A DNA stretch of 64,000 nt, taken from positions 1,304,501-1,368,500 of the forward strand of contig NZ_AP022847.1 in NCBI RefSeq assembly GCF_015100395.1. The letters run 5' to 3'. Source of the stretch: Nitrosophilus alvini (GTDB lineage: Bacteria; Campylobacterota; Campylobacteria; Campylobacterales; Nitratiruptoraceae). The notes under the pieces are model-generated. The model saw only the letters and a list, made by a program, of their open reading frames with translations. It was not told where the DNA came from and ran no database searches. Positions within the stretch are counted from its first letter, which is position 1, and every line of letters begins with the position of its first letter. The position numbers and the translations under genes are program-made. This document shows, piece after piece, positions 1-64,000 of this stretch.

Positions 1-699
1 AGTGAAGAAGAACATGCCTCATTACAGATATTCAATCTCGAAAAAGAAGAGATCCTCACTGGTCTTTCAGCCCTCGCAAATACATACGAAGTCTCTCTTT
101 CGATTTCAAATGTTACAAAGGAGTGGAACAGAGTATGCGCTACAAGTAACAGATACGGTGAACTGGCCCTTTTTGTACAAAACGCCAAACTTCTTTTTCC
201 CCAAAATATTATTGTAAGCGAAAACATATTTCAATACCTTATAGAAAGACTCTCTTTCATGAGAAAAACAGTCACTTTTGCAGAGAGCTGTACAGGCGGT
301 CTTCTTGCATCTTTGCTTACAAAAGTTCCTGGCTCTTCTACCATCTTCAAAGGCTCATTAGTTACGTATGCAAATGAAATAAAAAGTATGTGGCTTGGCG
401 TAAAACCGGAAACTTTAAACAATTTCGGAGCCGTAAGCAAAGAGACGGTAAAAGAGATGCTTTCAGGTGCGCTAAAAGTCAGCGAATCCGATTTTGCCCT
501 AGCTGTAAGCGGTATTGCGGGTCCGGGCGGAGCAACCAAAACAAAACCGGTGGGTACTGTAGTAGTCGGCGCAAAAAGCAATACGAAAGAGATAGTCAAA
601 GTTATGCATTTCGAAGGTGACAGGGAGTATATACAGTATCAGGCCTCCTTTTATGCGCTTAAGCTTCTGTTTGATATTGCAAAAGATGATCTGTTTTGA
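1..699 (+). CDS. CinA-family protein, C-terminal (PncC-type) domain; 5' end outside window
   Basis: The frame is open from base 1 to the TGA at 697-699, so this is the 3' part of a longer gene; the ATG at 259 is an internal methionine, because about 86 plausible codons precede it in the same frame without a stop. The last ~145 residues are the CinA C-terminal domain, with the family signatures FAESCTGGLLA and AVSGIAGPGG followed by GTVVVG. In known members this domain deamidates nicotinamide mononucleotide in NAD salvage. The visible upstream part does not show the MocF-like domain of canonical CinA, so this may be the shorter epsilonproteobacterial form with an unassigned N-terminal region. 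Family call secure; activity inferred. Confidence 0.88.
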   Translation, partial: SEEEHASLQIFNLEKEEILTGLSALANTYEVSLSISNVTKEWNRVCATSNRYGELALFVQNAKLLFPQNIIVSENIFQYLIERLSFMRKTVTFAESCTGGLLASLLTKVPGSSTIFKGSLVTYANEIKSMWLGVKPETLNNFGAVSKETVKEMLSGALKVSESDFALAVSGIAGPGGATKTKPVGTVVVGAKSNTKEIVKVMHFEGDREYIQYQASFYALKLLFDIAKDDLF

Positions 700-717
700 T
701 TTTTTTCTAAAAAAGTC

Positions 718-746
718 TTGACAAAGAAAAAAAAATTGCATATAAT
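718..746 (+). promoter_or_regulatory. Consensus sigma-70 promoter of the tRNA array
   Basis: TTGACA at 718-723 and TATAAT at 741-746 are separated by exactly 17 bp, a perfect sigma-70 consensus, with tRNA-Lys starting 33 nt after the -10 box. The sequence from the -10 onward (TATAATTTCACC) is identical to that of the tRNA-Met promoter at 32860-32888, including the C-rich discriminator. Confidence 0.93.
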
Positions 747-779
747 TTCACCCACATTTACGAAGCAATCGCTTCTTTT

Positions 780-855
780 GACCCGTTAGCTCAGCTGGTA
801 GAGCATCTCCCTTTTAAGGAGAGGGCCGTTGGTTCGAATCCAACACGGGTCACCA
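780..855 (+). tRNA. tRNA-Lys (anticodon TTT)
   Basis: A 76-nt cloverleaf: acceptor GACCCGT (780-786) pairs with ACGGGTC (845-851), the T arm carries GGTTCGAATCC, and the loop CTTTTAA puts anticodon TTT at 813-815. CCA (853-855) is encoded. It is first in a four-tRNA array. Confidence 0.97.
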
Positions 856-858
856 CTT

Positions 859-906
859 AAGCGGTTACTGAACAGCATGAAATGCTTTTCGGTAACCGCT
901 TTTTTT
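859..906 (+). terminator. Intrinsic terminator within the tRNA array
   Basis: AAGCGGTTAC (859-868) pairs with GTAACCGCTT (892-901), with a second small stem AGCAT-GAA-ATGCT inside the loop, followed by a run of T to 906. It sits only 4 nt after the CCA of tRNA-Lys and 10 nt before tRNA-Glu. It probably trims or attenuates the array transcript rather than ending it fully, since no separate promoter is visible for the other three tRNAs. Confidence 0.8.
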
Positions 907-915
907 AGCTAAACT

Positions 916-991
916 GACCCCTTCATCTAGTGGCCAAGGATGCCACCCTTTCACGGTGGTCACAGGGGTTCAAATCCCCTAGGGGTCGCCA
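916..991 (+). tRNA. tRNA-Glu (anticodon TTC)
   Basis: A 76-nt cloverleaf closely matching bacterial tRNA-Glu: acceptor GACCCCT/AGGGGTC, T arm AGGGGTTCAAATCCCCT, anticodon TTC at 950-952 in the loop CTTTCAC, CCA encoded at 989-991. Confidence 0.97.
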
Positions 992-996
992 TCGAT

Positions 997-1072
997 GGTC
1001 GCTTAGCTCAGTTGGTAGAGCGCCACCCTTACAAGGTGGATGTCAGTGGTTCGAGTCCACTAGCGACCACCA
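997..1072 (+). tRNA. tRNA-Val (anticodon TAC)
   Basis: Acceptor GGTCGCT (997-1003) pairs with AGCGACC (1062-1068), loop CTTACAA gives anticodon TAC at 1030-1032, T arm GTGGTTCGAGTCCAC, encoded CCA to 1072. It follows tRNA-Glu by 5 nt, so the two are co-transcribed. Confidence 0.97.
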
Positions 1073-1081
1073 CTTTTATAC

Positions 1082-1158
1082 GGAGCGGTAGTTCAGCTGG
1101 TTAGAATGCCGGCCTGTCACGCCGGAGGTCGCGGGTTCGAGTCCCGTCCGCTCCGCCA
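1082..1158 (+). tRNA. tRNA-Asp (anticodon GTC)
   Basis: A 77-nt cloverleaf very similar to bacterial tRNA-Asp: acceptor GGAGCGG, anticodon GTC at 1116-1118, T arm GCGGGTTCGAGTCCCGT, encoded CCA at 1156-1158. The stop codon of the convergent minus-strand gene begins at the very next base (1159), so no spacer or terminator separates them. Confidence 0.97.
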
Positions 1159-3651
1159 TTATTTCTTCAGCATATCCGAAAACTTATCAAAATCAACAGG
1201 TTTACAATATAAAAATCCCTGACCCGCTTTGCAATTGCTATCTATTAGAAATTTTTCCTGCTCTTTTGTCTCTATTCCTTCCGCAACGACTTTTAGACCC
1301 ATAGCATCTGCAAGAGCCAAAATAGCTTCTATTATAACTATGTCATTTTTACAGTAAGGGATTTCAGAAACGAAAACTCTGTCAATTTTCAGCGAAGTTA
1401 CCGGCAGATTTTTCAAATAACTCAAAGATGAATATCCGGTGCCAAAATCATCTATAGATATCTCTATGCCCTTTTCTGTAAGTCCGTTCAGGGTGTCTAT
1501 ACATCTATCTATATTTTTCATGATGGATGTTTCGGTAACTTCAATAGTGATAGAGTTCTCCGAAATTTCATATCTGTTTGAATAGTCTGAAATTTTTTCC
1601 AAAATAGTACCGTCTGTAAGGTTTTTAACAGACATATTTACATTAATTTTTGGAGGGTTTATACCTCTTTTTTTCAATCTACGAAGATCATTGAAAACAT
1701 TTTTAAGAACCAGGTCACCCAATTTGTGTATAACCCCCGATTTTTCCGCAAAGTCCAGAAAGTAAGCCGGCAACAAAACCCCTCTTTTTGGATGGTTCCA
1801 TCTTACCAATGCTTCCACGGCTATAATTTTACCGGTTTTTAGATCAAAAATCGGCTGATAGTAAAGGGCAAACTCCTCTTTTTGCATGGCTACTCTCAAA
1901 TCGTTATCCATTTTTACCCTGTCTATCGCCTCTTTTGTCATATCTTTTCTGTAAAATTCGTATCTGTTCCCTCCGGCCAGCTTTGCCTGATACATTGCGG
2001 TATCTGCATTTTTTATCAGTTCCTCTGCATTCTCTCCGTCATAAGGATAAACAGCTACGCCTATACTGCACCCCAAAACAAAAACCCTGTTACGGATACG
2101 AATCTGCTCATTTAAAATCTCTACAATAGTATTTGCCAGATCGGTGACCTCTTCGATATTTGATCTTTTAAAAGCTTTCATAGCGATGAACTCATCACCT
2201 CCGAATCTTGCCAGAAAATCGATTTCGGGTACAAGACTTTTGAGTTTTTTGCCCACTTTTTTTAAAATCTTGTCCCCGAGAATATGCCCGATAGTGTCAT
2301 TTACATTTTTAAATCTGTCCAGATCTATATACATAACGGCAATATTTTCTGCGTTTTTATCAACATTTTTTATCGCTTCACTTAATTTTTGGTCAAAATA
2401 GACTCTGTTGGGAAGAGATGTCAGATAGTCAAAATATGCAAGTTTCTCCAGCTCTTTGCTTCTTACCCCTATCATATGAAAGAGCCCTTGTGCAATAAGA
2501 CCAAATGGCCCTACATCTGGTATATTTACTTTTTCAAAACAGGGTCTTTTTTCCTCTTTTTCGCTCAAAGCAAGTATGGAGGAGCTGAAGTTGAGATAGT
2601 TGTAGTTTGATTTAGTCGAACAGAACTCACCCAGAGTAAAAAAACCGCTGAGTAATCCACATCTTCCAAGTTTTTCAAGTTCGTATCTGACAATCTTCTC
2701 AGGTAAAAAGAGCTTTCTTCCAAGGCAATAGTAGTTGAATATCACCTCAGCTGATCCAATTTCATTGTAAATATTTTCATCCAGTCTGTTTTGATGAATG
2801 ATATTGTGTGGATTGGCGTATCCGATATATACTCTGTCACCCTTTTTTACATTTCCTGCAAGTATAAACGACTCTCCGTTTACACCTATAATACCTCTTG
2901 GCAGATAATCTCCATCTCTTTCTATAATAAAACTGAATGCAGAACCGATTCCTGGAAGTGCATCCGCAACCTCTTTGCCGAGATAGTGTTCAAATATCTT
3001 CTTCGGAGAAACACGTTCAACTGCATCAAGTCTGTTTCCCTCCGCTTTTGTAACCGTAAGTTTTCTGCCGAAGGGCTCCCACCCCAAAACGAAATTGTTG
3101 CAGACTCTTACTCTTTCACCGCTTACCGAAACTGCAACTGCACCGCACTGGGGTATCGAAGTATCAAATATTATAAAACTGTCTTTCCAGCTCTTTGTCG
3201 AAGCCGCTCCACCCACAATTTTCAGATCTCTGTTTTCACTGTATATTCCTTCAAGATACGCATCGCCATTTATCTTAGAATCGATAAATGTTATCAAAGC
3301 CTTACTGTCTGGTGAAACTTTCGATCCTATTTTTTTGCCCACTTCAAAACTGTCTTTGATGTCTGTTTCATAAAACATTTCCAAAGAGGCATTTTCAAAT
3401 CCGCAAATACTCAAAAGTATCTTTTCTCCCTCCCCGATATCAGTGCCGCAGATGAAACTTTCGGCTGAAACACCTATAACTACGGAGTCGGGCAACACTC
3501 TTTTAACTTCTTCCAAAACTCTTTTTATAAAGTTTCTCTCTTCACTGGCCGCGAAAACCTGTATCAAAACGGCACTGAAATTCAGAAATTTTTCTAGATC
3601 TTTGCCGTCAATTCCGTCATTTTTACCGACTACAATATTTTTGCAATGCAT
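1159..3651 (-). CDS. FIST sensor domain protein with GGDEF and EAL domains (cyclic di-GMP turnover)
   Basis: 830 residues. The N-terminal ~390 residues match the FIST N plus C module, a small-ligand sensor architecture. A GGDEF domain follows (FGGDEF near residue 483), then an EAL domain (EALVRW near 612, DFGTGYSS, VVAEGIET). The GGDEF core is intact, but the usual inhibitory RxxD five residues upstream reads PEID, so product inhibition is probably absent. The EAL catalytic motifs are present, so either synthesis or breakdown of cyclic di-GMP is possible. The start has the ribosome site GAGGG 7 nt upstream. It is last in an operon after a Nudix gene and a tetraheme cytochrome, 7 nt from the latter; a link between redox state and cyclic di-GMP is inference. 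Confidence 0.92.
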   Translation of the reverse strand: MHCKNIVVGKNDGIDGKDLEKFLNFSAVLIQVFAASEERNFIKRVLEEVKRVLPDSVVIGVSAESFICGTDIGEGEKILLSICGFENASLEMFYETDIKDSFEVGKKIGSKVSPDSKALITFIDSKINGDAYLEGIYSENRDLKIVGGAASTKSWKDSFIIFDTSIPQCGAVAVSVSGERVRVCNNFVLGWEPFGRKLTVTKAEGNRLDAVERVSPKKIFEHYLGKEVADALPGIGSAFSFIIERDGDYLPRGIIGVNGESFILAGNVKKGDRVYIGYANPHNIIHQNRLDENIYNEIGSAEVIFNYYCLGRKLFLPEKIVRYELEKLGRCGLLSGFFTLGEFCSTKSNYNYLNFSSSILALSEKEEKRPCFEKVNIPDVGPFGLIAQGLFHMIGVRSKELEKLAYFDYLTSLPNRVYFDQKLSEAIKNVDKNAENIAVMYIDLDRFKNVNDTIGHILGDKILKKVGKKLKSLVPEIDFLARFGGDEFIAMKAFKRSNIEEVTDLANTIVEILNEQIRIRNRVFVLGCSIGVAVYPYDGENAEELIKNADTAMYQAKLAGGNRYEFYRKDMTKEAIDRVKMDNDLRVAMQKEEFALYYQPIFDLKTGKIIAVEALVRWNHPKRGVLLPAYFLDFAEKSGVIHKLGDLVLKNVFNDLRRLKKRGINPPKINVNMSVKNLTDGTILEKISDYSNRYEISENSITIEVTETSIMKNIDRCIDTLNGLTEKGIEISIDDFGTGYSSLSYLKNLPVTSLKIDRVFVSEIPYCKNDIVIIEAILALADAMGLKVVAEGIETKEQEKFLIDSNCKAGQGFLYCKPVDFDKFSDMLKK

Positions 3652-3658
3652 CTAACCC

Positions 3659-4033
3659 TCATTTTTTTAGAGGTTCAAACTCTAAACTTTTTCCGAACTC
3701 TTCCATAAAACCGCCAAGAGTTGGTGACTCCTGCATAAAAGGTCTGAACTCTTTTTTATCGATATGGCATTTGAAACATTTTTTTACTGCTCTGTGTTCA
3801 GGAATATTGGATTTTACTAACTTGTTTTTATCGTGGCAATCAAAACAGTCAGCGCCGCACTCTCTTTGCGGTCCTGCATTCTCTTTGTGGCACTCTATAC
3901 ATCTTTTGAGTACTTTGTGATGGGGCTTATCGATAGACTTTTTCAATACGGGATGGCAGGCTATACAATCACCCGTACAGGCGAATGTATACAGACTCAT
4001 AAACATAACTGCTATCAGTTTCACAATCATCAC
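3659..4033 (-). CDS. Small exported tetraheme cytochrome c
   Basis: 124 residues: a short hydrophobic signal segment (MMIVKLIAVMFMSLYTF), then four CxxCH haem-binding sites (CIACH, CIECH, CFDCH, CFKCH) and many other histidines as possible distal ligands. It is therefore a periplasmic multihaem electron carrier of NapC-independent small size; no specific family is recognised. The start overlaps the stop of the upstream Nudix gene as ATGA (4030-4033), and the FIST-GGDEF-EAL gene follows after 7 nt. Electron partner unknown. Confidence 0.9.
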   Translation of the reverse strand: MMIVKLIAVMFMSLYTFACTGDCIACHPVLKKSIDKPHHKVLKRCIECHKENAGPQRECGADCFDCHDKNKLVKSNIPEHRAVKKCFKCHIDKKEFRPFMQESPTLGGFMEEFGKSLEFEPLKK

Positions 4034-4443
4034 ATCCCCTCTATAAAATCATGCAAAATTTCGGCATGATCAAAGACTAGTCTCTCAAACGGAATCTCTT
4101 CAAGAGCATATATTTTCGCCTCTTTGGCATCATCCATTCCCACAGGTTCCCCTGTCGCTCTGCATACAAAAACACATGAGGCCGTATGAAATCTCGGATC
4201 TCTTCGGGGATCCGAATATACCCCCAGAAGCTTTATTATCTCCACTTCAAGAGATGTCTCTTCCTTCATCTCTCTTTTCAAAGCATCTTCCACTCTCTCG
4301 CCTACATCCACAAATCCGCCGGGCAGAGCGAGTCCCAGAGGCTCATTTTTCCTCTCTATCAATACAATTCCTCTGAAACGATCTTTTTCATCGAAGATTT
4401 TTATGATTCCGTCAACTGTTAGATAGGGTGTCTTTATCGCCAC
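4030..4443 (-). CDS. Nudix hydrolase (ADP-ribose pyrophosphatase-like)
   Basis: 137 residues with a complete Nudix box: GGFVDVGERVEDALKREM then KEET, fitting Gx5Ex7REUxEExGU. The upstream LALPGG is typical of ADP-ribose and NTP pyrophosphatase subfamilies. The start is GTG at 4443; a TAA lies directly before it in frame, so no longer start is possible, and AAGGG lies 6 nt upstream. It heads the operon with the tetraheme cytochrome and the FIST-GGDEF-EAL protein. Substrate not determined. Confidence 0.9.
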   Translation of the reverse strand: MAIKTPYLTVDGIIKIFDEKDRFRGIVLIERKNEPLGLALPGGFVDVGERVEDALKREMKEETSLEVEIIKLLGVYSDPRRDPRFHTASCVFVCRATGEPVGMDDAKEAKIYALEEIPFERLVFDHAEILHDFIEGM

Positions 4444-4557
4444 TTAAAACCCTTTTTATTTTGATCTTTTTCACTTTTATTATAGATTATATACCATCCG
4501 TACAAAATAAAACTTAAGATTTTTCACCAACTTTTTCGAAACAGAAAAGAAAAACCA

Positions 4558-4565
4558 TGTATAAT
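4558..4565 (+). promoter_or_regulatory. Probable -10 element for the Lon-family protease gene
   Basis: TGTATAAT at 4558-4565 contains a perfect TATAAT 49 nt before the ATG at 4615. No good -35 is seen, which is usual in this phylum; the upstream region is T- and A-tract rich. Confidence 0.5.
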
Positions 4566-4614
4566 ATATTAATTGCCTTATTTTACGGCTTTTTTACAAA
4601 ATGAGGAGTTTTAC

Positions 4615-7023
4615 ATGGATATAAAGCCACTAGGATATGAAAATATATATCACGGATGCGATCCTGAAATATTTGATTTTGAAACCACACAGGAGGTCGA
4701 GACTCTCGTAAAGGTAGCCGGGCAAGAAAGAGCCCTGGAAGCGATAGATTTCGGTATCGGCATCGATGGAACCGGATATAACCTTTATGTTATGGGTCCT
4801 ACAGGTCTCGGGAAACATGAGATAATCAACAGAATACTCAAAAGCAGAGCAAAAGAGCAGAAAACACCTGAAGATATCTGCTATGTAAACAACTTCGACA
4901 CACCAAACAAACCCTGGGCGATACTTCTTCCGCCAGGAATGGGAAAAGAGTTCAAAAAAGATATGAAAAAACTTGTAGACTCACTCAAAACTGTCATTCC
5001 CGCAGCTTTTGAGAGTGAAGAGTATCAGTCTAAAAGAAAGATAATCGAAGATGAATTCAGACAGAAAAACGAAGAGGCATACAAAATCCTCTCCAAAGAG
5101 GCCGAAGCCCTAGGTATAGCTTTGGTAAGAACTCCGCAGGGTATCATTTTTGCACCCCGCAAGGAAAACGGCGAGATAATGACACCCGAAGAGTTCCAGC
5201 AGCTTCCGGAAGAGATAAAAGAGGATCTGAAAAAAAAAGTGGAATATTTGCAGGACAAACTCGAAGAGATCATAAGACAGATCACTATTTGGAAAAAAGA
5301 GGGAAACGAAAAATTAAAAGAGCTGAATAAACAGATAACGAACGTAGCCGCTGGAAATCTGCTAGAAACCCTACTGGAAAAATATGCCGATTTCGAAAAG
5401 GTCTGCAAATATCTCAAAAGAGTGGAAAAAGATGTGATAGAAAACGTGAGCGATTTTCTTTTCAAAGAAGACCTCTATCCTCCTGTACCCTATCTTCCTA
5501 TCTTTAAACCCTCTTTCAAAAGATATGAAGTGAATCTGCTCGTAGGACACAAAGAAGATGAAGGCGTACCCGTAATATACGAAGATCATCCCACATACGA
5601 AAACATAGTCGGGCGTATAGAGCATATAGCACAGATGGGAATGCTGATAACAGACTTCACGCTCATCAAGCCGGGAGCACTTCATAAAGCTCTGGGAGGA
5701 TACCTCATTATAGATGCGAGAAAAATCCTCACAAACTATTTCGCATGGGATTCGCTAAAAAGAGCGCTTTTCGCAAAAAAGATAAAAATCGTTCCGGGCG
5801 AAAAGATGATCGGCCTTATCAGTACACTTACACTCGAACCCGAACCGATCGAACTCAATATAAAAATCGTTCTTGTCGGAGAAAGGATTCTCTACTATCT
5901 TCTATACGATCTAGATCCGGATTTCAGAGAGCTTTTCAAGGTAATAGCCGATTTTGACGAGGTTATCCATAAAGATGAAAACAATCTCCAGCTCTATGCG
6001 AAAATAATCGCCGCTCTTGCCAAAAAGGAGAAAATTTTGCCTCTGACCAGAAAAGCTGTAGCAAAAACGATAGACATAAGCTCAAGAATGGCAGAGGATT
6101 CTAAAAAACTCTCAATGGAGATAAAACCGCTGACAAGTCTTCTCAAAGAGGCAGACTATATAGCCCGCAAAAAAGGTTCAGATACAATCGACAGTGAAGA
6201 TATAAAAGAGGCTGTAAAAAGTCAGAAAAAAAGAGCGGCCAGACTCAAAGAGAGAGTCTACGAGGAGATAGGCAGAGATACGATACATATAAAAACAACA
6301 GGAGAAAAAACAGGACAGATAAACGGTCTTTCCGTCATAGAACTGGGTACGGCGAGTTTCGGCAGGCCTGTTCGTATAACGGCAGTTACGAGATTTGGAA
6401 AAGGCGAAGTTGTCGATATTCAAAGAGAGGTCAAACTAGGAGACCCCATTCACTCCAAAGGGGTTATGACTCTGGCAGGATTTCTAAAAGGCAGATATGT
6501 TCCGGACATTCCACTCTCTCTTTCCGCTTCGCTGGTTTTCGAACAGACATACAGCAGCGTTGAAGGAGACAGTGCATCTTTGGCCGAGACATGCGCTCTT
6601 CTTTCATCTCTTTCAAATCTCCCCATTAAACAGAACATAGCCGTAACCGGCTCCATCAGCCAAAAAGGTGAAGTTCAGGCAGTGGGCGGTGTAAATCACA
6701 AAATCGAAGGTTTTTTTGAGGTCTGCAAACTGAAAGGTTTCGAAAAAGAGCAAGGTGTCATAATCCCAAAATCGAACATAGACCATCTTATGCTTGATGA
6801 TGATGTACTAGATGCGATCAAAAAAGGCAAATTTTTCATATATGCCGTTGAAAGCGTAGATGAAGCCATGGAGATACTCACCGGCAAAGAAGCAGGAGAA
6901 AGAGATGCAGAGGGCAAATTTCCGAAAGATAGCGTTAATCGTCTTGTAGAAGAGAGACTTGTAGAGTTTTTCGAAAAAGCGAAAAAAATAATGAAAGAGG
7001 AGAGAAAAAAATCTACCTCTTAA
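4615..7023 (+). CDS. Lon-family ATP-dependent protease (YcbZ/LonC-like)
   Basis: 802 residues. A AAA+ region carries Walker A GPTGLGK (residues 61-67), followed by a long charged coiled segment (about 130-260), a second AAA-like part, and a C-terminal Lon-type protease domain. The catalytic dyad is visible as GDSAS (Ser653) and NHKIEGF (Lys696). The coiled insert and early Walker A fit the YcbZ-like subfamily rather than housekeeping LonA. The start is ATG 4615 with GAGGAG 6 nt upstream; a longer TTG start at 4573 has no ribosome site. It presumably degrades misfolded or regulatory cytoplasmic proteins; targets unknown. Its 3' end overlaps the convergent PolX gene by 11 nt. Confidence 0.93.
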   Translation: MDIKPLGYENIYHGCDPEIFDFETTQEVETLVKVAGQERALEAIDFGIGIDGTGYNLYVMGPTGLGKHEIINRILKSRAKEQKTPEDICYVNNFDTPNKPWAILLPPGMGKEFKKDMKKLVDSLKTVIPAAFESEEYQSKRKIIEDEFRQKNEEAYKILSKEAEALGIALVRTPQGIIFAPRKENGEIMTPEEFQQLPEEIKEDLKKKVEYLQDKLEEIIRQITIWKKEGNEKLKELNKQITNVAAGNLLETLLEKYADFEKVCKYLKRVEKDVIENVSDFLFKEDLYPPVPYLPIFKPSFKRYEVNLLVGHKEDEGVPVIYEDHPTYENIVGRIEHIAQMGMLITDFTLIKPGALHKALGGYLIIDARKILTNYFAWDSLKRALFAKKIKIVPGEKMIGLISTLTLEPEPIELNIKIVLVGERILYYLLYDLDPDFRELFKVIADFDEVIHKDENNLQLYAKIIAALAKKEKILPLTRKAVAKTIDISSRMAEDSKKLSMEIKPLTSLLKEADYIARKKGSDTIDSEDIKEAVKSQKKRAARLKERVYEEIGRDTIHIKTTGEKTGQINGLSVIELGTASFGRPVRITAVTRFGKGEVVDIQREVKLGDPIHSKGVMTLAGFLKGRYVPDIPLSLSASLVFEQTYSSVEGDSASLAETCALLSSLSNLPIKQNIAVTGSISQKGEVQAVGGVNHKIEGFFEVCKLKGFEKEQGVIIPKSNIDHLMLDDDVLDAIKKGKFFIYAVESVDEAMEILTGKEAGERDAEGKFPKDSVNRLVEERLVEFFEKAKKIMKEERKKSTS

Positions 7024-8731
7024 GCGCTTTTTTCATCTCTTTCAAAGGAAGTGTATTTATCACATCGGCAGCTTCCAGCCAGCCTCTTCTGGCCTGATTT
7101 ATACCGTATCTCATATAATTCAGAGAAAAGGTATTGTGAGCGTCAGTGGTTATTGCAAGCTTTACACCCATCTCTTTGGCCATTTTTGAATATACGTCGT
7201 TGAGATCAAGTCTCTCCGGCTGGCCATTGAGTTCCATAACACAGCCTCTCTCTTTTGCAGATTCGAGAAGTTTCTGCATATCCACCTCATAAGCCTCCCT
7301 TTCTCCTATGAGCCTTCCCGTTGGATGCGCTACGATATCTACATAGGGATTGTCCATGGCTTTCAAAATTCTTGCAGTCTGTTTTTCGGAACTCAGCTTG
7401 AATTTGAAATGGACGGCAGCTACGACAATATCCAGCTCTTTTAGTACGGAATCAGGCAGATCGAGCGTGCCGTCTTCAAGAATGTCCACTTCTATCCCTT
7501 TGAGTACGGTTATACCATCCAGTTCTTCGTTTAGTCTGTCGATCTCCTCCATCTGCACTCTCAGCCTCTTCTCATCAAGACCATTTGCAACAGTAAGATG
7601 CTTCGAATGATCTGTTATCGCTATATATTCGTATCCTAGATCCTTAGCCGCTTTAGCCATCTGAGCGATAGTATGTTTTCCGTCTGTGTATTTAGTATGA
7701 ACATGCAGATCGCCTCTGATATCCTCAAGTCTTATCAGTTTTGGCAGTCTGTTTTCATATGCGGCTTCTATCTCACCTCTGTTCTCCCTGAGCTCAGGTT
7801 CTATATATGGAAGTCCCACTGTCTTATAGACCTCCTCTTCCGTCAGACCGGCTATCCTCTCTGCACCTTTGAAGACACCGTATTCGTTTATTTTCAGACC
7901 TTTTTTGACCGCTATTGATCTGATTGCGATATTATGCGCTTTTGAGCCTGTAAAGTAATGAAGCGCAGATCCGTAACTCTCTTTGGCCACTGACCGCAGA
8001 TCTACCTGAATATCGGATTTCAGTATCACAGTGGATCTGGTTGGCCCCTTGGAAATCACCTCTTTTATACCATCAAATTTTATAAAGTGATCACTCACCT
8101 CTTCCCAGTCCTTGGCGGTAACCAGGATATCCAGATCCCCCACAGTCTCTTTTTTTCTTCTGAAACTTCCTGCTACTTCGATATTTATCACACCTTTTAT
8201 ACTCTTTATATATTTTACAAGTTCGTTGGCATAATACTCTGCGACTGCCCACTTAAACCTTTTACCCTCTTTTTTGGCAAGCTTTATCCCTTTAAGGATT
8301 TTCTCTATGAGTTTAGGTCCAAATCCGGGAAGTTTTTCTATCTCACCACTCTCTGCCGCTTTTCTTAGATCTTCCAAAGACTCTATGTGAAGATTTTCGT
8401 ATAAAACTTTTATTCTTTTGGGACCGAGCCCCTCGATGGATAGCATCTCTACAAGATGTGAAGGTATCTCTTTTTCAAGTTCTTCAAGTTTTTTCAATCT
8501 TCCTGTTGTAACTATCTCTTTTATATATTCAGATATATCGTGTCCTACACCCGGCAATTTTGTCAGGTCATATCCCTCTTCAACCAGCTGTGCAAGACTC
8601 TTTCCTATATTTTCAACAGTCCTTGCCGCATTTCTGTAGGCTCTGACTTTGAAAGGATTTTCTCCTTTTATTTCAAGTAAATCTGCTACTTTATTGAAAA
8701 TCGCCGCAATATCGGCATTGGTCACTGCCAT
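7013..8731 (-). CDS. polX: PolX-family DNA polymerase with PHP domain
   Basis: 572 residues, full length for bacterial PolX. The N-terminal helix-hairpin-helix region (KLPGVGHDI near 58, GLGPKRI near 101, LPGFGPKL near 134) binds DNA. The nucleotidyltransferase core has GSFRR (188-192) with the metal aspartates D199 and D201, plus D244 (QVDLR). The PHP phosphoesterase domain starts at DLHVHT (His343, His345) and continues through ITDHSKHL and VAHPTGR. In Bacillus and Deinococcus homologues the polymerase fills short gaps and the PHP domain gives 3'-5' exonuclease activity in base-excision repair. The gene stands alone, convergent with the Lon gene. Confidence 0.95.
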   Translation of the reverse strand: MAVTNADIAAIFNKVADLLEIKGENPFKVRAYRNAARTVENIGKSLAQLVEEGYDLTKLPGVGHDISEYIKEIVTTGRLKKLEELEKEIPSHLVEMLSIEGLGPKRIKVLYENLHIESLEDLRKAAESGEIEKLPGFGPKLIEKILKGIKLAKKEGKRFKWAVAEYYANELVKYIKSIKGVINIEVAGSFRRKKETVGDLDILVTAKDWEEVSDHFIKFDGIKEVISKGPTRSTVILKSDIQVDLRSVAKESYGSALHYFTGSKAHNIAIRSIAVKKGLKINEYGVFKGAERIAGLTEEEVYKTVGLPYIEPELRENRGEIEAAYENRLPKLIRLEDIRGDLHVHTKYTDGKHTIAQMAKAAKDLGYEYIAITDHSKHLTVANGLDEKRLRVQMEEIDRLNEELDGITVLKGIEVDILEDGTLDLPDSVLKELDIVVAAVHFKFKLSSEKQTARILKAMDNPYVDIVAHPTGRLIGEREAYEVDMQKLLESAKERGCVMELNGQPERLDLNDVYSKMAKEMGVKLAITTDAHNTFSLNYMRYGINQARRGWLEAADVINTLPLKEMKKALKR

Positions 8732-8756
8732 AACTCCACCTCTTTTGGGTTTAAGT

Positions 8757-10232
8757 CTAATCGATTATAACATTTTCAAGTTTTATATACCCGTCCTCTC
8801 CCGTTATCATAGTACCGTTTACATATATATCGGTCAATTTCGGACTGAAAGAGGATGAGTAGCCAAGATAATAGAGTATCAATTCGGAAATATTGTAATG
8901 CGTCATGAAATGAGCGTTTTCAATCTCTTTGAGAGCTTTGTCTTCCAAATTCTTAGTATAAAAAACGAAAGGTACAGAATATACCTCCTTTTCAAAACAG
9001 TTGTGTCCCCATCTGCTTTTTTCTCCCAACATTTCTCCATGGTCGGAGGTGAATATAAAAACAGTAGGTCTTTTCGCAAAATTTTCTATATATTTTATTA
9101 TCTCGCTGATTACATAATCTGTATAAAGTACTGAATTGTCGTATCTGCCAAGCACATCTTCTGAAAACCTCCCAAACTCCTCGGGATAGTATCTATATGG
9201 TGAATGCTGTCCGCTCATCTGCAGCACAACAAAGCTTTTTTTGTTTAAATCCATACTTTTAAACTCCTCCAAAAGCTTCCCGTCCATCATTCCGAATTTG
9301 CAACCATCCGACATATCTTCACATGTTTTGAAAACATCTATAAATCTCATACCGATAAACTTTTTCATATACTTTATTACCCGCTGTGACTGCGAAGAGA
9401 TAAAATACGTTCTGTAGCCGTTTTTCTTTGCAAGCCTGAAAAGATTGCGGGAAAACAGCCTGATATTTCTCAGCTGCTTTGGATTTTCAATAGGATTTAA
9501 AAGCAGCGGAACACTCACATCGGTACTTGTTGCATACGATATACAAGGTTTATAGATAAAATTTTCTTTATTTTTCAGTCTGTCAAGGCCGGGGGTTGTG
9601 TCTTTTTCATAACCAAAAAGTCTCATCTTTGAATATCTTAAACTCTCACCTATAACAAGAATGATATTGGCTTCTCCCTCTTTGAGTGCTTCTATATCTG
9701 AAAAAAAATTTGTCTGATACGGAGCTTCTTTTTCTATCAGCGCGTAATCTTTCAAACTCGAAGCCAAAAGAAAAACCGAGTAATTTTTAAAATTTCCCCC
9801 AAGAATTATAAAAATAACGGAGATAAGAGCTAGCTTTCCCATACGATGTTTCTTGAGTTTTTTGCCTAGTGTCGCAAAAGCGAAAATCATAGCCGCAAAA
9901 AACAACCCGCTTACAACAAACGCTTTTAAAAAAACAGCTCTTCTGTCGAAAAAAGTATCGAATGTCTCTGTAGTATGCCTTGTGAAAAGCACAATATCGT
10001 TTATAGTTATACTCCTGCCATAGTAAGAATAGAAGAGATATCCGACAAACGAGAAAAGAAAAATGGTTATCAAAAAAACAAAAAGTGAATATCTATGCAT
10101 ATAACTGGCACATAAAATTAGCAAAAAGAGTAAAAATATCTCTTTTTGAAATATAGTTCCAAATATCAGATAATCTGCAACAAGAAAAAGTAAAACACTA
10201 GTCAGTGAAAAAAGGATATTATAAAAGTTCAT
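8757..10232 (-). CDS. Phosphoethanolamine transferase (EptA/EptC-like sulfatase-fold membrane protein)
   Basis: 491 residues: five hydrophobic segments in the first ~160 residues, then a periplasmic alkaline-phosphatase/sulfatase fold. Metal and catalytic residues align with EptA: Glu196 in VIGES, Thr235 in YATSTDVS (the same 39-residue spacing as in EptA), then HSPYRYYP, SDHGEMLGE and WGHN. It should transfer phosphoethanolamine from phosphatidylethanolamine to lipid A, a core sugar or a surface protein; in Campylobacter EptC modifies lipid A and the flagellar rod. The start overlaps the upstream Sir2 gene by 14 nt, so they are co-transcribed. Acceptor unknown. Confidence 0.88.
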   Translation of the reverse strand: MNFYNILFSLTSVLLFLVADYLIFGTIFQKEIFLLFLLILCASYMHRYSLFVFLITIFLFSFVGYLFYSYYGRSITINDIVLFTRHTTETFDTFFDRRAVFLKAFVVSGLFFAAMIFAFATLGKKLKKHRMGKLALISVIFIILGGNFKNYSVFLLASSLKDYALIEKEAPYQTNFFSDIEALKEGEANIILVIGESLRYSKMRLFGYEKDTTPGLDRLKNKENFIYKPCISYATSTDVSVPLLLNPIENPKQLRNIRLFSRNLFRLAKKNGYRTYFISSQSQRVIKYMKKFIGMRFIDVFKTCEDMSDGCKFGMMDGKLLEEFKSMDLNKKSFVVLQMSGQHSPYRYYPEEFGRFSEDVLGRYDNSVLYTDYVISEIIKYIENFAKRPTVFIFTSDHGEMLGEKSRWGHNCFEKEVYSVPFVFYTKNLEDKALKEIENAHFMTHYNISELILYYLGYSSSFSPKLTDIYVNGTMITGEDGYIKLENVIID

Positions 10233-11031
10233 AGATTTTCGAAATCGCCGACTTCGCTCCCTCTTTTATGCTTATAGTCTCTTCCGGCCCCTCATAATCT
10301 CTTGGATTTATCCTGATCAATGGCGCACTGTACATTTTAGATACTCTCTCGCTCAGCATCCTCACTGTTGCTACGGCAGTTCCGGCACCAATCTCTATTA
10401 TCACCAAAGATTTCACTTTTTGCAAAAATTCGTTGAACCTCTCCGCCTGCATATCGGTTCTGTCCGATACCCAGTTCCAGTCACCGAACATCAGTATATT
10501 TGGCCTCGCCACATCACCGCAGTATCTGCAGTAGGGAAGCGGATCAAGGGCCCTGAATTTCTCTTCATCGATCCTTACTTCAACATCTTCAGCACTCCAG
10601 ATATTATCGCAGCAGGGATGTATACACTGCAGATGGTGAATCGATCCGTGACACTCTTCTATTTTGTATCTGTCAAAACCTGCCTTTTGAAACTGTCCGT
10701 CCACATTGGAGGTAAATACGAAATAGTCCTTTTTGCTTTTTGCAATACTTAGGAGTTTGTAAAAACCTTCATGCGGTTCAGTTTTTCTGTAAAGATTTAG
10801 TCTGTGTCCGTAAAAAGCCCATGCAAGATGAGGATCATCGAAAAACCAGGTGGGATTTGCCATCTCTTCAAAAGAGACACCGAGTCTCGCTATCGGCGGG
10901 TATGCCCGCCAAAACCCCTCTTTGCCTCTGAAATCGGGCAGTCCGCTGTCCACTCCCATACCCGCGCCGGCAGTGATGAGCAGATATTCGGCTCTTTTTA
11001 TCTCTTCGGCTGCTTTTACGATACTCTCCAT
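10219..11031 (-). CDS. Sir2-family NAD-dependent protein deacylase
   Basis: 270 residues with the Sir2 motifs: NAD-binding AGAGMGVDSGLPDFRG (21-36), FTSNVDGQFQKAG in place of TQNIDGLHxxAG, the catalytic histidine in ECHGSIHHLQC, and zinc-type cysteines (LQCIHPCC and YCRYCGD). GAGMGVDSG differs from the common GAGISxxSG and TSNVDGQF from TQNIDGL, so this belongs to a divergent bacterial subgroup. It removes acyl groups from lysines using NAD, or may act as an ADP-ribosyl-linked enzyme. The start has GAGGGG upstream. It forms a two-gene operon with the phosphoethanolamine transferase; no functional link is obvious. Confidence 0.9.
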   Translation of the reverse strand: MESIVKAAEEIKRAEYLLITAGAGMGVDSGLPDFRGKEGFWRAYPPIARLGVSFEEMANPTWFFDDPHLAWAFYGHRLNLYRKTEPHEGFYKLLSIAKSKKDYFVFTSNVDGQFQKAGFDRYKIEECHGSIHHLQCIHPCCDNIWSAEDVEVRIDEEKFRALDPLPYCRYCGDVARPNILMFGDWNWVSDRTDMQAERFNEFLQKVKSLVIIEIGAGTAVATVRMLSERVSKMYSAPLIRINPRDYEGPEETISIKEGAKSAISKIYELL

Positions 11032-11114
11032 GCCAGACCCCTCTTTCCATGCTCTTGAAATATTATAGCAAATCGCATACTATATGCTAAAATAGCAAAA
11101 AAACAGGACCGAAT

Positions 11115-12302
11115 ATGCTAAATTCCAGACTTATAAACCTTCTCTTTTCCACAGCGAGCATAGACAGATGGAACGACCAGATAAGGCCGGTCGATTTTGT
11201 AGAACTGGATAAACAGTCGCATAAAATGATAATCGCCTGGCTGCTCGCACGCATAGAAGAGACGGAAAACGGTACAGAAATAGACTGGGTAAAACTTGTG
11301 GACTTCGCTATATCTGAGTTCATGTACAGAGCGGTAGTGACGGATCTCAAGCCGCCTGTTTTCCACTTTCTGCTCAAACACAAAAAAGAGGAGATAGGAA
11401 AATACGCAAAAGAGACACTTTTTCCCCTTCTTGACCAAAAACTGCAGCAAAAGTTCGAAGATTACCTCTCAACTGACAGTTCTCTCATAGAAAGAAGGAT
11501 CATAGATGCTGCACACTATCTGGCGAGCAGGTGGGAATTTGGCATCATATACCACTTCTATCCCAAAGCTGCAGGAGTCGAAGAGATAAGAGAAAAGATA
11601 GAGTCCGAAGTAGAAGACCATCTCGACCTTACAGGTGTCAGACGCCTGGAGCTTGGCATAAAGAGTAAAAATTTCCTGGAAATCTGCGCCATGCTTAGAT
11701 TTCAGAAAAGATGGGCAAAAACTCCCAGAATTCCTCAGACATCCGTTTTGGGACATATGTTTTTCGTAGCGGTCATCACCTACTTTTTCAGTATCGAATA
11801 CGGAGCATGCGACAGAAAAATCTACAACAACTTTTTTACCGCCCTATTCCACGACCTCCCCGAAGCTCTTACAAGAGATATCATAAGTCCCGTAAAATAT
11901 GGAGTCAAAGGGCTTGACGAGATACTAAAAGAGTATGAACAAAACCTTATAGAAGAAAAACTCCTTCCTCTTCTGCCGCCCTATCTCAGAGACGAAATGA
12001 GATACTTCATAGCAGACGAATTCTCAAATAGAGTTATGATAGATGGCAAAGTCAAAAAGATAAAAGACGAAGAAGAGATGATAAAAACCTACAACAAAGA
12101 CCTGTTCGATCCCATAGACGGCTCTTTGATAAAAGTGGCCGACCATCTTGGAGCTTACATTGAAGCCGTATCCTCCATAAACAACGGCATAAAACCCAAA
12201 AATCTCATAAATGCAAAAAATGACCTTCTAAAAAAATACAAAAATAGAAAAATCTTCGGGATAGATGTCTACAATATATTAGAAAAACTGGAAGATATGT
12301 AG
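11115..12302 (+). CDS. HD-domain phosphohydrolase (YfbR-like 5'-nucleotidase fold, long form)
   Basis: 395 residues. The HD core shows His214 (VLGHMFFVA), His246-Asp247 in LFHDLPEALTRDIISPVKYG, and a downstream Asp in KVADHLGAYIEA. The segment HDLPEALTRDI...PVKY is the hallmark of the YfbR/HD_3 group, which dephosphorylates deoxynucleoside monophosphates. YfbR itself is about 200 residues; here ~190 extra residues precede the HD core and are of unknown role. Start ATG 11115 with an AGGA ribosome site. Convergent with the small exported protein gene, 8 nt apart. Confidence 0.82.
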   Translation: MLNSRLINLLFSTASIDRWNDQIRPVDFVELDKQSHKMIIAWLLARIEETENGTEIDWVKLVDFAISEFMYRAVVTDLKPPVFHFLLKHKKEEIGKYAKETLFPLLDQKLQQKFEDYLSTDSSLIERRIIDAAHYLASRWEFGIIYHFYPKAAGVEEIREKIESEVEDHLDLTGVRRLELGIKSKNFLEICAMLRFQKRWAKTPRIPQTSVLGHMFFVAVITYFFSIEYGACDRKIYNNFFTALFHDLPEALTRDIISPVKYGVKGLDEILKEYEQNLIEEKLLPLLPPYLRDEMRYFIADEFSNRVMIDGKVKKIKDEEEMIKTYNKDLFDPIDGSLIKVADHLGAYIEAVSSINNGIKPKNLINAKNDLLKKYKNRKIFGIDVYNILEKLEDM

Positions 12303-12310
12303 GGTTTCAT

Positions 12311-12688
12311 TTATTTTATTATACATTCTCCATAGTATTGTGATGGAACAATTTTTCCAAGCATAGCAGTATGTCTACTATGAACGGCTTTACCATTAGC
12401 AATAATTGTAGTAGTCATTACATTTTTCCAGCTTGTAACTTCTATAAATGTGACACTCTTTTCTATTTCATTGTATACTAATATTACATCGCTTAGACCA
12501 TTATTCCCCTCCTGATAGGACTTTCCAGTCTGAATGTCAACTTTAAATTTTAGATAAAAGTTTTCTGCCTTATGTAAACCATCTTCAGTTGCATATTTTG
12601 AAAATCTACAATCATAGTTAATAACCTTATCATTTGCAAACAAGAATGCGCTTAAGAGTATTGCCATAAAAAATACTTTTGTTTTCAT
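12311..12688 (-). CDS. Small exported protein of unknown function
   Basis: 125 residues with a clear Sec signal peptide (MKTKVFFMAILLSAFLFAN, probable cleavage after FAN or AFLFA). The mature part is beta-rich, ends in YGECIIK, and contains two cysteines (DCRF and GEC) that could form a disulfide across the domain. Not recognised as any known family. Ribosome site AAAGGTGAG lies just upstream. It marks the edge between core-like genes and the AT-rich island; which side it belongs to is unclear. Confidence 0.7.
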   Translation of the reverse strand: MKTKVFFMAILLSAFLFANDKVINYDCRFSKYATEDGLHKAENFYLKFKVDIQTGKSYQEGNNGLSDVILVYNEIEKSVTFIEVTSWKNVMTTTIIANGKAVHSRHTAMLGKIVPSQYYGECIIK

Positions 12689-13191
12689 ATCTCACCTTTC
12701 TTTTAGAAAATGTATAAACTTTTTTCCAACAAATAAATTTTTTTACTTTTACCGTAGACAAGGCCAAGTTATTTTATCTGCCCCTATTTGCTATAGTGTA
12801 GCATTTTGTATATTATGACTTGGAAAAACTATGATTTTGTTTACTTACAATAGACTTATGCCATATTTACATAATTTACATACAGATTTTCAATTCTATC
12901 AAAGAGTAGAAAATAGAAGCGAGATATTGTGGTTATAGATATAAGAAAGTTATAGTCAAGAAGAAATTTAATAATTATGTTTGTGTTCGAGCGTAACGAC
13001 AAAGAAATCAGTTCGATTAAATGGTCCTTAGTTTATCATCCAGAGAGTTATATTTTCTGCTTTTTATTATTTATCTGATGGGGATTATGGGGCTTTATTA
13101 AAGCATTGTTTTTTAAATTTTAATAAATTAATATTACTATAATTTTATTTTAATTAAAATATTTTAAAATTAAGATTGTTGGAACGATGTT
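12689..13191. other. 503-bp AT-rich gap at the left edge of the accessory island
   Basis: No open frame with a usable start and no clear gene remnant was found on either strand. The only elements seen are a TATAAT at 13138-13143, which fits the -10 of the helicase gene at 13192, and the ribosome site of the minus-strand gene near 12693-12702. I looked for a copy of the tRNA-Met 3' end (32769 onward) as an attachment site and saw none. Confidence 0.6.
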
Positions 13192-15813
13192 ATGGAAAAG
13201 TTTTTTTATTTAAATGACGATTGGAAAATCGTTAGAAAATTAGTTAAAGAACCTAAGGAAGGAAGATTTTTTAGTATAGATGACTTAAATCTTAGTAATG
13301 AAACAAAGCAATATTTAAATAAAAATTTTTCTAAAGGAATATATGGTCATCAAAAGAAAGCTATTGAATTATTTAAAAAAAATCAAAATATATGCGTAAC
13401 TACCTCTACTGCTTCGGGTAAATCTTTAATATTTCAAGTTTGTTCTCTTGAAACAATTAACAAAAATTTTAATAGTAAGGTTATGGCTATTTATCCTTTA
13501 AAAGCTCTTTCTCATGAGCAATATGAGAAATTTTTAAAAATCAATAAGAATTTAAAAGTTGGTCGTATAGATGGTTCGGTTGATATGTCTGAACGAATTA
13601 AAATATTAAAAAACTCAGATATTATAATTTTTACTCCAGATGTAATTCATGCATGGTTATTGGATAATTTAGCAGATAAAAATATCATTAAATTTTTTGA
13701 AAATCTCGATTTAATCATTATTGATGAAGCTCATCTATATTCAGGAGTGTTTGGTAGTAATAGTGCTTATGTTTTTCGAAGAATAAATCATATAGTATAT
13801 CTTTTAAAAAATATAACACCTCAATATATTGCTGCTTCAGCAACGGTAAAAGATCCCAAACAACATTTAAAAACATTATGTGGAATAGATTTTGAAATAA
13901 TAAATGAAAAATTTGATACATCACCAGAATACGAAAAAGAAATATTGTTAGTTGAAAAATCTCCAACCAAGGACTTATTGAGTGCATTGAGTGAAGTATT
14001 TACCTATATCATAAAAGAAACCGATAAAAACTTTATTACATTTGTTGATAGTAGAAAACAAACAGAATATATTGCAACAATAAGTTCTAGAACACTATTA
14101 GAAAAAAAGGCTGAAGAAGAAAATACCAATGAAGCGTTAGAAGAAATGATTGAAAAAGACAACTCAGTTTGTCCTTATAGATCTGGTTATGAAGAAGAGG
14201 ATAGAAATATCATTCAAGAAAAACTTAATAATGGTATTTTAAGAGGTATTGTAAGTACAAGTGCTTTGGAAGCAGGTATAGATGTACCTTATTTAGATAT
14301 TGTGATATTAGTTGGTATCCCAAACTCTGCAACGAGTTTATATCAAAGAATAGGAAGAGTAGGTAGACAAAAAAAAGGTACAATCATAGTTATTAATGAT
14401 GGTTCCCCTATCAGCAATGCAGTTTTCTCTAATAAAATAAATTTTTTCGAAATTCCATTACAAGAGAGTGCTTTATATTTAGAAAATCATAGAATTCAAT
14501 ATATTCATGTATTATGTTTAGCAAGGGAAAATGGTGAACATGATCAAGTTTGTCAGTCAATAAAATGTGAAAAAAAAGTTTATGAAACTAAAATAGATTT
14601 TCCTCAATCATTTATAGAGTTTTGTAAAAAAGAGATAACAGGTGAAATATCAACTGAATTTCAAATGATGAAATCTCAATGTGGTGATGACCCTAATCAT
14701 TTTTTTCCTCTAAGAGATATTGATATTCAATATAAAGTAGTTTATAAATCTGGTCCAAATATAAAATATTTAGGAACATTATCCTATTCGCAAATTATGA
14801 GAGAAGCATATCCAGGAGCAGTTTATTATTATTACAAAAAGCCTTATAGAGTTTATAATATTGATCATAATAAAAAAATAGTAGAAGTAAGAAAAGAGAA
14901 ATATTATACAACTCAACCAATAATGTTTGATCCTATTATTAGACCAAATTTTTCAAATGAAAGCATATTGAATGCTGTTAAAATTGATGACATTTATATA
15001 ATAGAAACAGTTTTACAAATAAGCGAACTAATAAGTGGTTTTAATGAGAAGCGTGGGCCAAATAAATTAGAATTTGATTATCCATTAAAAGGTAAAAATA
15101 GTCTATATTATAAGAAAAAATATTTTGCAAGAAATTATTTTACTACCGGAATAATTATAATTAATAAAAATTTTAATAAATTTAATAATAAGGAGTTACA
15201 TTATTTGAATTTATTGTTATATGAAGCATTTAAAATTACTGTTCCTTTTGAAAGTCGTGATATAGATTTTGGAATAGATAAATCAAGAGTCAATAAAGAT
15301 TTTATTACTGAAAATGATAAATTTTTAAGTATTTATGATCAAACATATGGCAGTTTACGCCTCTCCAGTAAATTTATACAACAAGAAAATATTGAAAATA
15401 TAGCTAATTATGCTATTTATCTTTATAATGAGCAAAAATCCGAAAACTATTACCCGAAAATAGAAAAATTTTTAAATTATTTTTATTTAAAAATAACAGA
15501 TAGTGAAATTAAGCCTTTAAATTTTTCAGAATTTGATGAAGAAATATCTATTAATGATGATAGTCTCATAAAAATTTTACTTCCGGGTTCCAAAGGATTG
15601 AATATAAAAATGAGTAATGAAATTTTTCAAATTAGTGACATAGCTTATACAAGACATGGTGTAATGTACAGAGGAAAATATCCTGATCACACTAATCCAA
15701 GAGAAAGAAATATTATTTTTAGTGTTCCAATAGAAAATATAGAGCCAATTCCTGGTGAATCAAATTGGGGATATTTTAATATTGATACTGGTGAAATAAT
15801 AGAAAACAATTAA
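13192..15813 (+). CDS. DEAD/DEAH-box helicase of the MrfA/Hrq1-like superfamily 2 group
   Basis: 873 residues. Helicase motifs: Walker A TTSTASGKSL (70-79, the TASGKSL form typical of MrfA/YprA and Hrq1), DEAH at 178-181, SATVKDP, and motif VI YQRIGRVGRQ (384-393). After residue ~480 come SQCGDDPNHFFP and later IYDQTYGSLRL, which recall the MrfA C-terminal region, but there is no cysteine in the last ~375 residues, so the zinc-binding cysteine cluster of MrfA/DUF1998 is missing. MrfA proteins are 3'-5' helicases of mitomycin repair; relatives occur in phage-defence loci such as Druantia. Base composition is much more AT-rich than in the upstream core genes, suggesting transfer. The unknown gene 13 nt downstream is almost certainly its partner. 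Confidence 0.85.
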   Translation: MEKFFYLNDDWKIVRKLVKEPKEGRFFSIDDLNLSNETKQYLNKNFSKGIYGHQKKAIELFKKNQNICVTTSTASGKSLIFQVCSLETINKNFNSKVMAIYPLKALSHEQYEKFLKINKNLKVGRIDGSVDMSERIKILKNSDIIIFTPDVIHAWLLDNLADKNIIKFFENLDLIIIDEAHLYSGVFGSNSAYVFRRINHIVYLLKNITPQYIAASATVKDPKQHLKTLCGIDFEIINEKFDTSPEYEKEILLVEKSPTKDLLSALSEVFTYIIKETDKNFITFVDSRKQTEYIATISSRTLLEKKAEEENTNEALEEMIEKDNSVCPYRSGYEEEDRNIIQEKLNNGILRGIVSTSALEAGIDVPYLDIVILVGIPNSATSLYQRIGRVGRQKKGTIIVINDGSPISNAVFSNKINFFEIPLQESALYLENHRIQYIHVLCLARENGEHDQVCQSIKCEKKVYETKIDFPQSFIEFCKKEITGEISTEFQMMKSQCGDDPNHFFPLRDIDIQYKVVYKSGPNIKYLGTLSYSQIMREAYPGAVYYYYKKPYRVYNIDHNKKIVEVRKEKYYTTQPIMFDPIIRPNFSNESILNAVKIDDIYIIETVLQISELISGFNEKRGPNKLEFDYPLKGKNSLYYKKKYFARNYFTTGIIIINKNFNKFNNKELHYLNLLLYEAFKITVPFESRDIDFGIDKSRVNKDFITENDKFLSIYDQTYGSLRLSSKFIQQENIENIANYAIYLYNEQKSENYYPKIEKFLNYFYLKITDSEIKPLNFSEFDEEISINDDSLIKILLPGSKGLNIKMSNEIFQISDIAYTRHGVMYRGKYPDHTNPRERNIIFSVPIENIEPIPGESNWGYFNIDTGEIIENN

Positions 15814-15826
15814 TACGGGATAAAAT

Positions 15827-16528
15827 ATGTTATGTATAACAAGCAGTAAAGTATTAGATATAAAATTGGAATCTTTACTAATTAATGATATGTTTAGAAA
15901 TAATGGGAATGACAAACTAAATTATGATTTTATTCCTTTTGAAAAAAGACAACTCCAATCTGTAAAATTAATAAAACTTTATTTTTTGCATAGAGGAAGA
16001 AATGCTTGGTATGGTACTTGGACAAGACACTTTATACCTGACATGTCATTATACAAATCTTTAGAAGAAGCTCAAAAAAGTGCTGAGGACATAAGAAAAC
16101 AAGGAAATGTTTTTTATATTGAAGAATTACCTGCTATTCTTTTTGAGTTTGAAGACAATGTAGGTATGATTGTTACGCAAATTAATACAGAAACTCCATT
16201 ATCAGAATTTGATTTTAAAAAATTAAATAATTTTATTGAAACGAAGATAAATATTAAAGATGATATTAGAGGTGAAAATATTGAATTTATATTTAACCAC
16301 AAAGGAGAATACTGGAAAGCAATACCAGATAATAAGGATTCTTTAATAACTATTTTTATTGAATCTACAAAAAATTTTGAACTTCTTAAAACTACTCCAT
16401 TAAAAGGATGGAAAAGTAAATCTATTGGAAAAGATTACTTTCTTCAATGGAATAAATTTGATGATTATAAAATTTCTCAAACTTACATAAGAAAAATATA
16501 TAAAATATTTGGAAACTTTAATTTATAA
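15827..16528 (+). CDS. Unknown protein paired with the MrfA-like helicase
   Basis: 233 residues, not recognised. It is soluble, mixed alpha/beta, with an aromatic patch (RGRNAWYGTWTRHF near 57-70) and no cysteine beyond residue 3. It has no nuclease motif I can identify. The gene follows the helicase by 13 nt with a GGGA ribosome site and shares its AT-rich composition, so it is read as the second gene of a two-gene unit. A role as DNA-binding or effector subunit is guesswork. Confidence 0.7.
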   Translation: MLCITSSKVLDIKLESLLINDMFRNNGNDKLNYDFIPFEKRQLQSVKLIKLYFLHRGRNAWYGTWTRHFIPDMSLYKSLEEAQKSAEDIRKQGNVFYIEELPAILFEFEDNVGMIVTQINTETPLSEFDFKKLNNFIETKINIKDDIRGENIEFIFNHKGEYWKAIPDNKDSLITIFIESTKNFELLKTTPLKGWKSKSIGKDYFLQWNKFDDYKISQTYIRKIYKIFGNFNL

Positions 16529-16777
16529 ATCTGAATATAGTTTACACTCAAGTTCTTAATTTTAAGATAGACTTCTCCATGTAAGAGAACATAAAAGAAA
16601 AAGTCTATTCATAAGAAATAATAGCGAAATTTTCAGAAAAGTTCTAAAAGAATAATAGTATTGTAAACGATAAGCCATTCAGCCATTTTTTTATTAAATT
16701 CATGGATATTACAAGACACATATACATGGAAAATGAACTTATTAAAAAGAGAGTGGATATGAAGTGAATTTTCGAAC

Positions 16778-16813
16778 TTGACACTCAACATCATATAGTA
16801 TATACTATATGAT
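16778..16813 (+). promoter_or_regulatory. vapBC promoter with a 24-bp perfect palindromic operator
   Basis: TTGACA at 16778-16783 and TATACT at 16801-16806 are 17 bp apart. A perfect 24-bp palindrome (16790-16813, centre AGTATATACT, ends ATCAT/ATGAT) covers the -10 box and the predicted start of transcription. This is the arrangement expected for autorepression by the VapBC complex. Confidence 0.85.
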
Positions 16814-16834
16814 ATATATTATAAAGGAGTTCTC

Positions 16835-17071
16835 ATGACAGCAACAGCAAAACTTTTTAAAAACGGACAAAGCCAAGCGGTCAGACTTCCAAAAGAGTTC
16901 AGGTTTGAAAATCAAAATGAAGTGTTTGTAAAAAAATATAAAAAAGGCATATTGCTCATTCCAAAAACAAAAGATATTTGGGATGTTATGATTAGAAGCC
17001 TTGATGAATTTAGCGAGGATTTTCTAAAAGAAAGAACACAACCTGAGCAAAAAAGAGAGGAACTATTTTGA
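16835..17071 (+). CDS. vapB: VapB-type antitoxin (SpoVT/AbrB-like)
   Basis: 78 residues. The N-terminal TATAKLFKNGQSQAVRLPKE is the swapped-hairpin AbrB DNA-binding fold typical of VapB/MvpA antitoxins; the acidic and basic C-terminal tail would neutralise the toxin. The ribosome site AAGGAG lies 6 nt before the ATG. It overlaps vapC by 4 nt (17068-17071), ensuring coupled translation, and is probably autoregulated through the palindrome just upstream. Confidence 0.93.
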   Translation: MTATAKLFKNGQSQAVRLPKEFRFENQNEVFVKKYKKGILLIPKTKDIWDVMIRSLDEFSEDFLKERTQPEQKREELF

Positions 17072-17469
17072 AAAAGAGAATGTTAGATACCAATATCTGT
17101 ATCTATATTATAAAAAACAGACCGACAACTGTTTTGAAAAAATTCAAAGATTTTAATATAGGAGATTTGGCAATTTCATGTATAACTGTGTCTGAACTCT
17201 ATTATGGAGCTTATAAAAGTAAATATACGGAAAAAAATCTAAAAGCTCTTGAGGATTTCCTTTATCCTTTTGATATTATCGAATTTGACGAAAACGCCGC
17301 CGTTGAATATGGGAAAATAAGAGCCTCATTAGAAAAAAAAGGACTAATCATAGGTGGGCTTGATATGTTGATTGCAGCAAGTGCAAAATCCCAAGGAATG
17401 GTGCTTGTGACAAACAACACTAAAGAGTTTAGCAGGATTGACAATCTAAAAATTGAAAACTGGGTATAA
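17068..17469 (+). CDS. vapC: VapC-type PIN-domain toxin ribonuclease
   Basis: 133 residues, full-length PIN domain. Acidic metal ligands are Asp7 (MLDTN), Glu43 (SELYYG) and Asp99 (GGLDMLIAA), with the usual VTNNTKEFSRI near the end. Members cleave initiator tRNA or rRNA and are held inactive by VapB. The start is taken as TTG at 17068, because AGAGAGG lies 7 nt upstream of it, whereas the ATG at 17080 would be 19 nt away. Co-transcribed with vapB in the accessory island. Confidence 0.93.
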   Translation: MKKRMLDTNICIYIIKNRPTTVLKKFKDFNIGDLAISCITVSELYYGAYKSKYTEKNLKALEDFLYPFDIIEFDENAAVEYGKIRASLEKKGLIIGGLDMLIAASAKSQGMVLVTNNTKEFSRIDNLKIENWV

Positions 17470-17618
17470 ACTGTTTTTACCAAATAAAAGATAATTCTAT
17501 TTTACATAATTTCTCTCGGTTCAATCTAAACAATTATGCTAAATTTACTCGGTATAGTGAATAAAAACTGGTAAAACTATCATTATAGTTTTTTATGTTA
17601 AATACATAAAATACTTTA

Positions 17619-17627
17619 TGCTATAAT
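17619..17627 (+). promoter_or_regulatory. Extended -10 promoter for the ATPase gene
   Basis: TGCTATAAT at 17619-17627 is a perfect extended -10 element 31 nt before the TTG start at 17659. No -35 match is seen. Confidence 0.6.
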
Positions 17628-17658
17628 TGTTATGTAAAAAACGTAAAAGGAGCTCTGC

Positions 17659-18768
17659 TTGAACAATCCATTCTATTATGGCGGTGTTGTAAGTGATATC
17701 TTTTTTTGCAACAGATCCGATGAAATAAAAGAGTTAAAACAGGATATCATTAATGGTCAAAATATACTGATATATGCTCCAAGAAGATTCGGAAAAACAT
17801 CTTTGATACTAAAAACTTTAAAAGAGCTGGAGAGTGATAGCAGGGATTTTAAATATATTTTTGTGGATCTTATGAGTATTACTTCCAAAGAGGAGTTTAT
17901 CAACATATATTTTAATGCGATTGCAAACTCTTTCGAAACATCTTCAGATAAAATCGTGAGATTTTTCAAGCAGGTTCTAAAAATAAGGCCCAATATCAAA
18001 ATCGTATTTGACGAATATGGCCATACAAAATTTTCGCTGGAATTTTTCAAGAAAGATACTATGGATGTTTTGGAGGAAGTTTTAAATATTCCGCTGAAAT
18101 ATTCTGAAAAACAGAAACTGTGCATAGTTTTTGACGAGTTCCAGGAAATTGAGAATATAGGTATAGAAGCAAAATTAAGAAGCGTGATACAGCATCATAC
18201 CAATAAGCTCTCTTATGTGTTTCTGGGCTCGAAAAAATCTATACTTGATCAAATGTTCAAAAACAAAAACCGACCCTTTTATAAATCTGTCAAACATTTC
18301 AGCATAGGAGAGATAAAAAGCGAAGAATGGGAAGATTTTATCTTTTCAAAATTTATTGAAACAGAAAAACAGATCCAAAAAGTGTATATAAAAAAGATTT
18401 TGGATATTACAAAAGGATTTCCATACTATACTCAGCAGTTTGCCTATGAGTTATGGAACCTGACGGAAAAAAACGTAGATGATGAAATTTTTGAAAAGTC
18501 CAAAAGAATGCTGCTTAACAGAGAAAAAGAGATATTTTTGACAGAATGGGACAATCTGACACTAAACCAGAAAAAGGCGATAAAAATAGTTGTAGAAACC
18601 GGCGGTAAAAATATATACGATGAAGAGCTTCTCGCAAAATATGAAATCAAAGCCTCATCCCTTCAAACCGCCATTAAAAATCTGATACAAAAAGATGTAA
18701 TAGACAAAAAAGAGACTTATTATCTGCAAGATCCCCTGTTTGAGTATTGGATTGAAGAAAGTTTTTGA
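17659..18768 (+). CDS. STAND-like AAA ATPase of the archaeal-ATPase type
   Basis: 369 residues. Walker A is YAPRRFGKTSL (39-49) and Walker B is CIVFDEFQEI; the C-terminal ~100 residues predict a winged-helix domain ending in YLQDPLFEYWIEESF, as in the archaeal ATPase family found in many mobile elements. The start codon is TTG at 17659, supported by AAAGGAG 6 nt upstream. These proteins are widespread in genomic islands; their role is mostly unproven, with toxin-like and defence functions suggested. It stands as a single gene with its own promoter. Confidence 0.8.
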   Translation: MNNPFYYGGVVSDIFFCNRSDEIKELKQDIINGQNILIYAPRRFGKTSLILKTLKELESDSRDFKYIFVDLMSITSKEEFINIYFNAIANSFETSSDKIVRFFKQVLKIRPNIKIVFDEYGHTKFSLEFFKKDTMDVLEEVLNIPLKYSEKQKLCIVFDEFQEIENIGIEAKLRSVIQHHTNKLSYVFLGSKKSILDQMFKNKNRPFYKSVKHFSIGEIKSEEWEDFIFSKFIETEKQIQKVYIKKILDITKGFPYYTQQFAYELWNLTEKNVDDEIFEKSKRMLLNREKEIFLTEWDNLTLNQKKAIKIVVETGGKNIYDEELLAKYEIKASSLQTAIKNLIQKDVIDKKETYYLQDPLFEYWIEESF

Positions 18769-18901
18769 CGTTAATTGGAGTTCTGAGGATATGTCATACA
18801 GAAAATTCTGTATTGTTTGGACTAATGAAGTCAACCTTAAGTTGCCGGCACAGAGTATAAAAGAAACGACCAACTGCAAAAGAAATTAATACATTTAATT
18901 C

Positions 18902-19633
18902 TTACCAAGTATATTTAATAGGATTTGATGCTCCTTTTTTCCTAAATTCGTCAGGGATTCTTTTTCCTTTATACAACTTTTGAATATCCAAAGGTGCCTC
19001 AGACCCATAAAAACCATATCGACCTTCAACTGTCTCCCGACCTGGAAAATTCTCTGCTGTAGCTTCTAACCACTTTTCAGCGACAAAAGCGCCAACAATC
19101 AACCCTTGCATTACAGGAAGAATTACTTCTGCTTTTTCAGCCTTGCTTTTGTTAAGACGCCAAGCATATCTGGTTGCTTCATATAACGAAGAATCTAAAG
19201 CACTTCTATTTATATTAATAAGCAACGCTTTATGTTGAAATTCAGCGACTTCAGCACAATATTTCTTAATTATTTCACTTGAATGCATGACACCAAATTC
19301 ATTGTTGCCATGACCATCCATAATATTAGTAATACCAGGATAGGCGTCAATAAGTGCAGCTTCTACTTCAAAAGCAACACTCTCAGTTAATCCGTGTCGA
19401 TGTATGACATGAGCAACTTCAAAGCCGGCTAACTTAATTTCTCTTATTCTCGCCATTTTTTCTGTTAAAGAGTCGCCTTCAATATCTCCTCGAATATGAG
19501 AAAAAACACGATTTCCCTTTCCTTTACCTATATAAAATGTTTCACCGTTTCTTGGATCAATTAATCTATAAACGTAATATTGTAGTTTATCTATAACTTC
19601 CGGCGGAAACGAATCTATCCTGTTTTCTGACAC
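18902..19633 (-). CDS. LEM-3-like GIY-YIG domain protein (putative nuclease)
   Basis: 243 residues. The N-terminal ~110 residues carry a GIY-YIG fold: YYVYRLI (19-25), [14 protein letters not shown] (33-46, with the conserved Arg42) and a catalytic-type Glu in VEAALID (near 91). This is the LEM-3-like subgroup. The remaining ~130 residues are unassigned. The start is GTG at 19631-19633 with AAGGAG 5 nt upstream. Its base composition is less AT-rich than its neighbours, so it may have arrived separately. A DNA-cleaving role in the island is likely but not shown. Confidence 0.83.
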
Positions 19634-19984
19634 GGTAACTCCTTAAGCATATACCAGGGTCTAAAAGCAATTCCCGAATATATATTTTATTTGATTATCT
19701 TGCCTTGTTTTCATTATTATAGAAAATTATATCGATATAAAACTTAATATTGTTTTTTTCAGATGAAATTACAAACAAAAATATTCATTAATTTTATTTT
19801 GTTCAATCTCTCTATCTTTTCATTTTTCCATATCTATCAATATCATATTTGTTTACTATGTATGGTAGAAAAAAGCAATAAAATGCCACATCTGCTTTTC
19901 CATGTTACAAAGAATGGAAATGAAGAGTTAATTTAATTTAAATGAAAATTCAATAAGATTTTATAAAACAGAAGAAGGATTGTT
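19634..19984. other. 351-bp divergent intergenic region before the WYL regulator
   Basis: AT-rich and without a supported gene. It separates the divergent GIY-YIG gene (minus) and WYL gene (plus). The CAGACACAAT motif found downstream is absent here, so autoregulation through that motif is not indicated. Confidence 0.55.
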
Positions 19985-20908
19985 ATGAAAAGATCGTCAA
20001 AAGCCAAAGATTACAATACCACTTTGACAAGATTGATAAAAATTTTAAAAAAGTTGCAAGACGGCGAAACTCTACAAACGAAAAATATCGCTGAAGAGTT
20101 CCAGATAGACAATAGAACGGCACAAAGATACATAAACGACTATTTATCAAATTTGGTTGAATTGGAACGTATTGGCAGAGGAGTTAGACTAAAAAGAGAT
20201 ATAACTTTGGATGACAAAGAGCAGTTTGTTATAGATACACTTGAGAAAATGGCAGAAGATATGGGGAGTGAGTTTTACTCAAAAGCTCATTATTTGCTAA
20301 AAAAGCTCAAAAACTTTAATGAAAATCCGGTATTTACCAAAATTTTAATGGAAGATATTTCGGATAAGATGGATTATGTTTTAAAATTAGAAAAAGCAAT
20401 AAAAAATAAAAACAAAATTGGATGCAGATACAGCGATACCAAAAAAACGGAGTATATATTGCATCCGTTAAAAATAGCTAATTTCGAGGGATATTGGTAC
20501 CTAATAGCAGTAGATAACGAAAATGGATTGTTGAAAAAGTTCCATTTAAAATCTATAAAAAATATAGAGATAAAAGATGAAACTTTTGCTGCAGATAAAA
20601 ATGTAATCGATAAACTCGATAGTGCCATAAATGTCTGGTTTCAGATAGACAGAGAACCGTTTGAAATAAGATTGTTTTTAGATCCGATAGCTGCAAAATA
20701 CTTTCAGAGATTGCCGATAAGTAAAAATCAAAAAATTATCGGCAAAGACAACGAAGGAAGTATAGAAATCTCTTTTAAAATAACCCACGAAATGGAAATA
20801 ATCCCTCTCATAAAATCCTGGATTCCGCATATAATAGTTTTAGAACCGGACTCAATAGCAAAAAAAATAAAAGAAGATGTAGAAAACTACTTAAAACTGC
20901 TCCCTTAA
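19985..20908 (+). CDS. WYL-domain transcriptional regulator
   Basis: 307 residues. An N-terminal winged helix-turn-helix (about 10-65; KNIAEEFQIDNRTAQRYIND) is followed by a WYL domain (about 130-215) with HPLKIANFEGYWYLIAVD and a WCX-like C-terminal part. Regulators of this type (BrxR, CapW, PafBC) control phage-defence loci and respond to nucleic-acid ligands. The ribosome site AAGGA precedes the ATG. The first CAGACACAAT motif begins 12 nt after its stop codon, and related motifs occur before the following units, so it is the best candidate regulator of the island; that link is inference. Confidence 0.88.
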   Translation: MKRSSKAKDYNTTLTRLIKILKKLQDGETLQTKNIAEEFQIDNRTAQRYINDYLSNLVELERIGRGVRLKRDITLDDKEQFVIDTLEKMAEDMGSEFYSKAHYLLKKLKNFNENPVFTKILMEDISDKMDYVLKLEKAIKNKNKIGCRYSDTKKTEYILHPLKIANFEGYWYLIAVDNENGLLKKFHLKSIKNIEIKDETFAADKNVIDKLDSAINVWFQIDREPFEIRLFLDPIAAKYFQRLPISKNQKIIGKDNEGSIEISFKITHEMEIIPLIKSWIPHIIVLEPDSIAKKIKEDVENYLKLLP

Positions 20909-20920
20909 ATTTCTCCTTTA

Positions 20921-20955
20921 ACCAGACACAATATGTCCTTTTTGAACGATATATT
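20921..20955 (+). promoter_or_regulatory. Island motif site 1 with promoter
   Basis: ACCAGACACAATATGTCC at 20921-20938 is followed after exactly 11 nt by the -10-like TATATT (20950-20955), 28 nt before the gene at 20983. The same 18 bases recur at 21998 with identical spacing to a -10. The motif covers the -35 region. Confidence 0.7.
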
Positions 20956-20982
20956 TTTATATCTCTTCAAAAAGGCATATTT

Positions 20983-21993
20983 ATGGAAAATAGTTCAAGT
21001 TTACTGGATAGAAGAGATTTCATAAAAATAAAGTTTTTTGTTTTAATGTATGCATATTTTTCATCAGTTTTTGGTATCAAAATTTTTAACAATAACGACA
21101 AACAAAAAATTATCGACTATGAGATTTTGGACAAACTTTTAGATCTGCCTTTCAGTGAAAAAGTCAAAAAAGAGATTGAACTTAGAGTCAGACTTCAAAA
21201 AAAATATTCAACAGACGCCAAGGGGGATTTGATACCCTTAAACAGGTTTTTTAAAGAGATCGGGACATATATCATATCAAATAAAAATATAAATGATTTT
21301 CACCTTATCCATAACTTTAAAGATCCTCATATAGATAGGATATATTATCTTGACAAAGCCGCGCAATATAACAATACGGAAGTATTGAGATACATAACAA
21401 GAAACATTTTATCGTTGGACAATAAAACTTTGGATAATGCTTTGCAACTTGCGCTAAAATCAAGGTCCTTTGATACAACTATTGAACTTTTAAAACACAA
21501 CGTCAAAATATCAAAACAGACAAAAAAAGTTCTGTTTGCTCTTTATAAAGAAGAGAGAAAAAGCCCTTATTTTAAACGAATATCGCAAAAAACGAATATC
21601 CCTCTTTTATCTAACGAAAAACCTTGCAAACAATCTGTTAAACCAAAAAGTAGATTTGCTAAAAAAGCTATCGATTACAGTATGCAGTTTTTTGACATTG
21701 AAGACTCATTTTACGAATATGTACTGATAGTTGTAAATAACAGTTTGATAGATCTTTGCAATAAGTCATATATCGATGATTTTTCTTATTACAAATCACA
21801 AAACAAAATACATATTACGCTATGGAGTTATAAAAGGTATTATCCTATAGATTTTTTATCCATTATTGAATCAACATTCCAAGCTAATGGATTTGGACCG
21901 ATAGAGGAGTATTTAGGAAAATATTTTAGACTCAAAAATTTACAATTCAAAGATATAGACTATTTTGATCTATTGAAAATAGAAATTTTTTGA
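20983..21993 (+). CDS. Unknown protein with ankyrin-like helices, island regulon
   Basis: 336 residues, not recognised as a named family. Residues ~115-175 (LDKAAQYNNTEVLRYI, then LDNALQLALKSRSFDTTIEL) read as two to three ankyrin-like helix pairs. The N-terminus LLDRRDFIKIKFFVLMYAYF has a twin-arginine-like RRDFIK before a hydrophobic stretch, so export or membrane attachment is possible, though lysines interrupt the segment. The C-terminal ~120 residues are aromatic-rich and of unknown fold. It sits alone between two copies of the island motif, each with its own -10 box. Conflict-related role inferred only from context. Confidence 0.7.
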   Translation: MENSSSLLDRRDFIKIKFFVLMYAYFSSVFGIKIFNNNDKQKIIDYEILDKLLDLPFSEKVKKEIELRVRLQKKYSTDAKGDLIPLNRFFKEIGTYIISNKNINDFHLIHNFKDPHIDRIYYLDKAAQYNNTEVLRYITRNILSLDNKTLDNALQLALKSRSFDTTIELLKHNVKISKQTKKVLFALYKEERKSPYFKRISQKTNIPLLSNEKPCKQSVKPKSRFAKKAIDYSMQFFDIEDSFYEYVLIVVNNSLIDLCNKSYIDDFSYYKSQNKIHITLWSYKRYYPIDFLSIIESTFQANGFGPIEEYLGKYFRLKNLQFKDIDYFDLLKIEIF

Positions 21994-21997
21994 CAAA

Positions 21998-22032
21998 ACC
22001 AGACACAATATGTCCAACCAAGTTGTTATCAT
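21998..22032 (+). promoter_or_regulatory. Island motif site 2 with promoter
   Basis: The identical ACCAGACACAATATGTCC lies at 21998-22015, starting 4 nt after the preceding stop codon. After exactly 11 nt comes TATCAT (22027-22032), 24 nt before the gene at 22056. It drives the three-gene unit 22056-23986. Confidence 0.72.
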
Positions 22033-22055
22033 TTTAGAAAAAGAGAGGAGAGAGT

Positions 22056-22424
22056 ATGAAAAAATTTACTGAAAAAGAAAGAGAAGAGTTAAGAAAAAAG
22101 TATCGTAAACAGTTAGAACCGGTTATCAATGCAAGAAATTCTGACAAAATGACGATAGTTGAAAGATACTATATGCCTTATGGAAACGATGGCGAATTGT
22201 CAGTAGATGAGATAATCGACAAATTAATAGCTCTCGATGAAATCGATCCAAATGAAGGAACAGATGAAGAGTTTTTCAAAAAAGTTGATGAAATTGTCGG
22301 CGAGAGATTTGATATCCCGATGACGCCTGTAACAAATCCCAGATACAATGAATTATATTTAGACATTATGAAAGACAGATATTTAGACCCTACTCTTTTT
22401 AGAAAAGTCATGAGTTGGGATTGA
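22056..22424 (+). CDS. Small acidic protein of unknown function
   Basis: 122 residues, highly charged, helical in appearance, without cysteine, signal peptide or membrane segment. No family recognised. It has a strong ribosome site (AGAGGAGAG) and is first in the unit with the ADP-ribosylglycohydrolase 16 nt downstream and the PD-(D/E)xK protein, all behind island motif site 2. It could be a substrate, adaptor or immunity partner for the enzymes that follow; nothing in the sequence decides. Confidence 0.7.
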   Translation: MKKFTEKEREELRKKYRKQLEPVINARNSDKMTIVERYYMPYGNDGELSVDEIIDKLIALDEIDPNEGTDEEFFKKVDEIVGERFDIPMTPVTNPRYNELYLDIMKDRYLDPTLFRKVMSWD

Positions 22425-22440
22425 AAGTCAAAGGTATTTT

Positions 22441-23376
22441 ATGGATATTCAATCAAGAGCTCTGGGAATGATGTTGGGTATAGGTATCGGAGATGCTCTC
22501 GGCGCTCCGGTCGAGTTTTTGGAAAGTGGTGCGTTTTCGCCAGTAGATGATTATAGAGCAGGCGGAAAATTTAATCTACCTGCCGGATATTATACGGATG
22601 ATACTGCAATGACGCTCTGTCTGGCAGATAGTTTGATAAAAAAGAGGGGTTGTGACCTAAAACATCAATTGGAAAATTATATAAAATGGTTAAATGAAGG
22701 ATTTATGAGTAGCAGCGGTCAGGCTGTGGGCTGTGGGAAAAACACCTATTCTGCACTCTTAAAATATATGAAGACAAAACAGCCTGTATATCGTAATAAA
22801 AATAGAAAAAATGCAGGAAATGGCTCTTTGATGAGAATTGCGCCAGTGGCAATTTTTTATAGAGACAATTTAAAAAAAGCTATGCAAATAGCCGGTAAAA
22901 CTTCATACACAACTCATGCACTCAAAATATGCGCAGACGCCTGCATGGTTTATAGCGGAATCTTGGTGGGAATATTGAGTGGCATGAGCAAAAAAGATGT
23001 TTTGAGTGAAGAGTTTGGAGAATTTTTAGTAGAAAAAGTTTTAAACTCTTATAAATTCGATGAAAAAATAGTTGACGTAATAAAAGGAAGTTATAAATCC
23101 AAGGACCGAGAAGAGATTGAGTCTTCGGGTTATGTTGTTCACTCTCTGGAGGCTTCGCTATGGGCTTTTTATCATACTGAAAGTTTCAAAGAAGCGGTAT
23201 TGTGCGCAGTGAATTTGGGAAAAGACAGCGACACTATAGGAGCGATATGCGCAATGGCCGCCGGTGGATATTATGGTGTTGAGTCAATTGATGAGAAATA
23301 TAAAGAAAAATTAAAAAATTATGAGCTAATATGCAATATTACACAAAAATTATTGGAAAGGAGAGGAAATGAGTAG
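22441..23376 (+). CDS. ADP-ribosylglycohydrolase family protein (ARH/DraG-like)
   Basis: 311 residues, full length for the family. Metal and catalytic motifs are complete: GIGIGDALGAPVEF (Asp18), YYTDDTAMTL (Thr52-Asp53-Asp54), the central AGNGSLMRIAP, and GKDSDTIGAI (Asp262, Asp264, Thr265). Members remove ADP-ribose from proteins or nucleic acids using two Mg ions, or act on related nucleotides. It overlaps the downstream PD-(D/E)xK gene by 8 nt and follows the small acidic gene by 16 nt. In this setting it may reverse, or sense, ADP-ribosylation during phage infection; that is inference. Confidence 0.92.
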   Translation: MDIQSRALGMMLGIGIGDALGAPVEFLESGAFSPVDDYRAGGKFNLPAGYYTDDTAMTLCLADSLIKKRGCDLKHQLENYIKWLNEGFMSSSGQAVGCGKNTYSALLKYMKTKQPVYRNKNRKNAGNGSLMRIAPVAIFYRDNLKKAMQIAGKTSYTTHALKICADACMVYSGILVGILSGMSKKDVLSEEFGEFLVEKVLNSYKFDEKIVDVIKGSYKSKDREEIESSGYVVHSLEASLWAFYHTESFKEAVLCAVNLGKDSDTIGAICAMAAGGYYGVESIDEKYKEKLKNYELICNITQKLLERRGNE

Positions 23377-23986
23377 AATTGGCAAAGAGGAGATCTTAAA
23401 AGCATGTACGCAGGGTATTAAAAACTCGTATGAGGAATATCTGGAATGGAGCAGTGACGAATGGCTATGGAACGCACCCGAGTATCTTTTGACTGTCAAT
23501 ATAGCAAAAGAGTTGTGGAAAATTGAAAAAGATGCAAAATTCATAACACTTGAGGATAATGTAAGAGCCACACTTAAAAATGCAGATGCTACGATAAAAG
23601 GCGGAATATCAGACCAGGCGAGAGCAAACGGAAGAAGCGATATCGTTTTTTGGTGGGGCAAAGGAACGCCACGTGGAATTATTGAAGTCAAAAATGCGGT
23701 TTATTCCAAAAAACATATCGATGAAGACCTGAAAAGACTTTATACAGTCTTGGAAAATGAGTCGGATATTGAGTTTGGCTTGACTGCTTTTTATGTGGAC
23801 AGGCACCTTGAAAGCGGAGATGCAAAAAGTAGAGTCGAAGAACGCATAAATGAAAATCTCATAAATGCGATCAAAGAAGAAGCTGAGGAAAAAGGATTTA
23901 GGGTCAAGGAACATTATCAAGAAATCGCCACTACAAAGAATGACAAAGACGCCGCATTCGGTGTTGCGATCATGATTTACAAATAG
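23369..23986 (+). CDS. PD-(D/E)xK nuclease-like protein
   Basis: 205 residues. The segment GRSDIVFWWGKGTPRGIIEV, then KN, gives the core Asp91...Glu106-x-Lys108 (EVK) of the PD-(D/E)xK fold, preceded by NVRATLKNADATIKGG, a helix plus glycine turn often seen in restriction-type members. A nuclease or an inactivated homologue are both possible; the spacing fits an active site. No family name recognised. It overlaps the ADP-ribosylglycohydrolase gene by 8 nt, so the two are translationally coupled, and the transcript ends at the terminator at 24008. Confidence 0.72.
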   Translation: MSRIGKEEILKACTQGIKNSYEEYLEWSSDEWLWNAPEYLLTVNIAKELWKIEKDAKFITLEDNVRATLKNADATIKGGISDQARANGRSDIVFWWGKGTPRGIIEVKNAVYSKKHIDEDLKRLYTVLENESDIEFGLTAFYVDRHLESGDAKSRVEERINENLINAIKEEAEEKGFRVKEHYQEIATTKNDKDAAFGVAIMIYK

Positions 23987-24007
23987 TATATAACTTTTAC
24001 GAATATC

Positions 24008-24035
24008 AAAAAGCTTCAATTTTTTGAAGCTTTTT
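24008..24035 (+). terminator. Intrinsic terminator after the ADP-ribosylglycohydrolase unit
   Basis: AAAAAGCTTCAA (24008-24019) pairs with TTGAAGCTTTTT (24024-24035), giving a 12-bp stem with a 4-T loop and a U-rich 3' side. It separates the 22056-23986 unit from the PP2C gene. Confidence 0.85.
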
Positions 24036-24074
24036 GTAATCGATTTTCTATGACAAATATGATATGAAAAACAG

Positions 24075-24836
24075 ATGTATATTAACGCATACTATACAAC
24101 CAATATCGGTTCAAAAAAGTTTTCCAAAAACCAGGACGCTATACTGCTTCACGAAAAAATCATTTGCAATACTTCTTTACCAGGTGTGGCATTCAAAAGT
24201 TTTGACAAAAGCTCTTTACTGTTTGCTGTAGCCGACGGTGTCAGCGCACATCGATACTCTGAGTTTGCAAGTTGTAAAGTTTTAAATCTTTTGATGGAAA
24301 AGTTTTTCAAAAACTCTATAATCAAAGTTATCAGAGACATTCAGGAGGAACTGGAAACGCTAAGTATCCACTCAAGAAAGCTCAATGGAGCTTCTACTAC
24401 ACTTGCAGGTGTAAATGTAGAACATGACAAAGCCACTATTTTTCATACAGGTGATTCCAGAGTATATCTTATCAGAGATAAAAAACTGAAACTTTTGACG
24501 ACAGATCACACTCAGGCAAACGCAATGCTAAAAAAAGGAGAAATAACAGAAGAGGAATTTCGAAATCTTTCGAATATATATTCTATGCTTATTGGATATC
24601 TGGTCTATGGAGAAAATGATAATTTGCCGGTTGATGTAACAAAAATCCATTTTGGATATAAAGATATTCTGCTCATCTGTACCGACGGTGTAAACGATAG
24701 TCTAAATGACAATGAGATTGAAAGTATTTTTAAAAGTGACGACCTAAATACACAAGCACAAACTCTCTTTCAAAAGATTTCACAAAAAGAGATCGATAAT
24801 TTTTCATTTATAATAATCAGCAATGACCTCAAATAA
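24075..24836 (+). CDS. PP2C-family protein phosphatase
   Basis: 253 residues. Metal-binding motifs of PPM/PP2C phosphatases are present: FAVADGVSAH (Asp54-Gly55), the central IFHTGDSRVYLI, ICTDGVND and the terminal DNFSFIII. It should dephosphorylate serine or threonine residues using Mn or Mg, but no protein kinase gene is seen in the island, so it may act on a partner phosphorylated elsewhere or on another substrate. The upstream terminator at 24008 leaves 39 nt for its promoter; TATGAT at 24058-24063 is a possible -10, which would give an almost leaderless mRNA, consistent with the lack of a ribosome site. Confidence 0.88.
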   Translation: MYINAYYTTNIGSKKFSKNQDAILLHEKIICNTSLPGVAFKSFDKSSLLFAVADGVSAHRYSEFASCKVLNLLMEKFFKNSIIKVIRDIQEELETLSIHSRKLNGASTTLAGVNVEHDKATIFHTGDSRVYLIRDKKLKLLTTDHTQANAMLKKGEITEEEFRNLSNIYSMLIGYLVYGENDNLPVDVTKIHFGYKDILLICTDGVNDSLNDNEIESIFKSDDLNTQAQTLFQKISQKEIDNFSFIIISNDLK

Positions 24837-24885
24837 TATTCCTGATTTTATATTATTCCGTTTTAAATAAAAAGAGAGGAGTCAA

Positions 24886-25404
24886 ATGAATAAGCTTAAA
24901 GACGCCCTGAAAAAATACGATAAAAACGAGCTCTGCAAAAAATTGAATTATCAAAATCTTAAAAAATGCAATAAAAGGATCAGTATACTCTTCGAAAGTT
25001 CGATCCAAGAATTTTTAAATGGTTCCTCTTACGATTTTTTATATTCAAATGAAGAGTTTTTAAATAAAATCTGTGAAATTTTAGAGATAGATCTGAGTGA
25101 TGAGATCAAAATAGCCAAAGATAGAATAAATAGATTAAAAACAGTATTTCCTGCGTATATCAAAGTAAAACACCATTACAAACCATCAAGTTGGTCCGGG
25201 GCCATGGTGTTGGGGAAATTTACAATAAAAGTGGATAAAGAGAGGATAGTCGATAAAGAACTCCACGAACAAACCGAATATGTTCAAAAGATTATTAAAA
25301 AGTGGATAAAAAATTATGAATTAGAAATCCCTTATTTTGGATTCATATATCGGTACGATAAAGAGAAATATATCGAATTTGATAAAAACGGGAACCCTTT
25401 ATAA
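24886..25404 (+). CDS. Unknown island protein
   Basis: 172 residues, not recognised. Lysine-rich; the N-terminal ~85 residues look helical and may form a helix-turn-helix-like bundle, the rest is mixed with the stretch KHHYKPSSWSGAMVLGKFTI. Strong ribosome site AGAGAGGAG; 49 nt after the PP2C gene with no terminator between, so the two are probably co-transcribed. Its 3' end overlaps the convergent AAA+ gene by 6 nt. Confidence 0.68.
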   Translation: MNKLKDALKKYDKNELCKKLNYQNLKKCNKRISILFESSIQEFLNGSSYDFLYSNEEFLNKICEILEIDLSDEIKIAKDRINRLKTVFPAYIKVKHHYKPSSWSGAMVLGKFTIKVDKERIVDKELHEQTEYVQKIIKKWIKNYELEIPYFGFIYRYDKEKYIEFDKNGNPL

Positions 25405-27015
25405 AATCCCGATTTTTCTGATTTTATCATTTTTAAAACCAATTTCATCTTTTATAAGGGATTCCAAAATGTTTAAAGTAATCTCTTTTTGATTCAATAT
25501 AGAATCCAAAAGCACTTTTTTAGCGATATTTTCTATCTGTCCTCCTGTTAGCTCAAAATCAGCTATTTCATCAATAAATACTTTTATTTGAGGAGCTCTT
25601 TTTAACCAAATCATTTTCCTGACCTGTTTGCTTGGCTTTTTATACTCTATTTTATAAAGAAATCTTCTGTTAAAAGCCTCATCCATATTTTCAATCAGGT
25701 TTGTTGTAGCTATAAAAATGCCGTCAAACTTTTCAAGCTCTTCAAGCAGAATATTTTGCATAGCGTTATTCATAACATCTACACTGTCTCTTGTATTTAA
25801 CCTTTGTCCTATCAAAGCATCTGCTTCGTTAAATAGCAAAATAGGCGTAGTTTTTAACTCTTCTTTTGCTCTTTCATACTCTTTAAATATCGCTTTTAGT
25901 CTCTTTTCACTCTCGCCTACATATTTGTCTCGAATATTTGATATATCTACTTGCAAAATGTCTCTTTGTGATTTTTTAGCCAGATAGTAAGCTGTCGCAG
26001 TTTTTCCTGTCCCTGGAAATCCGTAAAAAAGCGCTACAATGCCGCTTGATAGTTTTGCGTTTCTGAGTTTTTTTGTAATAGAGTCAAAATTTTTCTTATC
26101 TATAGTTTTTGCTATTAAATCTATTTGGGTTTTAATCTCCTTATCTAAATAGATATCCTGATCTATTTTTTTGTAAGACAAATATTTGACAACATTTGAA
26201 GCAAACTCTCTTTTTACTCTTTTTTTCACTTTAAAAAGCCGATAAAAAACTTTCTCTTCAATTTCCAATCGAGGATCGTTTCTAAACTTTCCCTCCTCTT
26301 CAACTCTCACTATCTTGTTTTCTATAATCTTCAAATCTTCTGCGTAGATTTTTTCCATAAAACCTGCTATTTCTGAAAGGTTGTCAAATATTTCTTCAGC
26401 AAGATCCGTAGCATATCCCCCATTATCGCCCAAAACTTTTTCAATGATGGTTTTAAATACCACTACCTTTTCAATTGTAGAATAAGGACACAAAATAGAT
26501 CTAAAATAATCATCTTTTATTTTTTTACTTATCTCTTCAACTCTTCTAAAAAACTTTTTTTGAGATATATTTTCTTCATGTCTTTTATTATAAAGAGAGT
26601 GTACATAATCTATAATTTTATAGTTATCACTAAAATCAACTTCTGAAAAATCATTATCCTTCAAAACCAGTTCATTAAATACATCTTCATCTATTTTTAT
26701 TTCCGGATTTGAAATATTCCTTCTTCCGCTTTTCTCGAGAATTATCAAATCCTTTTTTTCAAGACTTCTTAAAACTTTTAGTACCTCCAAATGTTCTTTG
26801 GTCCCATAATCAACCTTTTTACTTTCAAGCAAATTTTCCAAACATGTATATCTACTATTTCCCAATAAATGTTTTAATACGACTAAAAATATTGCTGTCT
26901 CTTTTAAATTTAGATTGTATAGACTCATCAGCTTTTTTGTTTCATCTGTCTGTTTTATATGAAAAAAGTTCTTTGTTTTATTATCAATAGCAGAAAGTAG
27001 TCTATTTATATTCAT
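25399..27015 (-). CDS. AAA+ ATPase (CDC48/FtsH-like single module)
   Basis: 538 residues. The C-terminal half is a AAA+ module: Walker A YGFPGTGKTATA (about 331-342), Walker B-like ILLFNEADALIGQR (about 390-403, with Asn in place of the first Asp as in related proteins), sensor ATTNLIENMDEAF and arginine fingers in NRRFLYKI. The N-terminal ~290 residues are helical and likely a substrate-binding or wHTH region. Such proteins remodel or disassemble protein complexes. The start ATG has AAAGGAG upstream, and island motif site 3 with a perfect TATAAT lies just ahead, so it belongs to the same regulon although it runs in the opposite direction. Confidence 0.85.
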   Translation of the reverse strand: MNINRLLSAIDNKTKNFFHIKQTDETKKLMSLYNLNLKETAIFLVVLKHLLGNSRYTCLENLLESKKVDYGTKEHLEVLKVLRSLEKKDLIILEKSGRRNISNPEIKIDEDVFNELVLKDNDFSEVDFSDNYKIIDYVHSLYNKRHEENISQKKFFRRVEEISKKIKDDYFRSILCPYSTIEKVVVFKTIIEKVLGDNGGYATDLAEEIFDNLSEIAGFMEKIYAEDLKIIENKIVRVEEEGKFRNDPRLEIEEKVFYRLFKVKKRVKREFASNVVKYLSYKKIDQDIYLDKEIKTQIDLIAKTIDKKNFDSITKKLRNAKLSSGIVALFYGFPGTGKTATAYYLAKKSQRDILQVDISNIRDKYVGESEKRLKAIFKEYERAKEELKTTPILLFNEADALIGQRLNTRDSVDVMNNAMQNILLEELEKFDGIFIATTNLIENMDEAFNRRFLYKIEYKKPSKQVRKMIWLKRAPQIKVFIDEIADFELTGGQIENIAKKVLLDSILNQKEITLNILESLIKDEIGFKNDKIRKIGIL

Positions 27016-27037
27016 ACAATCTCCTTTGATTTGTATG

Positions 27038-27072
27038 ATTATAAAATATAGAAAGTTCAGATTGTGTCTGGT
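27038..27072 (-). promoter_or_regulatory. Island motif site 3 with promoter for the AAA+ gene
   Basis: On the minus strand ACCAGACACAATCTGAAC (27072-27055) is followed after exactly 11 nt by a perfect TATAAT (27043-27038), 22 nt before the ATG at 27015. The first 12 bases match sites 1 and 2 exactly; the right part differs. Confidence 0.7.
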
Positions 27073-27089
27073 TTTGTCTTGAATTATAT

Positions 27090-27266
27090 TTATTGTTGAT
27101 GCAAGTAATTGTCGATATCCTCTATTGACAATATTTCATATCGGGCTTCATAATAACAATCTATGTTGCGATAACCTGTATGATTATAATTTGCTTGAAA
27201 GTTCAATTTAAAGAAGCTTACGCGGAAAGTGGATATTATGTGTGGCTTGACTTTATCACCTCTCTT
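27090..27266 (-). pseudogene. Possible gene remnant between McrC and the AAA+ gene
   Basis: A 58-codon frame without ATG or GTG start runs from after a TAA (27267-27269) to the TAA at 27090-27092. It reads as protein-like sequence, including NHTGYRNIDCYYEARYEI and ending SIEDIDNYLHQQ, with balanced composition rather than AT noise. There is no ribosome site. It is most simply the 3' end of a lost gene; family unknown. It could also be chance. Confidence 0.3.
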
Positions 27267-27289
27267 TTAAACATTTCATGCTTTTTTGC

Positions 27290-28480
27290 TTAATAAACCT
27301 TCAATTCATCTTCAACCAGATCAAAAAATATCGGTCTGACGGTAACCGCTCTTTTTTTATTATCTTCACGACTGTGGAATTCTGTTATATATCTGTTTGT
27401 ATCTACTTTTTCGATAAACGGATAAACCAGATAGACTTTTTTACAATTTTCATATTTACTTGCATAGGCAAACATCTGATATAGATCGTTTTGGGAAATA
27501 TCTTTTTCATCATTGATTATTTTCCATTTTGTATCTAACACTATTTTGCCATCATTTACAACTATATCTGGCTTTAACAAAAACTTTTCCGGCTTCTCGA
27601 AAAGATGATGTTTTTTATCTTGTAATTTTATGTTTTTACATCTTCTTTTTAAAAAATTTCCTACATAGCTTTCAAAAAGCAGATTCATATCGAACAGAAG
27701 TGCAAATGCCGACGAACCGCCCTTGAAAGGCGTAAAAGACTTGTTCAACAAAAACAGCTTTGACCAAAGAAGTGAATTTTGATAATAACTCATGCTTCTA
27801 TCATATTTTATTTTGGAAAATGCCGCTTTTATATTTTTTATCTCATTTATCCCATCGAAAACAAATAAAAACTCTCTGATTCTTTGTTGATTTTTTGAAC
27901 TTTTAGATAAAGAATAAAGTTTTTTAAGTGTGGTTTTGATGATTTTATTTTCGATTCTGTCCGGAAGATATTCATCATACTCAACAAAAAAGCGCTCTTT
28001 GTGTATAAAGTTTTTGGATATCTGCTCTTTTATTTTCAATTTTCCTTTTAAAAAGTTTTGATTTTCAACCCTGGTTATATAGTCGCTCTTTATTCCCTTT
28101 TTAACCAATATATCAAGTTCGTTTAGAAACATCTCTATAAAAATCTCAAGCAAAGGTAAGTTTTTTGTTTTTAGATTTGCTTTTTGGGAGTATTTGAATG
28201 GAGAGTTTTTTAACGTTTTTAACATTTTCAACAAAATCTTTTTTGATTTTTCAAAATCATCTTTATTTGAGATTTTTGGCAATATTTCCAAAACAAAACC
28301 ACTTTTTGTCTGGATAACACCTACAAAGTTTTGACTTTTTAAAACTCCTTTTCTTGAATAGCCTAAAAACAGATTTTCATTTTCTTGGGCAAATGCTTCA
28401 AGCTCTTTAAAAAACTTTTCACCCACTTTTTCTTTATCAATAGTCTCATACTCTATAACTTGATAAAATTTATTCTTCAT
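27290..28480 (-). CDS. mcrC: McrC-family subunit of an McrBC-type restriction system
   Basis: 396 residues. Typical McrC architecture: an N-terminal beta-rich region with LGYSRKGVL and GFVLEILPKI that contacts the McrB ring, a middle helical part, and a C-terminal PD-(D/E)xK nuclease with KPDIVVNDGKIVLDTKWKI and a downstream Gln (NDLYQMFAYA). It cuts DNA when driven by its AAA+ partner, classically at modified cytosines. It starts 8 nt after the stop of the McrB-like gene and lacks a good ribosome site of its own, so translation is coupled. Confidence 0.92.
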   Translation of the reverse strand: MKNKFYQVIEYETIDKEKVGEKFFKELEAFAQENENLFLGYSRKGVLKSQNFVGVIQTKSGFVLEILPKISNKDDFEKSKKILLKMLKTLKNSPFKYSQKANLKTKNLPLLEIFIEMFLNELDILVKKGIKSDYITRVENQNFLKGKLKIKEQISKNFIHKERFFVEYDEYLPDRIENKIIKTTLKKLYSLSKSSKNQQRIREFLFVFDGINEIKNIKAAFSKIKYDRSMSYYQNSLLWSKLFLLNKSFTPFKGGSSAFALLFDMNLLFESYVGNFLKRRCKNIKLQDKKHHLFEKPEKFLLKPDIVVNDGKIVLDTKWKIINDEKDISQNDLYQMFAYASKYENCKKVYLVYPFIEKVDTNRYITEFHSREDNKKRAVTVRPIFFDLVEDELKVY

Positions 28481-28488
28481 TCTTTTTC

Positions 28489-30393
28489 TTAATCGTAAAT
28501 TTTTATATAACTTTCCGGATTCTCAAAAGCATCATAATTTATCTCGTAAACTGTTTTTTCATCATTCAAATCATCGATATCTTCTGTCCCAAATAACTCT
28601 TTTACTCTATTATCTTTTTTCTTTATAAATTGATACTTCTCATTATCTGTTTGACTATCTGCCAAAACAATTCTTATCTTTGCCCAGTCATCATAAAAAT
28701 ACTCTGCAAGAAGCGGGATGATTTTGTTTTTAAATATATTTTTGAGATCGTCAAAATCTTTGACATTCATAAAATATGCGTGACCGATTGTGTGATCTCT
28801 ATCGTAAAGATATTCTATTCTTTGATTAATGCTTTCAAGCATAGATTTTATATTTATCCCATCTACTTCAAAATCCAATTTATTCGGATCCGGCATCATC
28901 TCTACAAACTCAAATCTTCTTCTAAGTGCAGTATCTAAAAGGGCAATGCTTCTATCCGCTGTATTCATTGTACCGATAATATACAGATTTTTGGGAACTC
29001 TGAAAGACTCTTTTGAATAAGGAAGAGTAACCGTCATTTCCTCTTCGGCTCCAAGTCTCTTATCCGGTTCGATAAGCGTTATAAGCTCCCCAAAGATTTT
29101 AGAGATATTCCCACGATTTATTTCGTCGATAATTAGTACATAATTTTTTAAATTTTCGTTATTTTCTACTTTAGCATCTCTTAATAGATACTCTAATAAC
29201 CCTTCATAATATGGCTGTAAACCTCCACTAATAATTTTTTCAGCACTTTCAATATCGTATATTTTTTTTAATGTATTTATTGATAGAGTATGCTGTTTGC
29301 TACCATTTTCTTTTTCAAATTTTATACTTTTATCGGTAATTTCGAAAATATAAAACTTTTTTCTTTTCATTTGAATCTCAATTTTTTCTTCATCCATTAA
29401 TTTATCAATAACTTTTTCTCTGAAAACATTTTCAAAATCTTTTTTTGTCCATTTATTTTCCGCATCTTCAAAATTCTTTTTTGCTTTATCACTTATTTTT
29501 TTGAAAATACCATCTTTTATTTCGTAACTAATATTTCCTTCACTATCAGTTTCGGCTTTTAACCCTTCAATAAACTCTTCATAACTATAACTTTGATGAA
29601 ATGTTACAAATTCTATTTGCCCACTGTCTTTATATTTTTGAAAATTCTCTTTTGCTTTTTCTCTCGAATCCGGCTTTTTGCCTTCGATAATCTCCACAGC
29701 TTTTTCAATAACGCTATAAGTTTTACCTGTTCCCGGAGGTCCATAAAGGATTTGGTTGAGAGGAACAAAGCGATTAACTATTTTTTTGTTCAAATTTTCT
29801 TTCTCTTTAATTGGATTATTATTTTCTTTTAGTGCTTCTAAATAAGCTTTTGCTTTTGTTTTTAAAGTTTTAAATAGATTTTTATCATTAGTATCATTAG
29901 AATCCAATTTTTTTTGAGCTTCTTCAAATTTTTTAAATTCTATTTTTTTATCTATTATTGCTTTTAAAATTTCATTAATTTTTTTATCTTTAAATTCAGG
30001 GATTTTTTGAATAATTTTGATACCTTTTTTTAAACCATTAAAGTATGTATCTCTTTTTTGTTTATTATTATAATTTTTCTCTAAAAAATCTTTAAATTTT
30101 TTATCTTCAAATAGATCAAAACCATTTTTTTCAATACACCATTGAGCACTCTTTTTGTGATCTCCGGTAGAGTTATATAAATTTGACTCTAAAATTTTGG
30201 GTAACTTATATTTAAGTGAATAAGCTATTCCTACTAAATATTTATGAGGAAATTCCTCTCCATTATAAATTAAAGAATAAGAAACACTTTCTCTATGCCA
30301 ATTATAATGTGGGGTATTTTTAATCTTTTTATATTCATTCATTGCTTTTATAATATCTTCTCTTGTAATATCTGAAAAATCTATATTTGGCAT
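28489..30393 (-). CDS. mcrB: McrB-family AAA+ motor of an McrBC-type restriction system
   Basis: 634 residues. The AAA+ domain has Walker A LYGPPGTGKTYSV (about 216-228), Walker B YVLIIDEINRGNISKIFGE, the McrB signature MNTADRSIALLDTALRRRF, and arginine fingers within it. The N-terminal ~100 residues (HYNWHRESVSYSLI, EFPHKYLVGIAYSL, KNGFDLF) resemble the ScoMcrA-type N-terminal DNA-recognition head rather than the E. coli McrB DUF3578 domain, so the recognised modification may differ from 5-methylcytosine. McrC follows 8 nt downstream. The upstream region holds duplicated -10 boxes (30453-30477) and a weak island motif (30517). Confidence 0.92.
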   Translation of the reverse strand: MPNIDFSDITREDIIKAMNEYKKIKNTPHYNWHRESVSYSLIYNGEEFPHKYLVGIAYSLKYKLPKILESNLYNSTGDHKKSAQWCIEKNGFDLFEDKKFKDFLEKNYNNKQKRDTYFNGLKKGIKIIQKIPEFKDKKINEILKAIIDKKIEFKKFEEAQKKLDSNDTNDKNLFKTLKTKAKAYLEALKENNNPIKEKENLNKKIVNRFVPLNQILYGPPGTGKTYSVIEKAVEIIEGKKPDSREKAKENFQKYKDSGQIEFVTFHQSYSYEEFIEGLKAETDSEGNISYEIKDGIFKKISDKAKKNFEDAENKWTKKDFENVFREKVIDKLMDEEKIEIQMKRKKFYIFEITDKSIKFEKENGSKQHTLSINTLKKIYDIESAEKIISGGLQPYYEGLLEYLLRDAKVENNENLKNYVLIIDEINRGNISKIFGELITLIEPDKRLGAEEEMTVTLPYSKESFRVPKNLYIIGTMNTADRSIALLDTALRRRFEFVEMMPDPNKLDFEVDGINIKSMLESINQRIEYLYDRDHTIGHAYFMNVKDFDDLKNIFKNKIIPLLAEYFYDDWAKIRIVLADSQTDNEKYQFIKKKDNRVKELFGTEDIDDLNDEKTVYEINYDAFENPESYIKIYD

Positions 30394-30438
30394 TTTTAAC
30401 CTTTTTAAAAAATTTTATAACGGCAACACCGCTCGCAA

Positions 30439-30477
30439 ACTTATTCATAACTATTATACTTATTCATAACTATTATA
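30439..30477 (-). repeat. Tandem duplication of a 19-bp promoter unit upstream of mcrB
   Basis: Two directly adjacent copies of a 19-bp unit (plus-strand ACTTATTCATAACTATTAT) at 30439-30457 and 30458-30476. Read on the minus strand each copy starts with TATAAT (30472-30477 and 30453-30458), so the -10 box of the mcrB promoter is duplicated. Confidence 0.75.
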
Positions 30478-30499
30478 ATAAATAGATTTTTTTTTCTAT

Positions 30500-30534
30500 A
30501 TTTTACATTTTTATTTAACAAAATCATGTCCGGT
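30500..30534 (-). promoter_or_regulatory. Weak island motif site near mcrB
   Basis: Minus-strand ACCGGACATGATTTTGTT (30534-30517) shares only 10 of 18 bases with site 1, but again a -10-like TAAAAT (30505-30500) follows after exactly 11 nt. The duplicated TATAAT boxes closer to mcrB are competing promoters, so this site is tentative. Confidence 0.35.
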
Positions 30535-30542
30535 TTCACTTA

Positions 30543-31009
30543 TCAATACAAAAACCCAAACAACCATAGGGGAATCTCATTTTTATAACCTATCTCTATA
30601 TCGTCTTTGACAACGAATGCGTTTTTTACATCTTTTATCTGTTTTAGAGTTTTGTTTTTTCCTCCTATTTCAAACGTAAAATCACCCACCAAAAAGTCTC
30701 CCTCTTTTGATAAGAAGATATTTTCATTCAAAAATGAGGGTCTATTTGAAAAAAAATTTATTATCCGATTGACAAAAAAGGTCTCTCTTTCATTCCCTTT
30801 TTTGATATATCCGGTTATCGCTCTCATCAGATTTGTATTGTTCAGATACATTTTATCCTACTTTTGAAGTTTCGAATATCCTCTTCCTTTATAATGCAGA
30901 TTTATTAGAATCTGTGCTTTTTCCAATAGATACAGATACTTCTTTTAAAATTTAAAGACACTCTTTCTATCAGTCTATGTTGTTCTTCAAAAAATTTTGC
31001 AAAGTCCAT
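30543..31009 (-). pseudogene. Decayed DUF4143-type AAA ATPase
   Basis: The frame ending at 30543 encodes the unmistakable C-terminus of DUF4143 ATPases (YLNNTNLM, RETFF, GDFLVGDFTFEIGGKNKT, final IPLWLFGFLY). Upstream in the same frame the homologous sequence continues (LYLLEKAQILINLHYKGRGY then SKLQK) but is broken by a TAG (30858-30860) two codons before the ATG at 30851. About 25 nt farther the frame shifts, and the start region ATG 31009 (MDFAKFFEEQHRLIERVSLN) matches a plausible N-terminus. The whole Walker A/B portion is missing, so the gene suffered a large internal deletion, a frameshift and a nonsense mutation. The 102-residue frame from 30851 is therefore not a real gene. Confidence 0.85.
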
Positions 31010-31132
31010 ATAACATACAATTAGATATTTTGTTAAATCTATATTACACTTTACATCATTGGTTATTAAATTAAAATTTTCGCTGCGCTAAGAATAACAA
31101 ACTCATAACTCTGATGGTATAAACCAGATGGT

Positions 31133-32455
31133 TTATTTCAAAATAAGCTTTTTCAACTCCTCTTTTGTAACTACCAAAAAATGCTCTTTTTTATTATGTT
31201 TTATGTAGCTTGTTTTTTTGATAAGTTCATTTAAAACCTTTTTCTTATCCACTTTTTCTTGATATTTACACTCAATAAAAGCGATATTTTTATCATCAAA
31301 TGCAACGATATCGATCTCTTCTTTATTATTCCACCATCTGCCAACTTTCATTGGTTTGAAATCCAGAAATTTTTCTGGATCGTCGATTATCTGCTCTTTT
31401 ATCACTTCCTCAAAAGCGAAAGAGACAAATCTATCGATAAAATTCAGCTCGATCTCTTGCATAACAGCTTCTATTTCGCCTATTTCAAGATAGCTATAAT
31501 TTTTATATACATAATAAAACCAAAAGTTCAGAAATTTATCTTTTATTCTATACCTTCCAAATTTGCTTTTTAAAGGATTTTTTTCGGTAACCGGCACCTC
31601 CTTTTCCAAAATATCAAGCTCAATAAGTTTATTTAGATATCTTGTCAAAAAAGAGGCGTTAACTCCAAGAGAAGAGGCGATATTTCCTATTTTCGTATCT
31701 CCTTTTGAGATGACCTCAAGTATGGAAAAATAGGTGGGTGTTTCGCTGATCTCTTGTTTTAGTAAAAAATAGCCTTCGCTATAGAGATAACTGTTTTTAT
31801 CCAAAATATTTTCTTTTAGGTTCTCTTCAAAGGATAGCTTCGGATCATATAAAAGCAGATATTTTGGAGTAGATCCAAAAGATGAGTAGGTTTTTAAAAG
31901 CGTATGGATATCTAAATTTGGTAAAAACTCATTGAGATATCTAAATTTAATCGGCTTGAGATGAATACTGTTTGTCCTTCTGCCATATAAAGGAGCATTA
32001 TAGTTTAAAACTTCACTGTGCATCATGGATATAACACTGCCGCAAAGAATGAGATGGATATTTGACTTTGAAAGAAACATATCCCACGCTTTTTGCAATG
32101 TAGAAGAGAATGTTTTATCGACTTTTGTTAGATTTTGAAACTCATCGATCGCTATTATCAGCTTTTCTTCTATTTTTGCTTTTGCAAGATACTCAAATGC
32201 ATTTTCAAAACTTTCAAATTTAAACTCTTTAGGAAGAGCAAAAAACCTTGTAATCTCTTTTGAGAAGAGTTCCAACTGAAGATTGAGATTTACTTCGGTC
32301 GCATAAAAATAGATATGAGGCTTATCTTTGATAAATTCTTCAATCAAAGCAGTTTTTCCAACTCTTCTTTTACTATAAATGACGCTAAAAGATGATCCTT
32401 TTTTTCGATATTCGCTATTGAGAGAGTTTAATTCATTCGTTCTGTTTATAAACAT
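31133..32455 (-). CDS. Archaeal-type AAA ATPase with C-terminal DUF234 nuclease-like domain
   Basis: 440 residues. It begins MFINRTNELNSLNSEY, with Walker A YSKRRVGKTALI (29-40), Walker B LIIAIDEFQNL, a winged-helix region around KIGNIASSLGVNASFLTRYL, and a DUF234 C-terminal part with EEIDIVAFDDKNIAFIECKY, an IDxxA...ECK arrangement of the PD-(D/E)xK fold. Family members are common in archaea and in bacterial islands; a nuclease-linked conflict role is suspected. Single gene; an inverted repeat (32470-32489) overlaps its probable leader and island motif site 4 lies ~180 nt upstream. Confidence 0.85.
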   Translation of the reverse strand: MFINRTNELNSLNSEYRKKGSSFSVIYSKRRVGKTALIEEFIKDKPHIYFYATEVNLNLQLELFSKEITRFFALPKEFKFESFENAFEYLAKAKIEEKLIIAIDEFQNLTKVDKTFSSTLQKAWDMFLSKSNIHLILCGSVISMMHSEVLNYNAPLYGRRTNSIHLKPIKFRYLNEFLPNLDIHTLLKTYSSFGSTPKYLLLYDPKLSFEENLKENILDKNSYLYSEGYFLLKQEISETPTYFSILEVISKGDTKIGNIASSLGVNASFLTRYLNKLIELDILEKEVPVTEKNPLKSKFGRYRIKDKFLNFWFYYVYKNYSYLEIGEIEAVMQEIELNFIDRFVSFAFEEVIKEQIIDDPEKFLDFKPMKVGRWWNNKEEIDIVAFDDKNIAFIECKYQEKVDKKKVLNELIKKTSYIKHNKKEHFLVVTKEELKKLILK

Positions 32456-32469
32456 TTATGAACCTTGTC

Positions 32470-32489
32470 ATTATGAATGATTTCATAAT
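32470..32489. promoter_or_regulatory. Inverted repeat in the leader of the DUF234 ATPase gene
   Basis: ATTATGAA-TGAT-TTCATAAT, a perfect 8-bp inverted repeat with a 4-nt spacer, 15 nt upstream of the ATG at 32455. It could be an operator or a weak mRNA hairpin; AT-rich chance is possible. Confidence 0.4.
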
Positions 32490-32617
32490 TATATAATACA
32501 TATTTTTTAAAATCAAATCAACTTTGTATCTTTTAAATAAACTTGCAAAAGTAAACATAAAGCCTTTGTAAAAGTGATAAATGGCTTTAGTTACCGTTTT
32601 TTTCAAAAATATAATTT

Positions 32618-32652
32618 ATTACAAAAAAGTGATGATACAAATTGTGTCTGCT
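32618..32652 (-). promoter_or_regulatory. Island motif site 4
   Basis: Minus-strand AGCAGACACAATTTGTAT (32652-32635) keeps the 10-base core CAGACACAAT and shares 14 of 18 bases with site 1. A -10-like TGTAAT (32623-32618) follows after exactly 11 nt. The next gene on this strand starts ~160 nt downstream (32455), giving a longer leader than at sites 1-3. Confidence 0.55.
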
Positions 32653-32768
32653 TGGATTTTGGAAAATCTCTGTAGTTCCGAATTAGATGTTTTTTTATTT
32701 ATTTGACACTTTGGATAACACTGACAAAAAAAGATTTCGCAGAAGTTCAGGAAGTAGTCATAAATACG

Positions 32769-32845
32769 TGGTAGCTGGGGACGGACTTGAACCGTCGACC
32801 TCCGGCTTATGAGACCAGCGCTCTCACCAGCTGAGCTACCCAGCC
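32769..32845 (-). tRNA. tRNA-Met (anticodon CAT)
   Basis: A 77-nt cloverleaf on the minus strand: acceptor GGCTGGG (from 32845) pairs with CCCAGCT (a G-U at the first pair), T arm ACGGTTCAAGTCCGT, loop CTCATAA with anticodon CAT at 32811-32809, CCA encoded at 32771-32769. The anticodon stem lacks the three G-C pairs of initiator tRNA, so it is elongator Met, or an Ile tRNA with modified CAT. Its 3' end faces the accessory island. Confidence 0.92.
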
Positions 32846-32859
32846 ATTAACGAGGTGAA

Positions 32860-32888
32860 ATTATACTTCAAAAAGGCTTGAATGTCAA
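32860..32888 (-). promoter_or_regulatory. Consensus promoter of tRNA-Met
   Basis: Minus-strand TTGACA (32888-32883) and TATAAT (32865-32860) with a 17-bp spacer, followed by TTTCACC. The stretch TATAATTTCACC is identical to that in the promoter of the four-tRNA array at 718-746. Confidence 0.92.
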
Positions 32889-32925
32889 CAAAATTTTTAG
32901 CAGAGCAGGAGATTTGCCTTGAACT

Positions 32926-34956
32926 TTAGAACATTTTCAGTATCTCTTTAAGTGGCTCCTGAAACTCTTTGGGAACTTTCTTTTCCAACTCTTTTTGAAG
33001 TTTTTTCTCTACCTCTTTTTTGAGTAAAGCTCTTGCATCCACACTCACTTTCGGTTTGTTTACATCTCCTTTTATTTTCACATATACAGGTTTGTCTTTT
33101 ATATCGATACGAAGTTTTGCATCAACCCTATTTTTTTTCATATCCAGAATAGCACCTTTTGAAGTGATATGGGTCAGGCGGCTTTGCATATCAAGATCGG
33201 AAATGATTATCTTGTCGTTTATTTTGCTTGTCACTCTTGTCTCTTTGTATATCTCTTTTGTTATATCAAACTTTGCCATCTGCTGCAGCAAAAAGGTCAT
33301 CTGATTTGGTAATATCCTGCCGTCAAGAAGTTTCGCATTCAGCACACCCTTTTTTGTTTTCAGGTTATATTCCAGGTCCGCATCCATAGTCGAATCAAAT
33401 ACTCTCGGATACATAAGCATATCTGTAAGAGCCGTTACTTTTATGCCTTTGAGTTTTTTCATGACCTCATCATTTACAAGTTTCATATCAACTGTTCCGC
33501 CAAGAGTATCGGAATGGGCATTGACTATCAAATCTTTCTCTTTTTTAATGTCTCCGATTATCGTCAATTTGCCTCTTAGGTGCTGTTTTGTTGCAAAATA
33601 GAGCTTATCCAGATCAGGAATATCTACTTTAAAATCACTGCCAAATTTCATACTGTTTAGATCAAACAGCGCTTTTTTCACTTCCATATTAGCTACTGAA
33701 GATGCAATCTTTAAAGTAGCATTTGCAATCGATTTCTCTATAACGGCTTTTTGTACGGCTTTGAAACTTATGTTTGCATTTGTCAGATTGAACTCGTTTT
33801 TCAAAACTTTAGGGTTTGTTATGCCGTTTTTTACAAAAAGTTCTATATTCCCTTCCAGTTTTTTCGGATCGAGATTTGTAAGCATCGCTTTTGCATCTAT
33901 GTCGGCTTTTGCATATTTTGGCCGATTCAGCATATATAACAGCTTTTCAAGTTTCGCGCCATTTATTGAAACTTTTGCAGATAATGGTTTGAACTCCTTC
34001 AAAACTGCGCTATATAATGTTTTGCTGTTTGCAACGTTGCTTGATCCAGTAATTTCGAGAAGTTTTCTATCACCTTTCGCATTGCCTTTCATATAGAAAG
34101 CTCCTCTTATATCGGCTCCCGTAACCGGTTTTAAAAGAGCAAGCTCTTTGATATCGACTATATACTCTATATCAATCCCTAAGTTTTTAGTATCAACATC
34201 CCCTTTGGCGTTAATTTTGGCAAGGTTCGATACAAATTTTGCATCGGTATTTACTATGTTTTTGTCAAGTTTTGCATCTGCATAGATTTTAAATTCTGTT
34301 TTGGGCAGAGTGATGTTGAAATCTTTTTTCATAAGAGCAGTATCTACCGTTCCTTTATCAACTTTTGCATGTATCTCTCCATCAAGATTTTCAGGGTCAA
34401 GATTTTCAAGTTTTACGGTAGCGTTAAGCTTGCCTTTCAAAAACGGAGGCAAAACTCCCATATAGAGCAGTTTAGCTATTTCGGCATTCTTAACAGCCGC
34501 TTCTACATTTGATGGCTGAAACTCTGAAAGTGTGACACTGTAAGAGGTGTCGCTGTCGGCAACGTCACTTTTTCCTTTTATGACCATCTTTTTTTCATTG
34601 CCTTTTACCGTACCTTCAGTAGAAAAAGGACCACGCAGTTTTGTCTTTATCAAAGGTTCAAGATTTTCAAGTTTTTTGATTTTTACATCATATACAGCAT
34701 CTATACTTTTATCCAAAATTGCATATGAGCCCTTTGCCTCTATATACGAGGAAGGTCCTAAAACAGCTTTTATCTCAAATTGCGAAGGAGTAAGAGAAAA
34801 GACTTCGAGTTTTATCTTTTGTGGAAGATTTTCGTTTATTTTCGACTCTATTACCGGTTTTAGCATACTGTTTCCTGCTCCGGTAAAGAGCAGACCATAT
34901 AGAGCAGCAATTATAAAAAAGATTATAACTACCATATAAACTAAGGTTTTTTTCAT
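32926..34956 (-). CDS. AsmA-like inner-membrane-anchored periplasmic protein
   Basis: 676 residues. One N-terminal membrane segment (about 4-25) precedes a long, charged, beta-strand-rich periplasmic part, as in the AsmA/bridge-like lipid-transfer group. It contains an internal duplication: the unit from SDVADSDTSYSVTLSEF (about 128) to KFVSNLAKINAKG is repeated from SSNVANSKTLYSAVLKEF (about 300) onward, with matching EKLLYM and NLDP motifs. The C-terminus is a lysine/glutamate helix. Function inferred as phospholipid traffic or envelope assembly. Single gene between tRNA-Met and groES, transcribed away from groES. Confidence 0.75.
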   Translation of the reverse strand: MKKTLVYMVVIIFFIIAALYGLLFTGAGNSMLKPVIESKINENLPQKIKLEVFSLTPSQFEIKAVLGPSSYIEAKGSYAILDKSIDAVYDVKIKKLENLEPLIKTKLRGPFSTEGTVKGNEKKMVIKGKSDVADSDTSYSVTLSEFQPSNVEAAVKNAEIAKLLYMGVLPPFLKGKLNATVKLENLDPENLDGEIHAKVDKGTVDTALMKKDFNITLPKTEFKIYADAKLDKNIVNTDAKFVSNLAKINAKGDVDTKNLGIDIEYIVDIKELALLKPVTGADIRGAFYMKGNAKGDRKLLEITGSSNVANSKTLYSAVLKEFKPLSAKVSINGAKLEKLLYMLNRPKYAKADIDAKAMLTNLDPKKLEGNIELFVKNGITNPKVLKNEFNLTNANISFKAVQKAVIEKSIANATLKIASSVANMEVKKALFDLNSMKFGSDFKVDIPDLDKLYFATKQHLRGKLTIIGDIKKEKDLIVNAHSDTLGGTVDMKLVNDEVMKKLKGIKVTALTDMLMYPRVFDSTMDADLEYNLKTKKGVLNAKLLDGRILPNQMTFLLQQMAKFDITKEIYKETRVTSKINDKIIISDLDMQSRLTHITSKGAILDMKKNRVDAKLRIDIKDKPVYVKIKGDVNKPKVSVDARALLKKEVEKKLQKELEKKVPKEFQEPLKEILKMF

Positions 34957-35128
34957 GATTTCACAGCCTTTGTATCATTCTTTTATCTAAACTTTTCGAT
35001 TATAACAGATATATCATCAATATAAATTTAATAAATATTTTAACAATAAATATCATATTTATTTAGTCATAAAGACTAAAGTTTTCTCTGTTTCTTCTTA
35101 ATTTTAAGTCATCTTTAAGAGTTTTTCC

Positions 35129-35164
35129 TATACAATTTTATCACTCAAAATTAGTGAGTGCTAA
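35129..35164 (+). promoter_or_regulatory. groESL promoter with CIRCE operator (HrcA site)
   Basis: TTATCACTC (35138-35146), a 9-nt spacer and GAGTGCTAA (35156-35164) form a CIRCE element with one mismatch to the TTAGCACTC left half. A -10-like TATACAAT (35129-35136) directly precedes it, so the repressor HrcA would sit over the start of transcription. It predicts heat-shock induction by HrcA titration. Confidence 0.93.
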
Positions 35165-35197
35165 TTTGGATAATAACTTTGATAAAAGGAGGATAAA

Positions 35198-37115
<1,918 letters not shown>

Positions 37116-37335
37116 TCCCATTCAACCCTTCCCAAATATAAATATATTGTTTATCTTATATTTAACTTCTAAAAATCTTTTACTGCTCTATTATTTCCCG
37201 CTATTAAATCGAATCACATCCATTTTTATTTTTTATAATGTCCTTCATTTCATAAACTCAACTTAGAAATAAATTAACGTTATGTTAACACTACTGACTT
37301 ACAATACTTAAATAATCCACCCAAAAGGAGATAAA

Positions 37336-37647
37336 ATGCAAGTTAATGGTATGGGAATGCAAAATATGCATCAGAACAGATACGGCTTATTAAATGGTGG
37401 AAATAGAGATATGAAAAATATCATGCAATCTCTATCGTCAGAAGATAGAGAGATGATAAAAACAGAACTTCAATCCTTATCAAAAGAGGACAGACAAAGT
37501 TTGGTTTCTCAAATAACCCAACTAGATTACGCAAATATGGACAGCTCTCAATTAACAGCTTCTATAATGGAGATTTTAGGGGAAAATACTCAAACAGATT
37601 CATCATCGGTTTCTGATGATGAATCAAATTTTTCTACTTACGCATAA
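37336..37647 (+). CDS. Small glutamine/methionine-rich unknown protein
   Basis: 103 residues, not recognised. Met- and Asn-rich N-terminus (MQVNGMGMQNMHQNRYG), then two near-repeats LSSEDREMIKTELQSLS and LSKEDRQSLVSQITQLD, which suggest a helical hairpin, then an acidic serine-rich tail. No signal peptide. Ribosome site AAAAGGAG is strong and its own transcript ends in the hairpin at 37643. Single gene after groEL; role unknown. Confidence 0.75.
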   Translation: MQVNGMGMQNMHQNRYGLLNGGNRDMKNIMQSLSSEDREMIKTELQSLSKEDRQSLVSQITQLDYANMDSSQLTASIMEILGENTQTDSSSVSDDESNFSTYA

Positions 37648-37677
37648 GAGAGTACCTACTCTCTTATGAATTTTTTT
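37643..37677. terminator. Bidirectional intrinsic terminator
   Basis: A perfect 12-bp stem (CATAAGAGAGTA at 37643-37654, TACTCTCTTATG at 37657-37668) followed by TTTTTTT on the plus strand; upstream on the other side lies a weaker A-rich stretch. It contains the stop codon of the plus-strand small gene and lies at the end of the long minus-strand cluster (last stop 37656). Confidence 0.85.
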
Positions 37678-38132
37678 CTAATTTTAGGATTTGCCATATT
37701 TTCACCACGAAGCATCTTTAGTTTCATCTCTTCAAAATCTATCATTCCCTCTTTTTTATGTTCATAGGCTCCAAAGCCGTAATTCATCGGAGTTTTGTCG
37801 CCAAGTTTATACCACGCTTTTCTTGCGTCGATATATCTGTGCGTATCATCGGTATATACCCACAATTTTATATCCAGAGGGTTTTTCTGTTTTTCAAGCC
37901 ACAAAACCATACACCCTATGTCGTCAAAAAAGTATGTCCTTCCGTTCGGAAACACGGCCTGGGCCGAGTGCTCTTTTGAACCCACCTGCATGGTGCACTG
38001 CACACATTGAACTTCACCGGGTCTGAAGTCAAGAGCTTTGCCCTCTTTGTTTCCTTCTTTGTAAACACCTATCTTTTCGCAACCACTTATCAAAAACGCG
38101 ATCAAAATAAAAAAATAGAGAACTCTTTTCAT
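37656..38132 (-). CDS. NosL-family lipoprotein
   Basis: 158 residues. A lipoprotein signal ends in LISGC (Cys18). The NosL-type metal site is Cys43-x-x-Cys46 with Met48 (VQCVQCTMQV), and the HSAQAVFPNGRTYFFDDIGCMV segment is characteristic of the family. NosL proteins are copper(I) chaperones, first known from nitrous oxide reductase maturation; no nosZ is in the window, so its client is unknown. Last gene of the minus-strand run, overlapping the membrane-protein gene upstream by 4 nt. Confidence 0.9.
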   Translation of the reverse strand: MKRVLYFFILIAFLISGCEKIGVYKEGNKEGKALDFRPGEVQCVQCTMQVGSKEHSAQAVFPNGRTYFFDDIGCMVLWLEKQKNPLDIKLWVYTDDTHRYIDARKAWYKLGDKTPMNYGFGAYEHKKEGMIDFEEMKLKMLRGENMANPKIRKKFIRE

Positions 38133-39088
38133 AGCCAGACTCCGTTTTTCAGATAATATACAATCACATAGCTTGAGAGAATAATAACAAAAAGGGTGTT
38201 AAAAGCCAAAGAGACTCCATATAAATTTTTCTCTTTTTTCAAAAACAGCTTTGAAAATGCCGATGCAATACCTGAAAAAGTGCCTATAAAAAGAGAAATA
38301 TATATAAAATATCCGGCATAGTAATACTCTTTTTGCAAAAAACAGAAGGGGCATCTATGCGTAGGAAGTTCGTATATATAAGGGCTGAAAAAGAGTATTA
38401 TCGCGATAACCGAAACAAAGAGAAATATTATATTTAGCAGACCGTAAAAATATGCTCTTTTTAAAAAACCGGCTAACAGAAGCATTGCGTAAACTATGTA
38501 AAACAAAAGCACAGCATAAGTTTTCTCAATCATCAGCAGACTTCCAAGAAGACTCGTTTTTGCCGGATTGAACAATGCCCCGCAGCAGCTCACTATCCTA
38601 GATACGTCGATATCCGAAAAATATAAGACCTCCGTTACGATTTCAACCAAAAGAAGCAGAAATATCACAATAAAAAATCTGAATTTAAATTTGGTGTATC
38701 TGAAATCTTTTGTATTGAAATCCTCTTTGTCACTCAGCAGCCAAAGACCAAAAAGATAGATATTGAGCAGCTTCAAAAAAAGAAGCCCCACCCCGTATAC
38801 GGAAGCAGTCACTACACCTGCGGCACACATAGCCCCGGGAATAACGTTAGACAACTTATCAAGAGTGAAAACAAAATAGAAAAACATAGGTATTTTTAAA
38901 GAAAGAGCGAACTTGGCGACCACGGAAGAGAGATAGTTCCTTTTTTCGAGTCTGTATTGCAGGGGGGTGTCTTTTTTGATATCAAAATACCTGACTATCA
39001 AAAAAGCATTTAAAAAAACGATACTGCAAAATATCAGTACCAAAAAATCGACTGATATATTTATAAGTATCTCCGGGCTCAAAAACAT
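38129..39088 (-). CDS. Polytopic membrane protein with CPFC motif, NosL cluster
   Basis: 319 residues with about eight hydrophobic segments. It carries a cysteine pair in VSCCGALFNP and a HRCPFCFLQKEY motif before the last two helices, both placed to bind metal or form disulfides. No named family recognised; similar proteins accompany NosL genes in this phylum as far as I recall. The start has AAAAGGA upstream; stop overlaps the NosL lipoprotein start as ATGA. I infer a membrane component of the metal or redox pathway encoded here. Confidence 0.78.
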   Translation of the reverse strand: MFLSPEILINISVDFLVLIFCSIVFLNAFLIVRYFDIKKDTPLQYRLEKRNYLSSVVAKFALSLKIPMFFYFVFTLDKLSNVIPGAMCAAGVVTASVYGVGLLFLKLLNIYLFGLWLLSDKEDFNTKDFRYTKFKFRFFIVIFLLLLVEIVTEVLYFSDIDVSRIVSCCGALFNPAKTSLLGSLLMIEKTYAVLLFYIVYAMLLLAGFLKRAYFYGLLNIIFLFVSVIAIILFFSPYIYELPTHRCPFCFLQKEYYYAGYFIYISLFIGTFSGIASAFSKLFLKKEKNLYGVSLAFNTLFVIILSSYVIVYYLKNGVWL

Positions 39089-39106
39089 CCAAGTCCTTTT
39101 TCACCG

Positions 39107-39787
39107 TTAGACAATACGGCCCTCTTTTATCTCTACGATTCTATCTATAAACTCAAGTCCTTCAAACCTGGGATCGTGTGTTGCAATCACTATAGTCTTT
39201 CCCTCATTTTTGAGTTCTTTTATAATATCTATAAATTCGTTTGAGAGTTTTGTATCGAGATTTGCCGTAGGTTCATCTGCCAGAATAATCTCAGGAGAAT
39301 TTATCATAGCTCTTGCTATTGCACATCTTTGCTGTTCGCCGCCGGAGAGATTTTTTACAGGTTCGTTTTGTTTGTGAACAATTGAAAACTTTTCCATTAC
39401 CTGCAAAGCTTTCTCTTCAAGCGCTTTTGCCCCGATCGTATCCGGTATCAAAGGCAGTACCACATTGTCAAATACACTCATATCTTCCAACAGATTGAAC
39501 TTTTGAAAAATAAATCCTATATGCTTTCTCCTGAACAGCGCCGCAAAGCTGTCGGGAATTTTTGATATGAATTCTCCTTTTACCTTCACGAGACCTACAG
39601 TCGGTTTTGTAAGAGCGGCTATGATGGAGAGCAGAGTGCTCTTTCCGCTGCCGCTGGGACCTTTGAGTATAACTGTCTCATTCATTTTTATCCCTAGATC
39701 GATATTTTTCAGTGCAACAACCTCTCTGTTTGTCCCCTTGTTATATATTTTGGTAATATTTTCGAGTTCGATTATATTTTCGTTCAT
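39107..39787 (-). CDS. ABC transporter ATP-binding protein (LolD/MacB-type)
   Basis: 226 residues. Walker A LKGPSGSGKSTLL, Q-loop FIFQKFNLLEDMSV, signature LSGGEQQRCAIARAM, Walker B IILADEPTANLDTK and switch His in ATHDPRF place it with the LolD/MacB family that powers FtsX-type permeases. The start is ATG 39787 with GAGAGGA upstream; a longer frame to 39877 lacks a ribosome site and runs into the permease gene. The permease follows upstream at 44 nt. This pairing resembles the mechanotransmission transporters near the p19 iron system of Campylobacter, but the rest of that system is absent. Confidence 0.93.
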   Translation of the reverse strand: MNENIIELENITKIYNKGTNREVVALKNIDLGIKMNETVILKGPSGSGKSTLLSIIAALTKPTVGLVKVKGEFISKIPDSFAALFRRKHIGFIFQKFNLLEDMSVFDNVVLPLIPDTIGAKALEEKALQVMEKFSIVHKQNEPVKNLSGGEQQRCAIARAMINSPEIILADEPTANLDTKLSNEFIDIIKELKNEGKTIVIATHDPRFEGLEFIDRIVEIKEGRIV

Positions 39788-39831
39788 ATTCCTCTCTTTT
39801 TTTACATCTGACGAGATAAGAAGTGACAAAG

Positions 39832-41004
39832 TCACTGCCTGATCGCCTCTTCCGGATCTACTGTGGAAGCTCTCCATGAGGGGATGATAGTGGCTGCTAT
39901 ATATACAGGCACAGTTGCCAAAAATATATTTGCCAATAACGATATCTCAAAAACAGGTATCAGTTCAAAAGGGGGTTTAAGATGGCTGTAACCGGTAAAT
40001 ATATCTCTAATCAGCGGCGCTTGTAGAATATATACATACCCGTATGCAGCAAGTATACCTATCATATAAGCTCCAAAAGAGATGATAGAGCTTTCGAAAA
40101 ATTTCAGCCGCAACACATCTTCCGTTCGCCACCCCAACGCTTTCAATATCCCTATCTCTTTTTTCGTATCACTTGCAGCCGAACTTGTCTTTTCGTAAAC
40201 AAGTATAAAAAATGCAAAGAAAGAGGTAATAAGAAGACTCAGAAAAATTCCACTTTTATAATCGAAAATATTTTGATAGGATGCTTTTATGTCATTTTTT
40301 GTCAAAACTCTGCTATCCGGATAGAGCAACGATATCTTGTTTGCTACGGTTGGGATTTCAACCGGATTTGGCACTTTTACGGCAATATCCGTAACCATTT
40401 CTTCATCTATGCCAAATATCTCTCTTGCCGTCTCGATAGGCAGAAGTATAACGTCGTTGCTCTCTATCGCACTCTTTGCGTTAAATACTCCTACAAGTTC
40501 GATTCTTACCATCTCTCCGTCAGGCTTTACGAAATTGAAAAAGTCTTTATAATAGTTCTCTTTCAAAACTTTTTCCACCCCCCTGCCCACTATCATAAAA
40601 TTGCTGCTGTTTAAATCTTGATATTTTTTTATAGCCTCGTTAAAACTCTTTTTATAGCTTGAGAGGTCAAAGTCAACTCCTATTACACTAAAATTGACTC
40701 CGGCTCTTGGAAAATAGTAGTATCCCCACACTCTTGGGCTCACTTCGCTGACTCCGGCGATATCTGATATCTCAAATACTCTGTCAATTTCAGATAGTTC
40801 AAGTCTACCCGCTACAATTTTCTGGACAAAGATATCAGGAAGCGTTTTGAGAGTAATATCCAGCTCTTTTTTTATCGAAAAAGAGACTAAAAAAACTGTT
40901 GTAAGAAGAAAAACAAGAAGAGAGAAAATAAAAAAAAGGGACAGGTTTTTCCAAACCCTTCGTTTTAAAGAGTTGACGGCAAAATCGAGCATTTTAAGGT
41001 TCAA
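39832..41004 (-). CDS. FtsX/MacB-type ABC permease
   Basis: 390 residues with the four-helix FtsX layout: one membrane segment at about 20-40, a periplasmic MacB-type domain (about 45-260), and three C-terminal helices including EIGILKALGWRTEDVLRLKFFESS, the family coupling helix. It would transmit ATP hydrolysis to the periplasm rather than import a solute. The start is taken as TTG 41004 because AGGAG lies 7 nt upstream of it; the ATG at 40992 is 19 nt away. It overlaps the small upstream gene by 11 nt. Confidence 0.9.
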   Translation of the reverse strand: MNLKMLDFAVNSLKRRVWKNLSLFFIFSLLVFLLTTVFLVSFSIKKELDITLKTLPDIFVQKIVAGRLELSEIDRVFEISDIAGVSEVSPRVWGYYYFPRAGVNFSVIGVDFDLSSYKKSFNEAIKKYQDLNSSNFMIVGRGVEKVLKENYYKDFFNFVKPDGEMVRIELVGVFNAKSAIESNDVILLPIETAREIFGIDEEMVTDIAVKVPNPVEIPTVANKISLLYPDSRVLTKNDIKASYQNIFDYKSGIFLSLLITSFFAFFILVYEKTSSAASDTKKEIGILKALGWRTEDVLRLKFFESSIISFGAYMIGILAAYGYVYILQAPLIRDIFTGYSHLKPPFELIPVFEISLLANIFLATVPVYIAATIIPSWRASTVDPEEAIRQ

Positions 41005-41299
41005 CTCTTATCTCCTCTTTGGCATTGAGATATGGAGGCGCAGAATATACAAAATCGGAAGGAAAATAGGGGTGAAGTTCAGGGTCTATTCCGAAAATCT
41101 CAAAAAGATCGGCAAGGCTTCTGTGCCTGATAAAGTGGGCTTCTGTAGAGAGTGCCAAATCAGGCAGAGAAATAGTTGCCACACTCTTTTCTTTTATTTT
41201 CAATCCCTTCTCTTTTGCAAATATATACAAGATCTCCCCTGCCCCCAACATTGCAATAAAAAATACTGCAGCAAAAAGAACTTTTATATGTCTATTCAT
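40994..41299 (-). CDS. Small membrane-anchored periplasmic protein, NosL cluster
   Basis: 101 residues: N-terminal anchor or uncleaved signal (VLFAAVFFIAMLGAGEILYIF), then a ~75-residue soluble part with several His (EAHFIRHRSLADLF, ELHPYF) but no cysteine. Not recognised. It is translationally coupled on both sides, overlapping the tandem NosL gene by 8 nt and the permease by 11 nt, so it most likely belongs to the transporter complex. Confidence 0.78.
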   Translation of the reverse strand: MNRHIKVLFAAVFFIAMLGAGEILYIFAKEKGLKIKEKSVATISLPDLALSTEAHFIRHRSLADLFEIFGIDPELHPYFPSDFVYSAPPYLNAKEEIRVEP

Positions 41300-42482
41300 C
41301 CAATTTTTCTACTGTCTCTTCCGTAATTTCATCAAAACTTAGGATTTTTTTGCCTCTGTGGTCTTTTTTGAAAACTTTTGCTTCATTAAGAGTAGAAAAC
41401 GGTATAAGCTCATTTCCCATAGGCCCATATACATCGCTTCCCATAACAAAATATGCTTTTTTTGCATTTATGGGAACCTGCTTGTAATAATCAGTTACGC
41501 TCATTGCTTTTATTTTAGCATTTTTGTATCCCCATTTTGCAGGATTTCGAATAAATTTGAACATATCTTTTGCCCCGTCAAAATAAAGAACTTTGCCGTT
41601 GTCAAGAACTACTTTTGCCGCCCATCTCGGAAACTTGTAAACATACATTCCGCAAACTGGACATTTTGCATTTTTGGGTATCTTTATATTGCCGGCAGCA
41701 GGTTTTGAAGAAGCTTTTGGATTCATACCGCATTTGCATGGATTACACTTGCATGGACTGCATTTGCAGGCCGGATTTTTTTTCTTTCCAGATACACGCA
41801 AGTCTTTCGCTTCCCAGATATAAAGAGCAAGTGCCTGCAGTTTTCTGCCTTTGATATCACCACAGACTTTTGAAGATACCAGATACGCTTTAAGTTCACC
41901 GATATTTTTAAAATCTTCTCTCTTTATCTCTTTTTTGCACATCTTTTTATATATCTTTTCGCCTTTTGGATACATCATCATCTTTTTCTTTTTGGCAAGC
42001 ATTGCACTATCTTTTTCAAGACTCTCAAAAGCGGTTTTGAATGATGTTTCAAAATCGACTATTTTGCCGCCGTATCTTTTTGCAAACTCTTCGGCGTCTT
42101 TTTTGGATTTAAACGCTATCTTGCTGACCATACTCATTGTTCCGGGTACTTTACTGCCTATTACATAGTACGCTTTTTTTGCAGGTACAAGTTTTTCGGT
42201 TTTAGCATCTACCACAAGTATCTCTTTTACTTTGTCTTTGATATTTGGCCAGTCCGCTGCCAGACATCTTATAGAACAGTACTGTTTTGCGGTGCCGTCT
42301 TTGAGTTTTACAGCATGAGAAGTTTTGTAAAACATCTTCAGATTCATCCCGCAAACACTGCACCATAACTTTTCAGGCCCGCTTTGAACAAGCTCGGGAT
42401 GTCCCGAAGCCATCTTTTTAAATCCAGCAGCATATGAGAAACTCAAAACCGCAGTTAATATAATCGTCACAAGATAGCGCAT
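41292..42482 (-). CDS. Exported tandem NosL-domain protein with cysteine-rich hinge
   Basis: 396 residues. A signal peptide (about 1-19) is followed by NosL domain 1 with WCSVCGMNL (Cys41, Cys44, Met46) and SIRCLAADW, and by NosL domain 2 with KCPVCGMYVY (Cys274, Cys277). Between them come a segment recalling a cytochrome c fold without haem motif (GEKIYKKMCK...LQALALYIWE) and a cysteine-rich hinge (residues 239-251, CKCSPCKCNPCKC) that looks like a metallothionein-style metal site. Strongly suggests periplasmic copper binding or transfer. It lies between tonB (11 nt) and the small anchored protein (overlap 8 nt). Confidence 0.9.
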   Translation of the reverse strand: MRYLVTIILTAVLSFSYAAGFKKMASGHPELVQSGPEKLWCSVCGMNLKMFYKTSHAVKLKDGTAKQYCSIRCLAADWPNIKDKVKEILVVDAKTEKLVPAKKAYYVIGSKVPGTMSMVSKIAFKSKKDAEEFAKRYGGKIVDFETSFKTAFESLEKDSAMLAKKKKMMMYPKGEKIYKKMCKKEIKREDFKNIGELKAYLVSSKVCGDIKGRKLQALALYIWEAKDLRVSGKKKNPACKCSPCKCNPCKCGMNPKASSKPAAGNIKIPKNAKCPVCGMYVYKFPRWAAKVVLDNGKVLYFDGAKDMFKFIRNPAKWGYKNAKIKAMSVTDYYKQVPINAKKAYFVMGSDVYGPMGNELIPFSTLNEAKVFKKDHRGKKILSFDEITEETVEKLDE

Positions 42483-42493
42483 TTTGACTCCTT

Positions 42494-43285
42494 TTATCTT
42501 AGTTTGTATTCAATGGGTACTGAAATTTTGACATCTTCCTTAGGGAGCGGAAACTCTTTGGAGGCACTGCATATACATTTTACCGCACTCTTTTCAAGGA
42601 TTTTCCTGCAGTTGCTTTCAACAACTTTTACATCCTTTATCTCGCCGGAAGGCTTTATTTTGAAAGATATGGTAACTTCCCCCTCAAGTCCCAGTTTTCT
42701 AGCAATCCTCGGATATCTTTTATATTTTTCAATAGCCTCTTTTATTTGGCTTGCATATTTTGAAATGTATGTTTCGCAATAAGATTTGGAAGATACTCTG
42801 TTTGCAGACTTGGAGACGGTAGTTTCAAGCAGTCTCGCTAATTCAAAAAAATCGTCGCTTGTAACATTTGCATCTTCAAAAATTTCATCCATAGCGATCT
42901 CTTCAATATACTCATCCTCTTTTTCGATAATTTTTTCAGGTACCGGCTTGTGTGTCTGTGTAGGTAAGGGTTTTGGTATAGGTTTCGGTTCCGGTTTCGG
43001 TTCCGGCTTAGGCTTAGGCTTCGGTTTTGGCTTGGGTTTTGGCTTCGGTTTAGGTTTGGGTTTGGGTTTGGGTTTAGGCTCTTCTTTTTTTACTATCTTT
43101 TTTGGCTTCTCTCTCTTTTTTTCGGCTTTTTTTTCAGAAGTTTCAGGCGGCAGTGAAACGGTATGAAAAGATGCAACTTTTATTGCAGTAATGTTCCCTT
43201 TTTGTTCAAAAATGTTGAATGAATAAAACAGTGACGCAAACAAAAAAAGATGCAAAAAAAATGAAATTAAAAAAGATTTTTTCAT
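42494..43285 (-). CDS. tonB: TonB-family energy transducer
   Basis: 263 residues. N-terminal anchor (SFLISFFLHLFLFASLFYSF), a long periplasm-spanning proline/lysine region of KP dipeptides (about 73-110), and a C-terminal TonB domain with YPRIARKLGLEGEVTISFKI. The C-terminal domain has three extra cysteines (NCRK, KCIC) not usual for TonB. It passes proton-motive energy from ExbBD to outer-membrane receptors; no receptor gene is in the window. Overlaps exbD by 4 nt. The KP run is encoded by GGCTT/GGTTT-type DNA repeats near 42960-43080. Confidence 0.93.
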   Translation of the reverse strand: MKKSFLISFFLHLFLFASLFYSFNIFEQKGNITAIKVASFHTVSLPPETSEKKAEKKREKPKKIVKKEEPKPKPKPKPKPKPKPKPKPKPKPKPEPKPEPKPIPKPLPTQTHKPVPEKIIEKEDEYIEEIAMDEIFEDANVTSDDFFELARLLETTVSKSANRVSSKSYCETYISKYASQIKEAIEKYKRYPRIARKLGLEGEVTISFKIKPSGEIKDVKVVESNCRKILEKSAVKCICSASKEFPLPKEDVKISVPIEYKLR

Positions 43286-43656
43286 TTTACCGTTACTATG
43301 GATATATTTTCTATTCCGTTATTTTTAAGCACGTCTATAACTTTGACAAAATTCTCAAATTTGCTGTTTTTATCGGTACGTATGACAATCTGGTCTTTTC
43401 TGTTCAGTTTTGCTGTTTTTTCTTTTATCTCATCAACACTGACTTCTTTTGTATCAAGATAAAATTTCCCATCTTTTGTGATCGAAATCTCAATTTTTTT
43501 AACAGGAAGATTCTCTTTTGAGCTTCCGGCAGGAAGATCAAGCGGAATCGCGCCTTTGGCTATAAAAGTGGCTGTTGTCAAAACTATAACAAGCAAAACA
43601 AGCATAACATCTATAAACGGAACAACGTTTATAGAATCAAATTTTCTCATTTTCAT
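43282..43656 (-). CDS. exbD: ExbD/TolR-family proton-channel subunit
   Basis: 124 residues. One N-terminal helix carries the essential aspartate (INVVPFIDVMLVLLVIVL), followed by a periplasmic domain (IRTDKNSKFENFVKVIDVL). Together with ExbB it uses the proton gradient to energise TonB. Overlaps exbB by 20 nt and tonB by 4 nt. Confidence 0.94.
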   Translation of the reverse strand: MKMRKFDSINVVPFIDVMLVLLVIVLTTATFIAKGAIPLDLPAGSSKENLPVKKIEISITKDGKFYLDTKEVSVDEIKEKTAKLNRKDQIVIRTDKNSKFENFVKVIDVLKNNGIENISIVTVK

Positions 43657-44074
43657 TCAGTATCTCCCATTTTGCCACAAGTACCTCCATTTTTCTGACC
43701 AAAAGATTATAAAAAACAGTAGAAGGAATCGCAACAATAAGTCCCATAGCTGTAGCTTTAAGCGCAAGAGCAAGCCCTATCATTATCTCTTTTGTCTGAA
43801 CCATTCCTGTCTGGCCCATAGCATAAAATGTAAGCATAATTCCCAAAACAGTACCAAGAAGGCCTATATAAGGAGCGTTTGATCCTATCGTAGCTATAAT
43901 GGAAAGATTGTTACTCAAATCAATTTCCAGTTCATTTTTTTCACGATACTTTTTCAGATCTACTTTTTTGTAAAACATATACCTCTCAATTGCAAAACCG
44001 ACTGCGAAAAAACTCATTAAAAACAACATTCCTATTATTCCGTAGTCCACCAACTCTTTCAGATTTTCCATCAT
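43637..44074 (-). CDS. exbB: ExbB/TolQ-family proton-channel subunit
   Basis: 145 residues, the short epsilonproteobacterial form. Three membrane helices; the conserved ATIGSNAPYIGLLGTVLGIM and LALALKATAMGLIVAIPSTVFYN segments are diagnostic. ATG 44074 and ATG 44071 are adjacent; the second is better placed for the GGAG ribosome site. It is 59 nt after the histidine kinase gene. Confidence 0.94.
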   Translation of the reverse strand: MMENLKELVDYGIIGMLFLMSFFAVGFAIERYMFYKKVDLKKYREKNELEIDLSNNLSIIATIGSNAPYIGLLGTVLGIMLTFYAMGQTGMVQTKEIMIGLALALKATAMGLIVAIPSTVFYNLLVRKMEVLVAKWEILNENEKI

Positions 44075-44133
44075 TCTCCTTTTTCTCTATACCATGTAGT
44101 TTAGTATTTTCTCTAAAATCTGTTAAATATGTG

Positions 44134-44976
44134 TTAAACAGCTATCTCTTTGAGATCAAGAGTTATTTTTGTACCTCTACCTTTTTTAGAATCTATTCCT
44201 ATTTTGATTTTATGTTCGTCGCAATAGGATTTGACGATATTAAGACCTATACCATATCCGCTCTTTCCACTCTGGGCACGGTAATATCTCTCAAAAATTT
44301 TCACTATCTCGCTCTCATCCATACCGATACCTGTATCTTCTATGATCAGTTTCTTTTCTTTCAAAACAACAAAAACACTTCCTGAAGGTTTATTATACTT
44401 TATAGAATTTGAAATTATGTTATCTATAACTTTTGCAAATCCTACTTTTTGAGCTTTTACATCCAAATCATCCAAATCATATGAAATTTTTATATCTTTT
44501 TTAATGTCTTCAAAAACAGTTATTCTCTCTTCCACCAACTCTTTTAGATTGAATATCTCATAATCGACTTTCTGAATCTCTCTTTTTATGAAATAATCCA
44601 TCTCTTTATAGAGCCTCAGCAACTGGTCGGAAGCCTTTTGGATTCTCTCAAGTCTTTTGAGTTTTTTCGGATCGTCAATATTTTTTTTGAGCATTGAAGC
44701 ATTAGCTATAATGGTAGCAACAGGAATATTTAGTTCATGAAGAGTGTCTTTTAAAAGCCTGTCCAAAAGTTCGTTTGTCTCCCAGAGCGGATTAAGGGCG
44801 AATTTTGCTATAAGTATTCCAAAAACAGATATTAGTACGATAGTGGCAAAAGCAGCAATCAGAAAACTTTTCTCATTCCAGCCTAATAACTCGAAAACAG
44901 TATACTGTGCACCTAAAACAATTATTGCAAAAAGAAGAGATAGTATTCCGAATTTCAGATAAAAATCACGCTTCAA
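44134..44976 (-). CDS. Sensor histidine kinase
   Basis: 280 residues. Two membrane helices (about 10-30 and 38-60) leave almost no periplasmic loop, so the signal is probably sensed in the membrane or by a partner. HisKA has LLKDTLHELNIPVATI (His80); the ATPase part shows the N box DNIISNSIKYNK, G1 EDTGIGM and G2 GYGIGLNIV. Partner regulator overlaps upstream by 11 nt. Ahead of exbBD-tonB, so it may control that cluster. Confidence 0.94.
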   Translation of the reverse strand: MKRDFYLKFGILSLLFAIIVLGAQYTVFELLGWNEKSFLIAAFATIVLISVFGILIAKFALNPLWETNELLDRLLKDTLHELNIPVATIIANASMLKKNIDDPKKLKRLERIQKASDQLLRLYKEMDYFIKREIQKVDYEIFNLKELVEERITVFEDIKKDIKISYDLDDLDVKAQKVGFAKVIDNIISNSIKYNKPSGSVFVVLKEKKLIIEDTGIGMDESEIVKIFERYYRAQSGKSGYGIGLNIVKSYCDEHKIKIGIDSKKGRGTKITLDLKEIAV

Positions 44977-45622
44977 AACGATAGCCTACACTTCTAATAT
45001 TGCTTATTGTCTCTTTTCCCAGAACTTTTTTGAGATTGTTTATATATACTCTGAGGGCTCCCTCGCTTATGATCTCATCAGGGTTCCACAAGGTATTGTA
45101 AATCATCTCTTTTGTAACTGTCTTTCCTCTGTTTTTAAGCAAAAGAGCTAAAAGCTCAAGGTCTTTGGGATTTAATTCTATCTCTTCCTTGCCTCTGTAG
45201 AGCCTTTTTCTATTCATATCAAAAGAAAATTCGCCAAATCTGATATACTCTTCACCTACTGTTCTTCTCAAAAGCGCTTTGATTCTGAGTAGCAGTTCAT
45301 CAAGATCGATCGGTTTTTTGAGGTAGTCGTCACACCCTGTGTTGAATCCTTGAGAAAGATCCTCTTTGTTTCTCATTGACGTTATAAAAATAGCAGGTGT
45401 GGTATCGTTTGTGTCTCTGAGTTCTTTAAGAAGGTCGAATCCGCTCATATAGGGAACTTTTACATCAAGAAGATATATATCGTATTTTTTATGATAGCAC
45501 TTTTCAAGTGCAGCTTTTGCATCAGAAACCACATCTACTTCGAATCCTTCTTCATCCAAAAAATCCTCTATTGTCTCGGCAAACAGAACATCATCTTCCA
45601 ATAGAAGAATTTTATAAGACAC
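44966..45622 (-). CDS. OmpR-family response regulator
   Basis: 218 residues. Receiver domain with acidic pocket LLEDD (9-11), phosphorylation site Asp53 in YLLDVKVP, conserved Lys in [10 protein letters not shown]-terminal winged helix ([32 protein letters not shown]-type). Pairs with the adjacent kinase. Start overlaps pyrC by 11 nt. Confidence 0.95.
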
Positions 45623-46619
45623 TCTCTATTCTCCATTTGAGTTTTTCTCCCGCAAACATAGGTACCACATCACTGTAGCTTTGAGGCACTTCGAAATCTT
45701 CATATAGAAGTACTACCTCTTTTTCGGGAGGTTTAATTTTATAAATATTTTGCGCATTGTCGCTTACAAACTTCTGAAGATTTTCCAAAACACCTGCTTC
45801 ATGGAAAATCTGAGCAAGCGCCTGAAGAGCTATAGGAGCGGTAAAAACTCCGGCAGCGCATCCTGGAGCCTCTTTTTTTTCTCTCGGATGAGGGGCTGAG
45901 TCGCTTCCGAACATAACTTTTGGGTGAGCAGAGAAAGCCACACGCCTGAGAGCCATCCTGTCTTCCGGTCTTTTTGCAATCGGTTTGCAGAAAAGATGCG
46001 GCTTCAAAAGTCCTCCCGCCACATCATCAAGTGTTATATAAAGATGATGCAAAGTTATAGTGGCATATAGATTTTCATATCTATCAAGCGCCTCTACGGC
46101 ATCTTTTGTAGTAATATGTTCCATTATGATTTTGAGATTTTTGAACCTTTTTGCAAGCCTTTCATAAATGGGTATAAATTCAGCCTCTCTGTCCATGACA
46201 AAACCGTTCGTCTCTCCGTGAACACAAAGAGGTATCCCAAGTTCGCTCATAGATTCAAGAACAGGAGCAAGAGCATCAAGACTGAAATTGTCAATCCCCT
46301 CTTCACTATTGGTGGTGATGCCTGCAGGATAAAGTTTTATAGCGGCTATATCTTCTTTGATCTCTTCCAAAAATTCATAATCATATTCAGTCCTGAAAAA
46401 AAGCGTCATCAAAGGCTCGAATTTCTCACCGCCTATCGCCTCTTTGATCCTTTTTCTGTACCCCTGAACAGCCTCTTTTGTAGAAACAGGCGGAATAAGG
46501 TTTGGCATTATTATCGCCGCACTAAAACTTTCAGCACTTAATGGCGCTACGATTTTTAACATATCCGCATCTCTTAGATGCAGATGCATATCAAGGGGTG
46601 ATTTCAGTACAAGTTTCAT
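45612..46619 (-). CDS. pyrC: Dihydroorotase (pyrimidine biosynthesis)
   Basis: 335 residues, class II dihydroorotase length. Metal site DMHLHLRD near the N-terminus, the [14 protein letters not shown] segment containing the carbamylated lysine region (AIKLYPAG), LCVHGE, MEHIT, and [10 protein letters not shown]. It closes carbamoyl-aspartate to dihydroorotate in the cytoplasm. Ribosome site GAGGA upstream. It heads the minus-strand run that continues into the two-component genes by overlap, so the operon mixes a housekeeping and a regulatory/transport function. Confidence 0.96.
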
Positions 46620-46681
46620 TTTTTCCTCATGTAAATATATGTTTTTATAATTATAACTATTGAGTGCTTAAGAGATATCTT

Positions 46682-48049
46682 TTACATCTCTTCCCGTGCT
46701 TTTTCTACAAGTTCGGTCAGTTTCTCCTGATAAAGCCTTGCATCTTCTGGACTTTGGGCCTCAAATCTCATAACAAGTACCGGTGTGGTGTTTGATGCCC
46801 TTACAAGCCCCCATCCGTTCTCAAAAATAACACGAACACCGTCAACGTCTATTATATCTTTGATTTTTGGAAAATCGGCAGGTGGATTTTTAAGAAACTC
46901 TTTGAGTCTTGCAATGATTTTAAACTTTTTATCTTCATCTGTTTTTATCTTTATCTCTTCAGTGTTATACACTTTTGGCAGTTTTTCTATCTCTTTGTCC
47001 AGATCCATACCGTTTTTTATCAGCTCCAGCACCCGCAAAGTGGCATAAATAGCATCGTCAAACCCGTAGTATCTGTCCGCAAAGAATATATGTCCACTTA
47101 CTTCCGCAGCAAGATCCGCATCAATCTCTTTCATTTTGACTTTAAGGTTGCTGTGGCCGGTTTTCCACATTACAGCTCTGCCGATTTTGTTTATCTCGTC
47201 ATACATTACCTGTGAACATTTCACCTCTCCCACTACTACGGGATTTTTCATCTGCCTTGCAAAGAGTATTGCAAGCTGGTCTCCTTTGAAATTGTGTTTT
47301 TTTGTAAGCACAGCTATTCTGTCCGCATCTCCGTCATATGCAAAACCTATATCAGCCGTTTTCAGTGCCTCCTTTACACTTTTGAGGTTCTTCTCTTCCG
47401 AAGGATCGGGATGGTGATTGGGAAATGTACCGTCAGGCTCGCAGAAAAGTCCTTTATAGTCCAAATTCAATCCTTTGAATATATCTTCAAGAACTATGCC
47501 AGCAACTCCGTTCCCGCAGTCGGCTGCTATTTTTGCGTTGAGTCCTTTCAGATGGGAAAAGCTTCGCAGCATATATGATATATATCTGCTTTTTACATCT
47601 ATTGTTATGTGTTCTTCGTTGTCTTCTATATGCATATCTTTGTTTGCCAAAACTTCTCGTCCAAGTGCATATATATCATCGGAGAAAAACGGTTTTTTAT
47701 CTATCGTTATTTTAAACCCGTTATATTCAGGGGGATTGTGTGAACCTGTTATCATTACCGAAGCATTGGGAACAATACCGTCAAAATCGCAATAATTTGA
47801 AAAATAGTTTACCGGAGTGGGCACCATCCCCATATTCAGAACCTTGACGCCCGCTTTGTTAAACCCGCTGGCAAGATAGCCGAAAAGCAGAGGAGAATGA
47901 GTCCTGGCGTCATACCCTATCGCTACATATTCGCCAATCTCTCTTACTCTTTTTCCTAAAAAATATCCTATCAGTTTGACAGTTTTTTCATTGAGTTCTT
48001 TTTCGAAAATTCCTCTTATATCATACTCTCTGAAAATGGTTGATAACAT
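46682..48049 (-). CDS. manB: Phosphomannomutase/phosphoglucomutase
   Basis: 455 residues. Active-site serine loop MITGSHNPPEYNG, metal loop YDGDADRIAV, sugar-binding EVSGHIFF and phosphate-binding RASNTTPVLVMRFEA: the AlgC/ManB type of the alpha-D-phosphohexomutase family. It interconverts 1- and 6-phosphates of mannose and/or glucose for surface polysaccharides. Single gene; symbol manB follows usage in this phylum, and dual specificity is not excluded. Confidence 0.92.
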   Translation of the reverse strand: MLSTIFREYDIRGIFEKELNEKTVKLIGYFLGKRVREIGEYVAIGYDARTHSPLLFGYLASGFNKAGVKVLNMGMVPTPVNYFSNYCDFDGIVPNASVMITGSHNPPEYNGFKITIDKKPFFSDDIYALGREVLANKDMHIEDNEEHITIDVKSRYISYMLRSFSHLKGLNAKIAADCGNGVAGIVLEDIFKGLNLDYKGLFCEPDGTFPNHHPDPSEEKNLKSVKEALKTADIGFAYDGDADRIAVLTKKHNFKGDQLAILFARQMKNPVVVGEVKCSQVMYDEINKIGRAVMWKTGHSNLKVKMKEIDADLAAEVSGHIFFADRYYGFDDAIYATLRVLELIKNGMDLDKEIEKLPKVYNTEEIKIKTDEDKKFKIIARLKEFLKNPPADFPKIKDIIDVDGVRVIFENGWGLVRASNTTPVLVMRFEAQSPEDARLYQEKLTELVEKAREEM

Positions 48050-48105
48050 CTTTTACCTTTCGGTTTTTGAAAGAATTATATCGAAAAAAAAGGTTGAAGG
48101 ACGAA

Positions 48106-48275
48106 GATTGAAGGGAGAGCCGTAAAGAAAAAGCAAACTGCTTTGCTTTTTCAGGCTCGCACGGCGAGGCGAATATGCGGGCGGAGCCTGCATCGCCTAC
48201 GCCGGTTTACCGAAATAGTGAGCGAAGCGAACAGGTTGATAAAAGGGTGAAGGGCGGGATTTTATTCCCGCTTCT
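48106..48275. repeat. GC-rich structured intergenic element
   Basis: Between manB and amt lies a stretch clearly richer in G and C than its surroundings. It holds a hairpin GAAAAAGCAAA/TTTGCTTTTTC (48127-48152), a compact multi-stem hairpin from CGGCG (48162) to CGCCG (48204) with inner pairs GGCG/CGCC, ATGC/GCAT and GGC/GCC, words such as GTGAGCGAAGCGAA, and a GCGGGA/TCCCGC hairpin (48254-48271) next to the end of amt. It looks like a dispersed intergenic repeat or a structured RNA; no frame is supported. Confidence 0.5.
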
Positions 48276-48281
48276 TCCTAA

Positions 48282-49469
48282 CTATATCGCTCTTTTGAAT
48301 TCAGGATAGGCTTCAAGCCCGCATTCGTTTACGTCAAGTCCTTCCACCTGAGCTTCATCACTTGCTCTGAATCTGATTATTTTGTTGATGACAAACAGAA
48401 CTATAAAAGATGAGACAAAAGCAAAAAGTCCAATGACGGCTATACCTTTAAGCTGTCCCATGAGAGTTATACCCTCTTGCGGATTAGAGGCAAAAATACC
48501 GACTGCCACAGTCCCCCATATACCGTTTACAAGGTGAACTGACAAAGCACCTACAGGATCGTCGATTTTCAGTTTGTCAAAGAATGGAACCGCAAATACA
48601 ACAAGTGCGCCACCCACTGCGCCTATCAGTATAGGGGTGTATTTGTCATATAGATCAGGCCCTGCTGTAATAGCCACAAGTCCGCCCAGAGCACCGTTTA
48701 ATATCATAGTAATATCAAATTTCCTGTATTTTATATACATCAAAATCCCTACTATGATAGCTCCTGCAAGACCTGCCGTATTTGTATTCATAACGGTCAA
48801 CGCAACCGCATCAGCATTCTCTTTCGAACTGATTGAACCCACGCTTCCGCCGTTGAAACCGAACCAACCTATCCAGAGGATAAAGGCACCAAGTACTACA
48901 AGCGGAATGTTAGATGCCGGAATAACTTTTACTTTTCCGTCTGCATATCTCCCTTTCCTCGGGCCTATTATAAGAATAGCAGCCAATAGCGCCCATCCGC
49001 CTGTAGAGTGGATTACGGTTGAACCCGCAAGGTCATACATGTTCAGATCAAGAACAGTTCCTTGTAAAAGATCCGCGCCCCAAGATATGTTTACTACCAG
49101 AGGATAGATAACGGCAGCCATAATTACCGTAAATATAGTAAGAGGAATTATTCTAACCCTTTCACTAACACCACCGCTCATAATGTTGATAACTTTTCCA
49201 ACAAATGCCATCTGAAAAAGAAACGCAGCCCATTTACTCATAGAATCGTTTTCCCACGATCCAAATGCCAAAGTATAACCTATAAGAAGAAACGCCATTG
49301 AAGCAACGGCATAAATCATAGTGTTGACAGTTAGAACCGCTGTAACGTTTTTCGTTCTGACAAGCCCCGCTTCAAGCATAGCAAAGCCAGGTACCATAAA
49401 AATAATGAGTGTCATTGCGAAGAGTGCGAAGAATGTATCTATAATATAAGAGAAGTCAGTAGCACCCAT
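48282..49469 (-). CDS. amt: Ammonium transporter (Amt family), distal copy
   Basis: 395 residues with the 11-helix Amt fold. Diagnostic segments: MVPGFAMLEAGLVRTKN, the first twin His in AGSTVIHSTGGWALL, LWIGWFGFNGGS, the second His in GALSVHLVNGIWG, and the C-terminal helix that contacts PII. It passes ammonium into the cell. Third in the order amt-glnK-amt. The ribosome site AAAGGAG and start are covered by a long inverted repeat (49461-49526), suggesting translational control. Confidence 0.96.
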   Translation of the reverse strand: MGATDFSYIIDTFFALFAMTLIIFMVPGFAMLEAGLVRTKNVTAVLTVNTMIYAVASMAFLLIGYTLAFGSWENDSMSKWAAFLFQMAFVGKVINIMSGGVSERVRIIPLTIFTVIMAAVIYPLVVNISWGADLLQGTVLDLNMYDLAGSTVIHSTGGWALLAAILIIGPRKGRYADGKVKVIPASNIPLVVLGAFILWIGWFGFNGGSVGSISSKENADAVALTVMNTNTAGLAGAIIVGILMYIKYRKFDITMILNGALGGLVAITAGPDLYDKYTPILIGAVGGALVVFAVPFFDKLKIDDPVGALSVHLVNGIWGTVAVGIFASNPQEGITLMGQLKGIAVIGLFAFVSSFIVLFVINKIIRFRASDEAQVEGLDVNECGLEAYPEFKRAI

Positions 49470-49526
49470 TTTCTCTCCTTTTTAAAATTTTGGTTATTTT
49501 ATCAAAGGAGAAAAAGAATGGGTGCT
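49461..49526 (-). promoter_or_regulatory. mRNA hairpin that would hide the amt ribosome site and start codon
   Basis: In the minus-strand mRNA, AGCACCCATT (49526-49517) and CTCCTTT (49510-49504) pair with AATGGGTGCT (49470-49461) and AAAGGAG (49483-49477), forming 10 bp and 7 bp around a small internal loop, with a ~20-nt apical loop. The 3' arm contains the Shine-Dalgarno AAAGGAG and the first codons ATG GGT GCT. Confidence 0.7.
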
Positions 49527-49533
49527 TAAATTT

Positions 49534-49576
49534 TAGGCAATTTTTGTGGGAGTCAAAAATTTTTGCCTATTTTTTA
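49534..49576. terminator. Hairpin between glnK and the distal amt
   Basis: TAGGCAA (49534-49540) pairs with TTGCCTA (49563-49569), extended by TTTTTG/CAAAAA inside. On the plus side a T-run follows; on the glnK-amt (minus) side the bases after the stem are only partly U-rich, so it is at best a leaky terminator or attenuator lowering amt relative to glnK. Confidence 0.5.
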
Positions 49577-49580
49577 ATCA

Positions 49581-49934
<354 letters not shown>

Positions 49935-49938
49935 TTAC

Positions 49939-49970
49939 AGAAGCAGAGACTGTTATTGTCTTCTGCCTCT
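49939..49970 (-). other. Hairpin between proximal amt and glnK
   Basis: Plus-strand AGAAGCAGAGAC (49939-49950) pairs with GTCTTCTGCCTCT (49958-49970) with one bulge, loop TGTTATT. There is no T-run in the direction of transcription, so it is more likely an mRNA processing or stability element than a terminator. Confidence 0.45.
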
Positions 49971-50010
49971 TTTTCGAGTATTTTACACTCTTTTATCTAT
50001 ATTTTCAATT

Positions 50011-51231
50011 TTATACAGCTCTTGTAGATTTTGTAAATTCAGGATACGCTTCAAGACCTGTCTCTTCTATATCCTCACCTTCATACTCTACCTCTTCACT
50101 GACTCTTAATCCCATTATTAATTTGATGATATACCATATGATAAAAGATATCACAAACGTAAATGCGCCAATTACCACAATACCTTTGATCTGAGCGATT
50201 AAACTTACATCAGGATTAAATATCCCCACTGCAAGCGTTCCCCATATACCGTTTACAAGGTGAACAGAGAGTGCACCTACGGGATCGTCTATCTTTAGTT
50301 TATCAAAGAAAGTTACAGCAAATACCACAAGTATACCTGCAACAACACCGTCAATAAAAGAGACCATCATTCCAAGATCAGGTCCTGCGGTTACCGCAAC
50401 AAGTCCGCCAAGAGCACCGTTTAAAACCATTGTTAGATCAACTTTTCTATAAAGAAGTTTTGTAACTATAGCAGCTGTTACCGCTCCTGTAGCAGCAGCC
50501 ATGTTTGTATCGGCCATTACCATGCTCACAGCGTCTATATCCTCTTTGCTTCCAAGTGCCAACTGACTTCCACCGTTAAATCCGAACCATCCCATCCAGA
50601 GAATAAAGGTTCCCAGTGTGGCAAGAGGAAGATTCGCACCTGGAATCGGTTTGATTTTTCCGTCTTTTGTATATTTTCCCTTTCTAGCACCCAGAAGAAG
50701 AACACCGGCAAGAGCCGCCCAGCCTCCGACAGAGTGAACTATGGTAGAACCTGCAAAGTCACTGAATCCATCAATAATCCCGCCAAGAGCCGTACCGCCC
50801 CATGTCCAGTGCCCCTGAATCGGATAGATAACAGCAGTAAGTATTACTGTAAATACCAAAAACGGCCAGAGCTTCATTCTCTCAGCTACCGTTCCGGATA
50901 CTATACTTGCAGCAGTCGCAACGAAAACTACCTGAAAAAAGAAATCGGCCATGAGAGAGTGGTCACCGTTGCTCATTCCGCTAAGCGCAAATCCGCTGCC
51001 AAAAAATGCGTTTCCTTCTCCATACATGAGGTTGTAACCTATAAAATAGTACATAATACATGCTATCGCATACAGAAGTACATTTTTAAGTAGTATAGTG
51101 GTTGTATTTTTGGATCTTACAAGTCCGGCTTCAAGCATAGCAAAACCGGCTGCCATCCACATTACCAAAACGGCGCTTATAACAAGCAGAAAGCCGTCCA
51201 GTACATATTTGACGTCAGCAAAACTTTCCAT
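50011..51231 (-). CDS. amt: Ammonium transporter (Amt family), proximal copy
   Basis: 406 residues, paralogous to the distal Amt: MWMAAGFAMLEAGLVRSKN, first twin His in GSTIVHSVGGWAALAG, LWMGWFGFNGGS, second His in GALSVHLVNGIWG. The two copies differ enough (for example in the periplasmic entrance and C-terminal tail) to suggest different affinity or regulation. It is first in the operon, with AAAGGAG at its start, directly downstream of the control region with TTGATT-N7-AATCAA. Confidence 0.96.
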   Translation of the reverse strand: MESFADVKYVLDGFLLVISAVLVMWMAAGFAMLEAGLVRSKNTTTILLKNVLLYAIACIMYYFIGYNLMYGEGNAFFGSGFALSGMSNGDHSLMADFFFQVVFVATAASIVSGTVAERMKLWPFLVFTVILTAVIYPIQGHWTWGGTALGGIIDGFSDFAGSTIVHSVGGWAALAGVLLLGARKGKYTKDGKIKPIPGANLPLATLGTFILWMGWFGFNGGSQLALGSKEDIDAVSMVMADTNMAAATGAVTAAIVTKLLYRKVDLTMVLNGALGGLVAVTAGPDLGMMVSFIDGVVAGILVVFAVTFFDKLKIDDPVGALSVHLVNGIWGTLAVGIFNPDVSLIAQIKGIVVIGAFTFVISFIIWYIIKLIMGLRVSEEVEYEGEDIEETGLEAYPEFTKSTRAV

Positions 51232-51298
51232 CTTTTCTCCTTTTTAATTTTGCATATCGAAAGTTTAACATTTTTAATACTCCTTACAGTATGTCGTT

Positions 51299-51317
51299 TT
51301 GATTAAAATTTAATCAA
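51299..51317. promoter_or_regulatory. Palindromic operator, amt side
   Basis: TTGATTAAAATTTAATCAA is a perfect 19-nt palindrome 68 nt upstream of the proximal amt start. It shares the form TTGATT-N7-AATCAA with the narK-side site. The half-site resembles FNR/CRP-type TTGAT, but the spacing differs from FNR. Confidence 0.6.
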
Positions 51318-51476
51318 TCTTGCCAGAAGGTATATCATATTTGATTTTTTTATATTCAATATAACAAACTCCCAAATACTACAAGCATCTAACAGCAAAA
51401 AATAACTTTTACATATTTTAATCGTTGAGAGTTATTTTTTATTTATGTTTGTTATTAGCTCAAAGAAAAAAGGTTG

Positions 51477-51495
51477 TTGATTGTTTTTTAATCAA
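51477..51495. promoter_or_regulatory. Palindromic operator, narK side
   Basis: TTGATTGTTTTTTAATCAA has the same 6-bp arms and the same 7-nt spacing as the amt-side site, 68 nt upstream of narK (51563). The spacer itself differs, so only the arms are conserved. Confidence 0.6.
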
Positions 51496-51562
51496 TTTTT
51501 TGCACTTTATTGTGTATTTTTCTTGTATCATTTTATTGATTCCACATATAAAAGGAGATCTG

Positions 51563-52840
51563 ATGAAACTTTCGGAACTTAAAAGTGCAGGCCACTGGCC
51601 AACGCTTCTGGCCGCTTTTTTATACTTCGATTTTAGCTTTATGGTCTGGACTATGTTAGGACCGCTTGCTACAGAGATAAGCGAATCGCTTGCAAGAAGC
51701 GGTACTTTTTTAGATCCGAACCAGAAAGCTACACTGCTGGCCATCCCTATACTTGGCGGCGCGATTTTAAGAATAGTTCTCGGCTTTTTTGTTGATCAGA
51801 TAGGTGCCAAAAAAACGGCTATTATGGCACAGTTGATCGTAATTGCCGGCCTTTTCTACGCATATTTCAGAGGTGAAGCAATAAGCTATCAAGAACTTCT
51901 CTTTGTCGCTGTCACTCTCGGTTTTGCCGGTGCCAGTTTCGCTGTTGCTTTACCTCAGGCCGGTCAGTGGTATCCGCCCAGACTACAAGGAGTCGTGCTA
52001 GGACTCGCCGGAGCAGGAAACATAGGTGTTGTCATCGACTTCCTTTTTGCGCCTAAAATCGCGGAGATATGGGGATGGCCTGCCGTATTTCTAACTGGCG
52101 GAGTACTCTCTACTATAATCCTTGCTACATATATATTGATGGCAAAAGACGCACCGCCGGAGGTTTACAAACCAAACCCAAAAAAACCGGCAGACTATTT
52201 GATGCTTCTCAAAGATAGAGATACCTGGTGGTTCAGTCTTTTCTATGCGATAAGCTTCGGCGGTTTTGTCGGATTTGCAAACTATATGAAAGTATATCTT
52301 ATGAATACGTATCAAACCGATATGAGCTATTTCGGACTAGAGTTTATAAACGAACCAAACGTAAAAGTCGTAGCAGGATATTTCGGAGCACTATGTATAT
52401 TCGCAGGAGCTGTTTTAAGACCGGTAGGAGGTGCCGTTGCCGATAAGATAGGCGGAGTGAAATCTTTATATATATTTTTCAGTGCAGTTGCCGCCCTCGC
52501 TATTTTAAATGCCACACTGGTCCATAACTTCTATCTGGCAATTTTTGTACTCTTTTTGATTATGGCAAACCTGGGCATGGCTAACGGCGCTGTTTTCCAG
52601 CTGGTACCACAGCGTTTCGGAAAAGATATAGGTATCATGACCGGTATTATCGGATGTGCAGGAGGGCTTGGAGGAACAGCTCTTATCAAAACACTAGGAT
52701 GGAGCAAAGCGGCATTTGACGGATACGGGGCAGGATTTTTTATATTTTCTGCTTTGGTTTTGTTTGCCATATCGGGAATATCTCTGGTAAAAACCAGATG
52801 GAGAACCACTTGGGGTGTTACGGCAGGAGGAAAGATATAG
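51563..52840 (+). CDS. narK: Nitrate/nitrite transporter, NarK-family MFS
   Basis: 425 residues, twelve membrane helices. NarK hallmarks: FMVWTMLGPLATEI, the first nitrate signature GFAGASFAVALPQAGQWYPP and second NLGMANGAVFQLVPQRF. ATG 51563 has AAAGGAG upstream; a longer frame from 51425 has no ribosome site. It brings in nitrate or exchanges it for nitrite and heads the nitrate operon. Confidence 0.93.
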   Translation: MKLSELKSAGHWPTLLAAFLYFDFSFMVWTMLGPLATEISESLARSGTFLDPNQKATLLAIPILGGAILRIVLGFFVDQIGAKKTAIMAQLIVIAGLFYAYFRGEAISYQELLFVAVTLGFAGASFAVALPQAGQWYPPRLQGVVLGLAGAGNIGVVIDFLFAPKIAEIWGWPAVFLTGGVLSTIILATYILMAKDAPPEVYKPNPKKPADYLMLLKDRDTWWFSLFYAISFGGFVGFANYMKVYLMNTYQTDMSYFGLEFINEPNVKVVAGYFGALCIFAGAVLRPVGGAVADKIGGVKSLYIFFSAVAALAILNATLVHNFYLAIFVLFLIMANLGMANGAVFQLVPQRFGKDIGIMTGIIGCAGGLGGTALIKTLGWSKAAFDGYGAGFFIFSALVLFAISGISLVKTRWRTTWGVTAGGKI

Positions 52841-52886
52841 GAGATTTTACCTCTCCTGTACTATTAAGAAACAAGGACTCTCTAAA

Positions 52887-54533
52887 ATGGACAGCAAATT
52901 TCTAAAAGCAAAGATTTCAAAAAGCGTCACTTCAAAAGATAATACCGTAAGCGATGATTTTTGTGACGTGAAAGTATACGATGACATCATCATAGCCGTT
53001 TTATGCGACGGTGTGGGAAGTGCTCAAAAAGGCGGTGAAGCTGCCAGAAGGGCTGTAGAATACTTTATAAAAAACTTCAAAATAAGACCCAAAAGCTGGA
53101 GTATCAAAAAGTCTCTTCTGCATTTTGCAGACTCAATAAATAAAATTCTCTTTGAAGAATCCATGCATGAGTACGGCAGGCCTGAATTGGTCACGACTCT
53201 TTGTGTTGTGGTAATAGACGCAGACGAGTGCCACGGCATAAACATAGGTGATTCCAGATGCTATGTGGCTCATCCCGACAACACTGTAGTACAGCTAAGC
53301 ATAGACCACACAATAAAAGAGGAGGGAATGGAACATATTTTGAGCGAAGCTCTGGGTCTGAAAAAAAGCATCACTCCAGCCTATTTCGATATAAAAATAG
53401 AAGACGGCGCTTCTGTCATGCTCTGCAGTGACGGGGTATATAACAATATAGAAAACAGAAGACTTGAAGAGCTCCTCGTAAAAAAAAGAGACGCAAAATC
53501 TTTGGTAAAAGAGGCTCTTAAAAATGCGGTTAAAGCAACACTCGATGATGCAAGTGCAGTAACGATAGATGTGGTAAATACAAATAAACTGAAAAAAATT
53601 GCAGCCCAAAAACTGCCTATTCCGGACTCATTGAAAGCCGGCAAAAATATAGACTCCTTTTTACTCAAAAAACCCCTGATACAAAACAACAGAGTCTGGC
53701 TTGCCGAAAAAGAGGGCAAAAAATATGTACTTAAATTTCCGCCGTTGGAAGCAAAAAGGGATGAAAAAATCCTCGACGCCTACCTGAAAGAGGCGTGGAA
53801 TGCAAACAGAATTAAAGCCGGTTTTTTTGTAAAAGCGTGGATACCCGAAAACAGAAGCTGCAGATATTATGTAATGGAGTACCTTGAAGGAGAAACGATA
53901 GATAATGCTATCAAAAAGAGACCGCTCTTTGTAGACGATACGGTTGAGCTTGGAAAGTTTCTCCTTAAAGCCAGTCAATATCTGCTGAGTCTGGGTCTGG
54001 TTCACGGAGATTTGAAACCTGAAAATATCATAATTACAAAAAGAGACTCAAAAAGTGTTTTTAAACTTATCGACTACGGCTCAATCATAGATATGTTTTC
54101 TATAACAAGCAGAGCCGGAACTCCAAGCTATCTGGCGCCGGAAAGATTTAGAGGAGAAAGTATCAGCGAATCGACGGAAATTTTCGCTATAGGTGTAACT
54201 ATGTACAAAGCACTGACAGGAAAATATCCTTACGGTGAAATCGAACCGTTTCAAACACCGCAGTTTTCAAAACCGCCTCAAAAAATATCAAAATACAACA
54301 AAAATGTTCCGGGCTGGCTCGAAGCGGTAATACTAAGAGCCATAGAAAGAGATATCGACAGCAGATACAGCCACTACTCGATGATGCTTTATGATCTGGA
54401 ACATCCTGAAAAAGTGCAACCATATCTTAAAAACAGACCTTTTATAGAGAGAAACCCTCTTCTGTTTTATAAAACACTTTCGGCACTTCTTGCATTGGCT
54501 ATAGTGCTTATATTGGGGTTTTGTGAAAAATGA
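52887..54533 (+). CDS. PP2C phosphatase fused to a Ser/Thr protein kinase, membrane-anchored
   Basis: 548 residues. N-terminal PP2C domain (about 1-235) with VLCDGVGSAQ (Asp41-Gly42), IGDSRCY, LCSDGVYNNI; kinase domain (about 255-515) with ATP lysine 283 (KKYVLKF), catalytic loop HGDLKPEN (His373, Asp375), IDYGS in place of DFG, GTPSYLAPERF; a C-terminal membrane helix (LSALLALAIVLILGF). Similar bifunctional proteins lie beside narK in nitrate-assimilation loci of other bacteria. It probably tunes transport or reduction by reversible phosphorylation; substrate unknown. ATG 52887 has AAGGA upstream. Confidence 0.92.
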   Translation: MDSKFLKAKISKSVTSKDNTVSDDFCDVKVYDDIIIAVLCDGVGSAQKGGEAARRAVEYFIKNFKIRPKSWSIKKSLLHFADSINKILFEESMHEYGRPELVTTLCVVVIDADECHGINIGDSRCYVAHPDNTVVQLSIDHTIKEEGMEHILSEALGLKKSITPAYFDIKIEDGASVMLCSDGVYNNIENRRLEELLVKKRDAKSLVKEALKNAVKATLDDASAVTIDVVNTNKLKKIAAQKLPIPDSLKAGKNIDSFLLKKPLIQNNRVWLAEKEGKKYVLKFPPLEAKRDEKILDAYLKEAWNANRIKAGFFVKAWIPENRSCRYYVMEYLEGETIDNAIKKRPLFVDDTVELGKFLLKASQYLLSLGLVHGDLKPENIIITKRDSKSVFKLIDYGSIIDMFSITSRAGTPSYLAPERFRGESISESTEIFAIGVTMYKALTGKYPYGEIEPFQTPQFSKPPQKISKYNKNVPGWLEAVILRAIERDIDSRYSHYSMMLYDLEHPEKVQPYLKNRPFIERNPLLFYKTLSALLALAIVLILGFCEK

Positions 54534-54577
54534 CTATTTTTTATGCAAAAAAGAGGACAAAAAAGTTCCTTTTAAAC

Positions 54578-54594
54578 ATATACTTAAAGTATAT
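54578..54594. promoter_or_regulatory. Palindrome upstream of the nitrate reductase genes
   Basis: ATATACTTAAAGTATAT is a perfect 17-nt odd palindrome 19 nt before the ATG at 54614. It may be an operator for a second promoter in the operon; AT-rich chance cannot be excluded. Confidence 0.4.
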
Positions 54595-54613
54595 CAATTA
54601 GAGAGGATTTCTG

Positions 54614-56206
54614 ATGGATGAAAACATCAGCGCTGTAGAAAGTTTTATAGACTATAAAGCCGCTACCGGAATGCAGTGCGGCAACTATTCCATAGATCTG
54701 CCCGAACTAAAAGAGGGCGAACAGTACAGATTTCATTTCGACGCTACAAAATGCATAGGGTGCCACTGCTGCGAGGTGGCGTGTAACGAGATAAATAACA
54801 ATCCTGTCGATGTAAAATACAGAAGAGTGGGAGAACTTGAAGGCGGAATATTTCCTGACGCAAGTTGGCTGTTTATCTCCATGGGATGCAACCACTGCAT
54901 AGACCCATGGTGCCTCAAAGGTTGTCCCACCAAAAGCTACATAAAGATAGACAACGGTATTGTAATTCACGACGATGAAGCCTGTATAGGCTGCCAATAT
55001 TGTACGTGGAACTGTCCCTACGGCGTTCCTGTATACAACAAAGAGAGGCATATCGTCACCAAATGTCATATGTGCTACGAAAAAATAGAAGCAAAAGAGA
55101 CTCCGGCCTGTGTTCAGGCCTGTCCGGAAGGCGCGATAGAGATAGAGGTGGTAAACAAAGAAGAGTGGATGAAAAACTCTATCGATAAAGAGGGAAATGC
55201 CCCGGGACTGGTTGACGCAAGAGTTACCATGTCTACTACCAGATACACTCTGCCTCAAAATCTGCCGCCGAAGATGCATCCTGTGGATGAAGGGCAGATA
55301 AAACCATCGCATCCTGAAATACCGCTCGTTTTTATGACCGTTCTTACGCAGATTTCGCTTTTCGGTTTTCTTGCACTTTTTTTAGGCGACCTTTTCGCCT
55401 CATTTTCCTCAGCATTGCCTGCTCCGGATTTTTGGGTGGCCATTGCCGTTTTGATACCCGCTGCGGCAGGTCTGCCTCTGTCGGCTCTTCATCTTGGACG
55501 CCCTTTCAAAGCTTTGAGCGCTATGAAAAATATAAAAACAAGCTGGCTTAGCCGCGAAGCTGCCGCTTTGGGGGCATTTGTATCCGGAATGACGATAACT
55601 GCCCTGCTCTATTTCTTCAATATTGACGGTTTTGCAAGAATCGCAACAGAAGCCCTTACGGCTGCCGTCGGCATTTACGGCATATTTTCCCAGGCCATGA
55701 TATACATGATAGAAGCAAGACCTTCGTGGAACAGAAAAACAACTATATACAAATTTTTCGGAACTGGATTTGCCGGAATACTGCTTGTCGCTGCAGTAGC
55801 TATAGCCCAAAATCGAATAGATATAGCAAACTCACTTATCGCTCTTGCCTTGCTTTTGGGAGCTCTGCAGATATATCTTTTTTTTGAAAGCAAAAGATTT
55901 TATGAGATGCTAAATCCCGATCATAGATACTTTTATCAGCTTGATAAAACCAAAAAGCTGTTATTCGAAAGATTTGGCAGACTTTACAAAATCAGACAGA
56001 TAACACTTATTACAGCAGCCGCAGCTCTTCCGCTTTTGGTATCGCTCTTTCTTAGCAGCCACAACACCGTATTGGCGTTTTTTTTGGCAGTTCTTGCATT
56101 TGTCACCGCTCTTGTAAGCGAACTTATAGGAAGGCTTTTATTCTATACAACAGCAGTTCCTCTGCAGCTTCCCGGCAACTTTTTTGCCGGAGCTCAAAGA
56201 GGATAG
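54614..56206 (+). CDS. Four-cluster ferredoxin subunit fused to a DmsC-like membrane anchor
   Basis: 530 residues. The first ~200 are a DmsB/NrfC-type protein with four [4Fe-4S] sites: CIGCHCCEVAC (Cys47, 50, 53, 57), CNHCIDPWCLKGC, CIGCQYCTWNC, and CHMC...CVQAC. From ~235 on there are eight hydrophobic helices of the DmsC/NrfD-type quinol-oxidising anchor. No signal peptide, so the clusters face the cytoplasm. It should pass electrons from the quinol pool to the NasA-like subunit encoded 30 nt downstream. The single-chain B-C fusion is uncommon. Ribosome site GAGAGGA. Confidence 0.88.
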   Translation: MDENISAVESFIDYKAATGMQCGNYSIDLPELKEGEQYRFHFDATKCIGCHCCEVACNEINNNPVDVKYRRVGELEGGIFPDASWLFISMGCNHCIDPWCLKGCPTKSYIKIDNGIVIHDDEACIGCQYCTWNCPYGVPVYNKERHIVTKCHMCYEKIEAKETPACVQACPEGAIEIEVVNKEEWMKNSIDKEGNAPGLVDARVTMSTTRYTLPQNLPPKMHPVDEGQIKPSHPEIPLVFMTVLTQISLFGFLALFLGDLFASFSSALPAPDFWVAIAVLIPAAAGLPLSALHLGRPFKALSAMKNIKTSWLSREAAALGAFVSGMTITALLYFFNIDGFARIATEALTAAVGIYGIFSQAMIYMIEARPSWNRKTTIYKFFGTGFAGILLVAAVAIAQNRIDIANSLIALALLLGALQIYLFFESKRFYEMLNPDHRYFYQLDKTKKLLFERFGRLYKIRQITLITAAAALPLLVSLFLSSHNTVLAFFLAVLAFVTALVSELIGRLLFYTTAVPLQLPGNFFAGAQRG

Positions 56207-56236
56207 AGTCAAAACAGTTCAAAAAGAGGTATTGAA

Positions 56237-58528
56237 ATGATAAAAAAGATAAAAGATTTTTTGGGACTCGATATAAAAGAAGACAGATATGCCCTTGCTG
56301 ACGACCCGGTTTTCGGAAAAGTAGCAAAGGAAAGAAAACCGGATTTTTGGGTAAAGTCCGCATGCGGATACTGCGGTGTGGGCTGCGGCCTTTATATCGG
56401 AGTCAAAGAAGGTAAAGCCGTTTACACAAAAGGAGACCCTGCTCATCCGGTAAATCTCGGCACACTCTGCCCAAAAGGGCTTAGCGAACATCAGATGCTA
56501 TACAACGACAACAGAGCTCTTTATCCCAAAATAAGAAAAAACGGAAAACTTCAAAACGTATCTTGGAAAGAGGCGTTCGAATATACGGCAGAAAAATTCA
56601 AAGATATCCAAAACCGCTACGGCAAAGGAGCGGTTGCGGTAATATCCACCGGACAGCTTTTGACAGAAGAGTTTTACACTCTAGGAAAATTCGTTCAACT
56701 AGGACTTGGAACGAACAACTACGACGGAAATACAACTCTTTGTATGGCAAGTGCGGTTATGGGATACAAACAGAGTTTCGGAAGCGACGGACCTCCGGGA
56801 AGCTATGAAGACATAGCAAAAGCCGATACTGTTTTTGTCATAGGGGCCAATCTGGCGGACAACCACCCTATTATCGTTCATCATCTGATGAAAAACAGAA
56901 AATCCAAAAAGATAGTGGTTATCGATCCAAGACGCTCAAAAACAAGTCAGCTGGCCGATATATATATACCTATAAAACCGAGAACAGATTTGGCTCTTAT
57001 AAACGGTCTTGCATACATTATCTGGGAACAGGGCTGGTACGACGAAAAATTTATAAATGAAAGAACAACCGGCTGGAAAGAGTTTGTCAAACATCTACAA
57101 AAATATCTGCCGCAGGAGTGCGCGTACATAACCGGAATAGATGTGAAAAAACTGTATGAGCTCGCAAAGCTGTATGCAAAATCGGATAAATCACTGATAT
57201 GCTGGACGATGGGTGTCAACCAGTCGGCCCAGGGAACGGATACGGTAAGCGCTATAAACAACCTGGCGATAATGACCGGCCATATCGGAAAAGAAGGAGC
57301 CGCTCCCTTTTCCATAACAGGGCAATGCAACGCAATGGGCACGAGAGAGTTCGGTTTTACCAGCTCCATTCCCGGATACAGAGACTTTGCAAGTGAAAAT
57401 GACAGAGCCGAATTCGCCTCTTTGATAAATGTTCCTGTGGAACTGATACCGGATAAAAGAGGCTATAAATATGCGGATATTATAGATGCAATTGACAGGG
57501 GCGAGATAAAGGCTCTGTGGGTTGTATGTACAAACCCATATGTGAGTTTTCCGGATCAAAACAGGCTCAGGAGCGCATTGAAAAAACTCGATATTCTGAT
57601 TGTTCAAGACGCTTTTATGAGTGATACGGCCCAGGTTGCCGATGTTGTTTTTGCAGCTGCTACATGGGGAGAAAAAGAGGGATGCTACACAAACAGCGAA
57701 AGAAGATGCAGCCGTGCAAACAAAGCAGTAGAACCTCCTGCAGACTCCAAAAGCGATTTTGAGATAGTGGTTGAGTTCAGCGAATATTTCGGCGCAAAAG
57801 ACCTTCTCTTTCCAGGATGGAAAAAGCCTGAAGATGCTTTTAAAGAGATAAGGAAAATCTCCAAGGGAAGGCTCTGCGACTATAGCGGTATGACATATGA
57901 AAAGATAGAGAGACTTGGCGGCATACAGTGGCCGTGCAATGAAAAATATCCAGAAGGCACACCAAGACTCTATACTGAAGATATCGATTTCAGGACGTCT
58001 GAGGGCAAAGCCCGTTTTGTAACGGCTGATTATAGATCTCTGGAAGAGAATATTTGCGAAACATTTCCTGTAATATTAAATACCGGAAGATGTGTCGAAC
58101 ATTTCCATACAAGAACAAAAACCTCCAAAATAGCAATTCTCGACAACCTCGCCCCTGAAGCATGGATAGAGATAAACCCTGCTGACGCCAAAAAGCTGCA
58201 GGTCAAAAGCTACGACAGAATAAGCATAAGCAGTAAAAGAGGCAGGGTAGATAATCTTGTGGTAAAAATTACAAACCTTGTGGCTCCCGGAACGGTATTT
58301 GTACCGTTTCATTTCAATACGCAGCTTATAAACAGAGTTACAAACTCTCTCTTTGACCCCATATCCGGAGAACCCAATTATAAACAGACAGCCGTGCAGC
58401 TTCACAGCAAAAAAGTGCCTGAAGGCATAAAGCCTAAAAAAACCAAAATTGTCGCAAAGCTATGCTATGAGAAAAAAAAGAGACGTATAAAAACCGAAGA
58501 GATAAAAGCAAAATCAGGAGAATTTTGA
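56237..58528 (+). CDS. nasA: Molybdopterin nitrate reductase, assimilatory NasA type
   Basis: 763 residues. N-terminal [4Fe-4S] site CGYCGVGC...LCPKG (Cys43, 46, 50, 77), then the bis-MGD binding core (GQLLTEEFYTLGKFVQLGLG, VNQSAQGTDTVSAINNLAIM) and C-terminal dinucleotide-binding domain (LNTGRCVEHFHTRTKT). No Tat signal, so cytoplasmic. It reduces nitrate to nitrite; electrons likely come from the fused ferredoxin/anchor. The nitrite reductase gene overlaps by 1 nt. Assimilatory use is favoured by the downstream siroheme enzyme and amt neighbours. Confidence 0.92.
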   Translation: MIKKIKDFLGLDIKEDRYALADDPVFGKVAKERKPDFWVKSACGYCGVGCGLYIGVKEGKAVYTKGDPAHPVNLGTLCPKGLSEHQMLYNDNRALYPKIRKNGKLQNVSWKEAFEYTAEKFKDIQNRYGKGAVAVISTGQLLTEEFYTLGKFVQLGLGTNNYDGNTTLCMASAVMGYKQSFGSDGPPGSYEDIAKADTVFVIGANLADNHPIIVHHLMKNRKSKKIVVIDPRRSKTSQLADIYIPIKPRTDLALINGLAYIIWEQGWYDEKFINERTTGWKEFVKHLQKYLPQECAYITGIDVKKLYELAKLYAKSDKSLICWTMGVNQSAQGTDTVSAINNLAIMTGHIGKEGAAPFSITGQCNAMGTREFGFTSSIPGYRDFASENDRAEFASLINVPVELIPDKRGYKYADIIDAIDRGEIKALWVVCTNPYVSFPDQNRLRSALKKLDILIVQDAFMSDTAQVADVVFAAATWGEKEGCYTNSERRCSRANKAVEPPADSKSDFEIVVEFSEYFGAKDLLFPGWKKPEDAFKEIRKISKGRLCDYSGMTYEKIERLGGIQWPCNEKYPEGTPRLYTEDIDFRTSEGKARFVTADYRSLEENICETFPVILNTGRCVEHFHTRTKTSKIAILDNLAPEAWIEINPADAKKLQVKSYDRISISSKRGRVDNLVVKITNLVAPGTVFVPFHFNTQLINRVTNSLFDPISGEPNYKQTAVQLHSKKVPEGIKPKKTKIVAKLCYEKKKRRIKTEEIKAKSGEF

Positions 58529-60441
58529 TGACAGACAGACTAAAAAAAGCAAAAGAGCAAAGAAGCAAAAAGATAAACAGGGTAGAAAACATAAAATCGC
58601 TCAAAACTCCCCAGGAGGCATTTGAACAGCTTAAAGAGTATGCAAAAAAAGGTTATGAATCCATACCGAAAGAAGATAAAGAGTTTTTTTTAAAATGTTT
58701 CGGGATATTCGATAGACCCGCAACTCCGGAAAAGTTTATGCTAAGAGTAAGGATCCCCGGTGGAAGAGTTACAGCCTTGCAGGCAAAAAAACTGGGCGAA
58801 GTGGCAAAAAAATACGGCAACGACTATATCGACCTTACTACAAGAATGCAGGTTGAGCTGCGATTTTTGAAAATCAAAGATTTGCCTCAACTTCTTGAAG
58901 AGCTGGAAAGTGTGGGTATTACCACTTATCAGACCGGCATAGACAATTTCAGAAACATAGTCACAGATCCGCTCGATTCGATTGCGAAAGACTCTGTTAT
59001 AGAGAGTTTCGGTCTGCTTGAAAAGCTCCAGAATTTCTACCTTAAAAAACCTCAATGGATAGGATCGCTCCCTAGAAAATTCAATACCTCCATAACAGGT
59101 TCACTATCGAACAGATGTAATGTTTACGGCCATGACTGCTGTTTTGTAACGGCATTTAAAAACGGGCGATACGGATATAATGTCTATCTTGGAGGAAAAG
59201 TCGGAAAAATAGCACAAAATGCAGATGTTTTCTTGGGCAGTGAAGATGAAGTGCTACGCTTTTATGAAGCTCTGATAACTGTTTTTAAAACTTACGGATT
59301 CAGAGACAACAGAAACAAAAACAGACTCCACTTTCTGATAAAAGCGGTAGGGATGGAAGAGTTTATAAAAGCCGTTTCAAAAGCTGCCGATTTTGAGTTT
59401 GAATCCGCAGGGGAGACTCTTTGCTCACTAGAACACTTTGATGCAAAATACGGGCGCGTCGAACTTAAAGACGGCTCATTTGCTATACATGCCGTTGTAC
59501 CCGCAGGAATTTTTACAGGCTCTGATATGATAGAAGCCTCTGAAATTGCACAAAAATACGGCAACGGCGAAATAAGGCTGACAGTTGAACAAAATCTCTA
59601 TATAACAGGAATAAAAGAAGAGGATATAAAAAGTGTTTTTGAAACACCTTTTTTTCATAAATATCAAAATATCGACACCCCGTATTTCAACAACCTTATC
59701 TCATGTGTGGGTGCAAAACATTGTCCGTACGGTGTGATTGAGGGCAAACCTGACGCTTTGGCAATGTCAGAGTATCTAAGCTCGAAAATCTCTTTAAGCG
59801 ACGGCAAAATACGACTTTACTGGTCGGCATGTGTAAAAGGATGTGGAATTCACGAGTTTGGTGACATAGGATTTATAGGTGCAAAAGCAAAAGTGGACGG
59901 CATTACCGAACCCGGCGTCGATATAGTCCTGGGAGGAAGTCTGACAAAAACCGATTCGCCTGCGCATACCATACTCAAAGCGGTGCCTCTTAGATTTGCA
60001 AAATATCTTGTAGAAGAGATTGTTTTGGAGTATGCTATACACAGAAGAAAAAACGAAAGTTTTGAAAAGTTTTTTGAAAGAGTACTATCTTTGTACACAT
60101 ATTCTGCTATATCGTTTATGGCGACTTTTAACTACGCGATGAAAAAAGAGAAATTTGATTATAGATTTTCTCTTCCACAAAAACCTGAAACAGGAAAAAA
60201 CGAACATTTTGAAATATTCGATTTCGGATGCAGGATATACAAAGACCTTGTAGGCGAAAAACCGTATCTTGAAATTTTGGATTTCAGACCCCTGGGCAAC
60301 CAAAAGCCTGCAAATCCTTCAAAAATCATTCCAGAAATACCAAAAAAAACAGGTAATTTGATATATAAAATGATTTCTCCAAATCCAAACGAAAGATACA
60401 TGGCTTTCAGCGAATGTTTGAACGAGCTAAAGCTGTGGTAG
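58528..60441 (+). CDS. nirA: Ferredoxin-type nitrite (or sulfite) reductase with siroheme
   Basis: 637 residues. Two ferrodoxin-like halves; siroheme/[4Fe-4S] ligands CVGAKHC (Cys393, Cys399) and ACVKGCG (Cys435, Cys439). It reduces nitrite to ammonium with six electrons; sulfite reductase cannot be excluded from motifs alone, but the position after NasA favours nitrite. ATG 58528 shares its A with the NasA stop TGA; CAGGAG lies 7 nt upstream. No electron-donor reductase gene is adjacent. Confidence 0.9.
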   Translation: MTDRLKKAKEQRSKKINRVENIKSLKTPQEAFEQLKEYAKKGYESIPKEDKEFFLKCFGIFDRPATPEKFMLRVRIPGGRVTALQAKKLGEVAKKYGNDYIDLTTRMQVELRFLKIKDLPQLLEELESVGITTYQTGIDNFRNIVTDPLDSIAKDSVIESFGLLEKLQNFYLKKPQWIGSLPRKFNTSITGSLSNRCNVYGHDCCFVTAFKNGRYGYNVYLGGKVGKIAQNADVFLGSEDEVLRFYEALITVFKTYGFRDNRNKNRLHFLIKAVGMEEFIKAVSKAADFEFESAGETLCSLEHFDAKYGRVELKDGSFAIHAVVPAGIFTGSDMIEASEIAQKYGNGEIRLTVEQNLYITGIKEEDIKSVFETPFFHKYQNIDTPYFNNLISCVGAKHCPYGVIEGKPDALAMSEYLSSKISLSDGKIRLYWSACVKGCGIHEFGDIGFIGAKAKVDGITEPGVDIVLGGSLTKTDSPAHTILKAVPLRFAKYLVEEIVLEYAIHRRKNESFEKFFERVLSLYTYSAISFMATFNYAMKKEKFDYRFSLPQKPETGKNEHFEIFDFGCRIYKDLVGEKPYLEILDFRPLGNQKPANPSKIIPEIPKKTGNLIYKMISPNPNERYMAFSECLNELKLW

Positions 60442-60469
60442 TCCAAAAAACGGGGGCTTTGGCCCATAC

Positions 60470-60495
60470 TGAAGCGACTCTGCTTCAAATTTTCT
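60470..60495 (+). terminator. Probable terminator of the nitrate operon
   Basis: TGAAGC (60470-60475) pairs with GCTTCA (60482-60487), followed by AAATTTTCTT. A short stem with a modest T-run, 29 nt after the nirA stop codon. Confidence 0.45.
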
Positions 60496-60580
60496 TCTCA
60501 CCCTCTTTTTGACATTTAAATCCTCTAAACAAATATTGCCATTTATAGATAAACAAGAAATATTTTAAGCCACAAAAAGA

Positions 60581-60586
60581 TATAAT
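60581..60586 (+). promoter_or_regulatory. Probable -10 element of gyrA
   Basis: A perfect TATAAT at 60581-60586, 44 nt before the gyrA ATG, in an A-rich context without a -35 match. Confidence 0.5.
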
Positions 60587-60630
60587 ATCCCAAAAATATA
60601 TAAAAATATAGAATAAATCAAAGGGTTTTT

Positions 60631-63099
60631 ATGGCTGATCTGTTTGAAAAACATCAGGATATTCAGGAAGTCGATATCGAAGATAGCTTAAAAACAAGCT
60701 ATCTTGATTATTCGATGAGCGTTATCATCGGACGGGCACTTCCAGACGCGAGAGACGGTCTGAAGCCGGTACACAGAAGAATACTTTACGCAATGAATGA
60801 GTTGAACCTCACAAGCCGTGCAGCATACAAAAAGAGTGCGAGGATCGTGGGGGACGTTATAGGTAAGTATCACCCTCACGGTGATACAGCCGTTTACGAC
60901 GCACTTGTTCGTATGGCACAGCCTTTTTCAATGAGAATACCTCTTGTAGACGGACAGGGAAACTTCGGCTCCATCGATGGCGACAACCCGGCTGCGATGA
61001 GATACACTGAAGCCAGAATGACTGCTCTTGCAGAAGAGCTATTGAGAGATATAGACAAAGATACGGTCGATTTTGTTCCAAACTACGACGATACTATGCA
61101 AGAACCAGACGTTCTTCCAAGCCGTGTGCCAAACCTTCTTCTAAACGGAAGCAACGGTATAGCCGTAGGTATGGCTACCAATATTCCTCCCCACAGGCTT
61201 GATGAACTTATAGACGCTCTTCTGGTCCTTATAGACAATCCTGCCGCACAGGTAGAAGAGCTGATGGAGCATATTCAGGGTCCGGACTTTCCTACAGGCG
61301 GTATAATTTTCGGAAAACAAGGCATCGTTTCTGCGTACAAAACAGGAAGAGGCAGAATAAAGGTACGAGCAAAAACCCATATCGAAAAAAGAGGCAACAA
61401 AGAGATCATAATCATTGACGAACTCCCTTATCAGGTAAACAAAGCAAGACTCATAGAACAGATTGCGCAGCTTGTAAAAGATAAACAGATCGAAGGTATC
61501 AGCGAAATAAGGGATGAGAGCGACAGGGAAGGTATCAGAGTAGTTATCGAACTCAAAAAAGATGTCTATAGCGATATAATACTCAACAATCTTTATAAAT
61601 CCACAAATATGGAGACAACTTTCGGAATAATACTTTTGGCTATAGAAAATAAAGAGCCTAAAGTATTTACACTTCTTGAGCTCCTGCAACTTTTTCTCAA
61701 ACACAGAAAAACGATAATCATCAGAAGAACTATATTCGAACTTGAAAAAGCAAAAGCACGAGCACATATACTTGAAGGGCTCAAAATAGCTCTAGACAAT
61801 ATTGACGAAATTGTACGGCTTATAAAAACCAGTGAAGATGCAAAATCGGCAAAAGCAGGACTCATTGAGAGATTTTCTCTAAGCGAAATTCAGGCGCAGG
61901 CCATTTTGGATATGAGACTGCAAAGACTCACCGGGCTTGAAAGAGATAAAATAGAAAACGAGTATCAGGGGCTTTTAAAAGAGATAGAAAGATTATCAGC
62001 AATTCTTAAAAGCGAAGAGAAACTGAGCGAAATTATAAAAGAAGAACTGATAGAAATCAAAGAGAAGTTCTCGACTCCTAGACTTACGGAAATAGTTGAG
62101 TCATATGAAGATATTGACATAGAAGACCTTATTCCGAACGAACCTATGGTAGTGACAATTACACACAGAGGATATATAAAAAGAGTACCTCTCAAATCTT
62201 ATGAAAAACAGAAACGCGGCGGAAAAGGAAAGACTGCCGTCACCACATATGAAGATGACTTTATTGAAAAATTCTTTATATCCAACACCCATGATACTTT
62301 GATGTTTATAACAGACAGGGGACAGCTGTATTGGCTAAAAGTATATAAAATACCGGAAGCCAGCAGAACTGCAAAAGGAAAAGCGGTAGTAAATCTGATA
62401 AATCTAGAACCCGGAGAAAAGATAAAAGCGATTATACCTACAACAGATTTCCAAAAAGACAAGTCTTTAGCTTTCTTTACCAAAAACGGTATCGTAAAAA
62501 GAACAAACCTTAGCGAGTTTTCCAATATAAGAAGCAGAGGGGTAAGAGCAATAACGCTTGACGAAAATGATGAACTTGTCTCTGCAAATATCGTCAATCC
62601 GGATACAAAATGGCTTTTCATTATAACCAGAAAAGGAATGTGTATAAGGTTTAAAGTCCAAGATGTAAGAGAGATGGGCAGAACCGCACGTGGAGTCACC
62701 GGTATAAGATTCAAATATCCCGATGATGAGGTTGTCGGAGCGGCTATCATAGCCAACGAAAATGAAGAGCTTCTGACTGTCAGTGAAAAAGGTATAGGTA
62801 AAAGAACAGAAGCGAGTGAGTACAGAGAACAGAGCCGTGGCGGAAAAGGTGTCATCGCTATGAAACTTACACCAAAAACAGGAAATGTGGTTGGTGTTGT
62901 AATAGTAGATGAAAACAAAGATCTTATGGTCCTCACCAGTACAGGGAAGATGATCAGAGTCGATATGCAAAGCATCAGAAAAGCCGGCAGAAACACAAGC
63001 GGTGTCATGATAGTAAGAGTTGAAAAAGGCGACAAAGTAGTAAGTATAGCAAGATGTCCGAAGGAAGAAAAAGAAGAGATTGAAGGAGAAGAGCAGTGA
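60631..63099 (+). CDS. gyrA: DNA gyrase subunit A
   Basis: 822 residues. Start region [20 protein letters not shown], the quinolone-resistance region [17 protein letters not shown], the catalytic tyrosine in MRYTEARM, and the C-terminal beta-pinwheel with the GyrA box QKRGGKG. With GyrB it introduces negative supercoils. The acidic tail ends in [11 protein letters not shown]. The stop overlaps asd by 4 nt. Confidence 0.98.
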
Positions 63100-64000
63100 G
63101 AAGATACAATGTTGCCATCGTCGGAGCCACCGGGGCTGTTGGCGAAGAGATGATGAGAGTACTTGAAGAAGTAAATTTTCCTGTAAACAGACTTATCCCC
63201 CTGGCAAGCAGCAGAAGTGCAGGTGAAACGGTTCAGTTCCACGGCGATGATATCACTGTTCTTGAACTGACTGAAAACGTTTTCGAAGAACAAGATGTGG
63301 AAATTGCACTTTTTAGTGCCGGCGGAAGCATATCGGCACGTTTTGCACCATATGCCGTTGAAGCCGGCGCAGTAGTGATAGACAACACAAGCTATTTCAG
63401 AATGGATCCTGAAGTTCCGTTGGTGGTACCTGAAGTAAATCCTGAAGATATAGCAGGATGGAAAAACAGAGGAATAATAGCCAATCCGAACTGCTCTACA
63501 ATACAAATGGTACAGGCTTTAAAACCGCTTGATGATGCTTACGGTATCAAAAGAGTCGATGTAGCTACTTATCAGGCAACAAGCGGCGCAGGAAAAAGTG
63601 CGATGGAAGAGATGGTTATGCAGATGAAAGATTTTTTTGCCTTCAAGCTTGATGAGAGTCCGCATGAAAAGTTTCCACATCAGATCGCATTGAATGTTAT
63701 CCCGCAGATAGATAAATTTATGGATAACGGATACACAAAAGAAGAGATGAAAATGGTAAACGAGACAAAAAAAATTATGCACAAAAACATTGAAGTAAGC
63801 GCAACCTGCGTCAGAGTGCCCGTACTGAGAGGCCACAGCGAAGCAGTGACCGTTCATTTTGAAAAAGATGTAGATACAAATGCAGCCAGAGAAGTTTTAA
63901 GAAGAGGAAAAAATATTGTCATTATGGATGATCCGCAAAACTCCGAATATCCTATGCCAATAACAGTAGTAGACAAAAACGAAACATATGTAGGAAGAAT
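63096..64000 (+). CDS. asd: Aspartate-semialdehyde dehydrogenase, 3' end outside window
   Basis: About 301 codons are present. The start is GTG at 63096, overlapping the gyrA stop as GTGA, with GGAG upstream. N-terminal NADP site [14 protein letters not shown], catalytic cysteine in [23 protein letters not shown], and [11 protein letters not shown] identify the family. It makes aspartate semialdehyde for lysine, threonine, methionine and diaminopimelate. The frame runs off the window end, so the last ~40 residues are missing. Confidence 0.97.

Follow-up and report, generated by a model that had tools for sequence, protein, structure and literature searches.

A shared palindromic, operator-like motif at constant distance from -10 boxes in a Nitrosophilus alvini defence island, and its proposed WYL regulator

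WYL-domain transcription factors related to the protein treated here have been described both as activators and as repressors. In Caulobacter crescentus, the WYL protein DriD activates the DNA damage response that does not depend on SOS; its consensus reads ATACGAC-N7-GTCGTAT and its sites lie at one distance from the -10 box, overlapping the -35 element (PMC12340889). The mycobacterial WYL-domain activator PafBC works at the RecA-NDp promoter, tTGTCRgtg-8nt-TannnT, which amounts to TGTC-N12-TannnT (PMC5656591). It is a heterodimer encoded by tandem genes, its site is not palindromic and it does not bind DNA in the absence of RNA polymerase. BREX-associated BrxR (PMC9122601) and CBASS-associated CapW (PMC9122588), on the other hand, are defence-associated WYL repressors. 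Those defence WYL factors that have been studied well each repress a single neighbouring operon, and little is known about the switching of whole defence islands. In the case presented here several promoters of one island share a motif.

Motif copies in the Nitrosophilus alvini island

The DNA analysed, referred to as the window, is a stretch of 64,000 nucleotides from N. alvini, and all coordinates are given within it. The initial annotation had put forward that an 18-bp operator-like motif with fixed spacing to -10 boxes marks a regulon across an island, with a WYL protein as the likely regulator. The core of this motif, the 10-mer CAGACACAAT, was recovered by exact matching at the four positions given there, 20923-20932 (+), 22000-22009 (+), 27061-27070 (-) and 32641-32650 (-), all of them intergenic with respect to the called genes and each with a -10-like hexamer at constant distance. 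It is likewise correct that sites 1 and 2 share one and the same 18-mer, that the 18-mer ends 11 nt before the hexamer at each of the sites 1 to 4 (TATATT, TATCAT, TATAAT and TGTAAT, respectively) and that the WYL gene ends 12 nt ahead of the first 18-mer. Position and sharing of the motif thus stand, while its description had to be amended: the motif is an imperfect palindrome, AGACA-N5-TGTCC, with GACA and TGTC as half-sites (GACA-N5-TGTC), and the hexamers follow 12 nt after the end of the second half-site. Both half-sites are perfect at sites 1 and 2, and the second is degenerate at site 3 (TGAA) and at site 4 (TGTA). The features of the island are as follows; bits and ranks of the sites come from scanning the window with a profile built from other genomes.

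19985..20908, + strand: predicted WYL transcription factor gene (Pfam WYL 1.2e-10, WCX 4.5e-9, HTH_11 6.4e-4); predicted fold closest to DriD
20925..20937, + strand: site 1, GACA-CAATA-TGTC, perfect half-sites; 30.0 bits, rank 2 in the window
20950..20955, + strand: -10-like box TATATT of site 1, 12 nt after TGTC
20983..21993, + strand: first gene past site 1, 336 aa, weakly ankyrin-like (Pfam Ank_2 0.0068, below cut-off)
22002..22014, + strand: site 2, GACA-CAATA-TGTC, perfect half-sites; 31.5 bits, rank 1 in the window
22027..22032, + strand: -10-like box TATCAT of site 2, 12 nt after TGTC
22056..25404, + strand: probable operon of five genes past site 2, inferred as a single operon from order and strand only
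from 22056, + strand: first gene of this operon, 122-aa protein
22441-23376, + strand: ADP-ribosylglycohydrolase of this operon
23369-23986, + strand: Tin-like protein of this operon
24075-24836, + strand: PP2C phosphatase of this operon
24886-25404, + strand: last gene of this operon, 172-aa protein
27056..27068, - strand: site 3, variant GACA-CAATC-TGAA; 20.3 bits, rank 3 in the window
27038..27043, - strand: -10 box TATAAT of site 3
25399..27015, - strand: gene past site 3, 538-aa AAA ATPase, IetA/TRIP13-like (Pfam AAA 1.3e-25, PADLOC IetA 7.6e-25)
32636..32648, - strand: site 4, GACA-CAATT-TGTA, weaker; 11.4 bits, rank 4, inside the range of shuffled windows
32618..32623, - strand: -10-like box TGTAAT of site 4, a misfit to TAnnnT
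31133..32455, - strand: DUF234-type ATPase, next annotated frame past site 4, 162 nt from the -10-like box; assignment as target uncertain
30518..30530, - strand: site 5, GACATGATTTTGT, upstream of mcrB; 7.4 bits, rank 7, no support above chance
27290..30393, - strand: mcrB and mcrC (McrC Pfam 1e-94; McrB NCBIfam 1.2e-39, below cut-off); control by the motif not shown

Numerous copies elsewhere in the genome without any link to the island would have refuted the proposal, and this outcome was not met. Pattern searches, on which all genome-wide counts rest, yielded seven copies of CAGACACAAT in the whole 1.81-Mb genome, four of which fall into one 11.7-kb island; the remaining three are located inside open frames of 209-433 codons. 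The chance of finding at least four of the seven in one given 11.7-kb stretch is ~6e-8, and ~1e-5 when all such stretches are considered. The full promoter pattern GACA-N5/6-TGTC-N12-TAnnnT occurs three times in the genome (sites 1 and 2 and one copy within open frames). Since the reversed-pattern control gave five matches in the same genome, the full pattern alone is not enriched genome-wide in this organism, and its copies stand out by their location, not by their number. With up to two to three mismatches allowed, the count in the own genome resembled that of the reversed control and is not taken as evidence.

Sites 1-4 are the four best places of the window in the profile scan. The best match in shuffled windows reaches 9-15 bits, so that only sites 1-3 rise above noise and site 4 is supported by its exact 10-mer and its position. 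As sequences, sites 1-3 are solid, and their TGTC half-sites, or the variant at site 3, precede the start codon by 45, 41 and 40 nt, respectively. Site 4 must be regarded as weak, judging from its degenerate second half, its TGTAAT box and the absence of a close start codon (162-nt leader). The weaker fifth site ahead of mcrB, for which the same spacing had been noted, lies at noise level and was dropped. An Rfam search returned only the tRNA. To test for an integrated element, the window was also searched for a duplicate of the tRNA-Met 3' end, without a match.

The palindrome and its promoters in other Campylobacterota

Apart from the mcrB site and the weak site 4, the original proposal of an operator with fixed -10 spacing that defines an island regulon, with the neighbouring WYL protein as its likely regulator, is strongly supported by other genomes, in which the same palindrome with the same spacing is found again next to related WYL genes in Campylobacterota. 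In a comparison set of 83 loci from Campylobacterota, each containing a related WYL gene, GACA-N5-TGTC occurs 10 times within 250 nt of the WYL gene ends as compared to 1.5 expected and GACA-N6-TGTC 24 times as compared to 3.2 expected. Both spacings are about seven-fold enriched; all other spacings between GACA and TGTC gave 0-1 occurrences, and none of seven other palindromic tetramers was comparably enriched near the WYL gene ends. When the 83 loci are taken together with the window region, 123 of 135 copies of the palindrome are intergenic as opposed to 17% intergenic DNA. Relaxation of the half-sites resulted in 65 perfect cores (2.9 per control offset), 12 with one mismatch (control 1.9) and 13 with two (control 6.3), a fall towards control that indicates a strict core. 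Several copies are present in many of these loci, and typically TGTC is found ~46 nt from the start codon.

WYL-free DNA was covered by a comparison of genomes and not by random WYL-free loci at equal depth. Genomes with a WYL gene contain 335 full promoter patterns versus 72 in the reversed control, those without a WYL match at the cut-off 418 versus 231, and the two groups differ with p ~1e-14 (Mann-Whitney). The excess in the WYL-negative genomes is at least partly due to weaker WYL homologues that were missed: a WYL domain is present in six of eight cut-off-negative genomes with high pattern counts. The promoter rule is common without being universal, since a full consensus promoter is absent from 42 of 81 WYL loci. 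We did not find any description of a WYL regulon in Campylobacterota in the literature within reach of our search, which excluded most subscription journals.

The position of the -10 box is nearly invariant. Of 55 target promoters left after removal of redundancy, 45 have TAnnnT starting exactly 12 nt past TGTC, against a background of 3.2%. Promoter orientation was set by the downstream gene only, with genes predicted by a simple script that takes the longest frame. The binomial value calculated for this proportion, 1e-57, is an overstatement because the genomes are related; near-identical contexts had been removed but residual relatedness remains. A grid of spacer against gap length has its only peaks at a gap of 12 nt with spacers of 5 and 6 nt (28 and 72 places, respectively), and spacers of 3, 4, 7, 8 and 9 nt reach at most one place per cell. 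As the 12 nt are kept by N5 and N6 palindromes alike, the -10-proximal half-site is the fixed one and the additional base is absorbed distally. Upstream of the palindrome a further -10 peak appeared at offset -16; it was set aside as probably mirroring AT-rich -10 boxes of the other strand and was not separately tested.

Constant spacing could in principle have been kept by descent if promoter copies had spread by duplication, and sites 2 and 3 indeed have extra bases upstream of the core in common (GACAAAACCAGACACAAT). Such an origin, just like mere chance, is nevertheless highly improbable. The 12-nt gap and the surroundings of the -10 box have little sequence in common in 68 non-redundant promoters despite the constant length, the target genes stem from different families, and the enrichment is genome-wide and phylum-wide.

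The WYL protein and its link to the operator

The protein encoded at 19985-20908 scores 41.6 bits for WYL (cut-off 21.8) and 37 bits for WCX (cut-off 23.9), in both cases over the curated cut-offs. For HTH_11 it reaches 20 bits and remains below the respective cut-off of 25; the structural model contains helices at 32-38 and 43-57 and a wing at 60-69. The protein therewith meets the criterion for membership in the wHTH-WYL-WCX transcription factors, an architecture found in DriD, BrxR and the CapW homodimer as well. The locus harbors a single WYL gene, not a tandem pair. A phmmer search of PDB sequences with the single protein was without a match, and a profile was required instead. It retrieved PafBC first (2.4e-12), then DriD (5.8e-9), BrxR (1.5e-4) and CapW (0.0077), while a fold search gave DriD as the best match (1.7e-14), before PafBC (2.5e-12), BrxR (2.3e-8) and CapW (6.5e-8). 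The model is of moderate quality (pLDDT 82, pTM 0.54), and full-length TM-scores are only 0.45 to DriD. The residues of the WYL groove are basic, with KKFHLKSIK where PafBC has arginines.

By its position the operator class goes with this WYL clade, and a more specific connection between protein and palindrome is suggested by variants of both. The recognition helix of the window protein, NRTAQRYIN, has close counterparts in two genomes of another family, KRTAQRYIN at locus L092 and KRSAQRYIN at locus L082. The operator forms GACACAATCTGAA and GACACAATATGAA adjoin the WYL genes of these two loci, both at N12 from TATAAT. In particular, GACACAATCTGAAC-N12-TATAAT beside the WYL gene of L092 is identical over 14 bases to site 3 of the window, which explains the odd second half of that site. 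GACACAATNTG has only three occurrences in 1.07 Mb of other loci. This pairing of helix and operator is suggestive; it was noticed post hoc, concerns few loci and does not amount to a test.

The same pairing bears on the possibility that the element is no WYL site at all and constitutes the -35 box of an alternative sigma factor. A sigma factor would account for a fixed distance to the -10 box. It would not be expected to come with a palindromic box that tolerates two spacers and lies preferentially beside WYL genes, the -10 boxes are of the ordinary TATAAT type, and recognition helix and operator variant recur together, so that we consider this reading barely tenable. The motif is very probably the operator of the WYL factor encoded at 19985-20908, although binding is inferred and no binding data are available. 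Two further WYL genes exist in the genome; the exact palindrome was not found in their loci, and they are not excluded as regulators of the motif. The region preceding gene 19985-20908 yielded no copy, and autoregulation via the palindrome is thus not evident. What the sequences themselves show is the palindromic form of the motif, its constant position, its clustering in the island and the recurrence of this arrangement next to related WYL genes throughout the phylum.

Mode of action and target genes

In at least three island promoters, those of the gene at 20983, the operon 22056-25404 and the AAA gene 25399-27015, a dimer of the WYL factor would occupy GACA-N5-TGTC over the -35 region; it may do so in a fourth at 32.6 kb. 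Assuming a transcription start 7 nt past the -10 box, the centre of the palindrome would be near -31. RNA polymerase may then contact the WYL factor in place of a -35 element, as inferred from DriD and PafBC. Single-stranded nucleic acid originating from DNA damage or phage could be the signal for the WYL domain, for which analogy to the same two proteins, whose signal is single-stranded DNA, is the only basis.

Several features resemble DriD. Sites 1 and 2 contain its GAC-N7-GTC within GACA-N5-TGTC (sites 3 and 4 do so in part), and here, too, several promoters carry a site at one constant -10 distance over the -35 element, the gap lengths themselves not having been compared. In contrast to DriD, the flanks ATAC...GTAT are not conserved, the N6 form (GAC-N8-GTC) dominates in Campylobacterota, and the targets form a cluster of defence genes next to the regulator, not a set of dispersed repair genes. 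The TGTC-N12-TannnT of PafBC promoters recurs at sites 1 and 2 and in the 45 of 55 target promoters. Tandem genes and a non-palindromic site, typical for PafBC, are not found here; the palindrome rather suggests a homodimer.

The location in a defence island, next to a regulator gene and with a palindromic operator, is that of BrxR and CapW. BrxR has an inverted repeat with 5-bp spacer and two boxes in one island (PMC9122601), and the palindrome used by CapW is part of a defence promoter (PMC9122588). It is conceivable that the WYL protein binds the same operator as a repressor of this kind, sitting over the -35 region and derepressing the island upon its release on phage infection. BrxR and CapW repress defence operons and bind palindromes at promoters, and a repressor could tolerate many positions, the present one included. 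At the regulator's own gene placement is indeed freer, with TAnnnT at N12 in 2 of 13 upstream sites and a fit in the opposite direction in 5 of 13. However, a steric repressor does not need the constant 12-nt gap that 45 of 55 targets exhibit, with the extra base placed distally. Moreover, the CapW palindrome overlaps the -10 box in its single adjacent operon, in E. fergusonii the BrxR site is located past the promoter, and BrxR has 10-11-bp arms placed otherwise relative to the -10 box; sites 1-4 all end 12 nt upstream. The greater distance of the window protein to BrxR and CapW than to DriD and PafBC by profile and fold is weak evidence and does not decide on the mode of action.

Since a polymerase-contacting activator needs a constant -10 distance and a steric repressor does not, we regard activation as the probable mode and repression as rather unlikely; there are no expression or binding data for either. 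An observation against activation is that sites 3 and 4 are degenerate in the -10-proximal half, where a contact like that of PafBC would predict the reverse. The island promoters may also be active without the factor, and a constant -10 box alone is no proof that an activator is needed. Only tentatively do we extend activation to the wider notion that a homodimeric Campylobacterota WYL activator of the DriD/PafBC kind serves as an island-wide switch, sensing single-stranded nucleic acid and turning on several unrelated anti-phage systems simultaneously from an operator that replaces the -35 element in PafBC geometry.

The rule GACA-N5/6-TGTC-N12-TAnnnT, which describes up to seven promoters per ~15-kb locus beside WYL genes of many genera, makes the question of activator or repressor directly testable. 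It can be searched in any Campylobacterota genome and flags candidate defence genes of unknown function. Most genes behind consensus promoters in other genomes are without informative match. Among the others directly behind such promoters are IetA/TRIP13-like AAA ATPases, Cas12a, an RT-RmuC protein, a Mad8-like protein and AAA/McrB-type proteins. In other WYL loci, 19 frames are homologous to the window AAA protein (25399-27015); ten of them carry the consensus promoter at the 5' end, and these ten include the two closest homologues, from loci L078 and L083.

Genes of the row behind site 2

22056-25404: ADP-ribosylglycohydrolase, Tin-like protein and PP2C phosphatase, in a single row
24886-25404: uncharacterised protein of 172 amino acids

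For the ADP-ribosylglycohydrolase the nearest model is Tri1, with a score below the cut-off. Homologues of the Tin-like protein were found near related WYL genes at three other campylobacterotal loci (L045, L046 and L074). Seven frames homologous to the 172-aa protein are present in WYL loci, and three of these seven lie immediately behind a consensus promoter (GACA-N5/6-TGTC-N12-TAnnnT).

Likely toxin-antitoxin genes, site 4 and the island edge

about 16836-17469: PIN-domain protein with a short AbrB/VapB-like frame ahead of it
32433-32558, minus strand: possible frame of 41 codons preceded by AAAGG, in the stretch that separates site 4 from the DUF234 gene
32769-32845, minus strand: tRNA-Met at the island edge, adjoining groES/groEL

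The PIN-domain protein and the AbrB/VapB-like frame are likely to form a toxin-antitoxin pair. For site 4, a weaker motif copy, the true first target might be the 41-codon frame. A search of the window for a duplicate of the 3' end of the tRNA-Met gene found none.

Palindromes in genomes below the WYL cut-off

A second palindrome class consists of GACACAACCTGTC, followed after about 12 nt by a -10-like box, and recurs in genomes below the WYL cut-off (G392, G233, G106:C21, G128 and G069:C11). A WYL domain is nevertheless present in six of the eight high-count genomes that have no WYL match at the cut-off.
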